Assembly: GCA_026419785.1 (NCBI GenBank) | Contig: JAODTK010001488.1 | Location: 429,674 to 493,673 of the forward strand | Direction of reading: 5' to 3' | Origin: Sclerodactyla briareus | Taxonomy: Eukaryota; Echinodermata; Holothuroidea; Dendrochirotida; Sclerodactylidae | DNA length: 64,000 nt | Shown here: positions 1 through 64,000 of the stretch, one piece after another | Layout: every line of letters begins with the position of its first letter | How positions within the stretch are numbered: position 1 is the first letter of the stretch | Translations under genes and position numbers: made by a program | Notes under the pieces: generated by a model | Databases searched by the model: none | Seen by the model: the letters and a program-made list of their open reading frames with translations, nothing else | Told to the model about the DNA's origin: nothing

Positions 1-2145
1 CAAACACACCCACCACACCGCACGCGCGCATACCTGTGTAGGGGCCTAACGGGGACAACAACAAAAACGGGAAATTGATCTTTAACCTATGGAAATGGGG
101 ACATCAGTGCAAAACCTACAGAGGGGTACCCCTACACTACAAGTAGCATTTTTAAGAAAGTTTTAAGGGAAACATAGGACCGGGGATATCCCCACTCCGT
201 GTTTTTGTGGGGCGTTTTCATATGGAAAGAGGAAAAAAATAAAGAGATATCCCCGGTTGCGGCGCGTAACCCCAGGTTACGTGAAAAAGAATCCCGTGTG
301 TGTCCCGTTTTAATGGATCACAAACGCACCACACACACCCACACCCCCACCACCACACGACGTGATGCATAGATTCTCTGACTTCGTCAAGAATCAAAAA
401 GGAGCATGGTTATGGATATGGAAAAAAAATTCTTTCTTCGATTGCATTTGGGGAATTGAACCCTAAAATCATCCTTAGTTCATACGGCTGTGAACAAAAT
501 CATTTTTTAACAAGCTGGACTGGGTGGACGGGGAACCAACCAATTTAATATGATAAAAAATCACCCGTATGACAGTTTTTTCTCGTTTCAATACCACCAC
601 AGAAAATTGTACAGCCATGGTCATGATGATAGATTCCAATCGTGTGGAACAGCAGAGAGATGAAAACCACATTTGGTAGGTCACCTGGAGCATCTTAGGG
701 CCATAAGTTTCACTATGTGAATGCAGAAATTTAATGGAAATAAAAAGCATAAAATTTCAAACTTGCATGGCAAAAAAGCTCGTTACATCATCGCCATGAA
801 GAAAACGACAGTGCCAATCACAATGCTTGTATTCCCAAAAAACATTTTGAGTATACTCACACGAAACCCTAACTCTATTAGTCTATAGCCACCATTCCCG
901 GCAGTATCGACCTATTCCAATGTCCACTCCATGTCCTCTCCATGCTTTCGGATTTGACAAGTTTCCATGGTTAAAGTGCACTATACCTTTCCTGATTCAC
1001 CTAGGAGTTTGTGGAGAACAATCTCCACAACGTTATCTCGCCCAAGAATTGTATCCCTTCTTTACAATTGCTAAAATACTTTTGAACATTTAGGGATGGG
1101 TTAATCTTTGTTTGCGCCATTAGCGAGAGCTGAGACTAGGTCACCTAACGTGCTACTGTATATAACAATGCAGGCTCGGTTCAATTCCTTCTAGGTCTTT
1201 GATAGTAAAAAAACAGATTCCTCAGGTTCAAGACATAGACTAGGAAATTTCATTGACAACACAGTGTAAAGACCAATTAGTCATGTGTATATGAGTGGCC
1301 CTCTGTATCTATATGACATGACAAGCTGGAAACTGAACCCCCCCCCCCCCCCTCCCCTGGCCTAGACCCAATTTCACCCTTTTTGAGTGTCCAATAAGGC
1401 AAGAGCAGCCTGTTACCTCACGGGGGGAACACGGGCACCCCTGTAATACTAAGTCAGCATAAACAGTCCTTTCAAAAAAAACTGTAAACAAAACTTCTTT
1501 ATGATTGGGATCCAGATAGACTTACAAATTCGTTCAAAAGATGTTCCAATTTCTGTACATCCATGGAACAACAGATTATCGAGTGTTCCTAAGGAACCAA
1601 AAAAAGTAAACAAATTCCACATTAAAAACCTATTGATTGTAATAGGAATAAAATCTAAAGAACTAAGGGGTTATCTCGAATGACCTCCAAAGAACAGCAC
1701 AGGATAGGAAGCAGCCAGTTGTAGTAACCGTGAAGAAAAGGAAGTCCCAGCAAGTTGGCTGTAGAAAATGAGAACAGTAAGGCCAAGTACAAAAAAAAAG
1801 CAGTTTCTCTCCCCGCCCGCACGCTTTAGATAATTTGTCAAATTTTTTTTTTGGACAACTCACTTGATTAAATAATTCTTCAAAAATATGGTTTAAAGGG
1901 AAAAGATTACTACTGATGCCATGCAAACTATGTAAGGAACATTTTGGATTGGCTTTTGTGGCCACCAGGGGGTTAAACCTCATGGGAAAAAAAAAAAAAA
2001 AAAAGGCCCTTCCCCCACGCCCAAACTGTCAGCAAAGTTAGGACGAGGAACATTTTTTTTTTTTCACTGGCCTAATAGGTTACACAGAAGAAAATAGCTG
2101 CAATTTCCCCAAAAATTACTGGTTTGGGTATTAATTGGCAACCAT
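1..2145. other. Non-coding stretch with short palindromes and homopolymers
   Basis: I see no gene here. CA/CCA-rich simple sequence occurs at 1-40 and again at about 320-360. Two perfect 12-bp palindromes lie close together, AGGGGTACCCCT at 122-133 and GGGGATATCCCC at 182-193. A C15 run sits at 1338-1352 and an A18 run at 1987-2004. The open frames in this stretch are short and show no recognisable domain or coding bias. Confidence 0.6.
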
Positions 2146-2296
2146 ACTCACCTTCTTAAGCTCAGCGATATTAGCAGTTTTTGCCTAGTAACTCCATCTT
2201 ATCGCGCTGCTTTTGCAACCCCGCCCCCAACTCAGGCATAATTGACACCTCGTATGGACACCATTCTACTGATCAGATGAGCTTAAGAAGGTGAGT
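2146..2296. mobile_element. Short foldback (MITE-like) sequence with 19-bp perfect inverted ends
   Basis: ACTCACCTTCTTAAGCTCA at 2146-2164 is the exact reverse complement of TGAGCTTAAGAAGGTGAGT at 2278-2296, with 113 bp between the arms. Such an arrangement is typical of miniature inverted-repeat elements or of a cruciform-forming sequence. I cannot identify a clear target-site duplication. Each outer end also reads outward as AAG|GTGAGT, the ideal metazoan 5' splice site, so either end could act as a donor if transcribed. Confidence 0.45.
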
Positions 2297-3072
2297 GTTG
2301 GGAGCGCAGATGAATCAATATTCTATCCACATTATTACAGCCTACTACAGCAAGCTTTTTATATGGTTAAAACATTAGCCTAGGAATGACTTGGGGACAC
2401 CATTACCAACATATCAAACTGGAGAAAATACTAATTTGGATTTGAGGACAGGTCGCCCCTCTAACATTACAAATTGGCTACCTCTCTCAAATGCAAAGTA
2501 ATGGATGTCTGCGAGCGAGACAATCATAAGGCATCTGACGTCTGTTGCATGCTATTTGACCATATTTGATATCCATCAGATGAATTTTGGAAGAGATATC
2601 AGAGTTGACCTTTGATCTTCTGACACTTTGCAATGCACAAAGCTGCCTGAAAAATCTTGGGATTGGATTATTCAGCCTAATAATAGGCATCATTTCTGTT
2701 TCATGATAAGGATATAGTTATCAGGTGTTCTAGACAACTGGTGAAATCTCACCTCACCTTTAGAAAGATTAGGCATCCCGGTCTAATTAGAGTGGAACTT
2801 GTGTAGACACAAGTTAATGGATTAAATGGTCTCTCCTTCAACACTTCTCTCCGTTGTTACTGACTAATAGCCTTAGGGTCATGCCTTAGGCTTCGCCGAA
2901 GGGGTAAGCTGCAATCAGACATTCTCAAAAGCAATTCGGCTTCACAAGAGTCTTGAACACGGGAATAGCCTCTAGGAAATGTTCGGGCCCACGCCTAGAC
3001 ACATTATCCCTGCACCCCCCATGCTGCCAGATTTTGTCTAATCACTGTTTTCATCAGCAGAGAACTCAGCGG
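2297..3072. other. No feature recognised
   Basis: Unique-looking AT-leaning sequence. Short open frames on both strands show no domain. Nothing else is supported here. Confidence 0.5.
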
Positions 3073-3276
3073 TCAGTCATCCTCATCTACGTTGGTCAGG
3101 TGGATTTGTAGGTAGTGAGGCCAGCATTCCTCTGGTAGGGCAGTTCTGAAGGTCAGGTAGTACCACTGGGGGCGATGTTCCGAACCGCGACCCGTCGTCG
3201 TGCAGTGGAGCCACTGGAAGGGATCGAGAACCACGGCACTTACAGTGTTAGCAATTAGCAAATCCTCCCACCTGTC
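3073..3276 (-). CDS. Candidate terminal exon, unknown protein
   Basis: On the minus strand a 67-codon frame runs from just after a possible splice acceptor (the CAG at 3279-3277, with a T-rich stretch upstream) to a TGA at 3075-3073. By my count about 64 percent of its codons end in G or C, well above the surrounding AT-leaning DNA. The peptide reads like a real protein: it is rich in W, Y and P, with LDPFQWLHC, RPQWYYLTFRTALPEE and an acidic tail NVDEDD. I do not recognise a family. No upstream exon or promoter could be assigned. A frame of this length is expected by chance, so the call rests only on composition. It could also be a fragment of an old transposon gene. Confidence 0.3.
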   Translation of the reverse strand, partial: DRWEDLLIANTVSAVVLDPFQWLHCTTTGRGSEHRPQWYYLTFRTALPEECWPHYLQIHLTNVDEDD

Positions 3277-4403
3277 CTGCCCATCTTTTCCCAAATATTA
3301 TGATAACGTCGCAACAGCAACAACACAACAACCGGCTGGCCTAACCCACCATAGTGCTAATCAGTCTAATTTATGCACAATGACTGCAGGGAAAATTCTA
3401 GCAAACTCTTTAATACTCGGGCAAACAGTTTTCTGCCTCTCTCTAGATTAGAAGTAACCAGTGAGCTAATGGACGGTCAGCTCCATGTAGCATCCACCAC
3501 TTAGCTTTCCAAAACCAAGTTACAACTTAACATGTCCAAGGCCTATGAACACAGACCTACAGTTCACACTTCTGGAATTATGAGTGGAGCGGTTTGAGAC
3601 TCATCATACAAGTATGGCAAATGAATGTTCATTGATAAGGAGGCCTGACCAGGGTTTACCACTCCATTCAAATCCATTATTGGTCATATCCCCTCTCGGT
3701 AGCAGCGCGGTTTATACCCCCTCCTTTAAGTGGAATCATTGGGTCGGATGGTCGGTATCAAATCCAATCTTCTCTGACCGGTCTGCAAAACCAAACCAAG
3801 AGTAGGAAAAATCAGAGAAACAATGCACAAGAATAAAATTGAAAAGAACAGACAAAACCCAGTATGTAGCCGGCATCTTTATCCTAACAATCCTAATTTC
3901 CTTGACCCGTACTGCTATTCAACCACAACACAATCAGGGTTTGGAACTTTTTGAGTTCCCAGGCGATCCCCGAGGAGACTAGGACAGAGTAACGCAAGGG
4001 GTTATGCAACTGGCACACTGGCAATCTGCCCTGGGAGGAAGCCATTGTTCTGTGTATCTTGTGGAGGCATGCACAGGTTGACCCTAAGCGTAGTATCTAA
4101 CTCAGAGCTTGTCACACTCTTTGCAAACGATCATCCCGGTATAGTCTTGAGACGACAATTCTGCGCATGCATTCAACGCTCTCAAGGCCCCCATCCACTC
4201 GAAAGTATTCATGTGGGTGCACTGATATTACACATTTTCAGGCCCCGGCTGAGAGCACTGTGTGATGTTGTGATAAAGTTGATGCCAACAGCAATTATTG
4301 CCACCGAAATACTATAGCATAATTACCAGGAACCAAGCAAAGGAGGAGGACCCTTATTCGTCCTATAACTCGGAACAGCTTCACATTGGATGCATCTTGT
4401 ATT
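3277..4403. other. No feature recognised
   Basis: No gene, long repeat or simple-sequence array is visible. Several 70-90 codon open frames are within chance expectation and show no domain. Confidence 0.5.
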
Positions 4404-4926
4404 TCAGTCCATGGTGTCCTCTCTGAAAGCAGTCACACTTTGTTCAGGTGTTCCACATGCTCTGCTTCCCAGGACACTAGCTCCCTGCCAATAATTGTGT
4501 CCTCCTTGGTACAATGGCAAATTATAAGTTCTGAGAATGTATACAATGTGTTCTGGTGATAGTAATAGGTTCCCAACCCCCACTCCAACCAACATCGCAA
4601 CCAGATGCATGCAAGCTGTCATGGCGTCGTCCATAACAATTAAGCTTGGTGACTTCTGATTTCTGGTGGTGCCAAAGCTGGCCCTTCCACTGTTCCTCCA
4701 GAAATTGGAGGCCCATAACATAAAGTTTAATAAACCTGAAGAGCTGATGATCATTGGACCTACCAGTGCGTATCCCTCTCCAGCACCCTCGGCCATTGAC
4801 TGGCCAGCAACCGCCATTGAAGAGACAAAAACTGCCCACAGCAGTCGCTCTAACAAGGAAAAAGAAAAACCGATGATCTTGAGTCCCCAATAAACAATTA
4901 AATTTGTATGGTTTCATTCTTGGCAA
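4404..4926 (-). pseudogene. Possible broken transposase-like fragment
   Basis: Two overlapping minus-strand frames each carry parts that read as one protein, which suggests a frameshifted relic. One frame (from 4856) has the segment GEGYALVGPMIISSSG. The other (from 4926) has RFIKLYVMGLQFLEEQW, WHHQKSEVTKLN and YGRRHDSLHAS. From memory, a widespread group of uncharacterised transposon-derived proteins in invertebrates has blocks in this order: a W-SQP stretch, GN-LL-A-ILFSG, then GDGR-DSPGHSA with an aspartate likely to be catalytic. The match is loose, part of the usual middle appears deleted, and no intact frame spans the blocks. Further coding-like minus-strand sequence continues upstream to about 5250. 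It may instead be chance. Confidence 0.25.
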
Positions 4927-7577
4927 CAGATAGCTGAGAGCACTTCCTGGCGACCTCTAGCCGACAGCTGATCCTTCCTGATGCAAAGGGCAACAGCGCC
5001 ATGAATGACTGGACGTCTCAAAATTACCACTTTACTTCTGTCTCCTGCTGTAGGAGACTGTATATGAGGTGAATGGCAGTTTATGTGAGAAGTCCCCACT
5101 ATGTAGGAAGGGGCAACGCCCCGCCGCCATATGATAACCCCATCGAGGGTGGTACCAGAGGGAGTGGTACCCTGTTATGTGCGAACAATCCTTAAATCCT
5201 GCAGCGAACCAGGGCTTGGTTGCACCCACATATCTCACAGGTCTATTCAATTAGCATAGGAATAGGGAGAGTCGTTGTAGATGGAGGGAGTTGATAAAGC
5301 AACTTCTGTTTTTCAAAAATTCAAAAGTCGAGTCAACTAGTAGGGCAAGGACCAGTGACTGCAAAAGTCGGGGAGGGTAACAAGGGGATTTTTATCCAAC
5401 ATAACACAACTCAAATGCATATTGAGAAAGCATCGTTTCTGGAGAGCCAATTCACCCAGCCCATGGCACCAGTAGCTTGTTGGATGAAACAGGCGTTTGA
5501 CTTTTGTTCACCTCGTATCAGCATTATTCACTCATATGTGCAGGGTTTGGCCTTAACCAATCGGGGATTTGCCTAAACAAAACGCCCTGTGCGACTTCGT
5601 TCTGCCCGCTGTCGAACTGAATCATGGGCGGGGGTAAGGGGTACTAGTGGGCGGTTTGGAGTCAACGTTGATTGTGCAATCGGACATTCTCTCTTTCCAC
5701 TCAACTACGGGAAACGGCCTTGTTCCACGGGAAAAATTACTCTATTGGTTGATTTGAAATGTTTAGACAAACCTCCACCAAGTTTTGGACGTTAGATGGA
5801 TATTCTTTTTTATTTGCAGTGTGAAGACATATTTTTATGAATGTATGCGGCGGTACCAACAAGCCGCAATTACGCTGCGCATAGCCGAAACAGTGGGGAC
5901 CCTTCGATCAAATTTCAGGCTTCAAATGCATCACTCTTCGATAAATTCGCATTTTCGGTGGTGGTAAAAGGTTATTGAAAGTCTTCTATGAAATTCAGGA
6001 CCTAAATATGGTGCGATTTCCGCGGAATCTATCAGGGTTGCTCCCATCCATATCAACCCAGTGTGCTACTGATGACTGACAACTAGTTCTTCACCTGAAT
6101 CGTAATGAAAGAATCCCAATTTTTGGGGATTTGTCAAACGAAGTCCTGCAGGACGATTATGTTGGTGCTATTCGACCGTAGTATATATACTTAAAGAGTT
6201 GATAGCCCCTCTATTGTAGGGATGGCTTCTCCATATCCTCTGCTTAGCAGGCTAAATGGCACAACCCAGCGTGGCAAACCGAGAGGGAGAAGCGACTCCC
6301 TATTAATCCTGTAGTGGCATGAGACAGCAGTTTCTGGGCATTATTAGCCACCACACATGAGCCAAAGCTGACCACAATTACTTGAAAGGAAGTCTTGACA
6401 CGGTGGTTTACATACCCAACAGGCACATTACAAGACAAAATCTCAGACAAAACCCACAAGAACAATATCAAACGCGTTTAGTACAGAAGCATAGAAAACA
6501 AAAAGGGCTCAGTGATTGTCCTTGACTTCGTTTCTTCCGGCTTCTATTTTGTCACAGGGAAACAAAGGTGGTGGAAAAATTTTGCACTTATATTGATGCA
6601 TGAAGCCGGAATGATGATTGTTTGTTGTTCCTCAACACTGCCTAACTTTTTTCACTACCAGTGTGAGAATAGCACACTCTCTCAAGACAAAGCTTGATCT
6701 GATGTTGTAGTACCGTGATGGCGTTCTATGTATTGTAGGTATTTGTGGCCAATATGGATAAATGCAGACCCATTGAAACTATGTGATTTGTATTTTGGGT
6801 TACAAGTGTTACTAAAATAGTCCTGAAAGAGATAACAAATAATTATTTATTCAACAATCAATCAAGAGGATACTGGGGGCAAACTTAAACTCTGAAAAAG
6901 ACTTGCACTATTCCAGTGGACTTATAATAGGTGGACATCTTTAAGAAGGAGGGAATCTTCAAGGTAGAAATCCCCCCCCCCCCACGCCCTGCTCCCGCTC
7001 GTTCATACTAATATACTTGCCGAGCATAGGATCCAACCATCAGGTGCCTGCAAGGTACAGGCCTAGATACGCATGTTATTGTCAGCGTGAAATCCTTCCC
7101 AAGCAGCCTGAGTGTCCTCTGAGGCAGGATATGGACGGTTTTTGACGCAGTGCCTCACTCTTTGATGCACGAAACCTTCATAGCAAAAAGTTTATAAAGG
7201 GCGGTCTTGTACTCAATCACCCACACAAGGGAGGGAAATTGCACTCAACTAGATTTTCAGATGGGAGAAAATGGCAACTTTGGACCCATGCCAAACGTTT
7301 CAGAGGAAACACTGTTATTTCCCAGGTACAACATGAATAAGGCAATGTATATTTGGCAGTACCTCAATGTTAGGAGGATGGGGGGGGGGGGGGGGGGAGG
7401 TAATCACAATGCAAGAGCAACTTGCAACAGGCAAACAGGGGTACCATTATTGGTGTCCGACGGTGTGAGACCGACCCTTCTCACAATCATGTTGCCAAGC
7501 AAGTCGGCCACCATTTGCGGAGTGACCCTCCGCTCTGATCAACATATCACACAAAGTTAAAGAGAGCCCCAAGATAC
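4927..7577. other. No gene recognised; two G/C homopolymers
   Basis: Apart from C12 at 6972-6983 and G18 at 7380-7397 I see no structured feature. The 117-codon plus frame at 7207-7560 is carried partly by its G18 tract (a poly-glycine artefact). The minus frame at 6244-6471 has a mildly protein-like composition but no recognisable motif. Confidence 0.5.
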
Positions 7578-7835
7578 TCAACAGCAGGTTGTCCAGATGT
7601 CATATTTCATTCCCCCTGTGTGGGTGCGGAAAACGCAGCGGCCCCCAATGTAGGCAAAAGTTGTTAGGAGACAACCAAAAAACAAAACAAAGTGACCACT
7701 AACACTACTCCTCATTTTCTTTTGGCGATGATAGGTTAGGTAGGATTTGGACTGATTCCACATTGGGTCAAAAAAAAGAAGGTTCACGATTCCGTTGACA
7801 GTATGGAGGACGCTCAAACAGTATATAACCCAGTC
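7578..7835 (-). CDS. Candidate terminal exon, possible membrane protein
   Basis: On the minus strand, a pyrimidine-containing tract ending in CAG (7838-7836) is followed by an 85-codon open frame ending in TGA at 7580-7578. About half of the codons end in G or C. The peptide has two hydrophobic stretches, around CLSVLHTVNGIVNLLFF near the start and HFVLFFGCLLTTFAYIGG in the middle, separated by a charged segment (HRQKK). This would fit a membrane protein. The first stretch superficially recalls the last helix of a seven-transmembrane receptor, but the usual asparagine-proline signature is absent. I assign no family. The length alone is not significant. Confidence 0.25.
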   Translation of the reverse strand, partial: DWVIYCLSVLHTVNGIVNLLFFDPMWNQSKSYLTYHRQKKMRSSVSGHFVLFFGCLLTTFAYIGGRCVFRTHTGGMKYDIWTTCC

Positions 7836-8540
7836 CTGCGTGTTTGTAGATTGTAGATAAAAATACATGTTGCACCGCGGGCCAATTTATATTTGAATAT
7901 GAACATTGTTGCCTAAACATATAAATATTCCCCAAAAATCAATACAGTGCAAAATTTTAATTCCTCAGGCCAGTTGTAGAAAATATGGTGTGGTCGTGAA
8001 ATCACTTTTTAGCGTGGTGGTTGGATAATCCAGGAAGCTGCAATTGACTTGGTTGATTCCTTTGCTAATCCCAATCTTACCAATGATCACTGATCAAGCT
8101 TCAACTGCATCGGCAAAATTAATATGAAATCACGACGTCTGGTAAAAGGCCAAAAAATAAATCTCACGGCTCTCCATTTTTGACTGACTGAATTGGTACC
8201 GGGTACACACCAAGAACAACAAGGGTTTGAACGTACTATCCATCATAAAATCTGATCCAACTAGGAGCATGGAGTTATTGTGGTTTACACGTTGAGGAAC
8301 TACCAAAGTAGTAGAGCGTGATCCACCCAGGTGTGGATTTGTTATCAAATGCTAGCAATCAAAGCTTTTTTTATGTTTATCAAACCAATACCAATGATTG
8401 CAGTAACAGAACCAACAAAAAGAAGGTACATACATGCTTGATAGCACATGAGTATGAATTCTTGGATGGTTCTGCGTTGATAAAATACAGATAAAAATAC
8501 TGGGGATTTTCCATTTTGTATCTTTTCCCCTCTGCAGTCT

Positions 8541-8740
8541 GCAGAAATTCCAATTCAGAAGTGGGAAGTCTTGGGTATAGTTTAGGGATCAATAGACTGC
8601 TGGCTAAGTTGAAGTACCTTTTAAAGGCCAAGCATTCACAACGGCTCTCAAGCGCGTATCTCATCAGAGGAACGGAAACAGGGAGAGGGGGAAGGGGGTG
8701 GGGGAGCTCATGCCCCTCTTGGCAGGACTGTGAGAAATAA
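8541..8740 (+). CDS. Weak candidate exon after a good acceptor
   Basis: A pyrimidine-rich tract ending TTTTCCCCTCTGCAG (to about 8540) precedes an open frame of about 65 codons that stops at TAA 8738-8740. The peptide begins CRNSNSEVGSLGYS and becomes glycine and arginine rich, because the DNA there is G-rich. Codon composition is unremarkable and no domain is visible. The splice signal is the only positive evidence. Confidence 0.15.
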
Positions 8741-10045
8741 AAATGTGATCTTAGAAAGATAGAACATACCATCTAGGCCCTAGGCTTACATAAAAATTTG
8801 TCAAAAATAGCATCTTTGTGCACGCCAGATTCATCTGTGTGTGAGGCCAAACGTGTTATCCTGGCACTTCACAAGCAGTAAACAAAGTATTGTTGGTTCT
8901 TTATTTGAAAACTATGTCCTTCTACACTTCTACTATTCTCTTCTTTGCAAATACTCTTCGACGCCTGTTCAAGACAACTAAACGAGGTGGTCCTGGTGTC
9001 GTGGCCGGTGCCCTGCCTCATCAATATGGGCATCACCAAGAGCACAAACTAAAAAACCCCAACTACTCGATGAGACCCTCCTGAACTCATTCGCATTTTT
9101 GTCTGAGAAAGCTTCAATTACGTCTTTGCGGTGAGAGGGTCCCAAGTCAAGCACAGTTTAGAGGAAAACAAGCTGTAACTGTCAAGTGTCAGTATTGAAC
9201 TGTCCTCTCATGAGCGATGATTCTGTTGCTGACGAGTTGTCTTAATCTGGGTTGTATGTAATTGGGTACAGTCAATGCCATCTGGTGGTTGACTGTACTA
9301 TTATAGAACATCAATAATCGTGCCTTTGCATAACGTCGGTCTCTAAAGTTTGTAGTTTAGTAGGTTCACCACGCATGGTTGATACTGGTATCTCCACTGA
9401 TAATTGCCACAAATAAATGCGAACTTGTTTCCTCTGAATTCTGTTCTAGCTTAGTTTTCTGAATTGTGCTTATGAGGATCCCATATGGCAGAGGCATATT
9501 CCAATTGGGGGGCGAACTAAGGGGTGTATAAGGGACAACGTGTTGAAGATTTCTCGGAAAAAAAAAAAATTGTTCGACTCTGCTTTAAAGCGAATATATT
9601 GTCTAGGGGCCTAGGCCCCCCCCTACATGTTTTCCTCCAAGACAGTTGAATATCTACTTCAATGCCGAGTATATCCTCTGACTGCTAACAGTTTTTGCAA
9701 ATGTCCATAGCCAGTTAGTAAGTAGAAGGGAATTGTTTCGAGTACGACAGAATTGCAATGGAGTATCACTTCTCTTCTGCGAGTGGAACTTCATCTGCCA
9801 AACATGATCTGCCCCATCTTCAAATGATCTCGGTGGGGGGGGGTGTAAATCCATCCTGTTGTATTGTAGGTGGTCGTGAACAGTTACGCATGAGCAGACC
9901 GTCCATCAGCAAATAACTTGAGTTTCTACGTTTCCTAATCAATGTTCTGGGACGTTGCCAGTACATGTTTCCCATCAGATCAGATGTGTGTCTACATTCA
10001 TACATACCTACCTACATTACTTACACAACCTAGTAATGGTGAGGC
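8741..10045. other. No feature recognised apart from short palindrome and G run
   Basis: A perfect 14-bp palindrome GGGGCCTAGGCCCC lies at 9606-9619 and a G9 run at 9835-9843. Minus-strand frames at 9654-10005 contain a DGLLMRN string that loosely recalls retroelement integrase, but the surroundings do not support that reading. Confidence 0.45.
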
Positions 10046-10222
10046 CTAATGGTGCGTTCTTTCGAGGTGGTGACTTTGGTAATTCCCATGATAGAGTGAA
10101 TACAAACCGTACGTGCTATCCAAGGTTATGTGACGCAAAACAAACCCCCTGGTTTTCGGTCCAGCTCTAACCTGGTATATATAACGGGGGGTATATACTA
10201 GGTCCGAAAGAACGCGGCATAG
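10046..10222. mobile_element. Small inverted-repeat element (MITE-like), about 177 bp
   Basis: The left end contains GCGTTCTTTCG at 10054-10064 and the right end its reverse complement CGAAAGAACGC at 10205-10215. The match extends outward imperfectly (CTAATGGT against CTATGCC when both are read inward). The interior has no coding capacity. This fits a non-autonomous DNA transposon. A target-site duplication was not clear. Confidence 0.4.
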
Positions 10223-13200
10223 CTTACAGTACAAGATTCCTTAGCCTAGCCCTAACATTTCACAAGTCCAGTGAGTGCTTGCTAAGGACCGAGTTGAAAA
10301 CAGACAGAACAAAGTGATTTCAATTAGCCTATAATTATAAACCCCATCCTGTCCCTAACTTAAGTTGTGGATTCCGTTTGAATATGACCTTTTAATACCA
10401 AACAATCACTGATGGATGATGCGAGAACAATCATAAATTGCAAATGCAAAGTTCTGGGACAACAATCATCATCCTACTCCTTCAGCTCATAAAGTCTATC
10501 AATATCAAGATTCAAAAATTTGAACTCTTGGAGATTGCATGCGATGGATACGATACGTCCTATTAATTAGAATTTGTGTAGCATGCATAGTACCGTATAT
10601 GAGCCCTATACAAGCCCGTCTGATTCCTAGCATATACCCCTACTTGACTACGTACCATGCTAGCTACTGTCGGCAAATGATGACGTCACAATCACATTTA
10701 GCTTTTGGGGGGGGGGGGGGTGAATTCGTCGAGTGTTTGCGCAGGCGCTATGGCGTCATCAATTTTCAACCAATTGAAAAAAGTTGACTGGAAACTAACT
10801 TCTTGTTGACGTCTTATGTTGGCGTTGCCAAGCTTTGCGAAACAAGTATGAAGATCAAGGGTAGCTACGTGCTAGTGCTGTCCTCGGTTTTTTATAAAAG
10901 ACTTATTACCGTGTGGATATACTCTTGATTTTTTTCCTAAAGGTTTGGAACTAGCCTTTGTCTACTTGCTATAGCTACTAGGGAGGCAGTTTTGGCAGAC
11001 GTTGCTCGACGTAAATTATGCGTACTACTAAAAAGTAAAGTGTGGCGTAGTGAAAGGGCGCGACCACTGCGTTGAAAGTTTGGGGCCGGTTGGGGCCAGA
11101 ACAGTTGAGCGATTGTGTGCGTAGATGCAAAAAACGTTTTATAGGAAGACCTCTAATAAAGTTGATGAGGTCACCATATGATAGAACACCCACCCCCACC
11201 CCCCCGTCCCCCCCCCCTCCCGTCCCAGCGGTAAAGCACTCTCGGATGAAGACGCTGAAAAAAGAGATGGAAACCCGTGTGAGGGGAGGGGACAGTCGGG
11301 AGACAAGCAGGGAAAATTTGAATCAGGGCCTGACGAATATTCGAATACACAAAAAACAGGGAAACAGGGAAGGGACAATAAACTGCTTAACCCCCGCCCC
11401 CCCCCCCCCCCCCCCCGTTCCCGCTGGCTGGTTTACCCCGGTGGTATTCTATGCCGCCAGTGATAAGTGATTGCGATTTCGGTGATCTTACCGTATCGAA
11501 GACTAAGTCCGTCTCGACACTGGCCTTTCTACCTTAGGCAATAGTCCGCGCGACTGATCGCAGGGAAGCTATCCATTAAAACAGCGATTGCAAAATTGAT
11601 GTGATCTTCACATCCTAACCCAAATGAATTCACCACACATTCTCGAATAAAAATACAAGTGATAGTATTTATACGTATATTGTAGATACGTCCACACGTA
11701 CGCTCTGTGTAAACAACAATGGTGAGTAGTTCATACGTACGTACATGTATGTAACGAACGTGAGTATTGTATCGCTAATTTCACAAAATATAGGTATAAT
11801 GAGATAAATAAACCAAACAATACCGTGACGTAACAAAACAATTCCCCTAGTAGACTATGATTGGCCAAAAGTTTAACACTACTATTATGCCAACATCATT
11901 TATTAGCCAGTCAGAAATTTCATTGAAGTTACTGTTTGTGTTACCGGTACTGTTGTTTAGACACGAAGGTAGTGCGTGATTCTGAAGAGCGCCAATATGT
12001 CACGTACCGATCCAACGTCATACAGTCATACCTGATAGCCAAACTCCAAGCGCATCTACTTCACGCTTGTTCAGAACTGTCAGATTGCGTGCGCGCATTC
12101 TCATTTCATTGTTTGTGCGTGCGAGGCACGCCCCGACATGCTGTACTGAACTCCTATACCGAACATAAGTCAGTTGGAACCGTGATGCTTCAGCCCCCAC
12201 AGCGCCTCACTTTAGTAGTGTTAAGGGACGGTAACACTATAACGATATCGTTTCGTGCAACGATCCAATTATTTTGGTTGCAGGCCGATTAATAACCGGG
12301 CCTATTAATAGACGGCTGGAACACCCTCCCGCATGGATGAAGGACTTGATTCGCTTATTTGCAAACATTCCAATGTGGAACAGCCCGTCCCGCTTTTCGA
12401 TAATCACATATTTCATATTTTATCTGTTGATCTCACGATTTATCTTACCACCCTTACCATTTTTCGATATGACGTCATTTAGGATGAGTTTTTTCGAGCA
12501 CTTTCGATCTTGAGAAGGTCTTGTGATATTGTACTAGTATTCATGACAACTGTTACATACGGACCCGCCCTTGCTGGTTCAGCCTGAAATCTAAAAATCG
12601 TGTCGCAGAACGATGAAAATATTATTAGTGTGAACCGGCCCCTTTATGTGACATGGATTTGGCGACATGATTCGCATTCGTCAGAAAATTAGATAGGTGT
12701 CGTTTGACAGCCTCTCTACTTCGCTTTCACAATATACCTCTAGTTCACTCTGTGATGTTATACTTCTATACGTCTAGATGGTGTTCCTGTCAGACGCAAT
12801 CGATTGTATTCCCTAATTAATTATTTTTTTCTGTGTCGTCCTTAATAAATCGTCTGACATTCCCGTGTTTTCCCCTGAAACAGGGTAACACTCACTGAAT
12901 ATGTTCAGAATCTTGCACTACGATATACCTCTGTTACTAGAGCAACGAAGATATTTTCGGGGGTCTGTGGTCGAATAAATTCGCAAATAGAGCCGTAAAC
13001 AAACTGAATGGTGTTCCACGATTAATTACCGCAATAGGCGCTCTCACTTTGATTTTGTGTTCTCTGACGGAACTTTTAACAGAGCACACAATACACTCTC
13101 TATCCCTTGACTGATACAAGAACTACAGTTTCAAAAAAAAATGTTCAAACGAATACTTCAACTATTGTTAGGTTCTAAGGTAGTTAGGTCCAATTCGTAA

Positions 13201-14617
13201 TTTCGTGGAAAACTGTGGCGAACATATACATTTGTTGCCTATTAGTTCTATTAAAATGTCAAGGCCTGATGAATGAATCTCGTTAATTTTCGAATTATTG
13301 AAGCGTGTTTCCTCGTTGGGTCATTTAATTTTCCCTTGATAAGCATATCGTCCAAACACCCAGCGCATAATGGACGGTGCCGTCACATGACGTCCACGAC
13401 AGAAACGTCCGTCATATATCGGGACCAATTTTCAAACTTGACATATACTTGTGACGATATACCGGACGATTTGTCATCGTGAGGCGCTTTTTCGTTGCTA
13501 CTACCAAACGACAATGCCTCGTCAACAGAATTTGCCCTGCCAGCGGCCCGCCTCGGGCCCCGGGGGATGGGGGCATGTGAACCCAAACATTTTGACTCGG
13601 AACAAATTTTTGCTTGAAAATGCCTTTGAACAATTTTATTTGTGGGTGGGTTGTGAAAATAATAGCAATACATATAGTTATTAAATAGCACCGAATTGGC
13701 TTCCAAGGACGTTTGTACATAAAAATTTTCCAAGGAGGACAGCACCCTCTCCTCTGGACCCCCCCCCCAAAAAAAAAAATCGTCACCAAACCAAGATAGC
13801 TCCCTCTCGAATATGCCCTCCCCCCCCCCAAAAAAAACACAGCAAACCCTGGCGCCGCCCTGCGCCTGGTGGATGACGTCTTGAGGGCATAGCTAGAGGG
13901 GACCGAGTGGGTTACTGCAATCGCACATGTATACGGAATTACCCATAGTTTTTTCGGAACCAGAATTTAATGCCTTCATTGCGGGTTGGTAAATGGCGAG
14001 TTATATGGGTGATTAATTATATGACAGCTAGTGTAAACGTTACTTTAGGCAGTAACCTATCCCGCTATCGTAATCCGTCAACAGAACTAGCCGTCATTGC
14101 TGGGTTGGAGCAAAGGTGCCAATATGAAACAGTGGCATGCATGTCATGACTCGCCTTCGCGATTACATCTTTGTTAAGTTTGGCGAGGTCTTTTGCGCAT
14201 CCCAGCTACTACAACGACGTAAGGAGTTAATGGCATGTTGTAGAGTGACAATTGTTTAATAGTTAGGCCTATAACTTGTACCATTTTACTGCATCCATAC
14301 TTTTTATCTCCACTCAAGTTTGGCCCTTCCCCAACTCCTTCAAGTGTGGCTACAGGCTACGCCGGCTCTTGCCCGCGATGCCTTTTTGTCTTGGAGAGGG
14401 CATTCTGTTGCTTAATACAGAGAATTATGGTCGCTGTAAGGCTTGGACAGTTGTGGGAGAGTTTCTGCTGAATATGTTTGGTGGTGAGAGGATTGGCCTT
14501 ACCCTAAAGGGAATGCAATCCTCTCCCTAATTAAGGTTCCCATTCGTAAATACCATAATAATGTTGTAATGTTAAGGTTAGAAAAACAACATACTAAAAA
14601 ACATGAATCTAGGGAAT
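10223..14617. other. Non-coding stretch with homopolymers and CRE-like sites
   Basis: No gene is recognised. The stretch holds G14 at 10707-10720, C20 at 11397-11416, and C10A11 and C10A8 tracts at 13759-13779 and 13820-13837. Exact TGACGTCA octamers (the CRE core) lie at 10681-10688 and 12470-12477. A possible small exon follows a CTACTCCTTCAG acceptor at 10486-10566 (26 codons), too short to judge. Confidence 0.5.
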
Positions 14618-14945
14618 CTACCTATCTATCTATCGTATCTATCTATCTATCTAATCTATCTATCTATCTATCTATCTATCTCTACATATCTAATCTATCT
14701 ATCTATCTGTCCGTGCATACCTCGTCCTTCCGTCTCGTCCGTCCGGCCGTTCCGCCGTCCGTCTCCGTCCGTCTTTAGGAAGACAATCATCGTCCGTTCG
14801 TCCGTCCGCCCGTCCTGTACGCTGTTTCGTCCGTCCATCTCGTCGCCCAGTCTGTTTTGTCTGTCTTATCTATCTTCTGTCTGCCTCTGTCTGTATGTCA
14901 TGTCGCCGTCCGTTCCGTCCACCTATCCATATATATCCATCTATT
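14618..14945 (+). repeat. Compound microsatellite (ATCT)n then CCGT-rich
   Basis: Interrupted ATCT repeats run from about 14618 to 14706. They pass directly into degenerate CCGT/CTGT repeats up to about 14945. The apparent 137-codon frame over this block (repeating I-Y-L-S) is an artefact of the microsatellite. Confidence 0.9.
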
Positions 14946-15874
14946 CATCCCTCATGAATCTGCGCTTTTTCACGTACATACGCACCCCGCACCGTACCCG
15001 TATCTATGTACCGTAGAACTTCCGAAAGTGCGTATTAGTTTGAAATGAAAATCATAATTCAAAAAAGTCATCAAAAAGTCAATACACCGTATTTGATGCC
15101 ACAAGACTTAACTGCGCATTAGCTCATGTATATGGACGTTCCTAGCTTTATGGGGAGATTATTCTATAATGGGCCCTTTTCCGGTGCTCTGCGCCCTCAC
15201 GCCGCAAAAATGGGTACAAGTGGTAAGTATGACAAGTTTGACAAACAGTTTGGGTCCGTCTACTCTAGATCCTCCGTAAGTGGATCACTCCCCCCCCCCC
15301 CCAAAAAAAAAAAAAAAATGTTCTGCCCACTAGTTGCCCGTTTTTAATGGCCACTGGCATTTAATATTCTCGCCACATATTATGTATTCACGGCCAAGTT
15401 TCGTGTTAACAATACATTTGTTGCCATAATGAATGAAGTGTCGGCAGTCGAGTCGTGTGAATCCATGTGGTGGGTAATTAACAACAGACATTCAAGATGG
15501 CATAGCCTAGACGGCATGGCGTGCTTTAAATGTATGAAGCACGTCTGAAGGAAATGCGGGCTAATGAGGGATAATTGAGGTCTCGCCGGCAGATAATGAA
15601 TCTAGCTTTGTCACCTAATATATCGATTCCAGTTCCATGTGACTTGCCAGACTATGTTAGAGTTAGTTTCGGCCTTGTTTAAGTAGGCCTTTGGTTGTGG
15701 CGCTTGTTTAGAATTGTTGAAATCTCTAAATAGAAATAGCGCCCCAATTTATCAATCAAGTATAACTCCATTGTAAATATGCATAGCGCCATCTGTTGGG
15801 CAGAAAAAAGTGTATAGTCGTAAGGTAATTTGTGTTTTACGTGAGCATAGACTCGTTTTTGTTCTCCGTTTCAG
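14946..15874. other. No gene; C13A16 tract
   Basis: A C13 run at 15290-15302 is followed at once by A16 at 15303-15318. Otherwise the sequence looks unique and non-coding. Confidence 0.5.
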
Positions 15875-16036
15875 GCGTTACTGACACTGCACATGAGGCA
15901 CACCACGCGGAACAGTCGCAGGTATTTCTATTATCACAGCAGCAGGTTATTTAAAGAGAGGGTATTGTCGTATCACAGCCCCGGGAATGCTAAGACGGTT
16001 CCGTTTCCAAGACATCGTCGCGCGTGTGGACGATAA
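15875..16036 (+). CDS. Candidate exon with strong acceptor, unknown protein
   Basis: A strong 3' splice signal (T-rich tract ending TTCTCCGTTTCAG, AG at 15873-15874) is followed by an open frame of 53 codons to TAA at 16034-16036. The first 47 nt, to a possible donor CGCAG|GTATTT at 15921/15922, have mostly G/C-ending codons (peptide ALLTLHMRHTTRNSR). The later part is less biased. An internal exon of 15875-15921 or a terminal exon to 16036 are both possible. No family is recognised and no neighbouring exon was found. Confidence 0.3.
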   Translation, partial: ALLTLHMRHTTRNSRRYFYYHSSRLFKERVLSYHSPGNAKTVPFPRHRRACGR

Positions 16037-16282
16037 TCGTATCGATGGAACATTGCACTGGGACGATCAATCATCGTACTTCATACAAAAAGTCGCTGTT
16101 GCTTTTTTTCGTTGCTGCCAGTCGCCAGATGAGAAGCCTCTTTGAAATTATTTGGTAAGAACTGCCCGCAGACCATATAAGCCTCGGCATGCCCGCGGCG
16201 GTAAGACTACTAGAGTTGTGGATCGCCCAGTTACGTCAGGCGTGTACGCACAGTAGCATAAATGTTACTCGTACACAATGAA

Positions 16283-16326
16283 AGTAGTAGTAGTAGTAGT
16301 TAGTAGCAGTCGGTAGTAGTAGGTTG
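16283..16326 (+). repeat. (TAG/AGT)n microsatellite
   Basis: Interrupted TAG trinucleotide repeats. A second short block of the same unit lies at about 17147-17167. Confidence 0.85.
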
Positions 16327-19300
16327 AGTCTCGTCTATCCGACCATGCTCATAATATATATATTGTTGCTTTCGTGTCTGGGCAATAATGTCGACTCTTA
16401 TAGATCAGGATTGACCGAACATAGTAGTATTCAGCGATTTTTAACATCCTAATTAAAGCACTAGCCTATTCGACGCGGTCAGCCCTATAATAAGAATGAC
16501 GACTGATAGACAGAAAGGGTTTACGTTCACTAACGTATGACGGGTCTACATTGGCGTAGCCGGCGGGGGGGAACGGGGGCCATGCCCCCCCCAATTCGAA
16601 TTCCCCCAACCCAATTTATTAATAAACATTAATGACAACAACATTTGGAACTATTCGGCTCTCTCTTTCCTTCTATTTGCTAGTCAATTGTCGAATTCTC
16701 TTGACAGCCCAGTTTTTGCGTCAATATCCAACAGTGTGCTTCGCCGCACGTGCTACCCGTTATATATACACGATTTTTTAACCAGTTGGGAGTGGCGGCA
16801 AGTTCTTTAGATAATAGAAAGACATTGCATACGAGGGGGGGGGGGGGGGGGGTGCGCGTAAGACCGTAGATACCCGTCCAAACAACATTGGTCAACTTCT
16901 GCTATTACCGCTGTCCTCATTCCAGTCAGATTGCCCTGAATAGTTCACTCGTTTGGTCAATATCCAACCAACACAGGCGGGGTGCAGGGGTGAGGGCACT
17001 AATAGCCCTCTCAGTTCTGGGGCACAAACAGTGGCAAAATGATTAAAAACCACTCGCCAGAAAAATATTGACCCCCGTGCGCCTATAGGGGGATATCATG
17101 GACTTGATATCCCAAGAAGGGAGCAAAATTTGCGTGCTTCTTGCGCAGTAAGTAGTAGTAGTAGCAGTGGTGTTGTTGTCTGCTCTTAATACAAACCGAT
17201 AATAAACTATTTGAGATTCGGGCAATTTAGTTAGGTTTTTTTTTTTTGGATTAGCATTGGTTGATCCTGTTGGCTATTAGCATTCTGGGTACCAGCCCTG
17301 GCCAGCTCTGGCTGAAGGCCTGGCCAAGAGGGAGGTAGACACCCCTGCAAATTCATACCAAGACAGCTGATTCATTCGTCCAAAAGAGGGAGCCGAAAGG
17401 ATAAAAAATTGAGACCGAATAATATTACAGGCAGAAAATGAACCAAAATTCAGACAAAAGCGAAATTTGGCGAAATTCAGGAGGAATTTTCAATTCAAAA
17501 ACAACCATTTTTTCGCGCGTTCCCGCGCACGGTAGTAGTACTTTTCAATCATGCGGCTTTCAAGATTGGGAAATTTGTTCTGACCCCCCCCCCAAAAAAA
17601 ATGGAAGAAAGAAAGAAAGAAAGAACCCTGTGCGCCTATGATCTGAGCCACGTGGAAATAGAACATTTGACCACTTTCAGAAACAAGAGTTATGTATAGG
17701 GAAAAAATTGACTTCAAATGATGGCAAATGTTGAACCAGATTTCATCTGAGGGTTCTTAAAATGCAAAACTTCCCAAAGGGGGGGGGGAACCCCCTCCCC
17801 TTTAGAGACTCCTCCAACATGGCCACCCCCAATCAAATTTCCTGGCTACGCCAGTAGGTACACATGCTTGTTCGTGCATATATTAGGTGTGTGAATGTGC
17901 ACGGTGTTTGAACGGGGAAACAAGCAAGGTGTGTGTGTTTGTGTGTGGTTTTGCGTGTGTGTGCGGGTGTTGGCCCTTGTGTGTGATAATTGTCCTTGGA
18001 AGATCAAACCATGGTGATACCCAGCAGCAAAAAATTATATTGCTACTATTATCCCACCGTTGCTAGATCTTATATACGCACTAGAGTGGACGAAGGACGT
18101 CGAATCGAAAACAAGAATAATGAGCTTGTTGGAGGCAAACCATGTCGAGTGGCATGCTCGGTTGACTAATCTCCCTCTTCGGCTCACTCGTAAACACGTT
18201 GTGTACGGCGGTAGTAAGTTTAATGATGGAGGAATATTAATGAATACGAGTACACAAAAGTGTTGCGGACTTAGTGCGATTTCCCACAGAGTAGCAGAGT
18301 AAACTCAAATCAACTTATTCAACGAGTGGTTGTTAGATACCATGAGCTGTCAGACAGAAACTGTGGGAAATTATCTTAAAATTGCGAACAGATTACTGGG
18401 TAACAGTTTGCTATACTGCGTCAATATTTCGGAGATCAATCCATTGGCATATCTCTCCTTCGCAGACCGACCTTGGATAACTTTATCGGACCTTTCTTAG
18501 CAGTAGTTCAGCCTCTAAAGACCCACGCGATAACTCTAAACTGCTAAACTAAAAACAGTATTCGACATCAAATTGAACAATCCTAGACCACTATTTTGCC
18601 ATTATTTTTGGAACGCTTTGAATGCAAAACACGGTTGTCATGCGTTTTGAGAAGACAAGAAAGATTATGTGCAAAATAGTGTTGAGCAAAAAGGGTGTTT
18701 CATCCGACTTACTGTGTTTTAGATTGCTTGCGGTCTCGATGGGGTTGTGGCAATTTTTTCGAAAAACTTTCTCATATCGTTTTTTCCCCCAGTGGAATCT
18801 TTTGTTAGAGGCGTACACTGAATTCGTCGGACGAGTTTACGCTAATTTCGAGCCTTGATCTTGGACGCACTCTGCCCTCGGGCGAAATATCCCCGCCTCG
18901 AGTGAAGGTGTGAAAAGAGGTCATCATTCGTGATGACCAACATTTCTTTCAACCACCATTCCGATTAGAAGAGAGACCTTTAAAGTACAAAAAAAATTAA
19001 CCCAATTCTCGAGAGTTTTCTGGCGATTTTATTTGGGATGAGGAGAACTTGTCCACTAATGAATAATGGCATACAGTGACAGCGAAAACGATGATAGAAT
19101 TGGCCGTCGGTAGGTGAAAAAATGAAGCTTGAACATTATGGGGATAGGGGTAATGGAAGAACGAGAGCGCCTCACTTGTGTTTATACGTGCAACGCGTCG
19201 AGTCATCGGCCGAAACTATGTGACTGAATGAAGGTTTAATTGATGCTTTTGATTGATAACATGCCGTTGCTTGTATGGCATTAATATGATACCATCAGTT

Positions 19301-19367
19301 CGGGGAAATTAAAGTTTGGAATACACACATGTTCTGAGTTAATCAGATCATATGACAGTCGAATGAC
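16327..19367. other. Non-coding stretch with several G-run cassettes and short microsatellites
   Basis: G18 lies at 16835-16852 and C10A8 at 17584-17601, followed by a GAAA microsatellite at 17604-17625. A GGCGTAGCC plus G-run block at 16551-16619 and its inverted counterpart at about 17770-17853 (ending GGCTACGCC) look like two copies of one repeat in opposite orientation. No gene is recognised. Confidence 0.5.
17929..17986 (+). repeat. GT-rich microsatellite
   Basis: Interrupted (GT)n sequence with TTT and GC interruptions. Confidence 0.8.
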
Positions 19368-19421
19368 ATAATAATAATAATATAATAATAATAATATAAT
19401 AATAATAATAATATAATAATA

Positions 19422-19453
<32 letters not shown>

Positions 19454-19454
19454 T
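19368..19454 (+). repeat. (ATA)n microsatellite
   Basis: Long interrupted ATA/AAT trinucleotide array in which many blocks are separated by an extra AT. Confidence 0.9.
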
Positions 19455-19929
19455 TAGTATTATACCATTTATGGTGGTGCTCCGCTTACATAGTCACGCT
19501 GCTGCGCTGGAGAACACATAACCCGAGTTACCCGATACAGTGCGTCGATAGTGTCTAGTCTGAGAATACATTCCTGGACACACGTCTACAGTTCAAAACT
19601 GGAAATATACTCAGACAGACACAGACAGACACGGACAGACCGCCAGCTTACCCCCCCCCTGTTGAGGTACACTTCCGAGGCACTCAGACGGGGTAAACAA
19701 CTTTTTCAGTGTTGGCCCGGGTACCAAAACCGAAAACCACAAGACACAAACTGTGTCGCGATTCCTTGCCATAACTCAAGGCCAAACAGAAAAAATACCC
19801 CCTATTTGATATTGTTGGTTTTAATACTCAAAATTCCTTTCTATAAAGTCGACCACTCAAATATTATCCATTCCCTTCATTCTCTCAAGTTCAAAAGACA
19901 TATAGGCTCCCATGCATAACGAACTACAT

Positions 19930-20700
19930 GCAGTTCGCAAAGACGAAGAAAAGTTTCCATTACAACATCCCCTCTAGAATATTTTGTTGCCAAGATGTCA
20001 ATGCCAAACGTCAAGTTTAACAAAATTCCAGTGTTTTAGGCTGTCTTTATCTTTCCCACATGTGCATGCTTGAGATAGCTTGTGATGGGAGTGCTGTATT
20101 ACATTAGTCTGATTCACATTATGGTTTGTCTCAACAAGACGAATCTGGTCATTACCAAAAATAAGACTCAATGTCACAAGGTCATAAGGTCAAACGAGGG
20201 CAAAAGGGCAAATGAGTTCAAAGTCGTTCACCATAGGTAGTTCTTCCCACACGAACACCACTTTTTTTCCCATTACGCTCCCTCTAAAATGTTCCTTTGC
20301 CAAGATATATAAGGATAGTCCCTATGGTGCCCTTAAAGCCTTGACCTGACACCAAAAATATAGGGTTCATCCTCACCAGTTGCAACCCACATACAACAAT
20401 TGCACACTGGAATACATGCTTGCGTCGTTAGATATCGTGCTGACAAGCTTCTTTTCGTTTGTCCCTCTCGTGACCTTGATGAGCTTGAACTGGCACCAAA
20501 AACAATAGGGGTCATCCTCTCTATATGTTCAACACACACACTTAATTTAGACTTAACACAGCTTGGCGTTCTGTTCAGACTATCGTTATGACAAGTGCGT
20601 CCACACACACTCACAGACGCACACACACACACACCTACGCACAGCGCGTGACTGCGTAGAATTCCTTGTTGCCTTCGGCAAGGAATAAAAAACCCAAAAT
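19930..20700 (+). repeat. Degenerate dispersed/tandem repeat ending in a hairpin
   Basis: Related segments recur. CATCCCCTCTAGAATATTTTG near 19967 matches ACGCTCCCTCTAAAATGTTCC near 20275. Paired CACCAAAAA-TAGGGTTCATCC and CACCAAAAACAATAGGGGTCATCC segments lie near 20350 and 20494. The right part has a CA array (about 20601-20635) followed by a hairpin ATTCCTTG...CAAGGAAT at 20660-20685. I associate this layout with abundant repeats of marine invertebrate genomes. No coding capacity. Confidence 0.5.
20660..20685. repeat. Hairpin at the end of the degenerate repeat
   Basis: An 8-bp perfect stem, ATTCCTTG and CAAGGAAT, encloses a 10-nt loop. It sits right after the CA-rich tract and could mark the repeat terminus. 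Confidence 0.55.
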
Positions 20701-20772
20701 TCTTGGGAGCGCTCCGCGCGCCATTCATAGTGACGCTCCGTTTTAACCTGGATAAGCAGATAGGCGCGCTTG

Positions 20773-21788
20773 TATGGCAGCCGTTTTAATATTCACCTCC
20801 CAATTCGACTTAAGTAAAATTCATTTCGACCTAAGTCGAATTCAGAGGATCTGACGTAAGTTGACTCAATTCGACTAAGCTGAATTAATTCACAGTGAAA
20901 TAGGCAATTAAGTGAAGAGACGCCCTTCCATTCTCAGTGGAATACAATTCCACTTGAATTACTTGAGCGAATTGAATTCAACCTAAGTCGCATGAATACA
21001 ACTAGTAGAATTAGATTTAACTTAAGTCGAATGCATTATGGACAGTCAATTCGAATGAAGTCAATCCAATTCAATTAAGTTAATTAAATTTACTTAAGGG
21101 AATACAATTTCATTAAGCGGAACCAATTCAAACACAATTCGACTTTCCATTCGATTTAGGTCGAATTCACTTCGACTTGAGTCGAAGTGAATGCCCTAAG
21201 TCGAATGTATCACTTAGCGAATTGGCTGTCTATTTCACTTAATTGAAATAAATACCTGCAACCGAGAGTTTGCCGATTGGAGTTCCAAATTCAATGAGGA
21301 GAACTCGATGAGATTTCTCGGGGACCCATGTCTATCAGTCTATTCTGGTGAAAACTCGAGTTGACAATCCGCATTTCCACCACTCAGCACGTGTGATTAA
21401 TTACTGTTTCGTGTCTATATATTATTCAGCCGAACGAGGATGCAGCAAGTGCTAAGAAAATTGTAGTGAAAACCCATCACATTCGATTAGTGAATTGTGA
21501 TCTAGTTAACTCAAGTGAAAATAATAATTCGACTGAGTGAAATCAATCGACTTAAGTCAAATATTAATTCGGACTTCAAATAGCGCGATGGCTCTTTTAT
21601 TTACTTAAGTTAAATTAAATTCCACTGAAGCGGAATTTTTTTTTTTACGATTTCACTGAATGGAACTGAATTCGATTTAAGTTAATTCAATTCGACGTCA
21701 GTCAAATTGATTGAATCGAATGAATTCACTACGTGAAAAATTAGTTCACTAAGTGAAATTAGGAGGTAAATGTTGAAACGGCTTGCTA
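20773..21788. mobile_element. DNA-transposon-like element, palindrome-packed interior
   Basis: The left end (20773-20810) reads TATGGCAGCCGTTTTAATAT then TCACCTCC. The right end (21745-21788), read from the other strand, gives TAGCAAGCCGTTTCAACATT then TACCTCC. These are imperfect terminal inverted repeats of about 28 bp. CGCTTG flanks both sides (20767-20772 and 21789-21794) and may be the target-site duplication. The 1-kb interior has no coding frame. It is dominated by more than a dozen variants of TTCGACTTAAGTCGAA and AAGTGAAT motifs in both orientations, including a 60-nt nested hairpin at 21148-21207. This fits a non-autonomous foldback element. The superfamily is not assigned. Confidence 0.6.
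21148..21207. repeat. Nested hairpin in the element interior
   Basis: The inner perfect arms ATTCACTTCGACT (21165-21177) and AGTCGAAGTGAAT (21180-21192) are separated by TG. The outer arms CATTCGATTTAGG (21148-21160) and CCTAAGTCGAATG (21195-21207) have one mismatch. Confidence 0.8.
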
Positions 21789-22685
21789 CGCTTGAGGCCT
21801 ACAAAAGCTCGTGGGTTTGTCTTCCTAACAATGTCTCTCTGAGACTCCGACGCCTGGCAACACAAGCTGACAGGGACATTACAATAACGATGGAGCACTC
21901 TTGGGAGAACTTCAGGTAATCGGAATGAGTCGAAAATGATGCGGCGGTACCGTTACTCGGTTGGAAAAAAAATCTCCAGTCGGAATTGGGGACATTGACA
22001 CCCTCACGCAACGTATGCCCCTAGCTAGCTACGGCCATGGCAGGACGGAACAGGAGTTACAGGATACTATGGCCGAGGGAATAACTTGTCACTTGCACAT
22101 GAAGATTATAACGCTTGTTGGACATGGCAGTGCATCATATTAAAGGCGGCCATGGATGAATCTCTAAAGTAACGCAAATACCGATATCGAATTTAGTTGA
22201 CCCCTGTTTACCAGAGTCCACAGGTCATATAGGGATCACAACAGCCAACAAACTGAAATGCTATATGTACTTGAATACCACGTAAGGTTATGATTTCTCT
22301 GCCAAATACAAGCGTTACAAAATATTGCGCAAAGCGAACAGTATTCCTTGCCGGAATGATGCTAATACTCATGCCTACCAGAAAAACATTTTACTGATAT
22401 GTTCAGAAGCTAATTAGAGAACTTCGAGCCAAATATTAGCTAAATTGAATAATTCTTGTACCTTCATTTCCAGTTTTAGGCCGCCGGATTTTTTCGAACG
22501 TGAATATATATCTTCTATTCAGTTACTCAAGTACCCCAAATAACAACTTACGCAGCCAGCTGATTGAAAACCGGGATACCAAATTTCGTGCAAATAATAA
22601 TCCATGACCACCTCAACTTATTGATGTGTAGTGCTCGTAATCCGTAACATTTTCCTAGAATACGTTTTCTCATGAATTGAAAAGA
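21789..22685. other. No feature recognised
   Basis: Unique-looking sequence without gene signals. A possible acceptor (CTTCATTTCCAG near 22474) opens only a 22-codon frame. Confidence 0.5.
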
Positions 22686-23428
22686 AAACAAGCGCAAGTC
22701 GAAACGTCTTGATAGCTGCGGACGGCAAAATTCCTATGGCGATACACTGCGTGTTCTTCACTATCAATTCGTTGTTTTACATTAATTGACCTTTACTGAA
22801 CATCTGTCATAACCTTGGAATGGCTTGGAACATGTCTACCACATTAGGCTGATATTTGCTCTCAGTGCCCATCACAACGCACGCCAACTAACTCATTCCA
22901 AACAAAACTTTGTGTACCCAGCCCAACTCCTAGGCCTGTAGCATTGAACGTGAACACATTTGGGATCTACAATGAAATCTAGGCCAACGCCTACGCATGA
23001 GAAGACTGACGCAGAGAAGATGATGACAGATCTTCCACAGAACTGCCTGTTATCCCCCCCCCCATTGCCTGTTTCCAGGCCCCTCCGGCTGTCAGACAAA
23101 TTCAACAGTCCCTGCTCTACATGGCCAGCCCTGCAGCTCGAGGGAGTAAGGTAAACAAACCACTCTCAACGAGAGTTCAATGGGAATGGCTCTTGGTAGA
23201 CAAATGATGTATTTAAATTTTGGATTTAATCAAAATCTATCAATTATGCCGAAAAATGTAACCTCAGGCGAGCCATTGCATGCTTCCTCCACCATCAAGT
23301 TTAACCTGATCGCTATCGGTTCAGAAGTTTACGAATGACTTACGAACAAACCGGACGAACGGACGAACGAACGAAACGACGGACGGAAAGAACATGATGA
23401 CTTGTGCAGCTTCTCACCCGCAGCTCAA
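22686..23428 (+). repeat. Dispersed repeat, copy 1 of 3
   Basis: This shares ordered blocks with copies at 27611-28411 and 29581-30300. They are AACAAGCGCAAGTCGAAACG at the left, CATCTGTCATAACCTTGGAA, the AACTCCTAGGCCTGTAGCA block, GAACTGCCTGTTATCCCCC (also in copy 2), and a GAAC/GGAC microsatellite near the right end followed by CATGATGAC and a CCCGCAGCT end. All three copies are in the same orientation. No long frame and no clear terminal inverted repeats. It is likely a non-autonomous mobile element or a segmentally repeated unit. This copy carries a C10 run at 23054-23063. Confidence 0.75.
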
Positions 23429-24243
23429 TCAGACAGGAGAATTATATTTTAGGGTTGCGTGTATGCATGTTAACTCTCGAATGTGTGGTTCCCGTCTTCC
23501 CTGATCTGTTTAAGGGGGGGGGGGGTGCTTAGATCGTCCTCTTTCAACCCGGGCTTCCCCCACTTATGATAGCCTGGCGCCGTCCCTGATCGCCAGGGAT
23601 CATCATCATAGTATTTTAATCCCGGGTGAGAACTTGACCAACGGTTTACGATCACTGCCTATAACCACGTTAATTACTCATAGCCGTTTGTCCTCAGATT
23701 TATTTGCAAAGGATAGAGACGGCGCATCCAATGCACCTGTGCTTCTCGTATTTGAATTGTTATGACCTATTCCGCGCCCCATAACCCCAGTGGAAGAAGG
23801 CCATAATCTCCACATAAAGTGAGTTAATGGCATCCATCGTGTACGATTTCCCTGTAATGAACCGGGTCTTCGCTATATTAAAGTGTGGATGAGTCACCTA
23901 TGCTGTACAGATACATCGCAGTAAGATGGCTCAGTTTCAACACAACGATCGGGTACTCAAAGGTAGCAGACGACTACGTTGAACTATTACCTGAATAGGA
24001 ATCTCTATCAGCCGAAGTAAGATATAGTCAGAAGCCACGAGCAGTGCTCTCCCGGACCGTCACGAATCAGTCGAGGACGATGTATGAATGTAGGGCTACA
24101 CGGGATTTCTCGGACAGACACACTGATTTTTATGCAACGTTTCTGTGTTGTTGTTGTTTCTATTAATTTCTTTTCCATTTAGCTGGCGGTAAATCAGGTC
24201 CCACCATCTGTCATTCTCGTTTTCTCACAGCTATATTAACAGA
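23429..24243. other. No gene; G12 run
   Basis: G12 lies at 23514-23525. The remaining sequence looks unique. Confidence 0.5.
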
Positions 24244-24324
24244 TTATATAAATAAAATATATTAAAATAATATAAATTTAATATATATATATATCTATAT
24301 ATATATTATATATATATATATTAT

Positions 24325-24356
<32 letters not shown>

Positions 24357-24395
24357 ATATATATATATATATCTATATATATATATATATATATT
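24244..24395. repeat. (TA)n-rich low-complexity array
   Basis: About 150 bp of almost pure AT with long TA dinucleotide blocks interrupted by ATCTATAT. It is self-complementary and prone to cruciform formation. Confidence 0.9.
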
Positions 24396-26074
24396 GGTCA
24401 ACTACAAAAACCTTTGGTTCAAATTTGTAACCCAGCTTGCTTGACATACCACCCAGAATCTGGTTTAGTTTTTTCCTCACCCAGGAGTTTTCACCTCCAT
24501 TATTTATGCGAGGACGTAACCATTATGTGCGGGGGGGGGGTCAATTGGGTCCAGACGAAGCTCCGGCAATCCAGCGTTGACGCTCCTTAGCAAACTAACT
24601 CTGCATCTGGTTGGAAGATATAGAGGTAAACATATACGTAATGTTTTTAACCTCGTAGTCTACGTGCAAGGCTGTCCGACCGGTATTCAGCATCCGCCGC
24701 CCTACCTACAGCTTATGGACGAAAAAAAAAACGCGCTGGTAGGCGATTGCACTTCTTGCGTTGATGTCATATAATGACATACATGTACTGGTACTTCTTG
24801 CATACATGCTAACGTTATAGTTGCTTAACCTAGAATTGGCCTCCCCGGCCTCCCTGCAATTTAACTTGAGTTATAGAGTAACAAGAACTGTTGCTGATAC
24901 ATGTTACACATACAGATTCCATCGCTTGTCCGTTCGTGGTGTCGCATGCACGAGGACTTTTTCCTTCTTCAAATAGTTACATGTATTTGCCTGCCGTTGC
25001 CGCTTCAGTTCCTAAACCCCTAACTTTTATGAGAGCGTCCGTACATGCTGACATGACTCCACACACTAGTTATAGCTCTAGCTCTACGCTATACTGCTCG
25101 ACCTCTCAACAAACCAGGTTACGCACTTGTATACAAGGACTTGCATTGATAGCGTAGCGAGCTGTAGCCTAAACCGCTATATCATACTTCTGTAAAAGTA
25201 ATGGACAATCCATTGTCATAAACCTAATCATACTTTGATCGTAATCATGATCTTTGAGTGAAGCCGTTGTCGTAACATTCGAATAAGGCCGACGTTCCTT
25301 CTATTTCAATGTGCATGCAATTCAGGAAAATTAACGATTTTGATTCCTATCAATATCATTATCAGTTCTCTGTCTCTGTGGCCTACTGGAAGGTAATGAA
25401 TTGCATGTTATTGCCTTACTTATCAGTTTATGCCTTCCTTTGTCTTCATAAGTCACGTGGTTTCCTGTCTGTTCGGCTCTCAGTTACGATAGCGAGGTCC
25501 CTGGTCTTCATGCCTCCCTCGGGATACTGAATTGAACTACCAGCATTTCCAGTCTATATTTGTACCTTGCAAGTTGCAAATGGTATCGAGGTAAATTGTA
25601 AATGTAATGAAAAATGTATCAAGTATGTCTGAAAAAATAGCCGTTTTGTCCCCCGCCCCACTCAAATTAATATTTATAGAAATGTCAGTAATTGTTCAGC
25701 ATAAATGTTGCGGAAAAAAACTTTGTTTTGAAACATTGAACCTTGTTCTAAAATGTTGATATTTGTACCAGCAGCCTTCAATCTCTACATATATTGAAAA
25801 AAAAGAACCCCATGAGGCAGATCATTAACAGAGTGATACACGAAATCATCAACACCAACCTGAGTGGTAAGGATATCATCATGAACTTTGATGAAGGTAT
25901 TCGCCCATATTTTGATTTTGGTGATTGTGATTTAGGTTAGAGTAGCCAACCACAGAAGTTTCTAGAAAATCGGAGACTGTACCCATGCACCGACCCTGAT
26001 TCCGAGAGATGGCTTGTAATCATTCTAGGTGTTTTTTAATAGGGAGTGTTACATTCATTCGCACATTAACCTGC
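24396..26074. other. No gene recognised; G10 run and one small open frame
   Basis: G10 lies at 24531-24540. The only coding-looking piece is the short frame at 25812-25940, listed separately. Confidence 0.5.
25812..25940 (+). CDS. Small open frame or exon piece, 42 aa, unknown
   Basis: An ATG at 25812 opens 42 codons to TAG at 25938-25940. The first 29 codons look like normal protein (MRQIINRVIHEIINTNLSGK then DIIMNFDEG), amphipathic and rich in I, N and E. A possible donor GAAG|GTATTC follows at about 25896. The rest of the frame is less protein-like. It could be the 5' part of an exon, a relic, or chance. No family is recognised. Confidence 0.2.
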   Translation: MRQIINRVIHEIINTNLSGKDIIMNFDEGIRPYFDFGDCDLG

Positions 26075-26162
26075 AAACACACACACACACACAATCACAC
26101 ATACATATACACACACCTACACCTCACATACTAACACACATACACACACACAACACACACAC
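26075..26162 (+). repeat. (CA)n-rich microsatellite
   Basis: Interrupted CA/ACACAT repeats. The overlapping open frame with repeating T-H is an artefact. Confidence 0.9.
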
Positions 26163-27610
26163 TATGGTGACTGCGAAGATCATGGCCAGGGATAAAAAAA
26201 ATGGAAATTCAATGCACGACGCCTCAGTCAGACAATGGTAAAAAGATTTTGCACCTCCCGAAGGTTATAGGCCTAGCTGAAGAAACATGCTTGAAAGTTA
26301 CGGAATAACACACCATCCCAATCAATCAAAACCACAAAGTGATGTTAATAGTCCCACTCCGAATAGTTCTATCAAAAAGAGTAACCTACATTTGTTGGTA
26401 TTAATTATCAGCAAAGATGCAGAAACAAAACGCAAAAAAACTGATTTCTCCTTATGCTTGTTGCGACATGACCAGCGTCGCACCTAGTTGGCCTAAACGT
26501 ATATTTATACCACTAATTACGAACTGAAAACTGTTTTCATAACGACATGGTCCTTAAAAAATTAATATCCTCTAAAGTCTAAACGATCGCCGAAGCGCTG
26601 CCCCACAATTCAGTAAGCAGTTCTAAAATCACGTCGAACAGTCAGAACGTCCGCAACCTTCAATTAATCTTCTTATTTACATTAGCGAATGCCCTGTCGC
26701 CCAGTCAACTTTTCAAGCATGTAATGTTTCTTCTCCTTCCCCCACGACGCCCATATATATCACGCAATGACACCCACGTGTCTGAGCCCTGTGTTAGGAT
26801 ACTCGTCCTACATGTTCGGTAGACGGATCTCATTAGATCATGCATGTATGATTATCTATATCTGGAACTTTCTAATGACGCTCAACTGCCTGTGGGAGAC
26901 GGAGCCGTGACACCTTTAGAGCCTTTTAATACTGTGGTCCGCGAGCGAATGTAAAGTCAATCTCTTGCCCAGGGTAAGACTGACTACGCCTGCCGCGACC
27001 TTAACCTATATACGGCTACACAGCCTGTAGGCCCCCAACCCCGTACCATGGATTGAGAGAGACACGCGGCATTTATCAATTTCGGAAGCGACCCTTCATG
27101 CGTGAGCAATTCATTACTTGGGAGAATGGATCCATGCTCAGTATAGCGTTATGCAGTATTCAGTAAGGCATATCTGATAGCTACGACATACCGTTCATAG
27201 TTTAGCGAAAAACGATAAACAATACGTGCAGAGACATTCTAATCGTAACTCATGGGGTATTGGTTATGACCGCGGTCGTGTTGTTGGCAGATGCAAAGCG
27301 GTGTCCGAGTACACTTGTAGAGGGAGCTGAATTCTCGCAAAAACGAAATTCATGCCGAATTGGGGGGATGGAGTAGGTATATAAGAACAGCAATTCGTCC
27401 TTTAGGTCCGTCTCCACGAAGACTCGCTAGCTTCACAACATCAAAACACCGAGTCCAACAATCAGTAAAACAACCCAATGTGATCTTCTCGATAATGATA
27501 GGTATATACAAACAGTGTATGTGTCCCTTGTACGCGGTAATAAGTTAGGATTCGTGAAAGGCCGACTATACCTCTAAGTCACGAACGAAACATTTTCAGG
27601 CTCATGACGA
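26163..27610. other. No feature recognised
   Basis: No gene, array or clear repeat is visible. All open frames are short. Confidence 0.5.
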
Positions 27611-28411
27611 CAAATCAGCGCAATCGAAACGTCTTGTACTACGACGGCAAATTCCTGTGGCGAATACACTGCATGTTCTTCACCATTCCACATTATTCAT
27701 TAAATTTCACGTGTAATTGACCTTCACAGACATCTGTCATAACCTTGAAATGACTTTGAACATGTCTACCACATTGGCCTAATATTTGCTATCAGTGCCA
27801 GCACGGAAAGTAACCAGCACAACTCATTTCTGGGCCTGTATATTAGCTATAAAAACTTCATGTGTACCCAGCACAACTCATTCCTGCCTGTAGCAGTGAA
27901 CAGTGTAAATACAGTTGAATCACAATGGATGAGGTTCCACACAGGGCTGAAGTTCAGTCAGCACCTACATTGTGAGGAGGTGATGACAGATCTCCCAAAG
28001 AACTGCCTGTTATCCCCCATTCTGCCATTGCCTCTATTCATTCCACCTAAGTGCTGACAGACGAATTAAACAGTCCCTCTTCTACCTGCTGCCTGCTCTG
28101 CAGTGATAAGGAGTAACGTAAACAAATCTCTCTCACATAGACCTCAATGGGAATAGCTGTGGGTAGACAAATTGGAATAATTAATTGGATTTAATTAAAA
28201 TGTAATCACACTATGCCAACAAACTGTAACCAGTAAGCCTACCTGGCATTCTTCATGCACCCCACCAGTTTTCAACCTGATCGCACGTCCTGTCTAGAAG
28301 TTATGAGTGAACGTGACGAACAGAATGGACGAACAAACGAACGAACGATCAACGAAACGAGCAGCGGAGAGACAATGACTTGCTAGTAGGCTACTATCCC
28401 GCAGCTAAAAA
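27611..28411 (+). repeat. Dispersed repeat, copy 2 of 3
   Basis: The longest copy (about 800 bp) of the repeat described at 22686-23428, in the same orientation. It contains an internal duplication of the block reading TACCCAGCACAACTCATTCC / AACCAGCACAACTCATTTCT, also partly present in copy 3. The GAAC-type microsatellite lies at about 28330-28370 and the CCGCAGCTAAAAAT end at about 28400-28412. Confidence 0.75.
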
Positions 28412-29133
28412 TGTCACGAAGTCTCGCGAATGAGCCCCGTGTGCCAGAAAGGAAACACACCTACAATGAAACAAATTGGACAAGGTAATAACAGTTTCTG
28501 AACTATATGAACAGGACTTTTATTGACAATGGTTACTCTCTTGATGAAAGAATGTGCCGGACAAACAACGGCATTTTGTGTAACTGTTTCATTGTAACGA
28601 ATGGCCGCTGATCCATTGAGAACAAGGCGGTGACGCGTGACAAGTTACAATAAACGCTCTATGTCCCCCCCCCCCCCCCCCCGCCCCCAACAATCCCCCC
28701 CCCTGGCTGAATAGACTGAGTGCGCTGGGCTTCTCCAGCCTCTCCTTGCGCTATAGAAGTGGTCACTCATGCTATAAGTTATTGGTTCTTCCAGTCATGC
28801 GTAAGTGACCACATGTCTTCTTTGTGGCCTGTTTTTTTTTAGCCTGTAGGATGTATTCTTATTTTTATTTTTTATAAATACGGAGGCTATTGGTGCAATA
28901 ACGAAGACATCACAACAGGAAACAACTGTGTCTACGATCCAGAGCGATGGACTGATGGTAACACTGGGGCAGTCGAAGTTCCATCCTAAACGCGACTAAT
29001 CGACGATACATTTAATTTGGAACATCGTCTTTCGATGTTGTATCAGGCTATATCGCGGTTTACTAAGTCCACCGCGAACTGTCCACCGATTAAAACGTAG
29101 TGTCGGAAGATTATTCCAATTATCAGTCTCGAA
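28412..29133. other. No gene; C18 tract
   Basis: C18 at 28665-28682 is followed by further C-rich sequence to about 28703. Nothing else is recognised. Confidence 0.5.
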
Positions 29134-29326
29134 GTACCCGTAATCGAGTACGATATTCTGTACCCTTACACATACTCATGCACAGGAATCCGCTCTCGTA
29201 CTCGCTGACGTCGCTGCGGCGAAAAGCAAGGGTAAAGTAGGCTTATACCCGTAGTCATACCCATACTCGCTATTCAGTACTCGTACTCGTCGCACCCATA
29301 CGCTTGTGTATGTACCCGTACTCATG
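29134..29326 (+). repeat. Degenerate hexamer repeat (TACTCG/TACCCG)n
   Basis: Repeated TACCCG, TACTCG, TACTCA and TACCCA units, with an unrelated interruption at about 29205-29245. Confidence 0.7.
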
Positions 29327-29580
29327 TTATGAGACCAGTGATTGTCCAGACTGCAGTTGAAGCTGACTGTGTCATTAAAAGGGGGGAGTTTGAATTGTTA
29401 TGATTACCACCTTCGAAAGTCAATTGTATCATATTCACATAGTCTACACTGGACCAGATTGAGAAGATTTATGAGCTGTGGAGGCTGACCTCAATCAATA
29501 CCCATTACATGAGGTTAACCCTCTTGAGGCCGAGAGACGCTTTAACACGCGCGGCAGTGGCCACCTCTCCCTTCCCTCAA

Positions 29581-30300
29581 AAACAAGCGCAAGTCGGAAC
29601 CTCTTGATAGCTGCGGACGGCAAAATTCCTGTGGCGAATACACTGCATATGTTCTTCACCACTCCACATTAATTGTTTGTTCACATTTAATTGACCTTTA
29701 CTGCCCTCTGTCATAACCTTGGAATGGCTTGGAACACATGTCTACTACATTAGCCTAATAATTGCTATCAGGGCCCAGCACAAAGTACCCACTAACTCAT
29801 TCCTAGGCCTGTATATTACTTATAGGTACCCCAACAAAACTTTATAGGTGTACCCAGCACAACTCCTAGGCCTGTAGCAGTGAACAGTGGAATCCCCCAT
29901 TCCCTGTATTCCAGCCACCTCAGTGCTGACAGACAAATTAAACAGTCCCCCCAATTCCAGCAGTCCTGCCTGCCCGCTCGAGGGAATATGTAAACAACCA
30001 CTCTCACAGAGATATCAATGGGAAGGGCTGTGGGGAGACAATTGGGGTAATTAATTAATTGGATTTAATTGAAATCTAGCACACTATGCAAACAAAAATG
30101 TTACACAGCCTTGCCAGTGGCATGATTCATGCCCCTTACCATGTTTCAGCCTGATCGTATGTACGGTCAGAAGTTACAAATGAACGTGACGAACAGAATG
30201 GACGAAAGAACGAACGAACGAACTAACGGACGAACGAACGAACGAACGAACGGACGGAGAGACATGATGACATGTAGAGCTGCTTACCCACAGCTAAAAA
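29581..30300 (+). repeat. Dispersed repeat, copy 3 of 3
   Basis: A third direct copy of the repeat at 22686-23428 and 27611-28411. It has the longest GAAC/GGAC microsatellite (about 30180-30257), which creates an apparent frame repeating E-R-T-N. The copy ends at ACCCACAGCTAAAAAT. Confidence 0.75.
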
Positions 30301-31303
30301 TAAGTCGGCCACTCGGCCAGCTCAAGCCTCGAAGGGTTAATCAAATGGCGGCGTGCGCACACTCGCAGCGGTGACGTCACTTCACACTCCACCGAGCATC
30401 ACTCGATGTTATTGCCGTTTCGGTTACCCAACCGCCAATGACGAGTGCTGCGTGGCCGGAGGGAAGACGTGTGTGCCGACAAATTTCTGATTTGCTGGTC
30501 GATGATTACCCCTCTGAGGCGCGGTTTGTATTCTCAGATATAAGGCAGGACTCAAAGGCTTTTTTCTACAACCTTCACTCTCGTGGACGCTGAGTTTCCC
30601 CTCTTCGAGGCGAGTACGGTCCTCGTAAAGTTTATTTAGGTGATAACCTCCGTCGACTGTCTGTTCGCGACGCAGCCATTTTGTGTGCAGATAGCCTGAG
30701 CGGTGTATCCGTCACATGACTTCTGCGGATATTTATGATCGGCTGAAGACTGGTATACATGTACTATTTAGTGTAAATTATCAATATGCTTCCAAATTTC
30801 AGGACCTCTTCAACGTCACACAGTTTGCACAGCGTTCCAGCATGTAATAGCAGTCCATACGAAGATGATTCAAATTACAACAGTTACAAACAGAGCGGAT
30901 TCCGTCTATTAGACACAGGATGATACCATGATCATATGAAATTTATATTAACCCTATATACAGGAAACTGCTATACCCAATTCATGTGGTGGGCTACATA
31001 TTGAGCGGAAATACCCCAGCAGTACACAATGTCTACCATTATCAGAGAGCCACATGCCATGTGCACCCAAGACATTCATGGTATTGGGACGCATCTGCCA
31101 TCACCATGATCACGCAAATGTCCTATTAGCCTACGTGGAGATCTAGAGAACCATTTGGAGGTATGAAACGAGATAAAAATGAATGAGCTGAGAAACAGAC
31201 GTATTCTATGATTGAGATCTGAATGTTATGCCAAAAATAGAAGTGAAGAAAGCATGACCTTTTTTGTGAATAATCTCAAACCTGTATATTTTCCCCCTAT
31301 CAG
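30301..31303. other. CpG-rich, CRE-bearing stretch then featureless
   Basis: 30340-30700 is visibly richer in CG dinucleotides than its surroundings. It contains a perfect GTGACGTCAC palindrome at 30371-30380, ATGGCGGC near 30344 and GCCATTTTG near 30676 (YY1-like). It could be a promoter, but no downstream exon can be tied to it. Confidence 0.3.
30371..30380. promoter_or_regulatory. CRE-like palindrome GTGACGTCAC
   Basis: Exact TGACGTCA core, the binding site of CREB/ATF proteins, within a CpG-rich stretch. The motif is seen directly. Function is inference. Confidence 0.3.
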
Positions 31304-31405
31304 GTACAGCAACCTTTGTGTATATGAGCAGCATCCGCATCATTTCCTATGTGACCAGGTGGTGCCTCAAGATAGGCAGATAGGTGGGATTCTTAGTGGT
31401 ACCTA
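31304..31405 (+). CDS. Weak candidate exon after a strong acceptor
   Basis: A strong acceptor TATATTTTCCCCCTATCAG ends at 31303. Two frames stay open beyond it. One gives YSNLCVYEQHPHHFLCDQ and continues to TAA near 31405. The other gives TATFVYMSSIRIISYVTRWC and stops at 31380. Neither is recognised. The splice signal is good and the coding evidence thin. Confidence 0.2.
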
Positions 31406-32200
31406 ATAACTCATATTTCGAGTTACGGTTTTGAAGTATTCTCTATCTGGCTCATTCATATAGTCAGTTTGAGGCAATATGCTGCATATCACGTGACCTT
31501 TGGAAATGTTCTTTCGATTATGGTGATGTTAATGATTGGGCCATGGTTATGACGATGACGGTGGTTATGCCGTTGGTAATGATCATGGTAACCACGTTAA
31601 ACAGAGTGGGTATACAATACCCACATAATGAAGCATTCATGTGCAACACGTGGGTTACGTATTAATATGTCATCTCTTGATCTCCGCTGGCAGGGTCTTC
31701 TGGTCTGATATGCCAGGCCTGGGCCTACACAGCCTAATGAACTAAATAATATTTCCCTAGCAATGCCATATGACCTAGACTGTGGCTCGGAGGAAGGTGC
31801 CAATTTAATAGTTCCTCTTGCACTTTAAAAATTAGGTCGGCGACCAATATCTGTTGTTCCCGGCGGGTAATTAGAATCTAATTACGATACCAATGAAACC
31901 CAACCTTATTTCGACTCTTTATAGGCTCTCACGCATATGGCCGCATCAATCGTGCATTGTTTAATAACACTAGGCTACATACCAAGCGGGGTGTCTGATT
32001 GCCATGCGACCATCGGCGACCGCGGGGTGTCCGATTGCGTGCAACGACAGGGTTGGAATTTAATTCGAGTGATTGTTTTATCATCAGAGATCTCACGGTT
32101 GTCTTCAGGAAGCGACGGATGCAGGTCATATCACCAGAAATCGCAAAGAGCTAAATTTTTGACCAAATATAGCGAGTGGCGTTAACCTTAAGGACGGTTG
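31406..32200. other. No feature recognised
   Basis: Unique-looking sequence without gene or repeat signals. Confidence 0.5.
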
Positions 32201-32510
32201 TCAACAGACTGACAAACAGGCCAAGGCGCTGCGAATTGAGACGGCCAGGTAGGCTAGATAAAGACTGAAAATGGTAAATACTATACCAGTGGGGCTGGGA
32301 AATCCAGAGACATTCGATAAGAACGAGTAGAGGAGGATGTTGAATTCGGCCGACCTAACCCCCAAATGGACATTGATGAGTAGGCCTATGTGGATCGTAA
32401 AGAGCGAGGACTGTGCGAGCATTTCAGCTGTGGGGAAGTACCAGTACGGTTTTAGCGATCTCGGCGGCAGGCGTTCAAAGGTCGTTACATGATCATTTGC
32501 ATCATGGATG
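32201..32510 (-). CDS. Candidate terminal exon, possible membrane protein
   Basis: On the minus strand, CTCTTATCTCAAAATTCAG (AG at 32512-32511) is a credible acceptor. It is followed by about 102 open codons ending in TGA at 32203-32201. The open frame itself extends upstream to 32566. Around 60 percent of codons end in G or C by my count, clearly higher than the surroundings. The peptide has hydrophobic stretches such as SSLFTIHIGLLINVHLGV, FNILLYSFLSNVSGF and GIVFTIFSLYLAYLAVSI, as expected of a multi-pass membrane protein. I recognise no family signature. An X-box-like palindrome lies about 300 bp upstream in the gene's direction (32819-32831). The length is within chance range. Confidence 0.3.
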
Positions 32511-33080
32511 CTGAATTTTGAGATAAGAGTGACTGACTGACAAAAGGTAGGGTGGGTGGCCCACATATGTAGTAAAATAGTAGGATGTTAAAAACGGTGA
32601 ATGTCATTCCGAGGTAGCAGAGGTCGTTATGATTTCATAATTGACTGTATGTCTACAGTAAATGTGTGTGGGAGAAGTTAAAGTGACATTTGTCGTCTGT
32701 TAGCACACAATGGGGCGAACTGCAATGACGGACTTTGCATGAATTAGTCCGAAAAAAACCGAGATTGTTTTTGTCAAGACCCGATGAGAACGAACGAATC
32801 GTCCATTTCTCACTGGGGGTTGCTAGGCAACAAGGCCTCTTTTCGTTAACGATTATTCTGAAGTCACCCGAGGTCAGTATTGGGCTTTTTTTTACGCGAT
32901 GTTCTATTACATTGCTGAATATTTACAAAAAAACGTGTACATTAAATGAACATGCGTGGTCAACTAAGCTGAATGTTGCCAAAGAACAACCAGACATCGC
33001 CTGACGGATCAATCGCCGACATGGAGATCTCAAGTGTAAACCAATGGAAGGCGATGAGATTTATACATCCAAAGGACCTT
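32511..33080. other. No gene; X-box-like palindrome
   Basis: Apart from GTTGCTAGGCAAC at 32819-32831, the sequence is unremarkable. Confidence 0.5.
32819..32831. promoter_or_regulatory. X-box-like (RFX) palindrome
   Basis: GTTGCTAGGCAAC joins two inverted half-sites of the GTTGCC / GGCAAC type with minimal spacing. RFX factors, which control ciliary genes in animals, bind such sites. It is upstream of the minus-strand candidate exon at 32201-32510. Any regulatory link is inference. Confidence 0.3.
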
Positions 33081-33520
33081 TATGTATTTTGGTACTAACT
33101 GTTCGTCTCAGTACATCACCAAGTTTTGCTGAAATGCGGCAAAGTTTGGAGAATCTTGCAAAAACCTGGGCCTCTTGTGACCTTGGAATCATTGCTTGTT
33201 TTTCGGGACAACTTGATCCCACACCACCAAGTTTGGTTGTTAAATCCGACGAAATGAGAAAATTCGTAAATCTTTCGCAAATTTACCTACGGTTGACCTT
33301 GACTCAATGCATTTTGTCGGAACCATCAAAGTACACACACACACAGTTGCATGTTAAAAGACAAACTTCATTCTTCGCAAAATTGTACCTTCCGGTGACC
33401 GTGGATCCCTTCCATTTTTCGGAACCATCTGAATCCACACCCACCAAGTTTCGAGTGAATGAATATGACAAATTTCTCTTTTTTTCGCGTAAACCTGCAG
33501 TCATGGCACAAATCCCACTT
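33081..33520 (+). repeat. Degenerate tandem array, period about 100-115 bp
   Basis: About four diverged units share ACCAAGTTT (33118, 33226, about 33341, 33443), preceded by TTTTTCGGaACcATCt-like segments, with CGCAAA-TT-TACCT between them. The array underlies the 210-codon open frame at 33044-33676. Peptide units line up loosely as S-EPS-x-TPT-x-F-x-V. A frame this long is unlikely by chance at average stop density, but the locally higher GC content and repetition explain it. I do not consider it a gene. Confidence 0.55.
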
Positions 33521-33572
33521 TCGAGATTGGCCCTAGGGGCAGGGCGGACGGAGTGTGTGTCAAGTTTCAGAT

Positions 33573-34170
33573 CATCGGGAAGGAGAAAGGTTAAGAATTA
33601 TTGTGCAACACAAAATCTTCCGACGGGCGGACGCGGACGCGGGGACGCGACGCGGCGACCGCGAGGTACGGGCTGAGGAGAAACCATAATATCCCCGAAG
33701 TGTGGATATAATTACCAAACACTGCTGTGTATATATGAAACTCAGAACAACATAGACCTGTGCAGTGATATTAAATGGCGGGAAGGGAAGTGGATGGTCA
33801 GTCCAGGTCAATAATTGAGGTCAATGGAATGGCGGAAATACGAAATACTGGAACATATTCCACACGCAGTTATCGCGATGGGAATGAAGGAAGTTTAAGT
33901 ATTGTGCTAACTCGAAAATTACGCGGCGGACGCGGACACGAGCGAGGAGCGGCGGGGACACAGAGGGTTACGGCGAAGGAGAAACCATAATATCCACGAA
34001 GGTGGATATTAATGACCAAAACGGTTTGTCTAATCAGAAACAACTAGGCCTCGTAGTGGATAAATGGCGGGAATGTTGGATGGTCGGTCCAATCATTAAT
34101 CTGTTAATTGAAGGTCAATGAATGACGGAAATAATGAAACAGTATTCTCTTATCGCGCGGCATTAGAAGG
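33573..34170 (+). repeat. Tandem repeat, period about 280-300 bp, two full copies
   Basis: Copy A (33573-33874) and copy B (33875-34153) share in order a GGGAA-GA-GG-TTAAG-ATTGTGC segment, GCGGACGCGGAC, GGAGAAACCATAATATCC, GAAG-TGGATAT-AAT-ACCAAA, AAATGGCGGGAA, TGGATGGTC and TATCGCG. A third copy begins at about 34150 and is cut short. The GC-rich ACGCGG core gives a glycine/arginine-rich artefact in translation. Confidence 0.8.
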
Positions 34171-34200
34171 TTTAATTAATTACATGGGTTGTATCACTTA

Positions 34201-34316
34201 GGTCAGCCCCAATTATATCAACAGATCAAAGACACAACTGCTACGACTCGCGATTTAGGGTCAGCCAATTTATATCAAACAGATTCAAAGACACTACTAG
34301 CTTACGACTGCGCGAT
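34201..34316 (+). repeat. Tandem duplication of about 58 bp
   Basis: GGTCAGCCCCAATTATATCA at 34201 recurs as GGTCAGCCAATTTATATCAA at 34259. Both are followed by AACAGAT-CAAAGACAC-ACT and TACGACT-CGCGAT. Two copies with a few indels. Confidence 0.9.
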
Positions 34317-34403
34317 ACCGGCAAGCCTAGCTACAAACATGGTACCACCATAATTTGATCCTATAACTGTGTTATAGCACCTCCTATAAATTGGTGATAC
34401 CAC

Positions 34404-34660
34404 GGGCGGCGATCACGGGGGGGGGGGGGGAAGGGGGGGAATGTCCCCCCCCAATAATTTTGGTGGGGGGACATTAAGATCAAATGTCCCCCCCCCCCCA
34501 ATATTTTGCGGACCGGTGAAAAATCCTATAATATATGTACCGTTACTGCCCATAACACAAGGTCTAACTCATATTACATATCGATGCTTAAATTCTGAGG
34601 AAGCGAAATGCAAAAAAAAAAAAATCGCGCCGCTGCGCGTGCTGTATTCTTTCTTTTCCG
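34404..34660 (+). repeat. G-run cassette, copy 1
   Basis: GGGCGGCGATCAC is followed by G14 (34417-34430), a C8 run, AATAATTTTGGT, a G6 run, and C12 with AATATTTTG. About 100 bp later come an A run and a GCGC-GCTGCGCG palindromic patch (about 34610-34650). The same order recurs at 35134-35400. The alternating G and C runs can pair with each other into long hairpins. Confidence 0.7.
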
Positions 34661-34718
34661 TTACTGACCTGTCTACAATACTTTGTCAGTTCTAATTCAA
34701 AATATGACTCTCCTACAG

Positions 34719-34868
34719 CGTGTCATCTTCAATGGGGTGAACATATGGGATGCCACAAGGAGAATTTGTTTTTGGGACGTGGTCATGTTGCACTCCTCCC
34801 ACAACAAAATGCTGGACACCAACGGCCATTTCTTAAACACTGACACAGAACAAGAGCTTAGAGTTTAG
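34719..34868 (+). CDS. Weak candidate exon, unknown protein
   Basis: A CTCTCCTACAG acceptor ending at 34718 is followed by 49 open codons to TAG at 34866-34868. Many codons end in C or G (for example in RVIFNGVNIWDATRR and HSSHNKMLDTNGHF). It lies between two G-run cassettes, so it may belong to a repeat. No family is recognised. Confidence 0.2.
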   Translation, partial: RVIFNGVNIWDATRRICFWDVVMLHSSHNKMLDTNGHFLNTDTEQELRV

Positions 34869-35133
34869 TCTACTTATGATCCTTATTGTTCAGACGGCAT
34901 GCTTGGCCAAGCCTGACGTGCTGTTTCCTAATAGAAGATGACAGCTATATGCAACGAAAAACAATATGGGAATCGTTCACATCACTATGGAGGATCACGT
35001 GATTGACGCATGACACTATAAGGCGCGATGCGGGGCGGAACATTCTGAGACCTGACATTTTGAACGAAAAATGTTTGAACGGAACCCCAAATCTTGAAAA
35101 AATACTGATTTCCTAACTGCTGACTGGCTCCAA
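34869..35133. other. No feature recognised
   Basis: Short spacer between the two G-run cassettes. No signal seen. Confidence 0.4.
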
Positions 35134-35400
35134 GGGCGGCGACCATGGTGGGGGGGGGGGGGGAGGGGGGGGGGGGGGGGACCTCTTCCCCCCCCCGATA
35201 TTTTTGGTTGAGGGGGACGCATGCATTCCCCCCCTCCCCTCCCAATTTTTGAGCCCGACGGTTATTTCGCTGACACTGTTCCTGACATATCCATCAGCAA
35301 CCATGTTTTAAAAAATTGCATAATGAACCTAAATGATTCTGTTGAGGTTAATTCTGCTGCTTCATATCCAAAATTTTTGCGCGCTGCGCGAGCGGGGCAC
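35134..35400 (+). repeat. G-run cassette, copy 2
   Basis: GGGCGGCGACCA is followed by G14 (35150-35163), A, G16 (35165-35180), a C9 run, GATATTTTTGGTTGA, a G run, and C-rich AATTTTTGAGCCC. A GCGCGCTGCGCGAGCG patch lies near 35378. The organisation is the same as at 34404-34660. Three overlapping proline- or glycine-rich frames here are artefacts of the homopolymers. Confidence 0.7.
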
Positions 35401-37015
35401 CTTGTGTAACCGGTAGTGTTCAGACATATGAGGTGCCTTGTGCAAACATATTATGTTCCTTAACACAAAATGCCTGAAATTAACATCAGTTGTTCTTATT
35501 ATCAATGAAAAGGGCCTCTGTTCTCCTTCAAATCCATTCGTTTTTGCATAAGATTGGCGGGATCTTCTGTGTTTCTAAATTTTTTCACGGGTGCGACCTC
35601 TTGTTGAATGTTGGGTGCACGATCACATACTATCACTATTAGAGCACACGGTGGGGCATCGGAAATGGCGGTCAGGGAAGTGAGGAAACGCCACAAAATT
35701 GCGTTGTCAGAAAGAATGATTCAAAATTCAAATTGAGAGAAGGCCAAGCCCAAATATTGCCTGAATGTTCGATGGACTCATGCCCACGGTGACTAAGAAG
35801 AGACAATCGCCTCGAATATCCACTAAAAGGGAACAAATTTCGCGCGTAATATTCGTGGATTTTGTTCCCGTTACTTTTCCGTCAATCTCCGCACACTCTA
35901 TGGAAATATTTCCCGCCTCATCTGCTCATTGGCCCCCTAACTTATGACATATTGTGAGGTGGAATCATACCACAACAACATTATCATTGACCTTGAAAAC
36001 TACAATCAACCTCTTTCGATTACTAAACCATTTGGCCTCCGGTTCGTTATCCTCCTCCCTCGACACGCGCGATTTGAACAACATGCAGTATAGCCTAGGT
36101 ATCAGACTGATGCTTGGATTTCCAAACGCATGTTTTCTCCGGATAACTGAGATCAGTTTTCCTATATGAGCAAAAATGGTGGATGTTTGACCAAAAAAGT
36201 TAAGAGTTGGGGCCGTGCGGGACCGTGATAAGACGCGGTCTGACAAATGTGTTAAATTTTCACCGATTACAGATTGTCATTACAAAAGCCCAGAATTGAA
36301 GATTGTACATGCAGCCGAAAACGCCCGGGAGGGTTTCAGTCCCGAAATCTGGGGGGGGGGGGTCGCGTTCCTTAAATAGGTTCTCGCGCCCCGAAAAATG
36401 TCTGTGCCCCTCCCCCGTATGAAAAAGTCTGGTGACGCCATTGCTAATTGCAAATTTGAATTAGAATTAGCGACCACTTGTTGAAAGTTGGGTGCATGCG
36501 CGGTGCACATACTCAGCTAATAAGAGATGGCGGCCATTTTTCGGAAAAATTATTCGGCCAGTGAACGCCCACGTATCGTGCAAGACATGCTTCAAAATCG
36601 TGAATAAGTTTATTATCCAAGATGCATGACTTTACGAGAGCGATATATGAAGTGAAAAAAAAAAATCTGAGCGCTTCGCGCGCCGTTGCGCTTACTAGTG
36701 TTATACTCATTTCGGCCACCTGTCTGGGAGACCCTGATTGGAAGTGTCTCTCCCATGCGCTGTGGTCCGCAAAAGATGAAAAAAGGGCGTTAATTTTGAT
36801 GTGAAAAACGCAGGCAGATCCAGTGAAAGGTCAAGAGGTCAGTGCAATGTCGTTGGTCAAATTGGATTCTGCAAAATCTAGCGCTTCGCGCGAACGTACT
36901 GGTTGTTGCCATTTGCACTTGCCATTGTTCTTTTATTACCTCAGAGTAACCTCACTAGCATGGTATTTTAGAATGTCACAGCATTACACGCAAACACCTT
37001 GGAAATTGATCCCTA
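35401..37015. other. Repeat-derived stretch with duplicated segments
   Basis: GCGACC-CTTGTTGAA-GTTGGGTGCA occurs at about 35597-35621 and again at about 36469-36493, each followed by CACATACT and, further on, by a GCATCGGAAATGGCGG or GAGATGGCGGCC segment. GCGCTTCGCGCG lies near 36668 and 36881. A third G-run (G12 at 36351-36362) sits beside GGGGCGCGAGAACC on the minus strand. No gene is recognised. Confidence 0.5.
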
Positions 37016-38393
37016 AGCGCTGTTTACACGTGTGCGATACGATACGATACGATTTTACGAGATACGATACGTAAATTTTTCGGATGGAGTGTCCACACAC
37101 TTGTGCGATAAAAAATGTCGTACTCCCCCCGATAATTTTATCGGACATCTCCGCGCCTAACATAACGGAGAAAGTAGTGGGATTTTAGTTGAGAGAAGCA
37201 CAATTTTTCCAATTTTGTCGCTTCAAGCGGGGAATAGCCTGTTCGGCAGCGTTTCTGAGTACCAAGAATTGTTTAATTTCAAGGCAATTCGAGCTTGTGT
37301 CCTTTCGTCGGTGACTTTTTTTTTTGTAGGAGGCGTGGAGAAGCGCAATTGACGATCACGAATTCAGAAACATGCTGACCTCACCACCCGCCTACCCTTT
37401 CGTTAAACACCCAGTCTTAATTAGCATCGGTATCCAATAATACGGCCGAAGTGAGGTTGGTAGCCAAGAAAGGTCAATTCAGGTCAGTTCAGTTCCAATT
37501 CAGCCAATGAGCTGAAAATGTGAGCTTGGAATTAGTCTGTCAAAAATACATGTAAAAATGATGCATACGGATCCACCTGTGTACGTTACTACTTTCCTCA
37601 CTGCTCTACAAGACATTAATTAACTTGGCTGAAATCGGCATTATACCACCCCCCCCCCCTATAGCTTATTTCCGTAGCCTTCCTGGTCTATCCCGCCTCT
37701 TTCTTCCCCTGGGGGTAAGGGTGAAGTTTCGGTCAATACGTCATACGGATCTGAGACCTCTGGAAAACCCATCCTACCTTGCTCCTCTCAAACATCCGCA
37801 ACACCCACTCCCCCCGGTGCCACTAACTACCAACCGCATATCTCTGCCTTTGAATGTCACATGATAATTGGTGGATGCCGACGAAACATGACCCTCCCCA
37901 ATACTCTCATCTGATCACACTAATATAGTATGGGGGAGGGCTTCATGGACTCGAACTGAAATAATGGTTCGTAGGTCCCGCGCATGGCGGCGACGAATAG
38001 GGACGGAGAAGCTCATCAGAGGCCAGGTTTCCCCGGATAAGTCACTGACCCAAAAAAAGTCATCAAAAACCTACCCGATCTTCACTAAAACCCACTTTCA
38101 CACTAAACTTCCCCTAATAGCCTGTTTGGCGTTCCATACTCTTTGCATGATGGCCAAGTTCATCACTGCATTCGCAATTTATCGCATTCCGATAAATTTC
38201 TCGTCGATCAAAGTGAAATATTTTCAGAACGCGACGTCCGATAAATTTATCGTATCGTATCGTATCGTATCGATCGCACAGGTGTGGAACACTCCATTGA
38301 AATAACACTTTTTAAACTCGACGTCCCGATAAATTTTACGTTCGTATCGTAATCGTATCGTATGGTAGTCGGTTGCACAGGAGGGTTTGGAGA
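37016..38393. mobile_element. DNA-transposon-like element with long CGATA-built inverted repeats
   Basis: The left arm (about 37030-37160) reads TGTGCGATACGATACGATAC, then GATACGATACGTAAATTTTT, CGGATGGAGTGTCCACACAC, TTGTGCGATA and CGATAATTTTATCGGAC. Read from the other strand, the right arm (38393 back to about 38228) gives ACCATACGATACG, GAACGTAAAATTTATCGG, AATGGAGTGTTCCACACC, TGTGCGATCGATACGATACG and GATAAATTTATCGGACGTCG. The order is conserved over about 150 bp in both arms. The roughly 1.1 kb between has no coding frame. The exact ends and any target duplication are uncertain. Most likely a non-autonomous DNA transposon. Confidence 0.6.
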
Positions 38394-38559
38394 GGGCATG
38401 TCGCGTTGAAGGCGAAAGGTGGGGTGGTGTTGGGAGAACCTTTCCTGAAAATCCCTCTTGACTTTTAATCAAGTTTAGGATGTGCCTATTGTCCTCATAT
38501 GGCAATGTGAAGTGCCGTTTCCTGCAATCTAGGGAGTCGTCAACGTGATATTCTCTTTA

Positions 38560-38670
38560 AAACAACCGCCACGCGCTAACCCCCTGGTGTCCTCCGCTAG
38601 ATAGTTTCCATCTTGGTCCGTCCCCCCCCCCCCCCCCCTCAGTCGCCACACAAATCCCGCCGCCCTTGAC
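38560..38670 (-). repeat. G-run cassette, copy 3 (reverse orientation)
   Basis: On the minus strand GCCAGTCAAGGGCGGCGG is followed by G17 (C17 at 38622-38638 on the plus strand) and then by sequence resembling the cassette at 39768-39860. Compare GGCTCCAAGGGCGGCGACC at 35127 on the plus strand. Confidence 0.6.
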
Positions 38671-38956
38671 TGGCTCAATTCCGTTTATTCAAATCAAATG
38701 CCCGAAAGTGCATCCATTTTTCCATGACAGTGATGTTCAATCATTTTAAGATGCGGCAACCTCCAACCCAATTTGAAGGGTCCTCTATGGAACGGACCTC
38801 TTAACATAGAGGCTTGGTAGGAATGGAGGTTCCACGATGAAGACATGTAAGAATTAAACATCGATCAGTGTTTCAGAAATTTATTGTCAATGCAGTGATG
38901 CTGCTCACGCCATAGCCCCGGGAAGTGCCGCTCTCTGCAATCTGGGTTCGAGGGAA

Positions 38957-38969
38957 GGGGGGGGGGGGG
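38957..38969 (+). repeat. G13 homopolymer inside the tandem array
   Basis: The run sits at the position where other array units have shorter G runs (GGGGGGGTC). Confidence 0.9.
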
Positions 38970-39767
38970 TCTGTACGACCGTCTTGTACGCGACCGCATC
39001 AATGCAGTGGCGCGAATAGTGTGATGGAAATGAACATTAGATCAGTTACTCCACAGACGGTTTTTTGAATTATAAATTTCGGAAATTATTGTCAATTTTA
39101 GGGATGTTGCTTCCTGTCATAGACCCGGGAAGTCGCGTTTCCGGCAACTGGGGGGGTCGTAAGGCTCAAAATTTCCTTGTACATACGCGTCCAATGATGG
39201 TGGCCCGAATTGTAAGGAATAAACATCGTTCAGTTCCTACAAGAACGTTTCTTGAACTATAATTTTCGCAACGCATTGCCAATTTTGGGGACGTTTGGCT
39301 AATTGCACAGACGGAGACTCAGGGAGGGCCGTTCTGCAATGGGGTAGGGGGGTTGGGTATTAAAACGAGAATTTTCCTTGACCTACGCGTCCACCTGATG
39401 GTGGCCCGAATGTAAGGAATAAACACTCGAACAGTCCTCAAAGAAGGTTTTTTGAGAAAATTAAATTATGAAAAATATTGCCAATTTAGGGACTTTGCCG
39501 TACTGCCATACGGATCGGAGTGCCGTGTTCTGCAATCAGGGGGGTCTGGAAAACGAAAAATTGCCTTGTAACCTACGCGTCAACCGATCTTGCATGGCCC
39601 GAATTGTACGGAATAAAGATTGATCAGTTTCTTCGAAAATGTTTTCTTGAAAGAAAATCGATAATTTATTGCCAATTTAGGGATGTTACTTACTGCCATA
39701 TGGCACGGGAGATGCCGTTTCCTGCAATCTGGGGGCTCTGTAAAACGAAAATTCTCCCGGTTGGCCG

Positions 39768-39860
39768 CTACGCGCCAACGAATGGTGCGCTCCGCTTAGG
39801 TGCCAACCTCATTTGTCCCCCCCCCCCCCCATATGTGACACAGATCGCCGCCCCTGTGGT
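39768..39860 (-). repeat. G-run cassette, copy 4 (reverse orientation)
   Basis: On the minus strand GGGGCGGCGATCTGTG leads into G14 (C14 at 39817-39830 on the plus strand), ACAAATGAGGTTGGCACCTA and GCGGAGCGCACC. This closes the right end of the 200-bp tandem array, and copy 3 interrupts its left part. Confidence 0.6.
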
Positions 39861-42736
39861 GATATGTTCGAAACAACAGCCTAAAGGTCAGGTATTCATG
39901 ATTTACTCCTCTCAATCGTCAGTTGACCGTACCGTGTTGACAACCGAATGTAAAATTTATCAACTATTGCAGTAGCGTAATTACAACAGGGCCTATGTAT
40001 ATAACGAATGACTTAAAATACGCCCAACTCATGATCCGCTAGAAATACCAGAAGTTAATTAATGTCCTTGTTGTTACCCCTCACCAATCTTGGAAAGAAA
40101 TCGCTCAAGCCTGTCGCATGAAAAACCTCATTTCGGCGATAATGAACATTATGCAAGTACATTCGACACTCGAATCTGGGTTTAACACAGTCGTCCTCTC
40201 TGCTAATTACTACCGATAATACACTCAGCTTCACGGATACGGTATGTTTCTTAAACGATAAAAAAGAAGGTTATACCTCAAAAATAAGGTTAGACTAACT
40301 CCGCACACCTACAAATTTATGGGGCCCCCCCAAAAAAAACAAAAAAAAAAACAAAAAAAAAAAAAAATCGTCGCCACATAGACTGAAATCCAATTATACC
40401 TGGTGAACTTTCAGGATAACGATGCATCTTTTTTATTATATAAAAGAATGTTCGGTTTAATGGCAGTATACTCGGGGTCAGAGGCGAGTCACAACAGACC
40501 CAACCCTCCTCATATATTGTAAGTTAATAATCATAATAAGTTTGTTCCTTTATACTCTCAGGTTTGTTATTATCACCCGTATTCGGCTATATTACCGACC
40601 TCGCCTTACGACACACTTAAAACTTTTGGGCAAACATTCTTTGCTCCATCTGAGAGTCGGCCGAATTTTCCAGTAAAACACGGCTGCGCATGGGGCGAAC
40701 AGAAAAGTTGGTATATCTTTGAAAACATTTGACGAAATTCCGAAGGCACGTCACCTGAAATTTTGGGCGATCCTTTCATTTTTGTTCCGTTTTCTACCAG
40801 AACATTCTGCTATTCTCTTATCGAATTTTGGTCGCCTTTTGCCGGAAATCATAGTACATCAACATTTCAGGGGCCGTTCGTGCCGTTCTTGAACACATCT
40901 GCTGCTCCTATTTCTTAGTTCAGCAAAATGCTGGGACTTGGATTGGGTTATGGAAGAGACGCAGTAATCAATTGCCCGAGAAAAAGTGACTGTAAGATTA
41001 TTCAATGTCAGAGACCATGACCAGGCCCATGCATTTCATGCACGCTTCCCCCGCGAAAAATTTGTGTATAACTATAGCACACCTATTACGCTGTTGTGTA
41101 ACCAATTACACAACCATTGTGTATATTCTGCACATTTTGTGTGATTTTTTACGCAACCTTCACACAATGTTCCATACAAAAATTTCCGTACACACTTCGG
41201 GAATAGGTTGTGCTAATGTAGCCTACACAGTCTGTGTAAATTCGACCAATCTTTTTTAAGAGTGTAATGTTTCATCAGAGCACCACGAAATCGATCGTCT
41301 TTAGCGATAGGAAGCACTGACACGTACTTCGTGACAATCGTCTTCCTATCAGCTGAACATGAAATAGGACTACTCCTTAAAGCACGCCCTACAGTAGACC
41401 TACCGGAACCTATACTGAACCTGGCACAACGCATACGGATAATTCCATGTCTGGGCCTTGAAGGGGGTTCATCAATCGTACACAGACGGGAGGGGGGAGG
41501 GGGTCACAAAACTCAGGTTATTTTTTAATGTTGTTATTCATTGAGAATCACTAGAAACATTTATACATTACGAACTGACGAATAACTTATTCCCGGATTC
41601 ATCTCTAAAATTGCCATGTCACAGGATTGTATCCTTTGTAGGAATAATCCCTTTATGACACACGTACCCACCAAGACATTCACCTGTTCACCGTCGTGTA
41701 TCTGTACATACAGTCGTCCGACATTTCGCAATAGCGCCTCCGTTTCTCACACGGTCGCGCTACTTCGGGTTTCCTACTTCTGGTTTCCTGCTTCGTTATT
41801 GACATCAGCTCTCCAATCAGTTCAGTATTTCAGCTTCATCATCCCGCCTCCTTATTTGGTCCACCCGGTGAGCCTCCTTAGTGAAAATCAAAAGTTAATG
41901 AACGACCATTAATCATGTTCCCCGTTGGATCATCTGTCATAGGGTGCAGAGGTACAAGGGGGATTGCATCTAGGGGTTGGTCGTTGAAAAAAGGTAATGA
42001 TGCGCAGCCCCTTAGTGACTGGTAAAACAACTGAGGATTCTGTAATTGCCGCCCGTATGTTATCTGTTCCCCATTGCTCATATGCTGGTCAGCGCCTTTG
42101 TGAGAATCACAACAAAGACGATATAATAAATATTGCTATTTTAGTGGCCGCGAATTGATGCGCAGGAAGTGCGCAACTGCACGCACGTAATACATTATAG
42201 TTGACTGCTAGATGTACGCAAGAAATGGGTCTAACATCCCGATGTCCAGCCGAAGTGTTCGCCACCCACTTGAGAACTCCCCCCAAACTACTTCAACTGG
42301 GTGCTTGGGACAGTTAAACATACCCGTTATATTTATTTTTATCTGACGTATAAGACAATGAGAAGGCTTAGGCCTAACCTCTTCCTTCTAGTGAAGAATA
42401 CTATGAAATAGTCTGTTGGCTTCTGATTAACTTAATTATGGGCTACCTGTATGAGATGTACATGATTTAACCAATGCGATATCCTGCTGATAACCCCTAC
42501 TTGTGGTGCCTGTGCTACGAACGTGTCCCGGGATGCGAACTCTATACTATCATGGAGGACAAACGAGATCTAAGCCTTCTCAGCGTCAAAACGGAATACC
42601 GCCCGAAGGAGGGAAAGGGAAATTTGTTGGTGTACTTCTAGTACCACCGCACCAAAGCAGTGTTCCCTCGAGTTTTTGCCCAATCAATGTGGAGATGTGA
42701 AAAATGCGTATTGTCTAATTCCTTTTCTTTCCACAG
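39861..42736. other. No gene recognised; A-rich tract and small hairpin
   Basis: C7 at 40325-40331 is followed by an A-rich tract (40332-40367). A hairpin TTGTGTAA-CCAA-TTACACAA lies at 41094-41113, within about 200 bp rich in ACACAA/TTGTGT words that may be an old inverted-repeat element. The 98-codon plus frame at 41616-41912 has no recognisable domain. Confidence 0.45.
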
Positions 42737-42928
42737 AGAAATGGTGCTGAGAAAGATGGCAATGTAGCAGCGAGGGATTACATACATATTAGAAAGGAAG
42801 GAGGCACGTCAATCTCCTCAGATAGGTCTATAAGAAGAGACGATCACAATGAGGTCGTCAGTCTCCCAGTGCCCCACCCCTCCCCTCAAACAAAACAAAT
42901 AAAACCGAAAAAAACCCGGAAAATCTAA
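42737..42928 (+). CDS. Candidate exon with very good acceptor, unknown hydrophilic protein
   Basis: The acceptor CTAATTCCTTTTCTTTCCACAG, with AG at 42735-42736, is close to ideal. It is followed by an open frame of 63 codons to TAA at 42926-42928. The peptide is hydrophilic and charged: RNGAEKDGNVAARDYIHIRK, then an S/R/D-rich part, a proline-rich part (PVPHPSP) and a lysine-rich tail (KPKKTRK). This would suit a disordered C-terminus. Codon third-position composition is not raised. No family is recognised. It could form a plus-strand transcript with the candidate exons at 43982 and 44224, but the splice phases were not verified across them. Confidence 0.25.
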   Translation, partial: RNGAEKDGNVAARDYIHIRKEGGTSISSDRSIRRDDHNEVVSLPVPHPSPQTKQIKPKKTRKI

Positions 42929-43981
42929 TCGACGCCATGCTGAACGTAGTTTACAGTTTAAGGTCACTCAGAAACCGTGTTCAAGTACTACAAGCAGTTT
43001 TGCTTAAATTTCCTACACCCATAAGTGTATGTATGAATGGGATTCTCCCTTCCACGTGTCATTTTCATACGCACCCCCGATTACTTCGGTCAGTCACGTG
43101 TGGGTCATTGTCACTTCCAAAATGTCTCGTATGTGACTCACCTTCACTGAAAGGCCAGTCACGAAACTGACTTGGGTGTGTCATTTACTCGGATTATGTA
43201 GAAAGTAACAGGATATGCTGGCCCTACTATCTGGGTCATTCTGATTGAAATTGGAAGTCACGGTGACTGAGGGGGTTGCGGCAATATACAGGAATTGCGA
43301 TTAAACCACATTCGACAAACCCACCATGTCCAGTGTTGGGAGGTGCGTCAATGGCCAAGGCATAATACGAGATGGAACGGAAACATGTGAACCATCCCAC
43401 CAGAAAGTATTAGAATATTAGCATGCAGTTCAAGTAACTTCCTAAAAAGCTGGCGGCGCGAAGGATCAGGTGAATCATGACGTATCATACACCGCCTGCC
43501 AGATCATACCGACCATCACCAGGCGTACAATTATTTATGATAGTCCTTCACGGTTAACAACAGTACCGACATTTTTCTCGAATGTTGACGGTGTTGTAAA
43601 TACTCCAGCGGTTGTTTTATTTTGGGTTTACTGACCCTTTGTCTTAGGACATACGATTATTTAAGATCTTTCGGTCCCGCGGCCGGGGGGGGCGGGAAAC
43701 TGGGGAGGGAAACGGGGCTTTCTACCGCGACATCGCTGGGTGGAAAGCTGTTTTTTTTTTTTTTTGGGCCCATCGTGACTCTCATGATTTAGCCGCCGAC
43801 AATGCAGTGGTCATGCAGGGGGAAGTCGGGGCGGTGAAATGGGAACAGTAGGCGAATTTCTGTCCGTACTGGGTATGACAGCGGAATGTTAGCCATTCAT
43901 CACACATACTGACGTCGAGGTCGTGGATTGAATTACAATTTATGGATATGCTTATCCCATCTTTTCTATGCCCTCTTGCAG
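42929..43981. other. No gene; T15 and GTCAC-rich stretch
   Basis: 43040-43270 is rich in GTCAC/GTGAC words, including GTCACGTG and GTCACGGTGAC. T15 lies at 43751-43765, followed by GGGCCC. Confidence 0.45.
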
Positions 43982-44154
43982 ATATTCAAACTCCAGCTCG
44001 ACTGACTGACCAGGTTTGGATCCGTTCTGAAAAAAGGGGGAGGGGGTGTCGTCCATGGATCATCGACCTGCCGAAGAGTGTCTGCGTCCCGACCGGGAGC
44101 CCACTGAGTGACGGACAGGACTGCCTTGCTTGTCAGCTTCAGTTGACCGACTGA
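43982..44154 (+). CDS. Candidate terminal exon, unknown protein
   Basis: A strong acceptor (CATCTTTTCTATGCCCTCTTGCAG, AG at 43980-43981) opens one of three frames for 56 codons to TGA at 44152-44154. About 60 percent of codons end in G or C. The peptide (IQTPARLTDQVWIRSEKRGR, then DLPKSVCVPTGSPLSDGQDC) is protein-like with several cysteines, but I recognise no domain. An internal CAG|GTTTGG at about 44013 could instead be a donor to the acceptor at 44223. Transcript data would decide. Confidence 0.3.
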
Positions 44155-44223
44155 TTGAGTAGCTACCCTGGTTAGTATAAATTAATTTGTGAATCCCATT
44201 GACAATTCTTTGTTTTCCATCAG

Positions 44224-44295
44224 TCAGCACTGGAATGGACAGTATTCTCTCTCACGAATCAGTACATTCTCATGAGAGGCGCCGTCAGCCATTAA
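44224..44295 (+). CDS. Weak candidate exon
   Basis: ATTCTTTGTTTTCCATCAG ends at 44223 and is a good acceptor. The frame SALEWTVFSLTNQYILMRGA stays open for 23 codons to TAA. It is in phase with a putative donor at about 44013, giving a 210-bp intron. Short and uncertain. Confidence 0.2.
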   Translation, partial: SALEWTVFSLTNQYILMRGAVSH

Positions 44296-47200
44296 TGAGA
44301 CTATTTGAACATTAATGAGCGGAACGCCCTTTGCACACTGTACGTAGGTTAACTCTTCATAATCAATACGGATGAATTAAGCATTGCCGATGGAGTAGTA
44401 TCAAGAAAAATCGAAATGTTAAAAGATAGGCCCAAGTGTTATAAAAATTGATGGTGATTTTCTACGCAGAATCCACAGATTAGCTCTTCTGGGAGAGCCC
44501 ATATCATGGACGCTTCCCCCATTGATAGACGCCAGAAAGTCGCCCCAGGCTACTGTACTTGCATAAAGTTAAAAACACGTCAGCGCGAATTGTCTGAAAA
44601 ATACGTCGCACCCCACTTGCTTAATGCATCCCGCCGACGCGACCCTATTTTGGTTAAATTTGTCGTTTAATCAAGAGAAAACTGCTAAGAGGCGTAAAAC
44701 ACGGTCCTGGGTGATGACAGAAATACGACTCGATTACAAACATGTTGATTCCTATACACTGTGTTGCACATTTGTTGTTACGTGAAATTTGAAGAAGAAA
44801 AAACAACAACCAACAACAAAGCAGTATGGTAGAGGGTAGAGCACAGGTACACGCTGCATTGGTAGAAAGTCAATCCGGGTAATCAGAAATTCCTTGATTT
44901 CTCATCAATGCAGCTCCACCCCTTGCAAGTTTTCTTGGGTCAGAGGATGGTAAGAATTGGTCATCGCGCGGACCAACTGGTCTGATTTTATACCAGTTCG
45001 ACTGTCGTCATTGATATTATGCAAAAGAAATGTTTAAAGGGGGAATCGGTCACTTATGACGTTTTGGATCACTGCCAAAAGACAATCGTGTGAAGATTTG
45101 AGCGTCAGAGAGAATTATGTGCACGGATGTCAAAAGCATTCGCGGTCACTAACTGATGGAAATGAGTTGAATCACTCAGTCGGCATGATTTAGTAGGATT
45201 GTTAACGGGTGTGTTAGGTCAGGGAGGGGTGGGGGGGTGGACAAAAAATCAGGCCCAGTGTAATGGATCACGCTTTTCTCTAGCAACAGTATATCGAAGC
45301 AGTTGGAAGAACCATGATAAAGCGTCTGCAGGCATGTGTTGGTCGTCGATACAAATCGGTGGAACAGTCCAGGATTCCTCCAAAGAAATCTATCGTTTAT
45401 TGATCGCTCCCATAGGCTGCATGCAGTCACGAGTATGTATAGGGGATCATAACATGGCGAGGCGATTACACAACAAACAATTTATGTAATCAGTACGAAG
45501 TGAGCCGATGTACCATAGTAGTGGGAGGATATTGAACGACAATTCGCTGATATACATTCCCCTGCCACTGAAATGAATTGCCCCACAAAAGGAACGGGAT
45601 AGAACGTGCCCTTCCATCCCTTTAACGGGTCAGCATCCATTGCTCTGACCGTTACTCTGTCGGGGAAACCGCTCCGAGCGCTAATCATTCCACACTGCTT
45701 TAAAATTGAAAAGTGCGAAGGGGAGGATTTATTGATTAACGGTCAACGTGAGGATCTAAAGCCCAGGATAGCCAGAATAATTCGGAGATGAGCTAGAGGA
45801 TTGCACGGACTTCAAGCAAGAAACGAGAACGAGGTGGCTAACGCCCGTATCCGACTCGATATCGTGGCGATGCGTTGAAGCGAGGTTTTCCTCTAGCACT
45901 CTGTAAACCGAGGTTTACGAAATGGAAAGCTTTTCTAAATGCTGTTTTGATATCACTCTTCCAAACGCTGCATTGTTAATGTGAGAACCCATTAATTAAA
46001 ACAATATACGCTCAGCAAATAAACAGGTTTTATTAGGAAATTTGACAAGTGCTTTAAATCAAAAATTGGTTTTTAAAGTGAGCTCATCCCTGAGTGATCG
46101 TCTTATTCGAAGCAAAGAAAACAAAGCAACAACCAAGAACCGTGAGAGTAAATAATTAGGTTGCGAAACCCTTCAATATGGGTTGTTTCACGATTGGGAG
46201 AAACAAGCTTGGTCCGTTATCACTGGTGGCTGAGCTGAGAGTTTGACTATTATAATAGAAGCCGGGATTGAGTCGAGAAATCGTACCTTCTGATCGTAGT
46301 AAGAAGGCCTACAATATCATATTCCACCCCCCAAAAAAAAACTGTAATGTCCCTGGGGCCTCCTCGTCTTGGAGTCGAGAACAGAGGTCTGAAACACGAC
46401 TAATCGCCTCTCAATGAGCTTTTTTTTACCTATTCAGGGTCGCGGGCTCGCAAATTCCAGGTCTCGAAAACATGCAGTTCTCGACTACAAAACTGGGCAA
46501 TGGAACGGATGTATATGCTAGACCTATAAACAACTCTTTCGGGTGTAGGCCTACATGGCTTGTGTATCGTCCAAAGAGCGTATGCCGGAGCTCGGTTCAG
46601 GCAGAAATGAATCGCTGATGAGAAGTACCGGTTACACGGATATCGAGTTGAAAAGGGATATCGCACACCCGGTGAATATATTAGACGGTACCGTGTCCGT
46701 ACGTACGAGCTGACGAAAAGAGCGTCTTACGGTTTATCTAACTAATTTTTATGTGACGTATTATGTTGTGACGATATTGCGTGTCGATTTCAGATAGCAC
46801 TCAGGCGATTTTCGATCATCGCGACGCCATTCAACGTCGTCGACGCCTTTTCGCCAATTGCCCTAGAAGGACAATTTTGCCTCGCATGTTAACACATTTT
46901 AGGATTGGTATAGCGACAGATCGCAAGGGAACGGACTTCCGTACATGAGGTCATCTAAGAGGTGCTCCACCCTTGGTAGCCAATGTTTGTTTGAAATCAA
47001 AACACATAACACCGTAAAGTGTTGGAAACCCGGCAAAATTCTTATAATTTTATTCTATATGAAAGGCACATTTGCATAAGTAATAGTAAATTTATGCATA
47101 ATTATTTGCTAATGCTATTAATGAGGAAATTTGGGAAAATTGCGATTCTTTGGGCTATGAACTGGCCAACTGAAAACGTGTCATACATCAATGAAGGTCT

Positions 47201-50200
47201 CTGGAGCTCTAGAGACTGCTCAGAAAAGGAATAACAATATAGTTGCTTATACTGATCTGATATGGGAGTTCTGTGAATTAATTTGTGAATGTTAATAAAT
47301 TTATGATTTTTTTCCATAAATTTCAGCATATTTTGAGTGCCTAACAATAACATATGTGAATTGTTGTTCTTCTGAACAGTCCTGGGACTGCTTCATGAAA
47401 TGCACATCCTGGCGAAGTTTCCGAGAAGTGCATTGGTCTTGTGTAGGCGGAGATAGATACAGCCTTCCCAAAAGTGGAAATTTACATTTTCGAAAAACAA
47501 TGGCAAATAAAAAGTATAACGCATAGGCCTATATATACACAGTGTGGTATGCAAGTCTGGACAATATGAAAATAACCAAAAATGGAGCTCTGATGGAGTT
47601 GCTACGTCTAAGAACGTTATTCCCAGATATCTGAAAGTTGAAGACTAATAATTATGATAGAAATCACGATTATGAAATTTTTTCACAAAATTGGTATTTT
47701 TTGGGTGGAGCCTCAGACCCCTAAAGAGTAACCCTCCACATTTACAGATCTGACACGTTGCCACACCAAACCGATGTAATTACATACTATGCATATACAC
47801 CCGCAAAAACTTAGGTCAGTTATGATTTTTGCACAGACGGCGTCCCATATTAATTCTCAGTAAGGCAATCGTCGAGGTGGCCACAGGGCGTTTTCGTACC
47901 ACAATCCACGGTTTGGAGTAACGGAACCTCCCACTTGTCGGACTTTGTTCGGTACGATACCGGTGTTCCCGGGGGATAGGGGGGATTTCAGTGGGGGAAC
48001 TTCAATACTAGCCCACGGCAATCGGAGTTACTTTTCACAGCATTCATGGGAGTTGTATATATGTTCAGGATGTCTGAGTGGTTGTGCAGGTAGCGGGTGA
48101 TTTGATGCCTCGTGCATATAGAACGATAATTTCAATGTCGTGGAACAGAGAACCAACAATGCGTCCTCTTTTTTTTGAAAAAAGTAAATTATTCATGAAG
48201 GAACCGAGGGCGAAAGGTTTACAACCATGGGCGTACAACACCTATTCAATTGCATTCATATTGCTGGGGAAATATTGCCCGAATCTATCTGAAGAAGAGC
48301 CTGGAATCCAAAGCAGCAAAGCGCGCGAACTCTCCCATCTTGAGGCCATTCGAAAAAACCGGCACTCAAAACAGAAAGTTTTACTATTGTCTTTTTATAT
48401 GCCAAACTTCCCGCCTGTTTTTGTGTCCGAATTCAGTCGTTTCTCGACTATGGTTTTTTGAAGGCCAATGGTCAGATTTCCTTCAAACTAGCAAAGTGAA
48501 ATTTGATAACCCCAAATCCCAAATTCAGAGGTCTTATCCCATGCTGTCATGTCCGCCTTGTAGAGTTATTCCAATTTACTTCCAAGGCATCACGAGGGTT
48601 CGATACAACCCACAGACTCTACACAGTAAATGCTGTATTTTTTGCCACGCAAGGAACATGAGAAATAGGTTACGTTTGACTTTACCGGGATCCCCGCCCC
48701 CATTTCGGTCACAAACCAAATTTTGCAATAGCTGTTTACCTTGTTGCCGCCACTCAGATCGGCTTGGAATTCCGTCTGGGGGTCTGGCTGCCATGATGTA
48801 ATGATAGAACGTTCCAAAGATCAAGTCATATTTACCGTTACATAACCATTGGACTTTAAAAGGCAAAATGGAGGGTTTTTGTTTGTATTACGTCACGACG
48901 GAAGCCGTTCCTCTCGGTGACTCGAATATATTTATGCAGTGAACTTCGTATAGTGCGTAATATATTATCTCCGAAAGATTTCTAAAATGAGTTCCGGTAC
49001 CTGATTCGTATTGCGGATGGAGTGATGTCCTTATCTCCACTGCATTGTCGTTACCATGTAAGTAACTAATAATCAGAGTTGTAACCAATCACTGAAATTT
49101 TGTATCGAGTCAAATTCACCTAAAATATGGTCACGGGCAGTCATTCATTTCGAGCGAGTCCTGTAACAAAGTTGAATGGAAGCAAATCCTCAATTCTTGT
49201 CAATCGCCAGGCACTTTTCATTTTTCAAGCCCCAGTCTCATGTCGCACTTGTTACAACACTGCGCTCTATACTACGAAATGTGTGGATTATTATATGGCT
49301 TCGCCGATGAGCTGTGCTCATTTTAAAAGAAGAAGAAAAAATCAGCGCGCTCCACGCAACTTGGTGTTTCGGCCAATATCCCCGAGCGAAGATTCCGATA
49401 AGCGACGAAAGAAACTCCGTCGGCCGATTTGGACCAGATTGCGAATTCGCTCCCGCTCACAGGGTGAACTTTAACGTCTCGGAACGCATCGTACATCGGT
49501 GGACTCGAGATTAGGCGCGAATCCCCATTGCCCCAAATCCGTCCGGTGTCCTGAGCGTAGAATGCGTATTCCGCTCATCTGGTCACGCGCAAGGTTTCGA
49601 GTGGGCGGTGCGGTTGGTAATCGAATCGCTTTTGATATCTGTAATGCTGCAAAATGCAAATGGCTCATATATCGTCCAATACTGGCAGCTCCCTTTTTCG
49701 TTTGAGCTGTAGGCCTACTCCTGTTGTTTCCTGTTTGATTTGGGGGGAGTCATTAGGCCTTCTTGGGGAGGGGGGGGGGGGTAACCAATCCTCCGCGTGC
49801 GTACCCACCAGAATATGACTGTGCACTGAACCCACTTTGGATTACAAACGTTGATCGTTGAAAAGTTAGTTGAAACTGCACGAAACTTTACCAAACAAAT
49901 ATGTTACAATATATTCCAAACGAATCATATTCGCAGCAATCCGAAGGAAGGCAAATCATGGACAACAAGCCTGGATCAAATCACCTTAAATTTACTTCAG
50001 TTCCACCGTGTCATGATCACTGCGCATTAATCTGCCCTCATAATGTAATCCTCTCATACATTATCTCACAGCCTGGTTGCCTATAGTCGTCTATTAAATG
50101 TTCTCCTTGTGAAGTAAACGAAGAGGGGTGTAGTTGGGGAGGGGGGGGGGGGGCTGCACGATTCAGATATACAACTTCATGTAAACATGTCCTCCTGAAA

Positions 50201-52390
50201 ACAATGACGTCTGAACTATTGAAATGGTATCGAATAAAAACTTAAAAGTCGTTCACAAACAAACAACACATCGCCCACAAATTTAAAAATAATTTAATTA
50301 AATCTGTCACTTTTCTGTTGAGTCTACTATTTCTGTCCTTTCTGTAAACAATGAAAGCGTCTGCCACGAAATATAGCATTTAGTGTGGGGAGTATATGGC
50401 CGTCATTCGCATTTGTTTCCCCTAGTGATGTCTAGATTCCTCACATCCCTCGAAAGTAATCAGATAATTAAAACGATCATCATGCCTGTCCTCAAAATTG
50501 GGGTTGTGGGAGTTGTATTACAAAACCGGTATGTGTTCTCTCATCTGATCAAGTTTGAAGGCGAGAATATGCATCTTTCCTGCCGTCTTTATACATTGCC
50601 TATGGAAGGTTAAATATAAATTGGAAATAGAAATACACACCGGTTATATTTCTCCGGGGTCCCGAATTCACCTGGTGAATTGCGTGACCATGTCAAACTG
50701 AAGTATTGCCGCAATTTAGGCCAGTGCGTAACCCACGGGGGGGGGGGGGTCAAACCCCCCCCCATGCCAGAGTGAAAAACAATTTTTAACACAAAATCTG
50801 ATTTTTTTGCATTTCAGTAAGAGGTTTTCGCAGCTGTTTCCTTTTAGCCCAAACATCGCAGTAGCATGTGTCTAGAGGCCCATATTGACTTATTTGGCCA
50901 ATAGGGCGATGGTGAGGCATTCTATGAAAAGTCTTTCCCTTGGGTTCCGACCCTCAACCCCCCCCCCCCCAGACAAATCTCTCGTACGTACCCTGAATTA
51001 GGCGCATGGACGCGGGATTGGATTTAGCCGCTACACGTGGCGCCAAATTAATGGGGGGCGTGTTCGTTCTTGAGAGTCTATAAACGCTTCTTAAGAAAGA
51101 GCAAAAAAAATGGTCAAATAAGTTGGGAGGTAACTTCTTAATGTTACATCCCTGTAAGTTCCTATCACTGTTTCGGATTGTATACGTAGGTTTATTATTT
51201 CGTTTCACAAATATCGAAGAACGCGCGCGCTATCGTAAACTGGCAAGGGTAAAAGAAGACTATAATCGCCCACCTTGGGTTGTTGGGGTTGAAAAGAAAG
51301 CTGACCTCTCGGAGAAAGGCGTGCCTGCTCCTCTCTAGCATGCAGTATGCTGTTTGATTGTTTGATCGCGGCCGGTTTCCAGTATATCGAATTGGACAGA
51401 ACGTCCCTACTACAACAGGATGACTGTAATACAAGATAGAAGTTATAGTTTGGCCATGTCCACAAAGCATTTGCCTGCCGAAGTACGGCCTAAAAAAACA
51501 CCTCATGTTATTTCGATCACGTGCACGGAAGTTAGCCTGCATCTGTAGATTTTCCGAAAGGACCTGCGAAATGGCCTTGAAATGAGAAACAGGCGACAGA
51601 CCCGCCGTTTACCGCTAAAGAGTCTACACCACGACTATTTCCACTTCGTTGAATGGGATGCACGCTTCGTTTCGCTAATTTCCTGCCGCCCGCTAATACA
51701 CGGTACCGAGGGCCTGAACACAATTGGCACGAATTGATAGCGACTGCCGGTCGGGCTGCTCGCCACGTGCGAAAGGTACAGGTATAATAAATCCCAGCTT
51801 CGTATTTGCGCCAAAAACGAGTTAGTATTCGATTATTTTGTTCAAAGGAGATTTGCCCTGGAAACCGAGTTCAAGCTGACTAAACTCCTTCAGAGCAGAT
51901 AGCCCAATTCGGAGCAACGGGGATTGAAACCGAGCCTATCCGCCTATATACTGATGTAAGAATTTGCTTCCCATATGTTTTGTATAAAAGTTTTCCAACC
52001 CGTGGGAATAGAGCGGAACGCGAACATCTCACAAGTATTTGTCCTTGATCATTGGATAACATTCTAGCCCTATAATATCTATAATTTCACACCTATTAAC
52101 CATACCCATTGAGGACACAATCGAATATATACAATACGGTCAGCCAATCAGAACCACTGGTGGAAAATGCGTGTGTGGATGATTGTTATATATTTGAGGA
52201 AAGCAACATATATAGCAGCTCACGAATTACTTATAATTAAGCCTGATAATAATATCTATGTCCCACTAATGTCGACTCAATAGAGGTGTTAACTTGTCCC
52301 CCTGACTTTCTTCCAACATTTTCACCATGTGAATAATGTAGTGCAATTGAGATGGAAGTCCTAGAAAAAAAATCTCATTTTTGCCATTTT
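44296..52390. other. Long non-coding stretch with scattered G/C runs
   Basis: No gene is recognised in about 8 kb. G12 lies at 49770-49781, G13 at 50141-50153, G13 at 50737-50749 followed by C9 at 50755-50763, and C13 at 50958-50970. 49370-49620 is visibly rich in CG dinucleotides. A possible acceptor at 46795 opens only 31 codons. Overlapping 115-183 codon frames around 48078-48866 run on both strands and show no domain. Confidence 0.5.
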
Positions 52391-52505
52391 TCGTGTGGTG
52401 TTGCGTGTGCGCGAGTATGCGCGCGTCGTGTACGTGTGTATGTTTTTTTTTCTTCATTCATATTATACGTGTGTGCGACTTGCATGTGCGGGTTTGGTTT
52501 TGTGC
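52391..52505 (+). repeat. GT/GCG-rich low-complexity tract
   Basis: Imperfect GTGT and GCGC words with a T9 tract in the middle. Z-DNA-prone purine/pyrimidine alternation. Confidence 0.6.
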
Positions 52506-55500
52506 GTGTTGAGGAGGCGTCTCGTGAAGGGTACTTCCAGATGGTGCCAGAATATGTGATTCTATGATTATGTCAATCATTTCTGCCATGCCCACGCAAA
52601 ATGGATAAATCTCAAGGCGGTGGGGCAAATCTCAGAATACTATACTGGGTCACATGTGTCATTTAAAGGCATCGTGACGATGTGCGAACCATGTTTGGTT
52701 CACTGCTCGATCGTTAATCTTTCATTATCCTGAAGTTGACGTGCGAGGTGATGTAGGCTGTCCTATGTCAGTATACTGTGTGTTTCACTGCTCATCAGTT
52801 TCGATAACGGAACTAATTGCCAATATTTGGATATTCCAACATCATCCGCCCCTGAATAGGAGCCATATGCGTTTTTAGGTTCATGCATAACCCAATAAAC
52901 AACCTCTGTTATTAATTTCATATTGGGTCAATATGGTAAACTTCTTCAATGTTTAGATGCGTTGAACAATAAATGTAACACCTAAACAACCTATTTGAAT
53001 ATAGAGCAATATGGTATCGATTTCCTTTTTTTTTGTTTTGTTCTTTGCCGTGAAATTCGAAACATTGGTCCACAACAGTTTACAGCTATCCGGCCACCCC
53101 GCGTTGCCTCGTTTGTACTACCGGCGGGTAGCCGTTTCTGTACGTTCCGACCGGCGCGGCCCGACCTCAGTTTCTGCAGCATGGTCTTCAAAGATACATG
53201 GACCGTCTAATTGACACGTGTCGCCGGTCGGTCTTCGGACGCACATGCGGCCGAGTAGAACAACCACTGTGCCGTATGTTCGTTCCTCTAGACCACAGAC
53301 AAACATTCTTATACATATGTCAATATTCATTTTAAGACTTAATTTACTTGATTCACTTGGTTGGCTTATGGCCTAGTCGGGTATATTTTTGCCTCAGTCG
53401 TTCGGGGGCGGCAGATTATAACGTTACGGTAGGGCTTAAGACGAGGGCTTGCCATCCAAGAGATGTTCGGTGATGATAAAAAGTAATATAGGATAATGAT
53501 AAACAAAGGACTGGTGTTTTTTTTATTTTTCGACAAATTCGAATCCTTGCATTGACGCAGAATGGCAACACTAGATGATCTACGAGCGTAGACTTGGGTG
53601 GGATCCGTCCCCTCAGAGATATCTACACTTTTTGACAACACTCACAATTGACCTCACTTACTGCCGGCTGGATGGATGAGTACAGCCGCGTTCCATCTTC
53701 CAATAAGAAAGCTAGAAATAGGCTTTGAACAATCGTGAAATAACGGTAATCTTCGCGCCCATGACTGCCAGTGCGGGTCATTACTATTTGTGTACTTTAC
53801 GGAGAATGACACTAATTTACGAGAAATATGCTAACCGTAATCTATACACTACGGTAACGTATTGGCAGATCTTGAGAACATTGTCAATTCGGAAGTCGTA
53901 ATCAGCAAACAAGAAGGACTGGTTTTCAGAATGACATTATATTTAATATGTAGAACCAAGCAGTTTTATCTCCTATATTCGCTTCGATGCTATAGAACTA
54001 TATCTGCTATGGCGTACCGGTGGTAAAAAACTGTAACATACCGCCGGTAGCTACACTAACCAAAATCTGGCCTGTAGCCAGGTAGCGGCCTAGCGTAGGT
54101 GTGCCAGGCTAGCCAGTATTGTGATCACTCGGCGGGTTGCGGTTATGTATTAGTATCGTGACTTTTTCGTATCCGGGTATAGTTTTGGCCCTATTATTTT
54201 GACCCCCAAAGAAGCAGAGGCAACAGTTCATGCAGGCTTCGAGAGGAATCGAGGTTAATTGACAGCTGTCGATATGAGGACTACATACACGTCACTCCAG
54301 AATGTATAACCCAATCCTCACCACACTTGTCACTGTTGATCGGTCAAACCAGATCTCAAGTCATGTTCGAAATTCATTCTTCAGACACTAAATTGGAGAC
54401 ACTTCGTTGCTCCGAACCACCCTTGCTTGACGCGAAATCATCTACGTATCACGTATGCATGTCATCATTTTAAACGTTCCCACTCCGAAAGTGTACCGTA
54501 TCCATTCTCACGGCAATCACCAATGGGAAAATAGGCATCGTGCGAACTATTTCATAGGGGCACTTTGTGTCAGCGGGTCAATGTAGCATATCAAGCCAGA
54601 AAAATCACATATCTTACTCATTTGTGGGTGTAATGCCCCCCCCCCCCCCCCCGCTTCCCCCCCATTGACTTACATCCTGCACTGCCTCTTGTGAGAAGTG
54701 TAGCAACTATGCCACTTCACAAATTACCTCCTCCATCGCGGTAACACACCCAACGTTATTTTCTCTTGGAAACCCCAGTTTTGCTCCAAGTGCGCCGATA
54801 AAATTCGAATTAGTGGGAATCCTAAGATTCCCATCAAAGGCTACTCACACCATCTTTACTTCAATACCTGCTGTCACTCGAATGCCAGGTACGCCAACCG
54901 ATCAGAAATTTGATTGTAACAGAAAATAAGTTTTTAGGTCTCATTGTAGGCAAATTCTTCACGATTAAACATCACTGAGGCAGTTGAAGGGTGTCTGCTA
55001 CCTGCAAGGTAGGCTACATCCCTCCGTCTCCTATCTGTCCTCAGGCCCAAGGAAACTCCCCCCGTCACGACCATAAATGCCTAGCACGCCGACATCAATA
55101 CCGGTACGGTATACCGTTAGGTCTGTTACTGCCACTACACTATTGCGATAGACCTTGGGAGTTTCGTTGTGAAGTCTGCAAATTTTTTGTAGTACATCAT
55201 TTCTACACGCAACACGCATTAGCCCTATCCTATACGGAGGCGAACTCGTATTACCCGTGTTACTCATGAGTGGGTACTATATATGTGGCAATCATTTCAT
55301 GAGTATCACAATTTTGGGGTTTGATTGTTCTCATCTGGGACCACGAACAATATTTATTTACATTTATGTTGTCAACGGGTATTGTTCCAGTGACTCCATT
55401 ATTATTATTATCACTATTCCTTGGTCATATTCCTTTTTTGTTTTCTTGGAATCGTTTCAACTGCACTGTTTTTTTTCCTTCTTCTCTTCCTATTACTGCC

Positions 55501-56685
55501 AAAAAAAAAACAAAAGAACAAAAAGATTCGATTGTTTGGAAGGACTCCATATACTGATATAGTCCGCCACAACACCTTAAAAATAATGGCCAGTGACCAT
55601 TTTTTGTGACGTCCACGACGAAACTATACTTCGAAATTGTTGGCTAATTAAACCATATGCCGTATCTATATAGAGGTGCGTTGAGACGTTGGGAACCTCG
55701 CGTCGCTTTTCGCATGTAATGCTATATACCAGGCGATATCTCTCTTCACACTCGTCTGCTCCCTGGCCTAAATTTCCCTCGTATATACCGACATGCCCTC
55801 TGCCGACCGACAAGATCTGTATATATACTACAGACTGACAGACCTAGGCTACAAACAGAGTGAATGAGTCCAGTGCGTGGTAGTTCCGTCACTGATTTCG
55901 CAATCTTTAAGGCCAACTTTGAAAGCAGTGTTCCGACTTAAACACTTCCCTAATACTTTTCTGTTATTTCCTATGAACGCATTCAAATGCTGAAACGGTG
56001 AAATATAACATTCCTTTATCCGTTCAATCGCTGAACGTACTCCGTATCATTTCATTCTGTGTCAAATGTCTCAACATTTTTAGAATAGAAACTCTTGCGT
56101 TTCTAGAGTGAGGAGTATGCCCCTAACATTGCATTTCGACGTTTAGAAACGTGTTTTTTTTCTAATAAACACGTTCTCGTACAGACCAAATGCTTCCTGA
56201 AGCATGTATATCCTCCCGAATGAATACCTTTACGGTGCCGATCCACGCCGCTATTTGGCATGGGCTGTATACTAGCCTTGGACCAGATTATATATGACCT
56301 AACCACACGCGCAATTCGTTACCGGTAACCGACAACTTGGCGACACCTTTACGGATCGCTGGTAATGAACTTGTCTCCGTAAATTAGGAAATTGTCACCA
56401 GTCACCCCGGTGATATGCTGTTGCCCTGACCATAAACTAATATTTCGATGAAGTTGTCAAAAAAGTGCTATCGAAGTATGCATTCAAAGAATGAAACCAG
56501 TGATTTGATAGTAGGGATTGACGGGTTCATTGTCACGTTGATTCCCCCCCGGAGACCGGGGTGGAGTAACGGTCAGTTTAATCAAATAGGCTACTTTTTA
56601 AAAATGGCACCTGTTTGCCTTTTCGTTTGTGCGCTCAAAATTTAACCATTCCAAGTAAATTTTCGCATTGCTTTCGTACTCATAT
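52506..56685. other. No gene recognised; C17 tract
   Basis: C17 lies at 54636-54652. A short perfect hairpin TGGGAATC-CTAA-GATTCCCA lies near 54815. 53090-53250 is CG-rich, with three overlapping frames and no domain. Nothing else is supported. Confidence 0.5.
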
Positions 56686-56926
56686 TATTATTATTATTAT
56701 TAATAATAGTTATGATATTATGATTATTATATTATTAATTATTATTATTATTATTATTATTAATAATAATAATATAAGGATAATTTATATTAATAATAAG
56801 AATAATCATAATATAACTACTAATAATAATAATAATCATAATAATAATATAATATAATAATAATAATAAAATAATAATAATAATAATAATTATATTTTAT
56901 TATTCAATAATAATACTAATAATGGC
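56686..56926. repeat. (ATT)n/(AAT)n array, self-complementary
   Basis: ATT repeats in the left third turn into AAT repeats in the rest, so the left and right parts are complementary and can fold back. Interruptions are frequent. Confidence 0.9.
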
Positions 56927-59043
56927 GCCAGAGCAATCGAAAGTCACGTCCGGTTTGTGCTTACTCTACTGGTAAGTACAAAGTCACGAACTTCGAAACA
57001 ACGCACATTCCGTTTTGTATTTGTTTTGGATTCTCCACATGAGACGGCCCATCGTACGGATGCGTAAATGACGATATTCATACCAACTACGCATCAATGA
57101 ACGAATGAGCTTATAGTCGTGTAATCTACCGTACTTTTTCAAAGTTCGAATAAAAAAAGTCTTGTGAACATGAGTCATTATTAGTCTGTCCAAAATGAGG
57201 GTGGTGATCGCTCTCCTAAATGTGACAAAAATCAATTTTATCGATGGAATATGAACGCCAGATGGTTGCGAGTTCTGCCAGCCGACGACCTTGTTTAATA
57301 TCTCGTCTGCCATGATGTTCATACCTTCTCATACATATTGAGTGTTTCATATAGCCATCTAACTGGTTTATATGCTTTGTGTTATTTCGGCAAGACGTCA
57401 CAATGGCCGTACATTTTGAACCACATGGTGTTTGTATACAATATATATGACTCATTCACTGTACTACCAGTAGCAATTAAATGATAGTCCACAGTATCCC
57501 GTGTACTATGCACGTATCCATAGGACTCCAGATAATGGAATGAATGAAAAGAGAGCACATTCGATGGAACTAGCAGCCTAGCTATAACGTATTCGTCAAC
57601 ATGTAAATAGTTCAATCAGTAACCCGGTACGAAACGTTATTTTTAATCATATATTCTCACATAGGCTGCGATCTGGTAAAAATAATTTTGGGAGAGTCGG
57701 GCTTCAGCCTCCTCCTTTCCCTAATTATTCCCTAGATGGACTGTAGTAAGCAAAAATGCAATTATCTTCGCACCTTCAATTATTGGGGACACGTGCCGCA
57801 GCAGACCAGTTTAACCATTTAACCATACAACAGACGGGCGCAAACACTGCGATAACGGAGGAGGCGGGCGTTCAAGCACTACCAAACTTTCGTACGAATA
57901 AAATTACTGCAGAAACTTCAATTAAAAGGTTCCACTCGCCTTATTTGCATGTCCTCCTTTCAGCCTGAAGCTACCCACACTGTAGTAATCTATCGTTTGA
58001 TTGATACAGAAACTACAATTGAAAAAAAAAATCTGTTCAACACGATAGTATTGGGTCAAAAACAGAATTTTGTGAAATAGGTCCGTCACGTGTGGCGAAC
58101 CGATATTGTTTAAATTCGCAGACCGTCACCATTTTCTCCAAATAGGAACTACAGTACCAATTGTAATGGAGCCAGACCAGGCACGTTTACAACATTGACC
58201 ACATGGAGAGGAGGGGTGTTTCTAACCTACCTGAGTGCCACCACAGGTTTGCGCGCCGCGTACCCGAAAATTTGTGCGTTTTGATACATCTCAGATCAAA
58301 CGGAAATAGCATTTCCTGGAGAACGAAACTGAACAATCTACTCACTGGAACAATTTCCTGTAGAATTGCAGCAATTTAATGTAAATTCATTTGCCAGTAT
58401 AATATATGTAAATTCGACAGTAATGTAACCATAACTCTGCTATTGCAATATGATAGTGCTCTGTGTGCTACATCAGAGCACAAACTGGGTCAAAGGTTGG
58501 TTTCGATTTTGATTTTGAATTTCTACCAGATTCAGGAAGCCAAGTCAGGCTCATCAAGGAACCTGGCCATATTGGCGTTGGTAGGCACCGCGGTAACTCG
58601 TCCTCTCTTCTTCGATATGTGCTCAGATTATATCGATCAGGGGTGGTAACTAATCCCAACTAGCTCGCCGGGCATGCAGGGACGGCCATTTTAACGGCCC
58701 CTCCGTAAGACGATCCAGTGAATATCCAGGATCTGACCAATTTCTCAGAATCTGGAGGCGCGGAAGTTCAAGTGGTGGCCAATTCCACGACCGACGAGAC
58801 CCATGCAAATATCCCGTAACGAACCCCCAGTGACCCCACAAAACACTTCAGAAAGTGTTTAGAACCAAGACCTTAGACCCTGCACCCACAGCAAACTGCA
58901 AGTACAGGTAGGCAGCCATCTAAGCGGTAATAGAAACGTCCAGTAACTGGAAGTTTCGAACGCCTGAATTTGTTCGCAAGCCTCACTGAATACATGACGT
59001 TTGGGATCAGGGAGCTTATCATCGAGGTCATGTTTTTTTTTTT
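56927..59043. other. No feature recognised
   Basis: Several 60-110 codon frames on the minus strand (57000-57600) and overlapping frames at 58443-58663 have no domain. No array or inverted repeat is seen. Confidence 0.5.
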
Positions 59044-59076
59044 AATAGTTCAACCAGCTATGCTGGTTGAACTATT
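59044..59076. repeat. Perfect 15-bp hairpin with 3-nt loop
   Basis: AATAGTTCAACCAGC (59044-59058), loop TAT, GCTGGTTGAACTATT (59062-59076). An 11-T run lies immediately to the left and an interrupted CTAT microsatellite begins 25 bp to the right. Confidence 0.9.
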
Positions 59077-59100
59077 TGAATTTGCATGTCACTCTGTCTA

Positions 59101-59184
59101 CTATCTATCTCGCTATCTATCTATCTATCTATCTATCGATCTATCTAATCTATCTATCTATCTATCTATCTATCTTCTATCTAT
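59101..59184 (+). repeat. (CTAT)n microsatellite
   Basis: Interrupted CTAT tetranucleotide array. The same unit is seen at 14618-14706. Confidence 0.9.
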
Positions 59185-59214
59185 TCATCCATTCTGTAAA
59201 CTTGCTTTTTGAGC

Positions 59215-60540
59215 CACAATGTTCGTGTCTTTGATGAATCTCGACCAGACTTGGTCACAATTTTTTACTGACTAATTGGTCATCGTTTACCACCTAAAGG
59301 TCAAGTTCAAATTGCATTGAAGGGGAACAATGAGTCAATAAGTTGAAAACTGAAAACTCTACTCTCCTACAATTTTTGGTGCACAGTTCTTATGTTCGGT
59401 CATAATGGTGGTCTACAGCCGTACCTTTGGGGTGTTCAGGAATTTTGGGCTCAGGGCCCCGTTCGGGCCGAAGGGCCCATATGTGAAATATGCAAAATCT
59501 TGTATCCCTACAATTTAAATGGGGCACAGTGCTGGTGTTCAGTCATAATTATAATCTAATCGACGTATACTTGGGGTGTTCATGGATTTTTTGTTCAAAG
59601 GTCCGACTTGGGCCCAGGGTCCATTTTATTATATTTCACCCAATGGTGTTTGAAATGCATCTCATCCCCACAAGCTGTCAATTGAATTTTTCCTCAAGTT
59701 AATGTATGGTCCTTGGTGGTAAGAGGTCCATTGGGTTTTCTCATGGACCTTTTGTCCCAGGGCCCGTTTTGGGCTCTAGGTCCCATCATGTGAAATATAC
59801 TGCAAAATAATGTATCTCACACAAATCCTATGTGGCACTATGCTGATGTTCAGTCATGATGATGGGTCCATTAGCTGTGGCCTTCAGGGTAACCCAGGGA
59901 CTTGGGACCTAAGGCCCAGTGTGGGTCCGAGGCTCCATCATTGCGCATGCTTCCTCACTATACATGTTTTGGTGAAATATTGACATTCGGCGGTCAAAAT
60001 GATAGGTCTATCATGCCGTACTTCCAGGGTGTTCAGAATTTTCGATCAGGGTCCCACTTGGGCCCCGAGTGACCATTTTATTGAAATTTCAATGGAATTT
60101 CACACATTGGTACTTTAAAAATGCATCTCTTGCACAAATTCCATTGATTTTCCTTTGTATCATTTTTTTTAATTCGAGTTATATGTAATTCTCCTTGTTT
60201 AGTGGTCCATTGGGGTGTTTTGCAAATTTCTGGCTGAAGGCCCAAACGTGGGCCTAGGGCCTAATCATGTGAATCTAATACGAATGCTTCTTACAAATTT
60301 TGATGCACAGGTCAGTGCTGATGTTCGGTCATAATGCTGTCTAATAGCCGTACCCTCAGGGTTAATTATCAGGAATTGTTGGACTTGAGGCCCATGTGGG
60401 CCTGGGGCCCTTGTGTGCAATCATGCAAAATGCTTGTACATATTTTGGTGCACATTGCTGATGATAGATCATAATGATGGAAAAGCCATACCAATGTTTG
60501 GTTTCAAGGACCCCTTGGGCCGTATACACCGCCTATCACT
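59215..60540 (+). repeat. Degenerate tandem array, period about 150-165 bp
   Basis: About seven to eight diverged units share a fixed order: CTACA-ATTTTGGTGCACAG, TGCTGATGTTCGGTCATAAT, GTCTA-TAGCCGTAC, GGGTGTTCAGGAATTTTGG, CAGGGCCC-GTTGGGCCC-GGGCCC, then ATGTGAAATATGCAAAAT-CTT. Units start near 59365, 59510, 59665, 59815, 59955, 60120, 60295 and 60435. It opens with a GAATCTCGACCAGACTTGGT segment related to the next array. Confidence 0.8.
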
Positions 60541-61160
60541 CTACCCGTGTGTCAACAATTGCCTTTTGGCGCCCTACCCCCAAAAAAACCAAAAGTCATT
60601 CTTTGACGGATGTCGACCAACTTGGGACATGTTTGATTAACCCATGGACTGTCTGATTTTGTGAATGCAAGGGTCAAAGGTCATGGGGCAATATAGGCCA
60701 TTATGTGTAAATTTCCAAAATGTATCCCCTCCTACAAAGTGAATTAGATTTTCTTGAAAGCTGTGTCTGATGTTCCGTTGGAGGTGCTCTTTTCAACTTG
60801 TTTGCAGATTGTGGAGCAACATAATATCATATAGTGGCGTTAAATTGAAACAGTAACATCTGAAGAAGCAAAACAGTCATTCTTTGATGGTGTTGAACCC
60901 AACGTGGACCCAATTTTTTTCATTGACTTTTGGACTTGTGGAAGGTCAGGGGTCAGAGTCATAAAGCGGCGCAATAGGTCACTGTGTGAAATTGTCATTG
61001 CCTTTCTCTCTTCATTGGCAGTCTTCGATGGATGTTGACTAACTGGTAACAATGTTCACTGACTCTAGACAAATGAAGATCAGGTCAAGGTTGTTACGGG
61101 GTACAATAAGCCTTTGCTTGAAATTGCCTTCTTGACCTCAACATCTTGAACATTTAACGC
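60541..61160 (+). repeat. Second degenerate tandem array (GATG-TTGACCAACTTGG type)
   Basis: Repeating elements are CATTCTTTGA-GGATGTCGACCAA-TTGG (60597), CATTCTTTGATGGTGTTGAACCC (60877) and CTTCGATGGATGTTGACTAAC (61022), each followed by a CACTGACT segment, GGTCA-GGTCA words and an AATAGG-CA-TGTGTGAAATT segment. The period is about 150-280 bp with deletions. Confidence 0.65.
60671..60683 (+). promoter_or_regulatory. DR1 nuclear-receptor-like motif GGGTCAAAGGTCA
   Basis: Two AGGTCA-type half-sites in direct orientation with 1-bp spacing, matching the DR1 consensus bound by RXR and HNF4-type receptors. It occurs inside a tandem repeat unit, so it may be a by-product of the repeat. Confidence 0.3.
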
Positions 61161-62613
61161 ATATGTGAGTTTTAATTGATAACCGCCATGTTAACAGATG
61201 GTCTTGAAGGACAACTGCAATATGTTTTTTTCACTACATCTTCCATCTCCAACGACAGTCCCCGATATGGGTATTGTGTAGCATGGTGTACATCTGGAGG
61301 GGAACTGAATGGTTTACTGAAAAACTGCTTCTTAGTTTTGAAAAGGGAAATTGGTTGTCTTCTCAATGAATCTAGCAGGCATACTTGCGATGAACAGGTC
61401 ATGGGACTGTTGTAATGGCGGGATTGCACCTGTGTCACTCATCTACTTTCCTATTGTCCGACGGACGGAACAAAGCATAATTGAGAGTTATTAGGGAGGG
61501 TAATTGTCACAGCAGAGTCACTCGAGTGTATCGCACATGCTTCGACCCACCCCTTCTCTGATGAACAACAAAAAAAAAAACTCTGTCTGCTAAAAACAAG
61601 GAACAAAGAATGAGGAAGGAAACGGCCCTTGGGATCGCTTTTCGGCTCACACCCTGCAGACGATGATCGACCCATCAGTCCTTTGTGTGAGGGCAAGCAT
61701 TGCCCTGTATGACCGTACACACCACATCCGAACAGGAATTCGTTTTTATTTTTACCCCCTTTGCGGCAATCGATCGGAACACGTGTCAGGGCAATCGATA
61801 TTTACAGACGAGAACTAGTTTGGATTCGCTCTCTAACCCTATCTCTCAGAAAAAAGACAATATTAACGCTGTTTTAGCCTATTTGGCTGTTTCATACGCC
61901 GATGTGGAGATGGATATAGAGTTACCAAGGCTCTTCGATTGAGAGATTGCGAGCTGGATTATTAATATTCTCGAAGAAAATGCGGCACTTTCCGTTTTTT
62001 TTTTTTTTTTCGGAAACCTCAAATTAATCGATCGGCTTAGTCCTTTCGGCAATAGTTGATCACGCTAAAATAAGCCTTGTTCAGAGATAAACCTGGGTCG
62101 GTTGATTTGGAACGGTCCCCCAACGGGTGCACAAAAAAAAAAAAAAAAACAACAGATCGAGTAAACCAGGACAAAACGGCGCCGGATAATAGAACGAGGG
62201 GTTGGTTGCCTTTTTTTACTCAATTCCTTTCCCCATGGTCCATGCACGTCAATTTCTCGATATGTGGACCGCTGGAGTGGCTTCGTTGCAATATAGAATG
62301 ACTTTATACCGACTGAGGACCTTCGAGGAATGAGGCAAATGTAATGGTGGTTTGCGTGTAAATCCCCCCCCCCCCCCTTTACATTGCGGATCATATACAC
62401 GGCAAGCGTGGCACAGAGACCAATTCTTCCCCCGTGGGTTTACGGCTGATCATGCTTGAGGCTCGAGATTGGTGTAGTTTACCAGGCATTGCTGCGCCCG
62501 GTATAAATTTGATCCTTTTTCTGGCAAGTACGCCTATACTATACCATTGAAAGAGCGCAAGCGCACAGCAGTTAGGTTATTTCTTTCATTTTTTCATCTC
62601 TCCACACAATCAG
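61161..62613. other. No gene; A/T runs
   Basis: T16 at 61995-62010 is framed by TTTCCG and CGGAAA. C14 lies at 62364-62377 in the part on the left of the next candidate. The frames at 61172-61438 lie just after the tandem array and have no domain. Confidence 0.45.
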
Positions 62614-62783
62614 TTGTCAGAAATATTATTTCAGGCGGAACCATGCCCCGAGATACACTTGACCGGGCATGGAGGGCGAATTTGCGATGGCGTTCGCTAA
62701 CGCTTCAACCCTCATCAATATGGCCAATTCGCGGTTACATTTTAGATGAGATGAATATGATTATTGTGTCCAGAGGTCCATGA
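62614..62783 (+). CDS. Weak candidate terminal exon
   Basis: A pyrimidine-rich acceptor (TTTTTTCATCTCTCCACACA then ATCAG, AG at 62612-62613) precedes an open frame of 56 codons to TGA at 62781-62783. The peptide VRNIISGGTMPRDTLDRAWR, then RWRSLTLQPSSIWPIRGY, is protein-like but unrecognised. A second possible acceptor lies 21 bases later (ATTATTTCAG). Confidence 0.2.
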
Positions 62784-64000
62784 GGGAACGATGGTATTCG
62801 ACAGTTGAACGACAGTGTGGGCAAAGATCTTTCGAAAGTCCCCTGCAGAAAATTACCAATCCTGCAAGAAATTGGTTGCGTTGTTCAAATATGGTGACAG
62901 TTTGAGAATAAGCCGTAAAATATTGCGCTGTGGGGGGGGGGGAGATCTCGCTATTCCTTTTCTCCGGACTGTTCAGTGGTGGCATGCGCACTTACAACCA
63001 CGACTGGCTTAGTTATGCGAATACCCATAATGTGCCGTAGGCAACAACTGTACCTCCTCTTAAACACAAGGCCGTATGCAATTCCCTATTGTCCGGAATC
63101 GTTGCAGACGTTGGATAATCGCAGAGGAGAACCGTATCGCCTCCTCGACTCTACAACAAGCGCACAGGGGCTGGTTATGTGTACTCGTACCCCGCAGATA
63201 TTCCACCATCACAACCATAGATACGCTATGGAACGAGACCAGGACGTAGCTTGGCCTGTTGTCTGACGATTGATGGGGTGACAAAAAACTACAAAATTTT
63301 CGACAGGCAAAAACAAAAATTCCACATGCGGCCAAGGCATCGAAAGCGCCTTGCGAATGGGCAGGATCAGCGCTTCTCCTCGGGGGTCAAGGGTCATAGA
63401 CTTTTGGGCAGTTCGTACTCCTAAATCTAGATAATGTGTGCAATGAAAGGTCCAAAAAGGGGGGAAATTTTGACTTTTTCCAAGAAATGAATAGGCTCTG
63501 GGCCGTTTTATGTGCTAACCGCATGATTGGACCCCAACATTCAGAGGCAGCGCTAACCCTGCGAATGGGGGACGGCTCTGGGACGCTATAATCAGTATGG
63601 AGTCATAGTTCCATGAATGAATACAGTGGCAGACAGTTTGGCATCAAAGAAGGACCCCCCCCCCCCATGGGACCAATCCATACAAATCCTGTGTGTTAGC
63701 CCCCACAAATTATATAATATAGCCCGCTGAAATATGGGTGTACAGGACTTTCTTATTTGCTTGGGGCAGACAATTTTTGAAACATTCAAATTCTGATGGC
63801 CATTGACACTAACTCTAAATGATTCTTCAGCTACTGATACCGTTAGTTGCGTTTGTTGTGGTTCCAGTAGGATTCTTCCAAAAATAAACAGTTTTGTCTT
63901 AGTTTGCAATCTTGTGTCTCATGGCAATATTTTGCCCTAACTACCTCTCACCAATTCCGACAGTCACAAATTTTTTTCACTAGTTCATATTTTTCGATTT
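62784..64000. other. No gene recognised; G11 and C12 runs
   Basis: G11 lies at 62932-62942 and C12 at 63655-63666. The remaining frames are short and featureless. Confidence 0.5.

Follow-up and report, generated by a model that had tools for sequence, protein, structure and literature searches.

The closest described systems to the locus analyzed here are the IS3EU and GingerRoot transposons. TA..TA termini are invariable in complete IS3EU families, whose target site duplication (TSD) is usually 6 bp, and GingerRoot has a 6-bp TSD with mostly TA..TA termini (PMC10045372). The ends of IS3EU elements from fungi are TAYGG..CCRTA, with terminal inverted repeats (TIRs) of more than 30 bp (PMC12730594). 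Styx is active and makes 6-bp duplications, and its transposase suggests an IS3EU origin (PMC10853768). A table of oyster satellite repeats gives two of them the label DNA/IS3EU (PMC8268682). Duplications of 6 bp have also been named for Polinton (PMC10045372) and for hAT6 (PMC12730594).

An element that resembles these transposons is present in the 64-kb stretch of DNA that was analyzed, which is referred to here as the window. It occupies positions 20773 to 21788 (1016 bp), has inverted ends, and is flanked by two identical copies of the 6-bp sequence CGCTTG. The left TIR (20773-20806, plus strand) starts with TATGG, and by eye the similarity extends to about 20818. The right TIR (21756-21788, minus strand) ends in ..TGCTA and pairs with the left end. 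The element end sequence is TATGGCAGCCG.. and the inverted-repeat portion is about 34-47 bp per end. The TIRs are imperfect. When the left end was aligned with the reverse complement of the right end, 26 of 34 columns were identical and a gap was placed at position 3; five of the eight mismatches counted from this alignment are C/T. The two copies of CGCTTG (20767-20772 and 21789-21794, both plus strand) directly adjoin the inverted ends, and no flanking repeat longer than 6 bp was found near them. These features give good support to the view that the locus is a mobile element with inverted ends and with CGCTTG as its target duplication. It is very probably an old transposon without genes. The element is probably a single decayed, non-autonomous cut-and-paste DNA transposon, a long MITE, of the IS3EU/GingerRoot type, and its palindromes may be subterminal protein sites. 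As such it looks like an element of an already known kind, with nothing new in principle.

The initial annotation had proposed imperfect TIRs and a possible CGCTTG target duplication, and both were borne out. Local alignment of the end neighbourhoods gave a score of 36, whereas 500 shuffled pairs averaged 10.2 and did not exceed 18. The window was scanned for identical 6-mers located 150 to 3000 bases apart, with 6-mers of fewer than three letters excluded. Of the 42,712 pairs that were found, 185 have TA..TA ends. The pair 20773/21788 is the best end pairing among these 185 candidates, with a score of 17 versus 8 for the runner-up, which falls within the motif array described below. With the TA..TA condition dropped, the score of 17 is equalled by three pairs within the motif array, and scores elsewhere in the window are at most 14; inverted matches thus also arise from the motif itself and by chance. 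CGCTTG occurs 17 times in the window, both strands counted together, so the flanking repeat says little by itself and more in conjunction with the ends. Two positions picked at random share a 6-mer within about 2 bases in 0.4% of cases (2000 random pairs), and in 33% when the boundaries are allowed to float across the wide span that was scanned.

The likeness to IS3EU and GingerRoot lies in the 6-bp target duplication CGCTTG, seen at one copy, in the TA..TA ends, and in inverted ends of more than 30 bp. The left end, TATGG, fits the TAYGG of the fungal elements. The right end, however, reads TAGCA inwards and not TAYGG, with 26 identical columns among the 34 of the ends. The element also differs from IS3EU in having no transposase, and its palindromic subterminal arrays are not mentioned in the relevant passages of the IS3EU sources cited here. 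Points counted against the IS3EU-type reading are the TAGCA right end, the gap in the end alignment, the ties at a score of 17, and the 33% chance of a common 6-mer with loose boundaries. Further points are that no transposase was found in the window frames searched and no second copy in the window, that half-sites cover about one third of the element, and that a 20-bp period is weak. The element was seen as one copy, and the superfamily assignment is therefore based on one copy. Its length, its TIRs and TSD, and its lack of coding sequence are those of a MITE.

The element contains no long reading frame, the longest open stretch being 59 amino acids. In the window as a whole there are only four frames of at least 150 amino acids from a start codon, and simple repeats are numerous, which gives it a eukaryotic appearance. 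The character of the repeats might point to a mollusc or another marine invertebrate. Pfam was used to search 62 of the 71 window frames of at least 90 amino acids, the other nine being rich in simple repeats by eye. No family was found at E ≤0.01 in 52 of these frames, and the 10 others gave one weak match (E 0.2) at E ≤1. None of the 62 frames was found to encode a transposase. The window contains no tRNA and no Rfam family at gathering scores. A coding element or a known RNA element can thus be ruled out on the frames and families searched (Pfam, Rfam, and tRNA).

A second copy was not found elsewhere in the window, where the best blastn match was 27 bases long (E 0.52). The sequence collections that were searched consist of prokaryotes, viruses, and plasmids, groups to which the likely eukaryotic host does not belong. 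In these prokaryote and virus collections, the end patterns had no hits in either viral_contigs or genome_contigs, and the element had no match to plasmids and phages at E 1e-5. The motif patterns matched 1, 0, 0, and 9 stretches in viral_contigs and 6 in genome_contigs. None of these 16 loci has a comparable array, the maximum being 10 half-sites per 450 bp against 28 in the element. This maximum is reached by two loci, L014 and L016, each with one matching palindrome in the 601 bases examined. By eye, the two look like oppositely oriented copies of a single sequence, and L014 has a further motif hit 2.3 kb away. Among the published descriptions listed as matches, none corresponds to this element as judged by the title and the opening of the abstract.

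Other repeats are also present in the window. Beside the element, at 20340-20520, there are two stretches, similar by eye, that end in CACCAAAAA..ATAGGG.TCATCCTC and lie about 140 bp apart. A dispersed repeat with ACGA-rich stretches is present in three copies (22685-23393, 27617-28412, and 29580-30301), which are 72-79% alike. A direct duplication of about 260 bp with 72% identity is found at 33577-34133. Three to four head-to-tail repeats of a unit of about 195 bp, with about 71% identity, occupy 39003-39751, and 59344-60478 holds several incomplete copies of a repeat that are 72-74% alike.

The recurring unit inside the element is a degenerate 18-bp palindrome with the consensus ATTCGACTTAAGTCGAAT. 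The form TTCGACTTAAGTCGAA was found eight times in the window with at most 3 mismatches, and all eight matches are inside the element. The expectation is 0.27, and none of 100 shuffles reached this count. The half-site ATTCGACTT, with at most 2 mismatches, has 45 matches in the element against 3.2 expected, a value derived from the rest of the window by the same counting procedure. At its densest, the element holds 28 half-sites per 450 bp and the rest of the window 6. A symmetric EM model identified 34 sites in the element (overlap was possible, with starts spaced by 9 bp or more), whereas 50 shuffles averaged 0.76 sites and had at most 8. Of the 55 positions in the window that score at least 8 with this model, 37 are in the element, an excess that is partly by construction because the element itself supplied the training sequence. 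The list of EM sites shows that most units are degenerate. The element has a CpG observed/expected ratio of 1.33, compared with 0.87 for the window and 0.94 for the core between the motif blocks; the raised value of the element is probably due to the TCGA contained in the unit.

The initial annotation had described the element as packed with palindromes in both orientations, with an interior made almost wholly of the motif. Strong enrichment of the motif was confirmed by the half-site counts, but half-sites cover 334 of the 1016 bases of the element and 19 of the 225 bases of its core, so that the interior is not nearly motif-only. Both orientations do occur (21 half-sites on the plus strand and 24 on the minus strand), but this has little meaning for a palindrome. 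In addition, eight plus/minus pairs are offset by a single base, each being one stretch that matches on both strands, so the number of separate half-sites is below 45 and the similar counts on the two strands are in part a consequence of this double matching. Both half-sites are recognisable in 10 palindromes. The packing with palindromes was overstated. There are four near-perfect 16-nt palindromes (at most one of eight pairs wrong) in the element, and 300 shuffles averaged 0.69 and likewise reached four at most. Such a number is not exceptional per kilobase in the window, where the other 1-kb bins have at most 3, apart from two AT-rich bins that hold 6 and 48. The strict palindrome count, which merely equals the shuffle maximum, was dropped as the main proof.

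The units are arranged as two blocks around a core. The left block of degenerate ATTCGACTTAAGTCGAAT units (20801-21255) contains 28 of the 45 half-sites, counted from 20773, which cover 205 of its 455 bases. The core (21256-21480, 225 bp) is nearly free of the motif and has 3 of the 45 half-sites. The right block of the same units (21481-21755) has the other 14, counted to 21788, and they cover 106 of its 275 bases. With the ends removed, the left and right blocks align with a score of 57 in direct and 50 in inverted orientation. These scores are similar because the unit is a palindrome and matches in both senses. Long foldback arms were rejected, as this comparison does not show them.

The following mechanism is proposed for an IS3EU/GingerRoot-type element. 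A transposase supplied in trans by an autonomous relative would pair and cut the TA ends. Excision would then be followed by insertion with a 6-bp stagger, and 6 bp of the target, CGCTTG, would have been duplicated in the process. The two palindromic blocks could serve as subterminal sites for a DNA-binding protein, either the transposase itself or a second protein encoded by the element. The palindromic nature of the site suggests that such a protein would bind as a dimer. The bound blocks might raise the local concentration of the protein and bring the ends together. It is plausible that the motif array is an array of binding sites. The blocks may have grown by local duplication and then decayed.

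Local growth could also account for the units with no binding function at all, as satellite-like expansion within a mobile element. Many units are spaced 19-21 bp apart, and there are precedents for mobile elements that contain tandem repeats and act as their source (PMC4079207, PMC9659126). However, the spacing of other units is irregular. The autocorrelation has its peak at lag 5 (3.3 sd), with 2.0 sd at lag 10 and 1.4 sd at lag 20, and this weak value at lag 20 indicates that the blocks lack the regularity of a 20-bp tandem array. The position of the units in two blocks around a core and between the ends also argues against satellite-like growth. It is a possible but rather doubtful history for the units. 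It is compatible with the mobile-element part of the preferred reading, and the probabilities of the two are not meant to sum to one.

A non-autonomous transposon of another superfamily is unlikely. Foldback/Mutator-like, hAT6, Polinton-derived, or undescribed elements would act by a like mechanism with a different transposase. The comparison with Polinton and hAT6 is by duplication length alone, since they also duplicate 6 bp; for this element that length comes from one site of a single copy. Arrays of short repeats are found within or next to the ends of Foldback and Mutator elements, and elements of the Tm1, Tetris, and Muta1 type resemble the present one in having composite ends with short repeats and non-coding derivatives. 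The target duplications of Muta1, Tm1, and Tetris are about 8-10 bp, however, against 6 bp here. The short repeats of Foldback-type elements are in tandem within long inverted ends, whereas this element has no such ends, and its blocks beyond the TIRs are no better matched in inverted than in direct orientation. The foldback reading is therefore not supported in the strict sense, and Foldback membership was rejected. In addition, TA..TA ends are a stated mark of IS3EU.

CACTA elements have ends that start with CACTA and a short duplication. In Spm/En, the TNPA protein, which is needed for transposition, recognises the subterminal repeats, and in the soybean element Tgmt the subterminal repeats can form palindromes and the duplication is ATA (PMC2613891). 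Short, palindrome-forming motifs repeated inside both ends are common to these CACTA elements and the present one, and the CACTA elements offer a precedent for protein binding to such repeats. The element differs in its ends, TATGG and TAGCA in place of CACTA, and in its 6-bp duplication, which is 3 bp in Tgmt, and it does not belong with CACTA. Dada elements are similar in duplication length, as a 6-bp duplication is reported for U6 insertions and proposed for U1 insertions (PMC3706591). Dada-U6 and Dada-U1 are described as being without TIRs and as inserting into small RNA genes (PMC3706591). Membership in Dada is ruled out, as the element has clear inverted ends and lies in a window with no tRNA or Rfam match.

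Folding of the DNA bears on whether the locus might instead be a host regulatory or structural element, such as a cluster of binding sites or a cruciform former, that is under selection and is not mobile. As single-stranded DNA, the whole element folds at -149.3 kcal/mol, compared with -100.7 kcal/mol (sd 6.3) for 40 shuffles (z -7.7). The fold z is -7.1 for the left block (20811-21250), -2.7 for the right block (21483-21750), and +1.3 for the core, compared with values between -2.9 and +4.1 for nine 440-bp control stretches. The right block is inside the control range, and of the two blocks it is the left one that stands out. It contains a nested imperfect palindrome of 60 bp (21148-21207), which matches its own opposite strand at 83.9% and is the best hairpin or cruciform candidate. 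The fold of 21145-21210 is -21.1 kcal/mol (z -9.5). Of the six stretches folded singly, this is the one strong hairpin, with values of -2.7 to -8.8 kcal/mol for the other five stretches chosen. Cruciforms are described as thermodynamically unfavourable structures whose extrusion can be driven by negative supercoiling, in palindromes of sufficient length (PMC7999016). The units are short and mismatched, and extensive cruciforms, which had been suggested for the element, are thus not its likely purpose. What stands of that suggestion is the strong fold of the element as a whole, to which the left block contributes most, and one hairpin. The overall fold and the nested palindrome could be expected of a host element. 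The units are degenerate, however, no gene was recognised among the reading frames and RNA families that were searched, and the ends and flanking repeat look transpositional. A host element of this kind is thus quite improbable. Chance is not a credible explanation, since the motif, half-site, and end-pairing tests are far above their controls and refute it for the motif, and it is only in the count of near-perfect palindromes that the element does no better than shuffled sequence.

The transposon of the IS3EU/GingerRoot type remains the preferred reading. It can be extended, very tentatively, to a mode of end recognition by subterminal arrays in this superfamily, which is related to bacterial IS3/IS481. 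The ends of this IS3EU-type element might be read through dense arrays of dimer sites built from a single palindrome, and not through short terminal repeats alone, with the 60-bp nested palindrome possibly serving as a hairpin signal; this is an unlikely proposal at present.

The correction of the foldback reading shows how a palindromic repeat unit can give a foldback look to an element that is not a foldback element. If the superfamily assignment is true, this non-coding IS3EU-type element, with its well-defined subterminal array, would offer a testable candidate for the binding target of these transposases.
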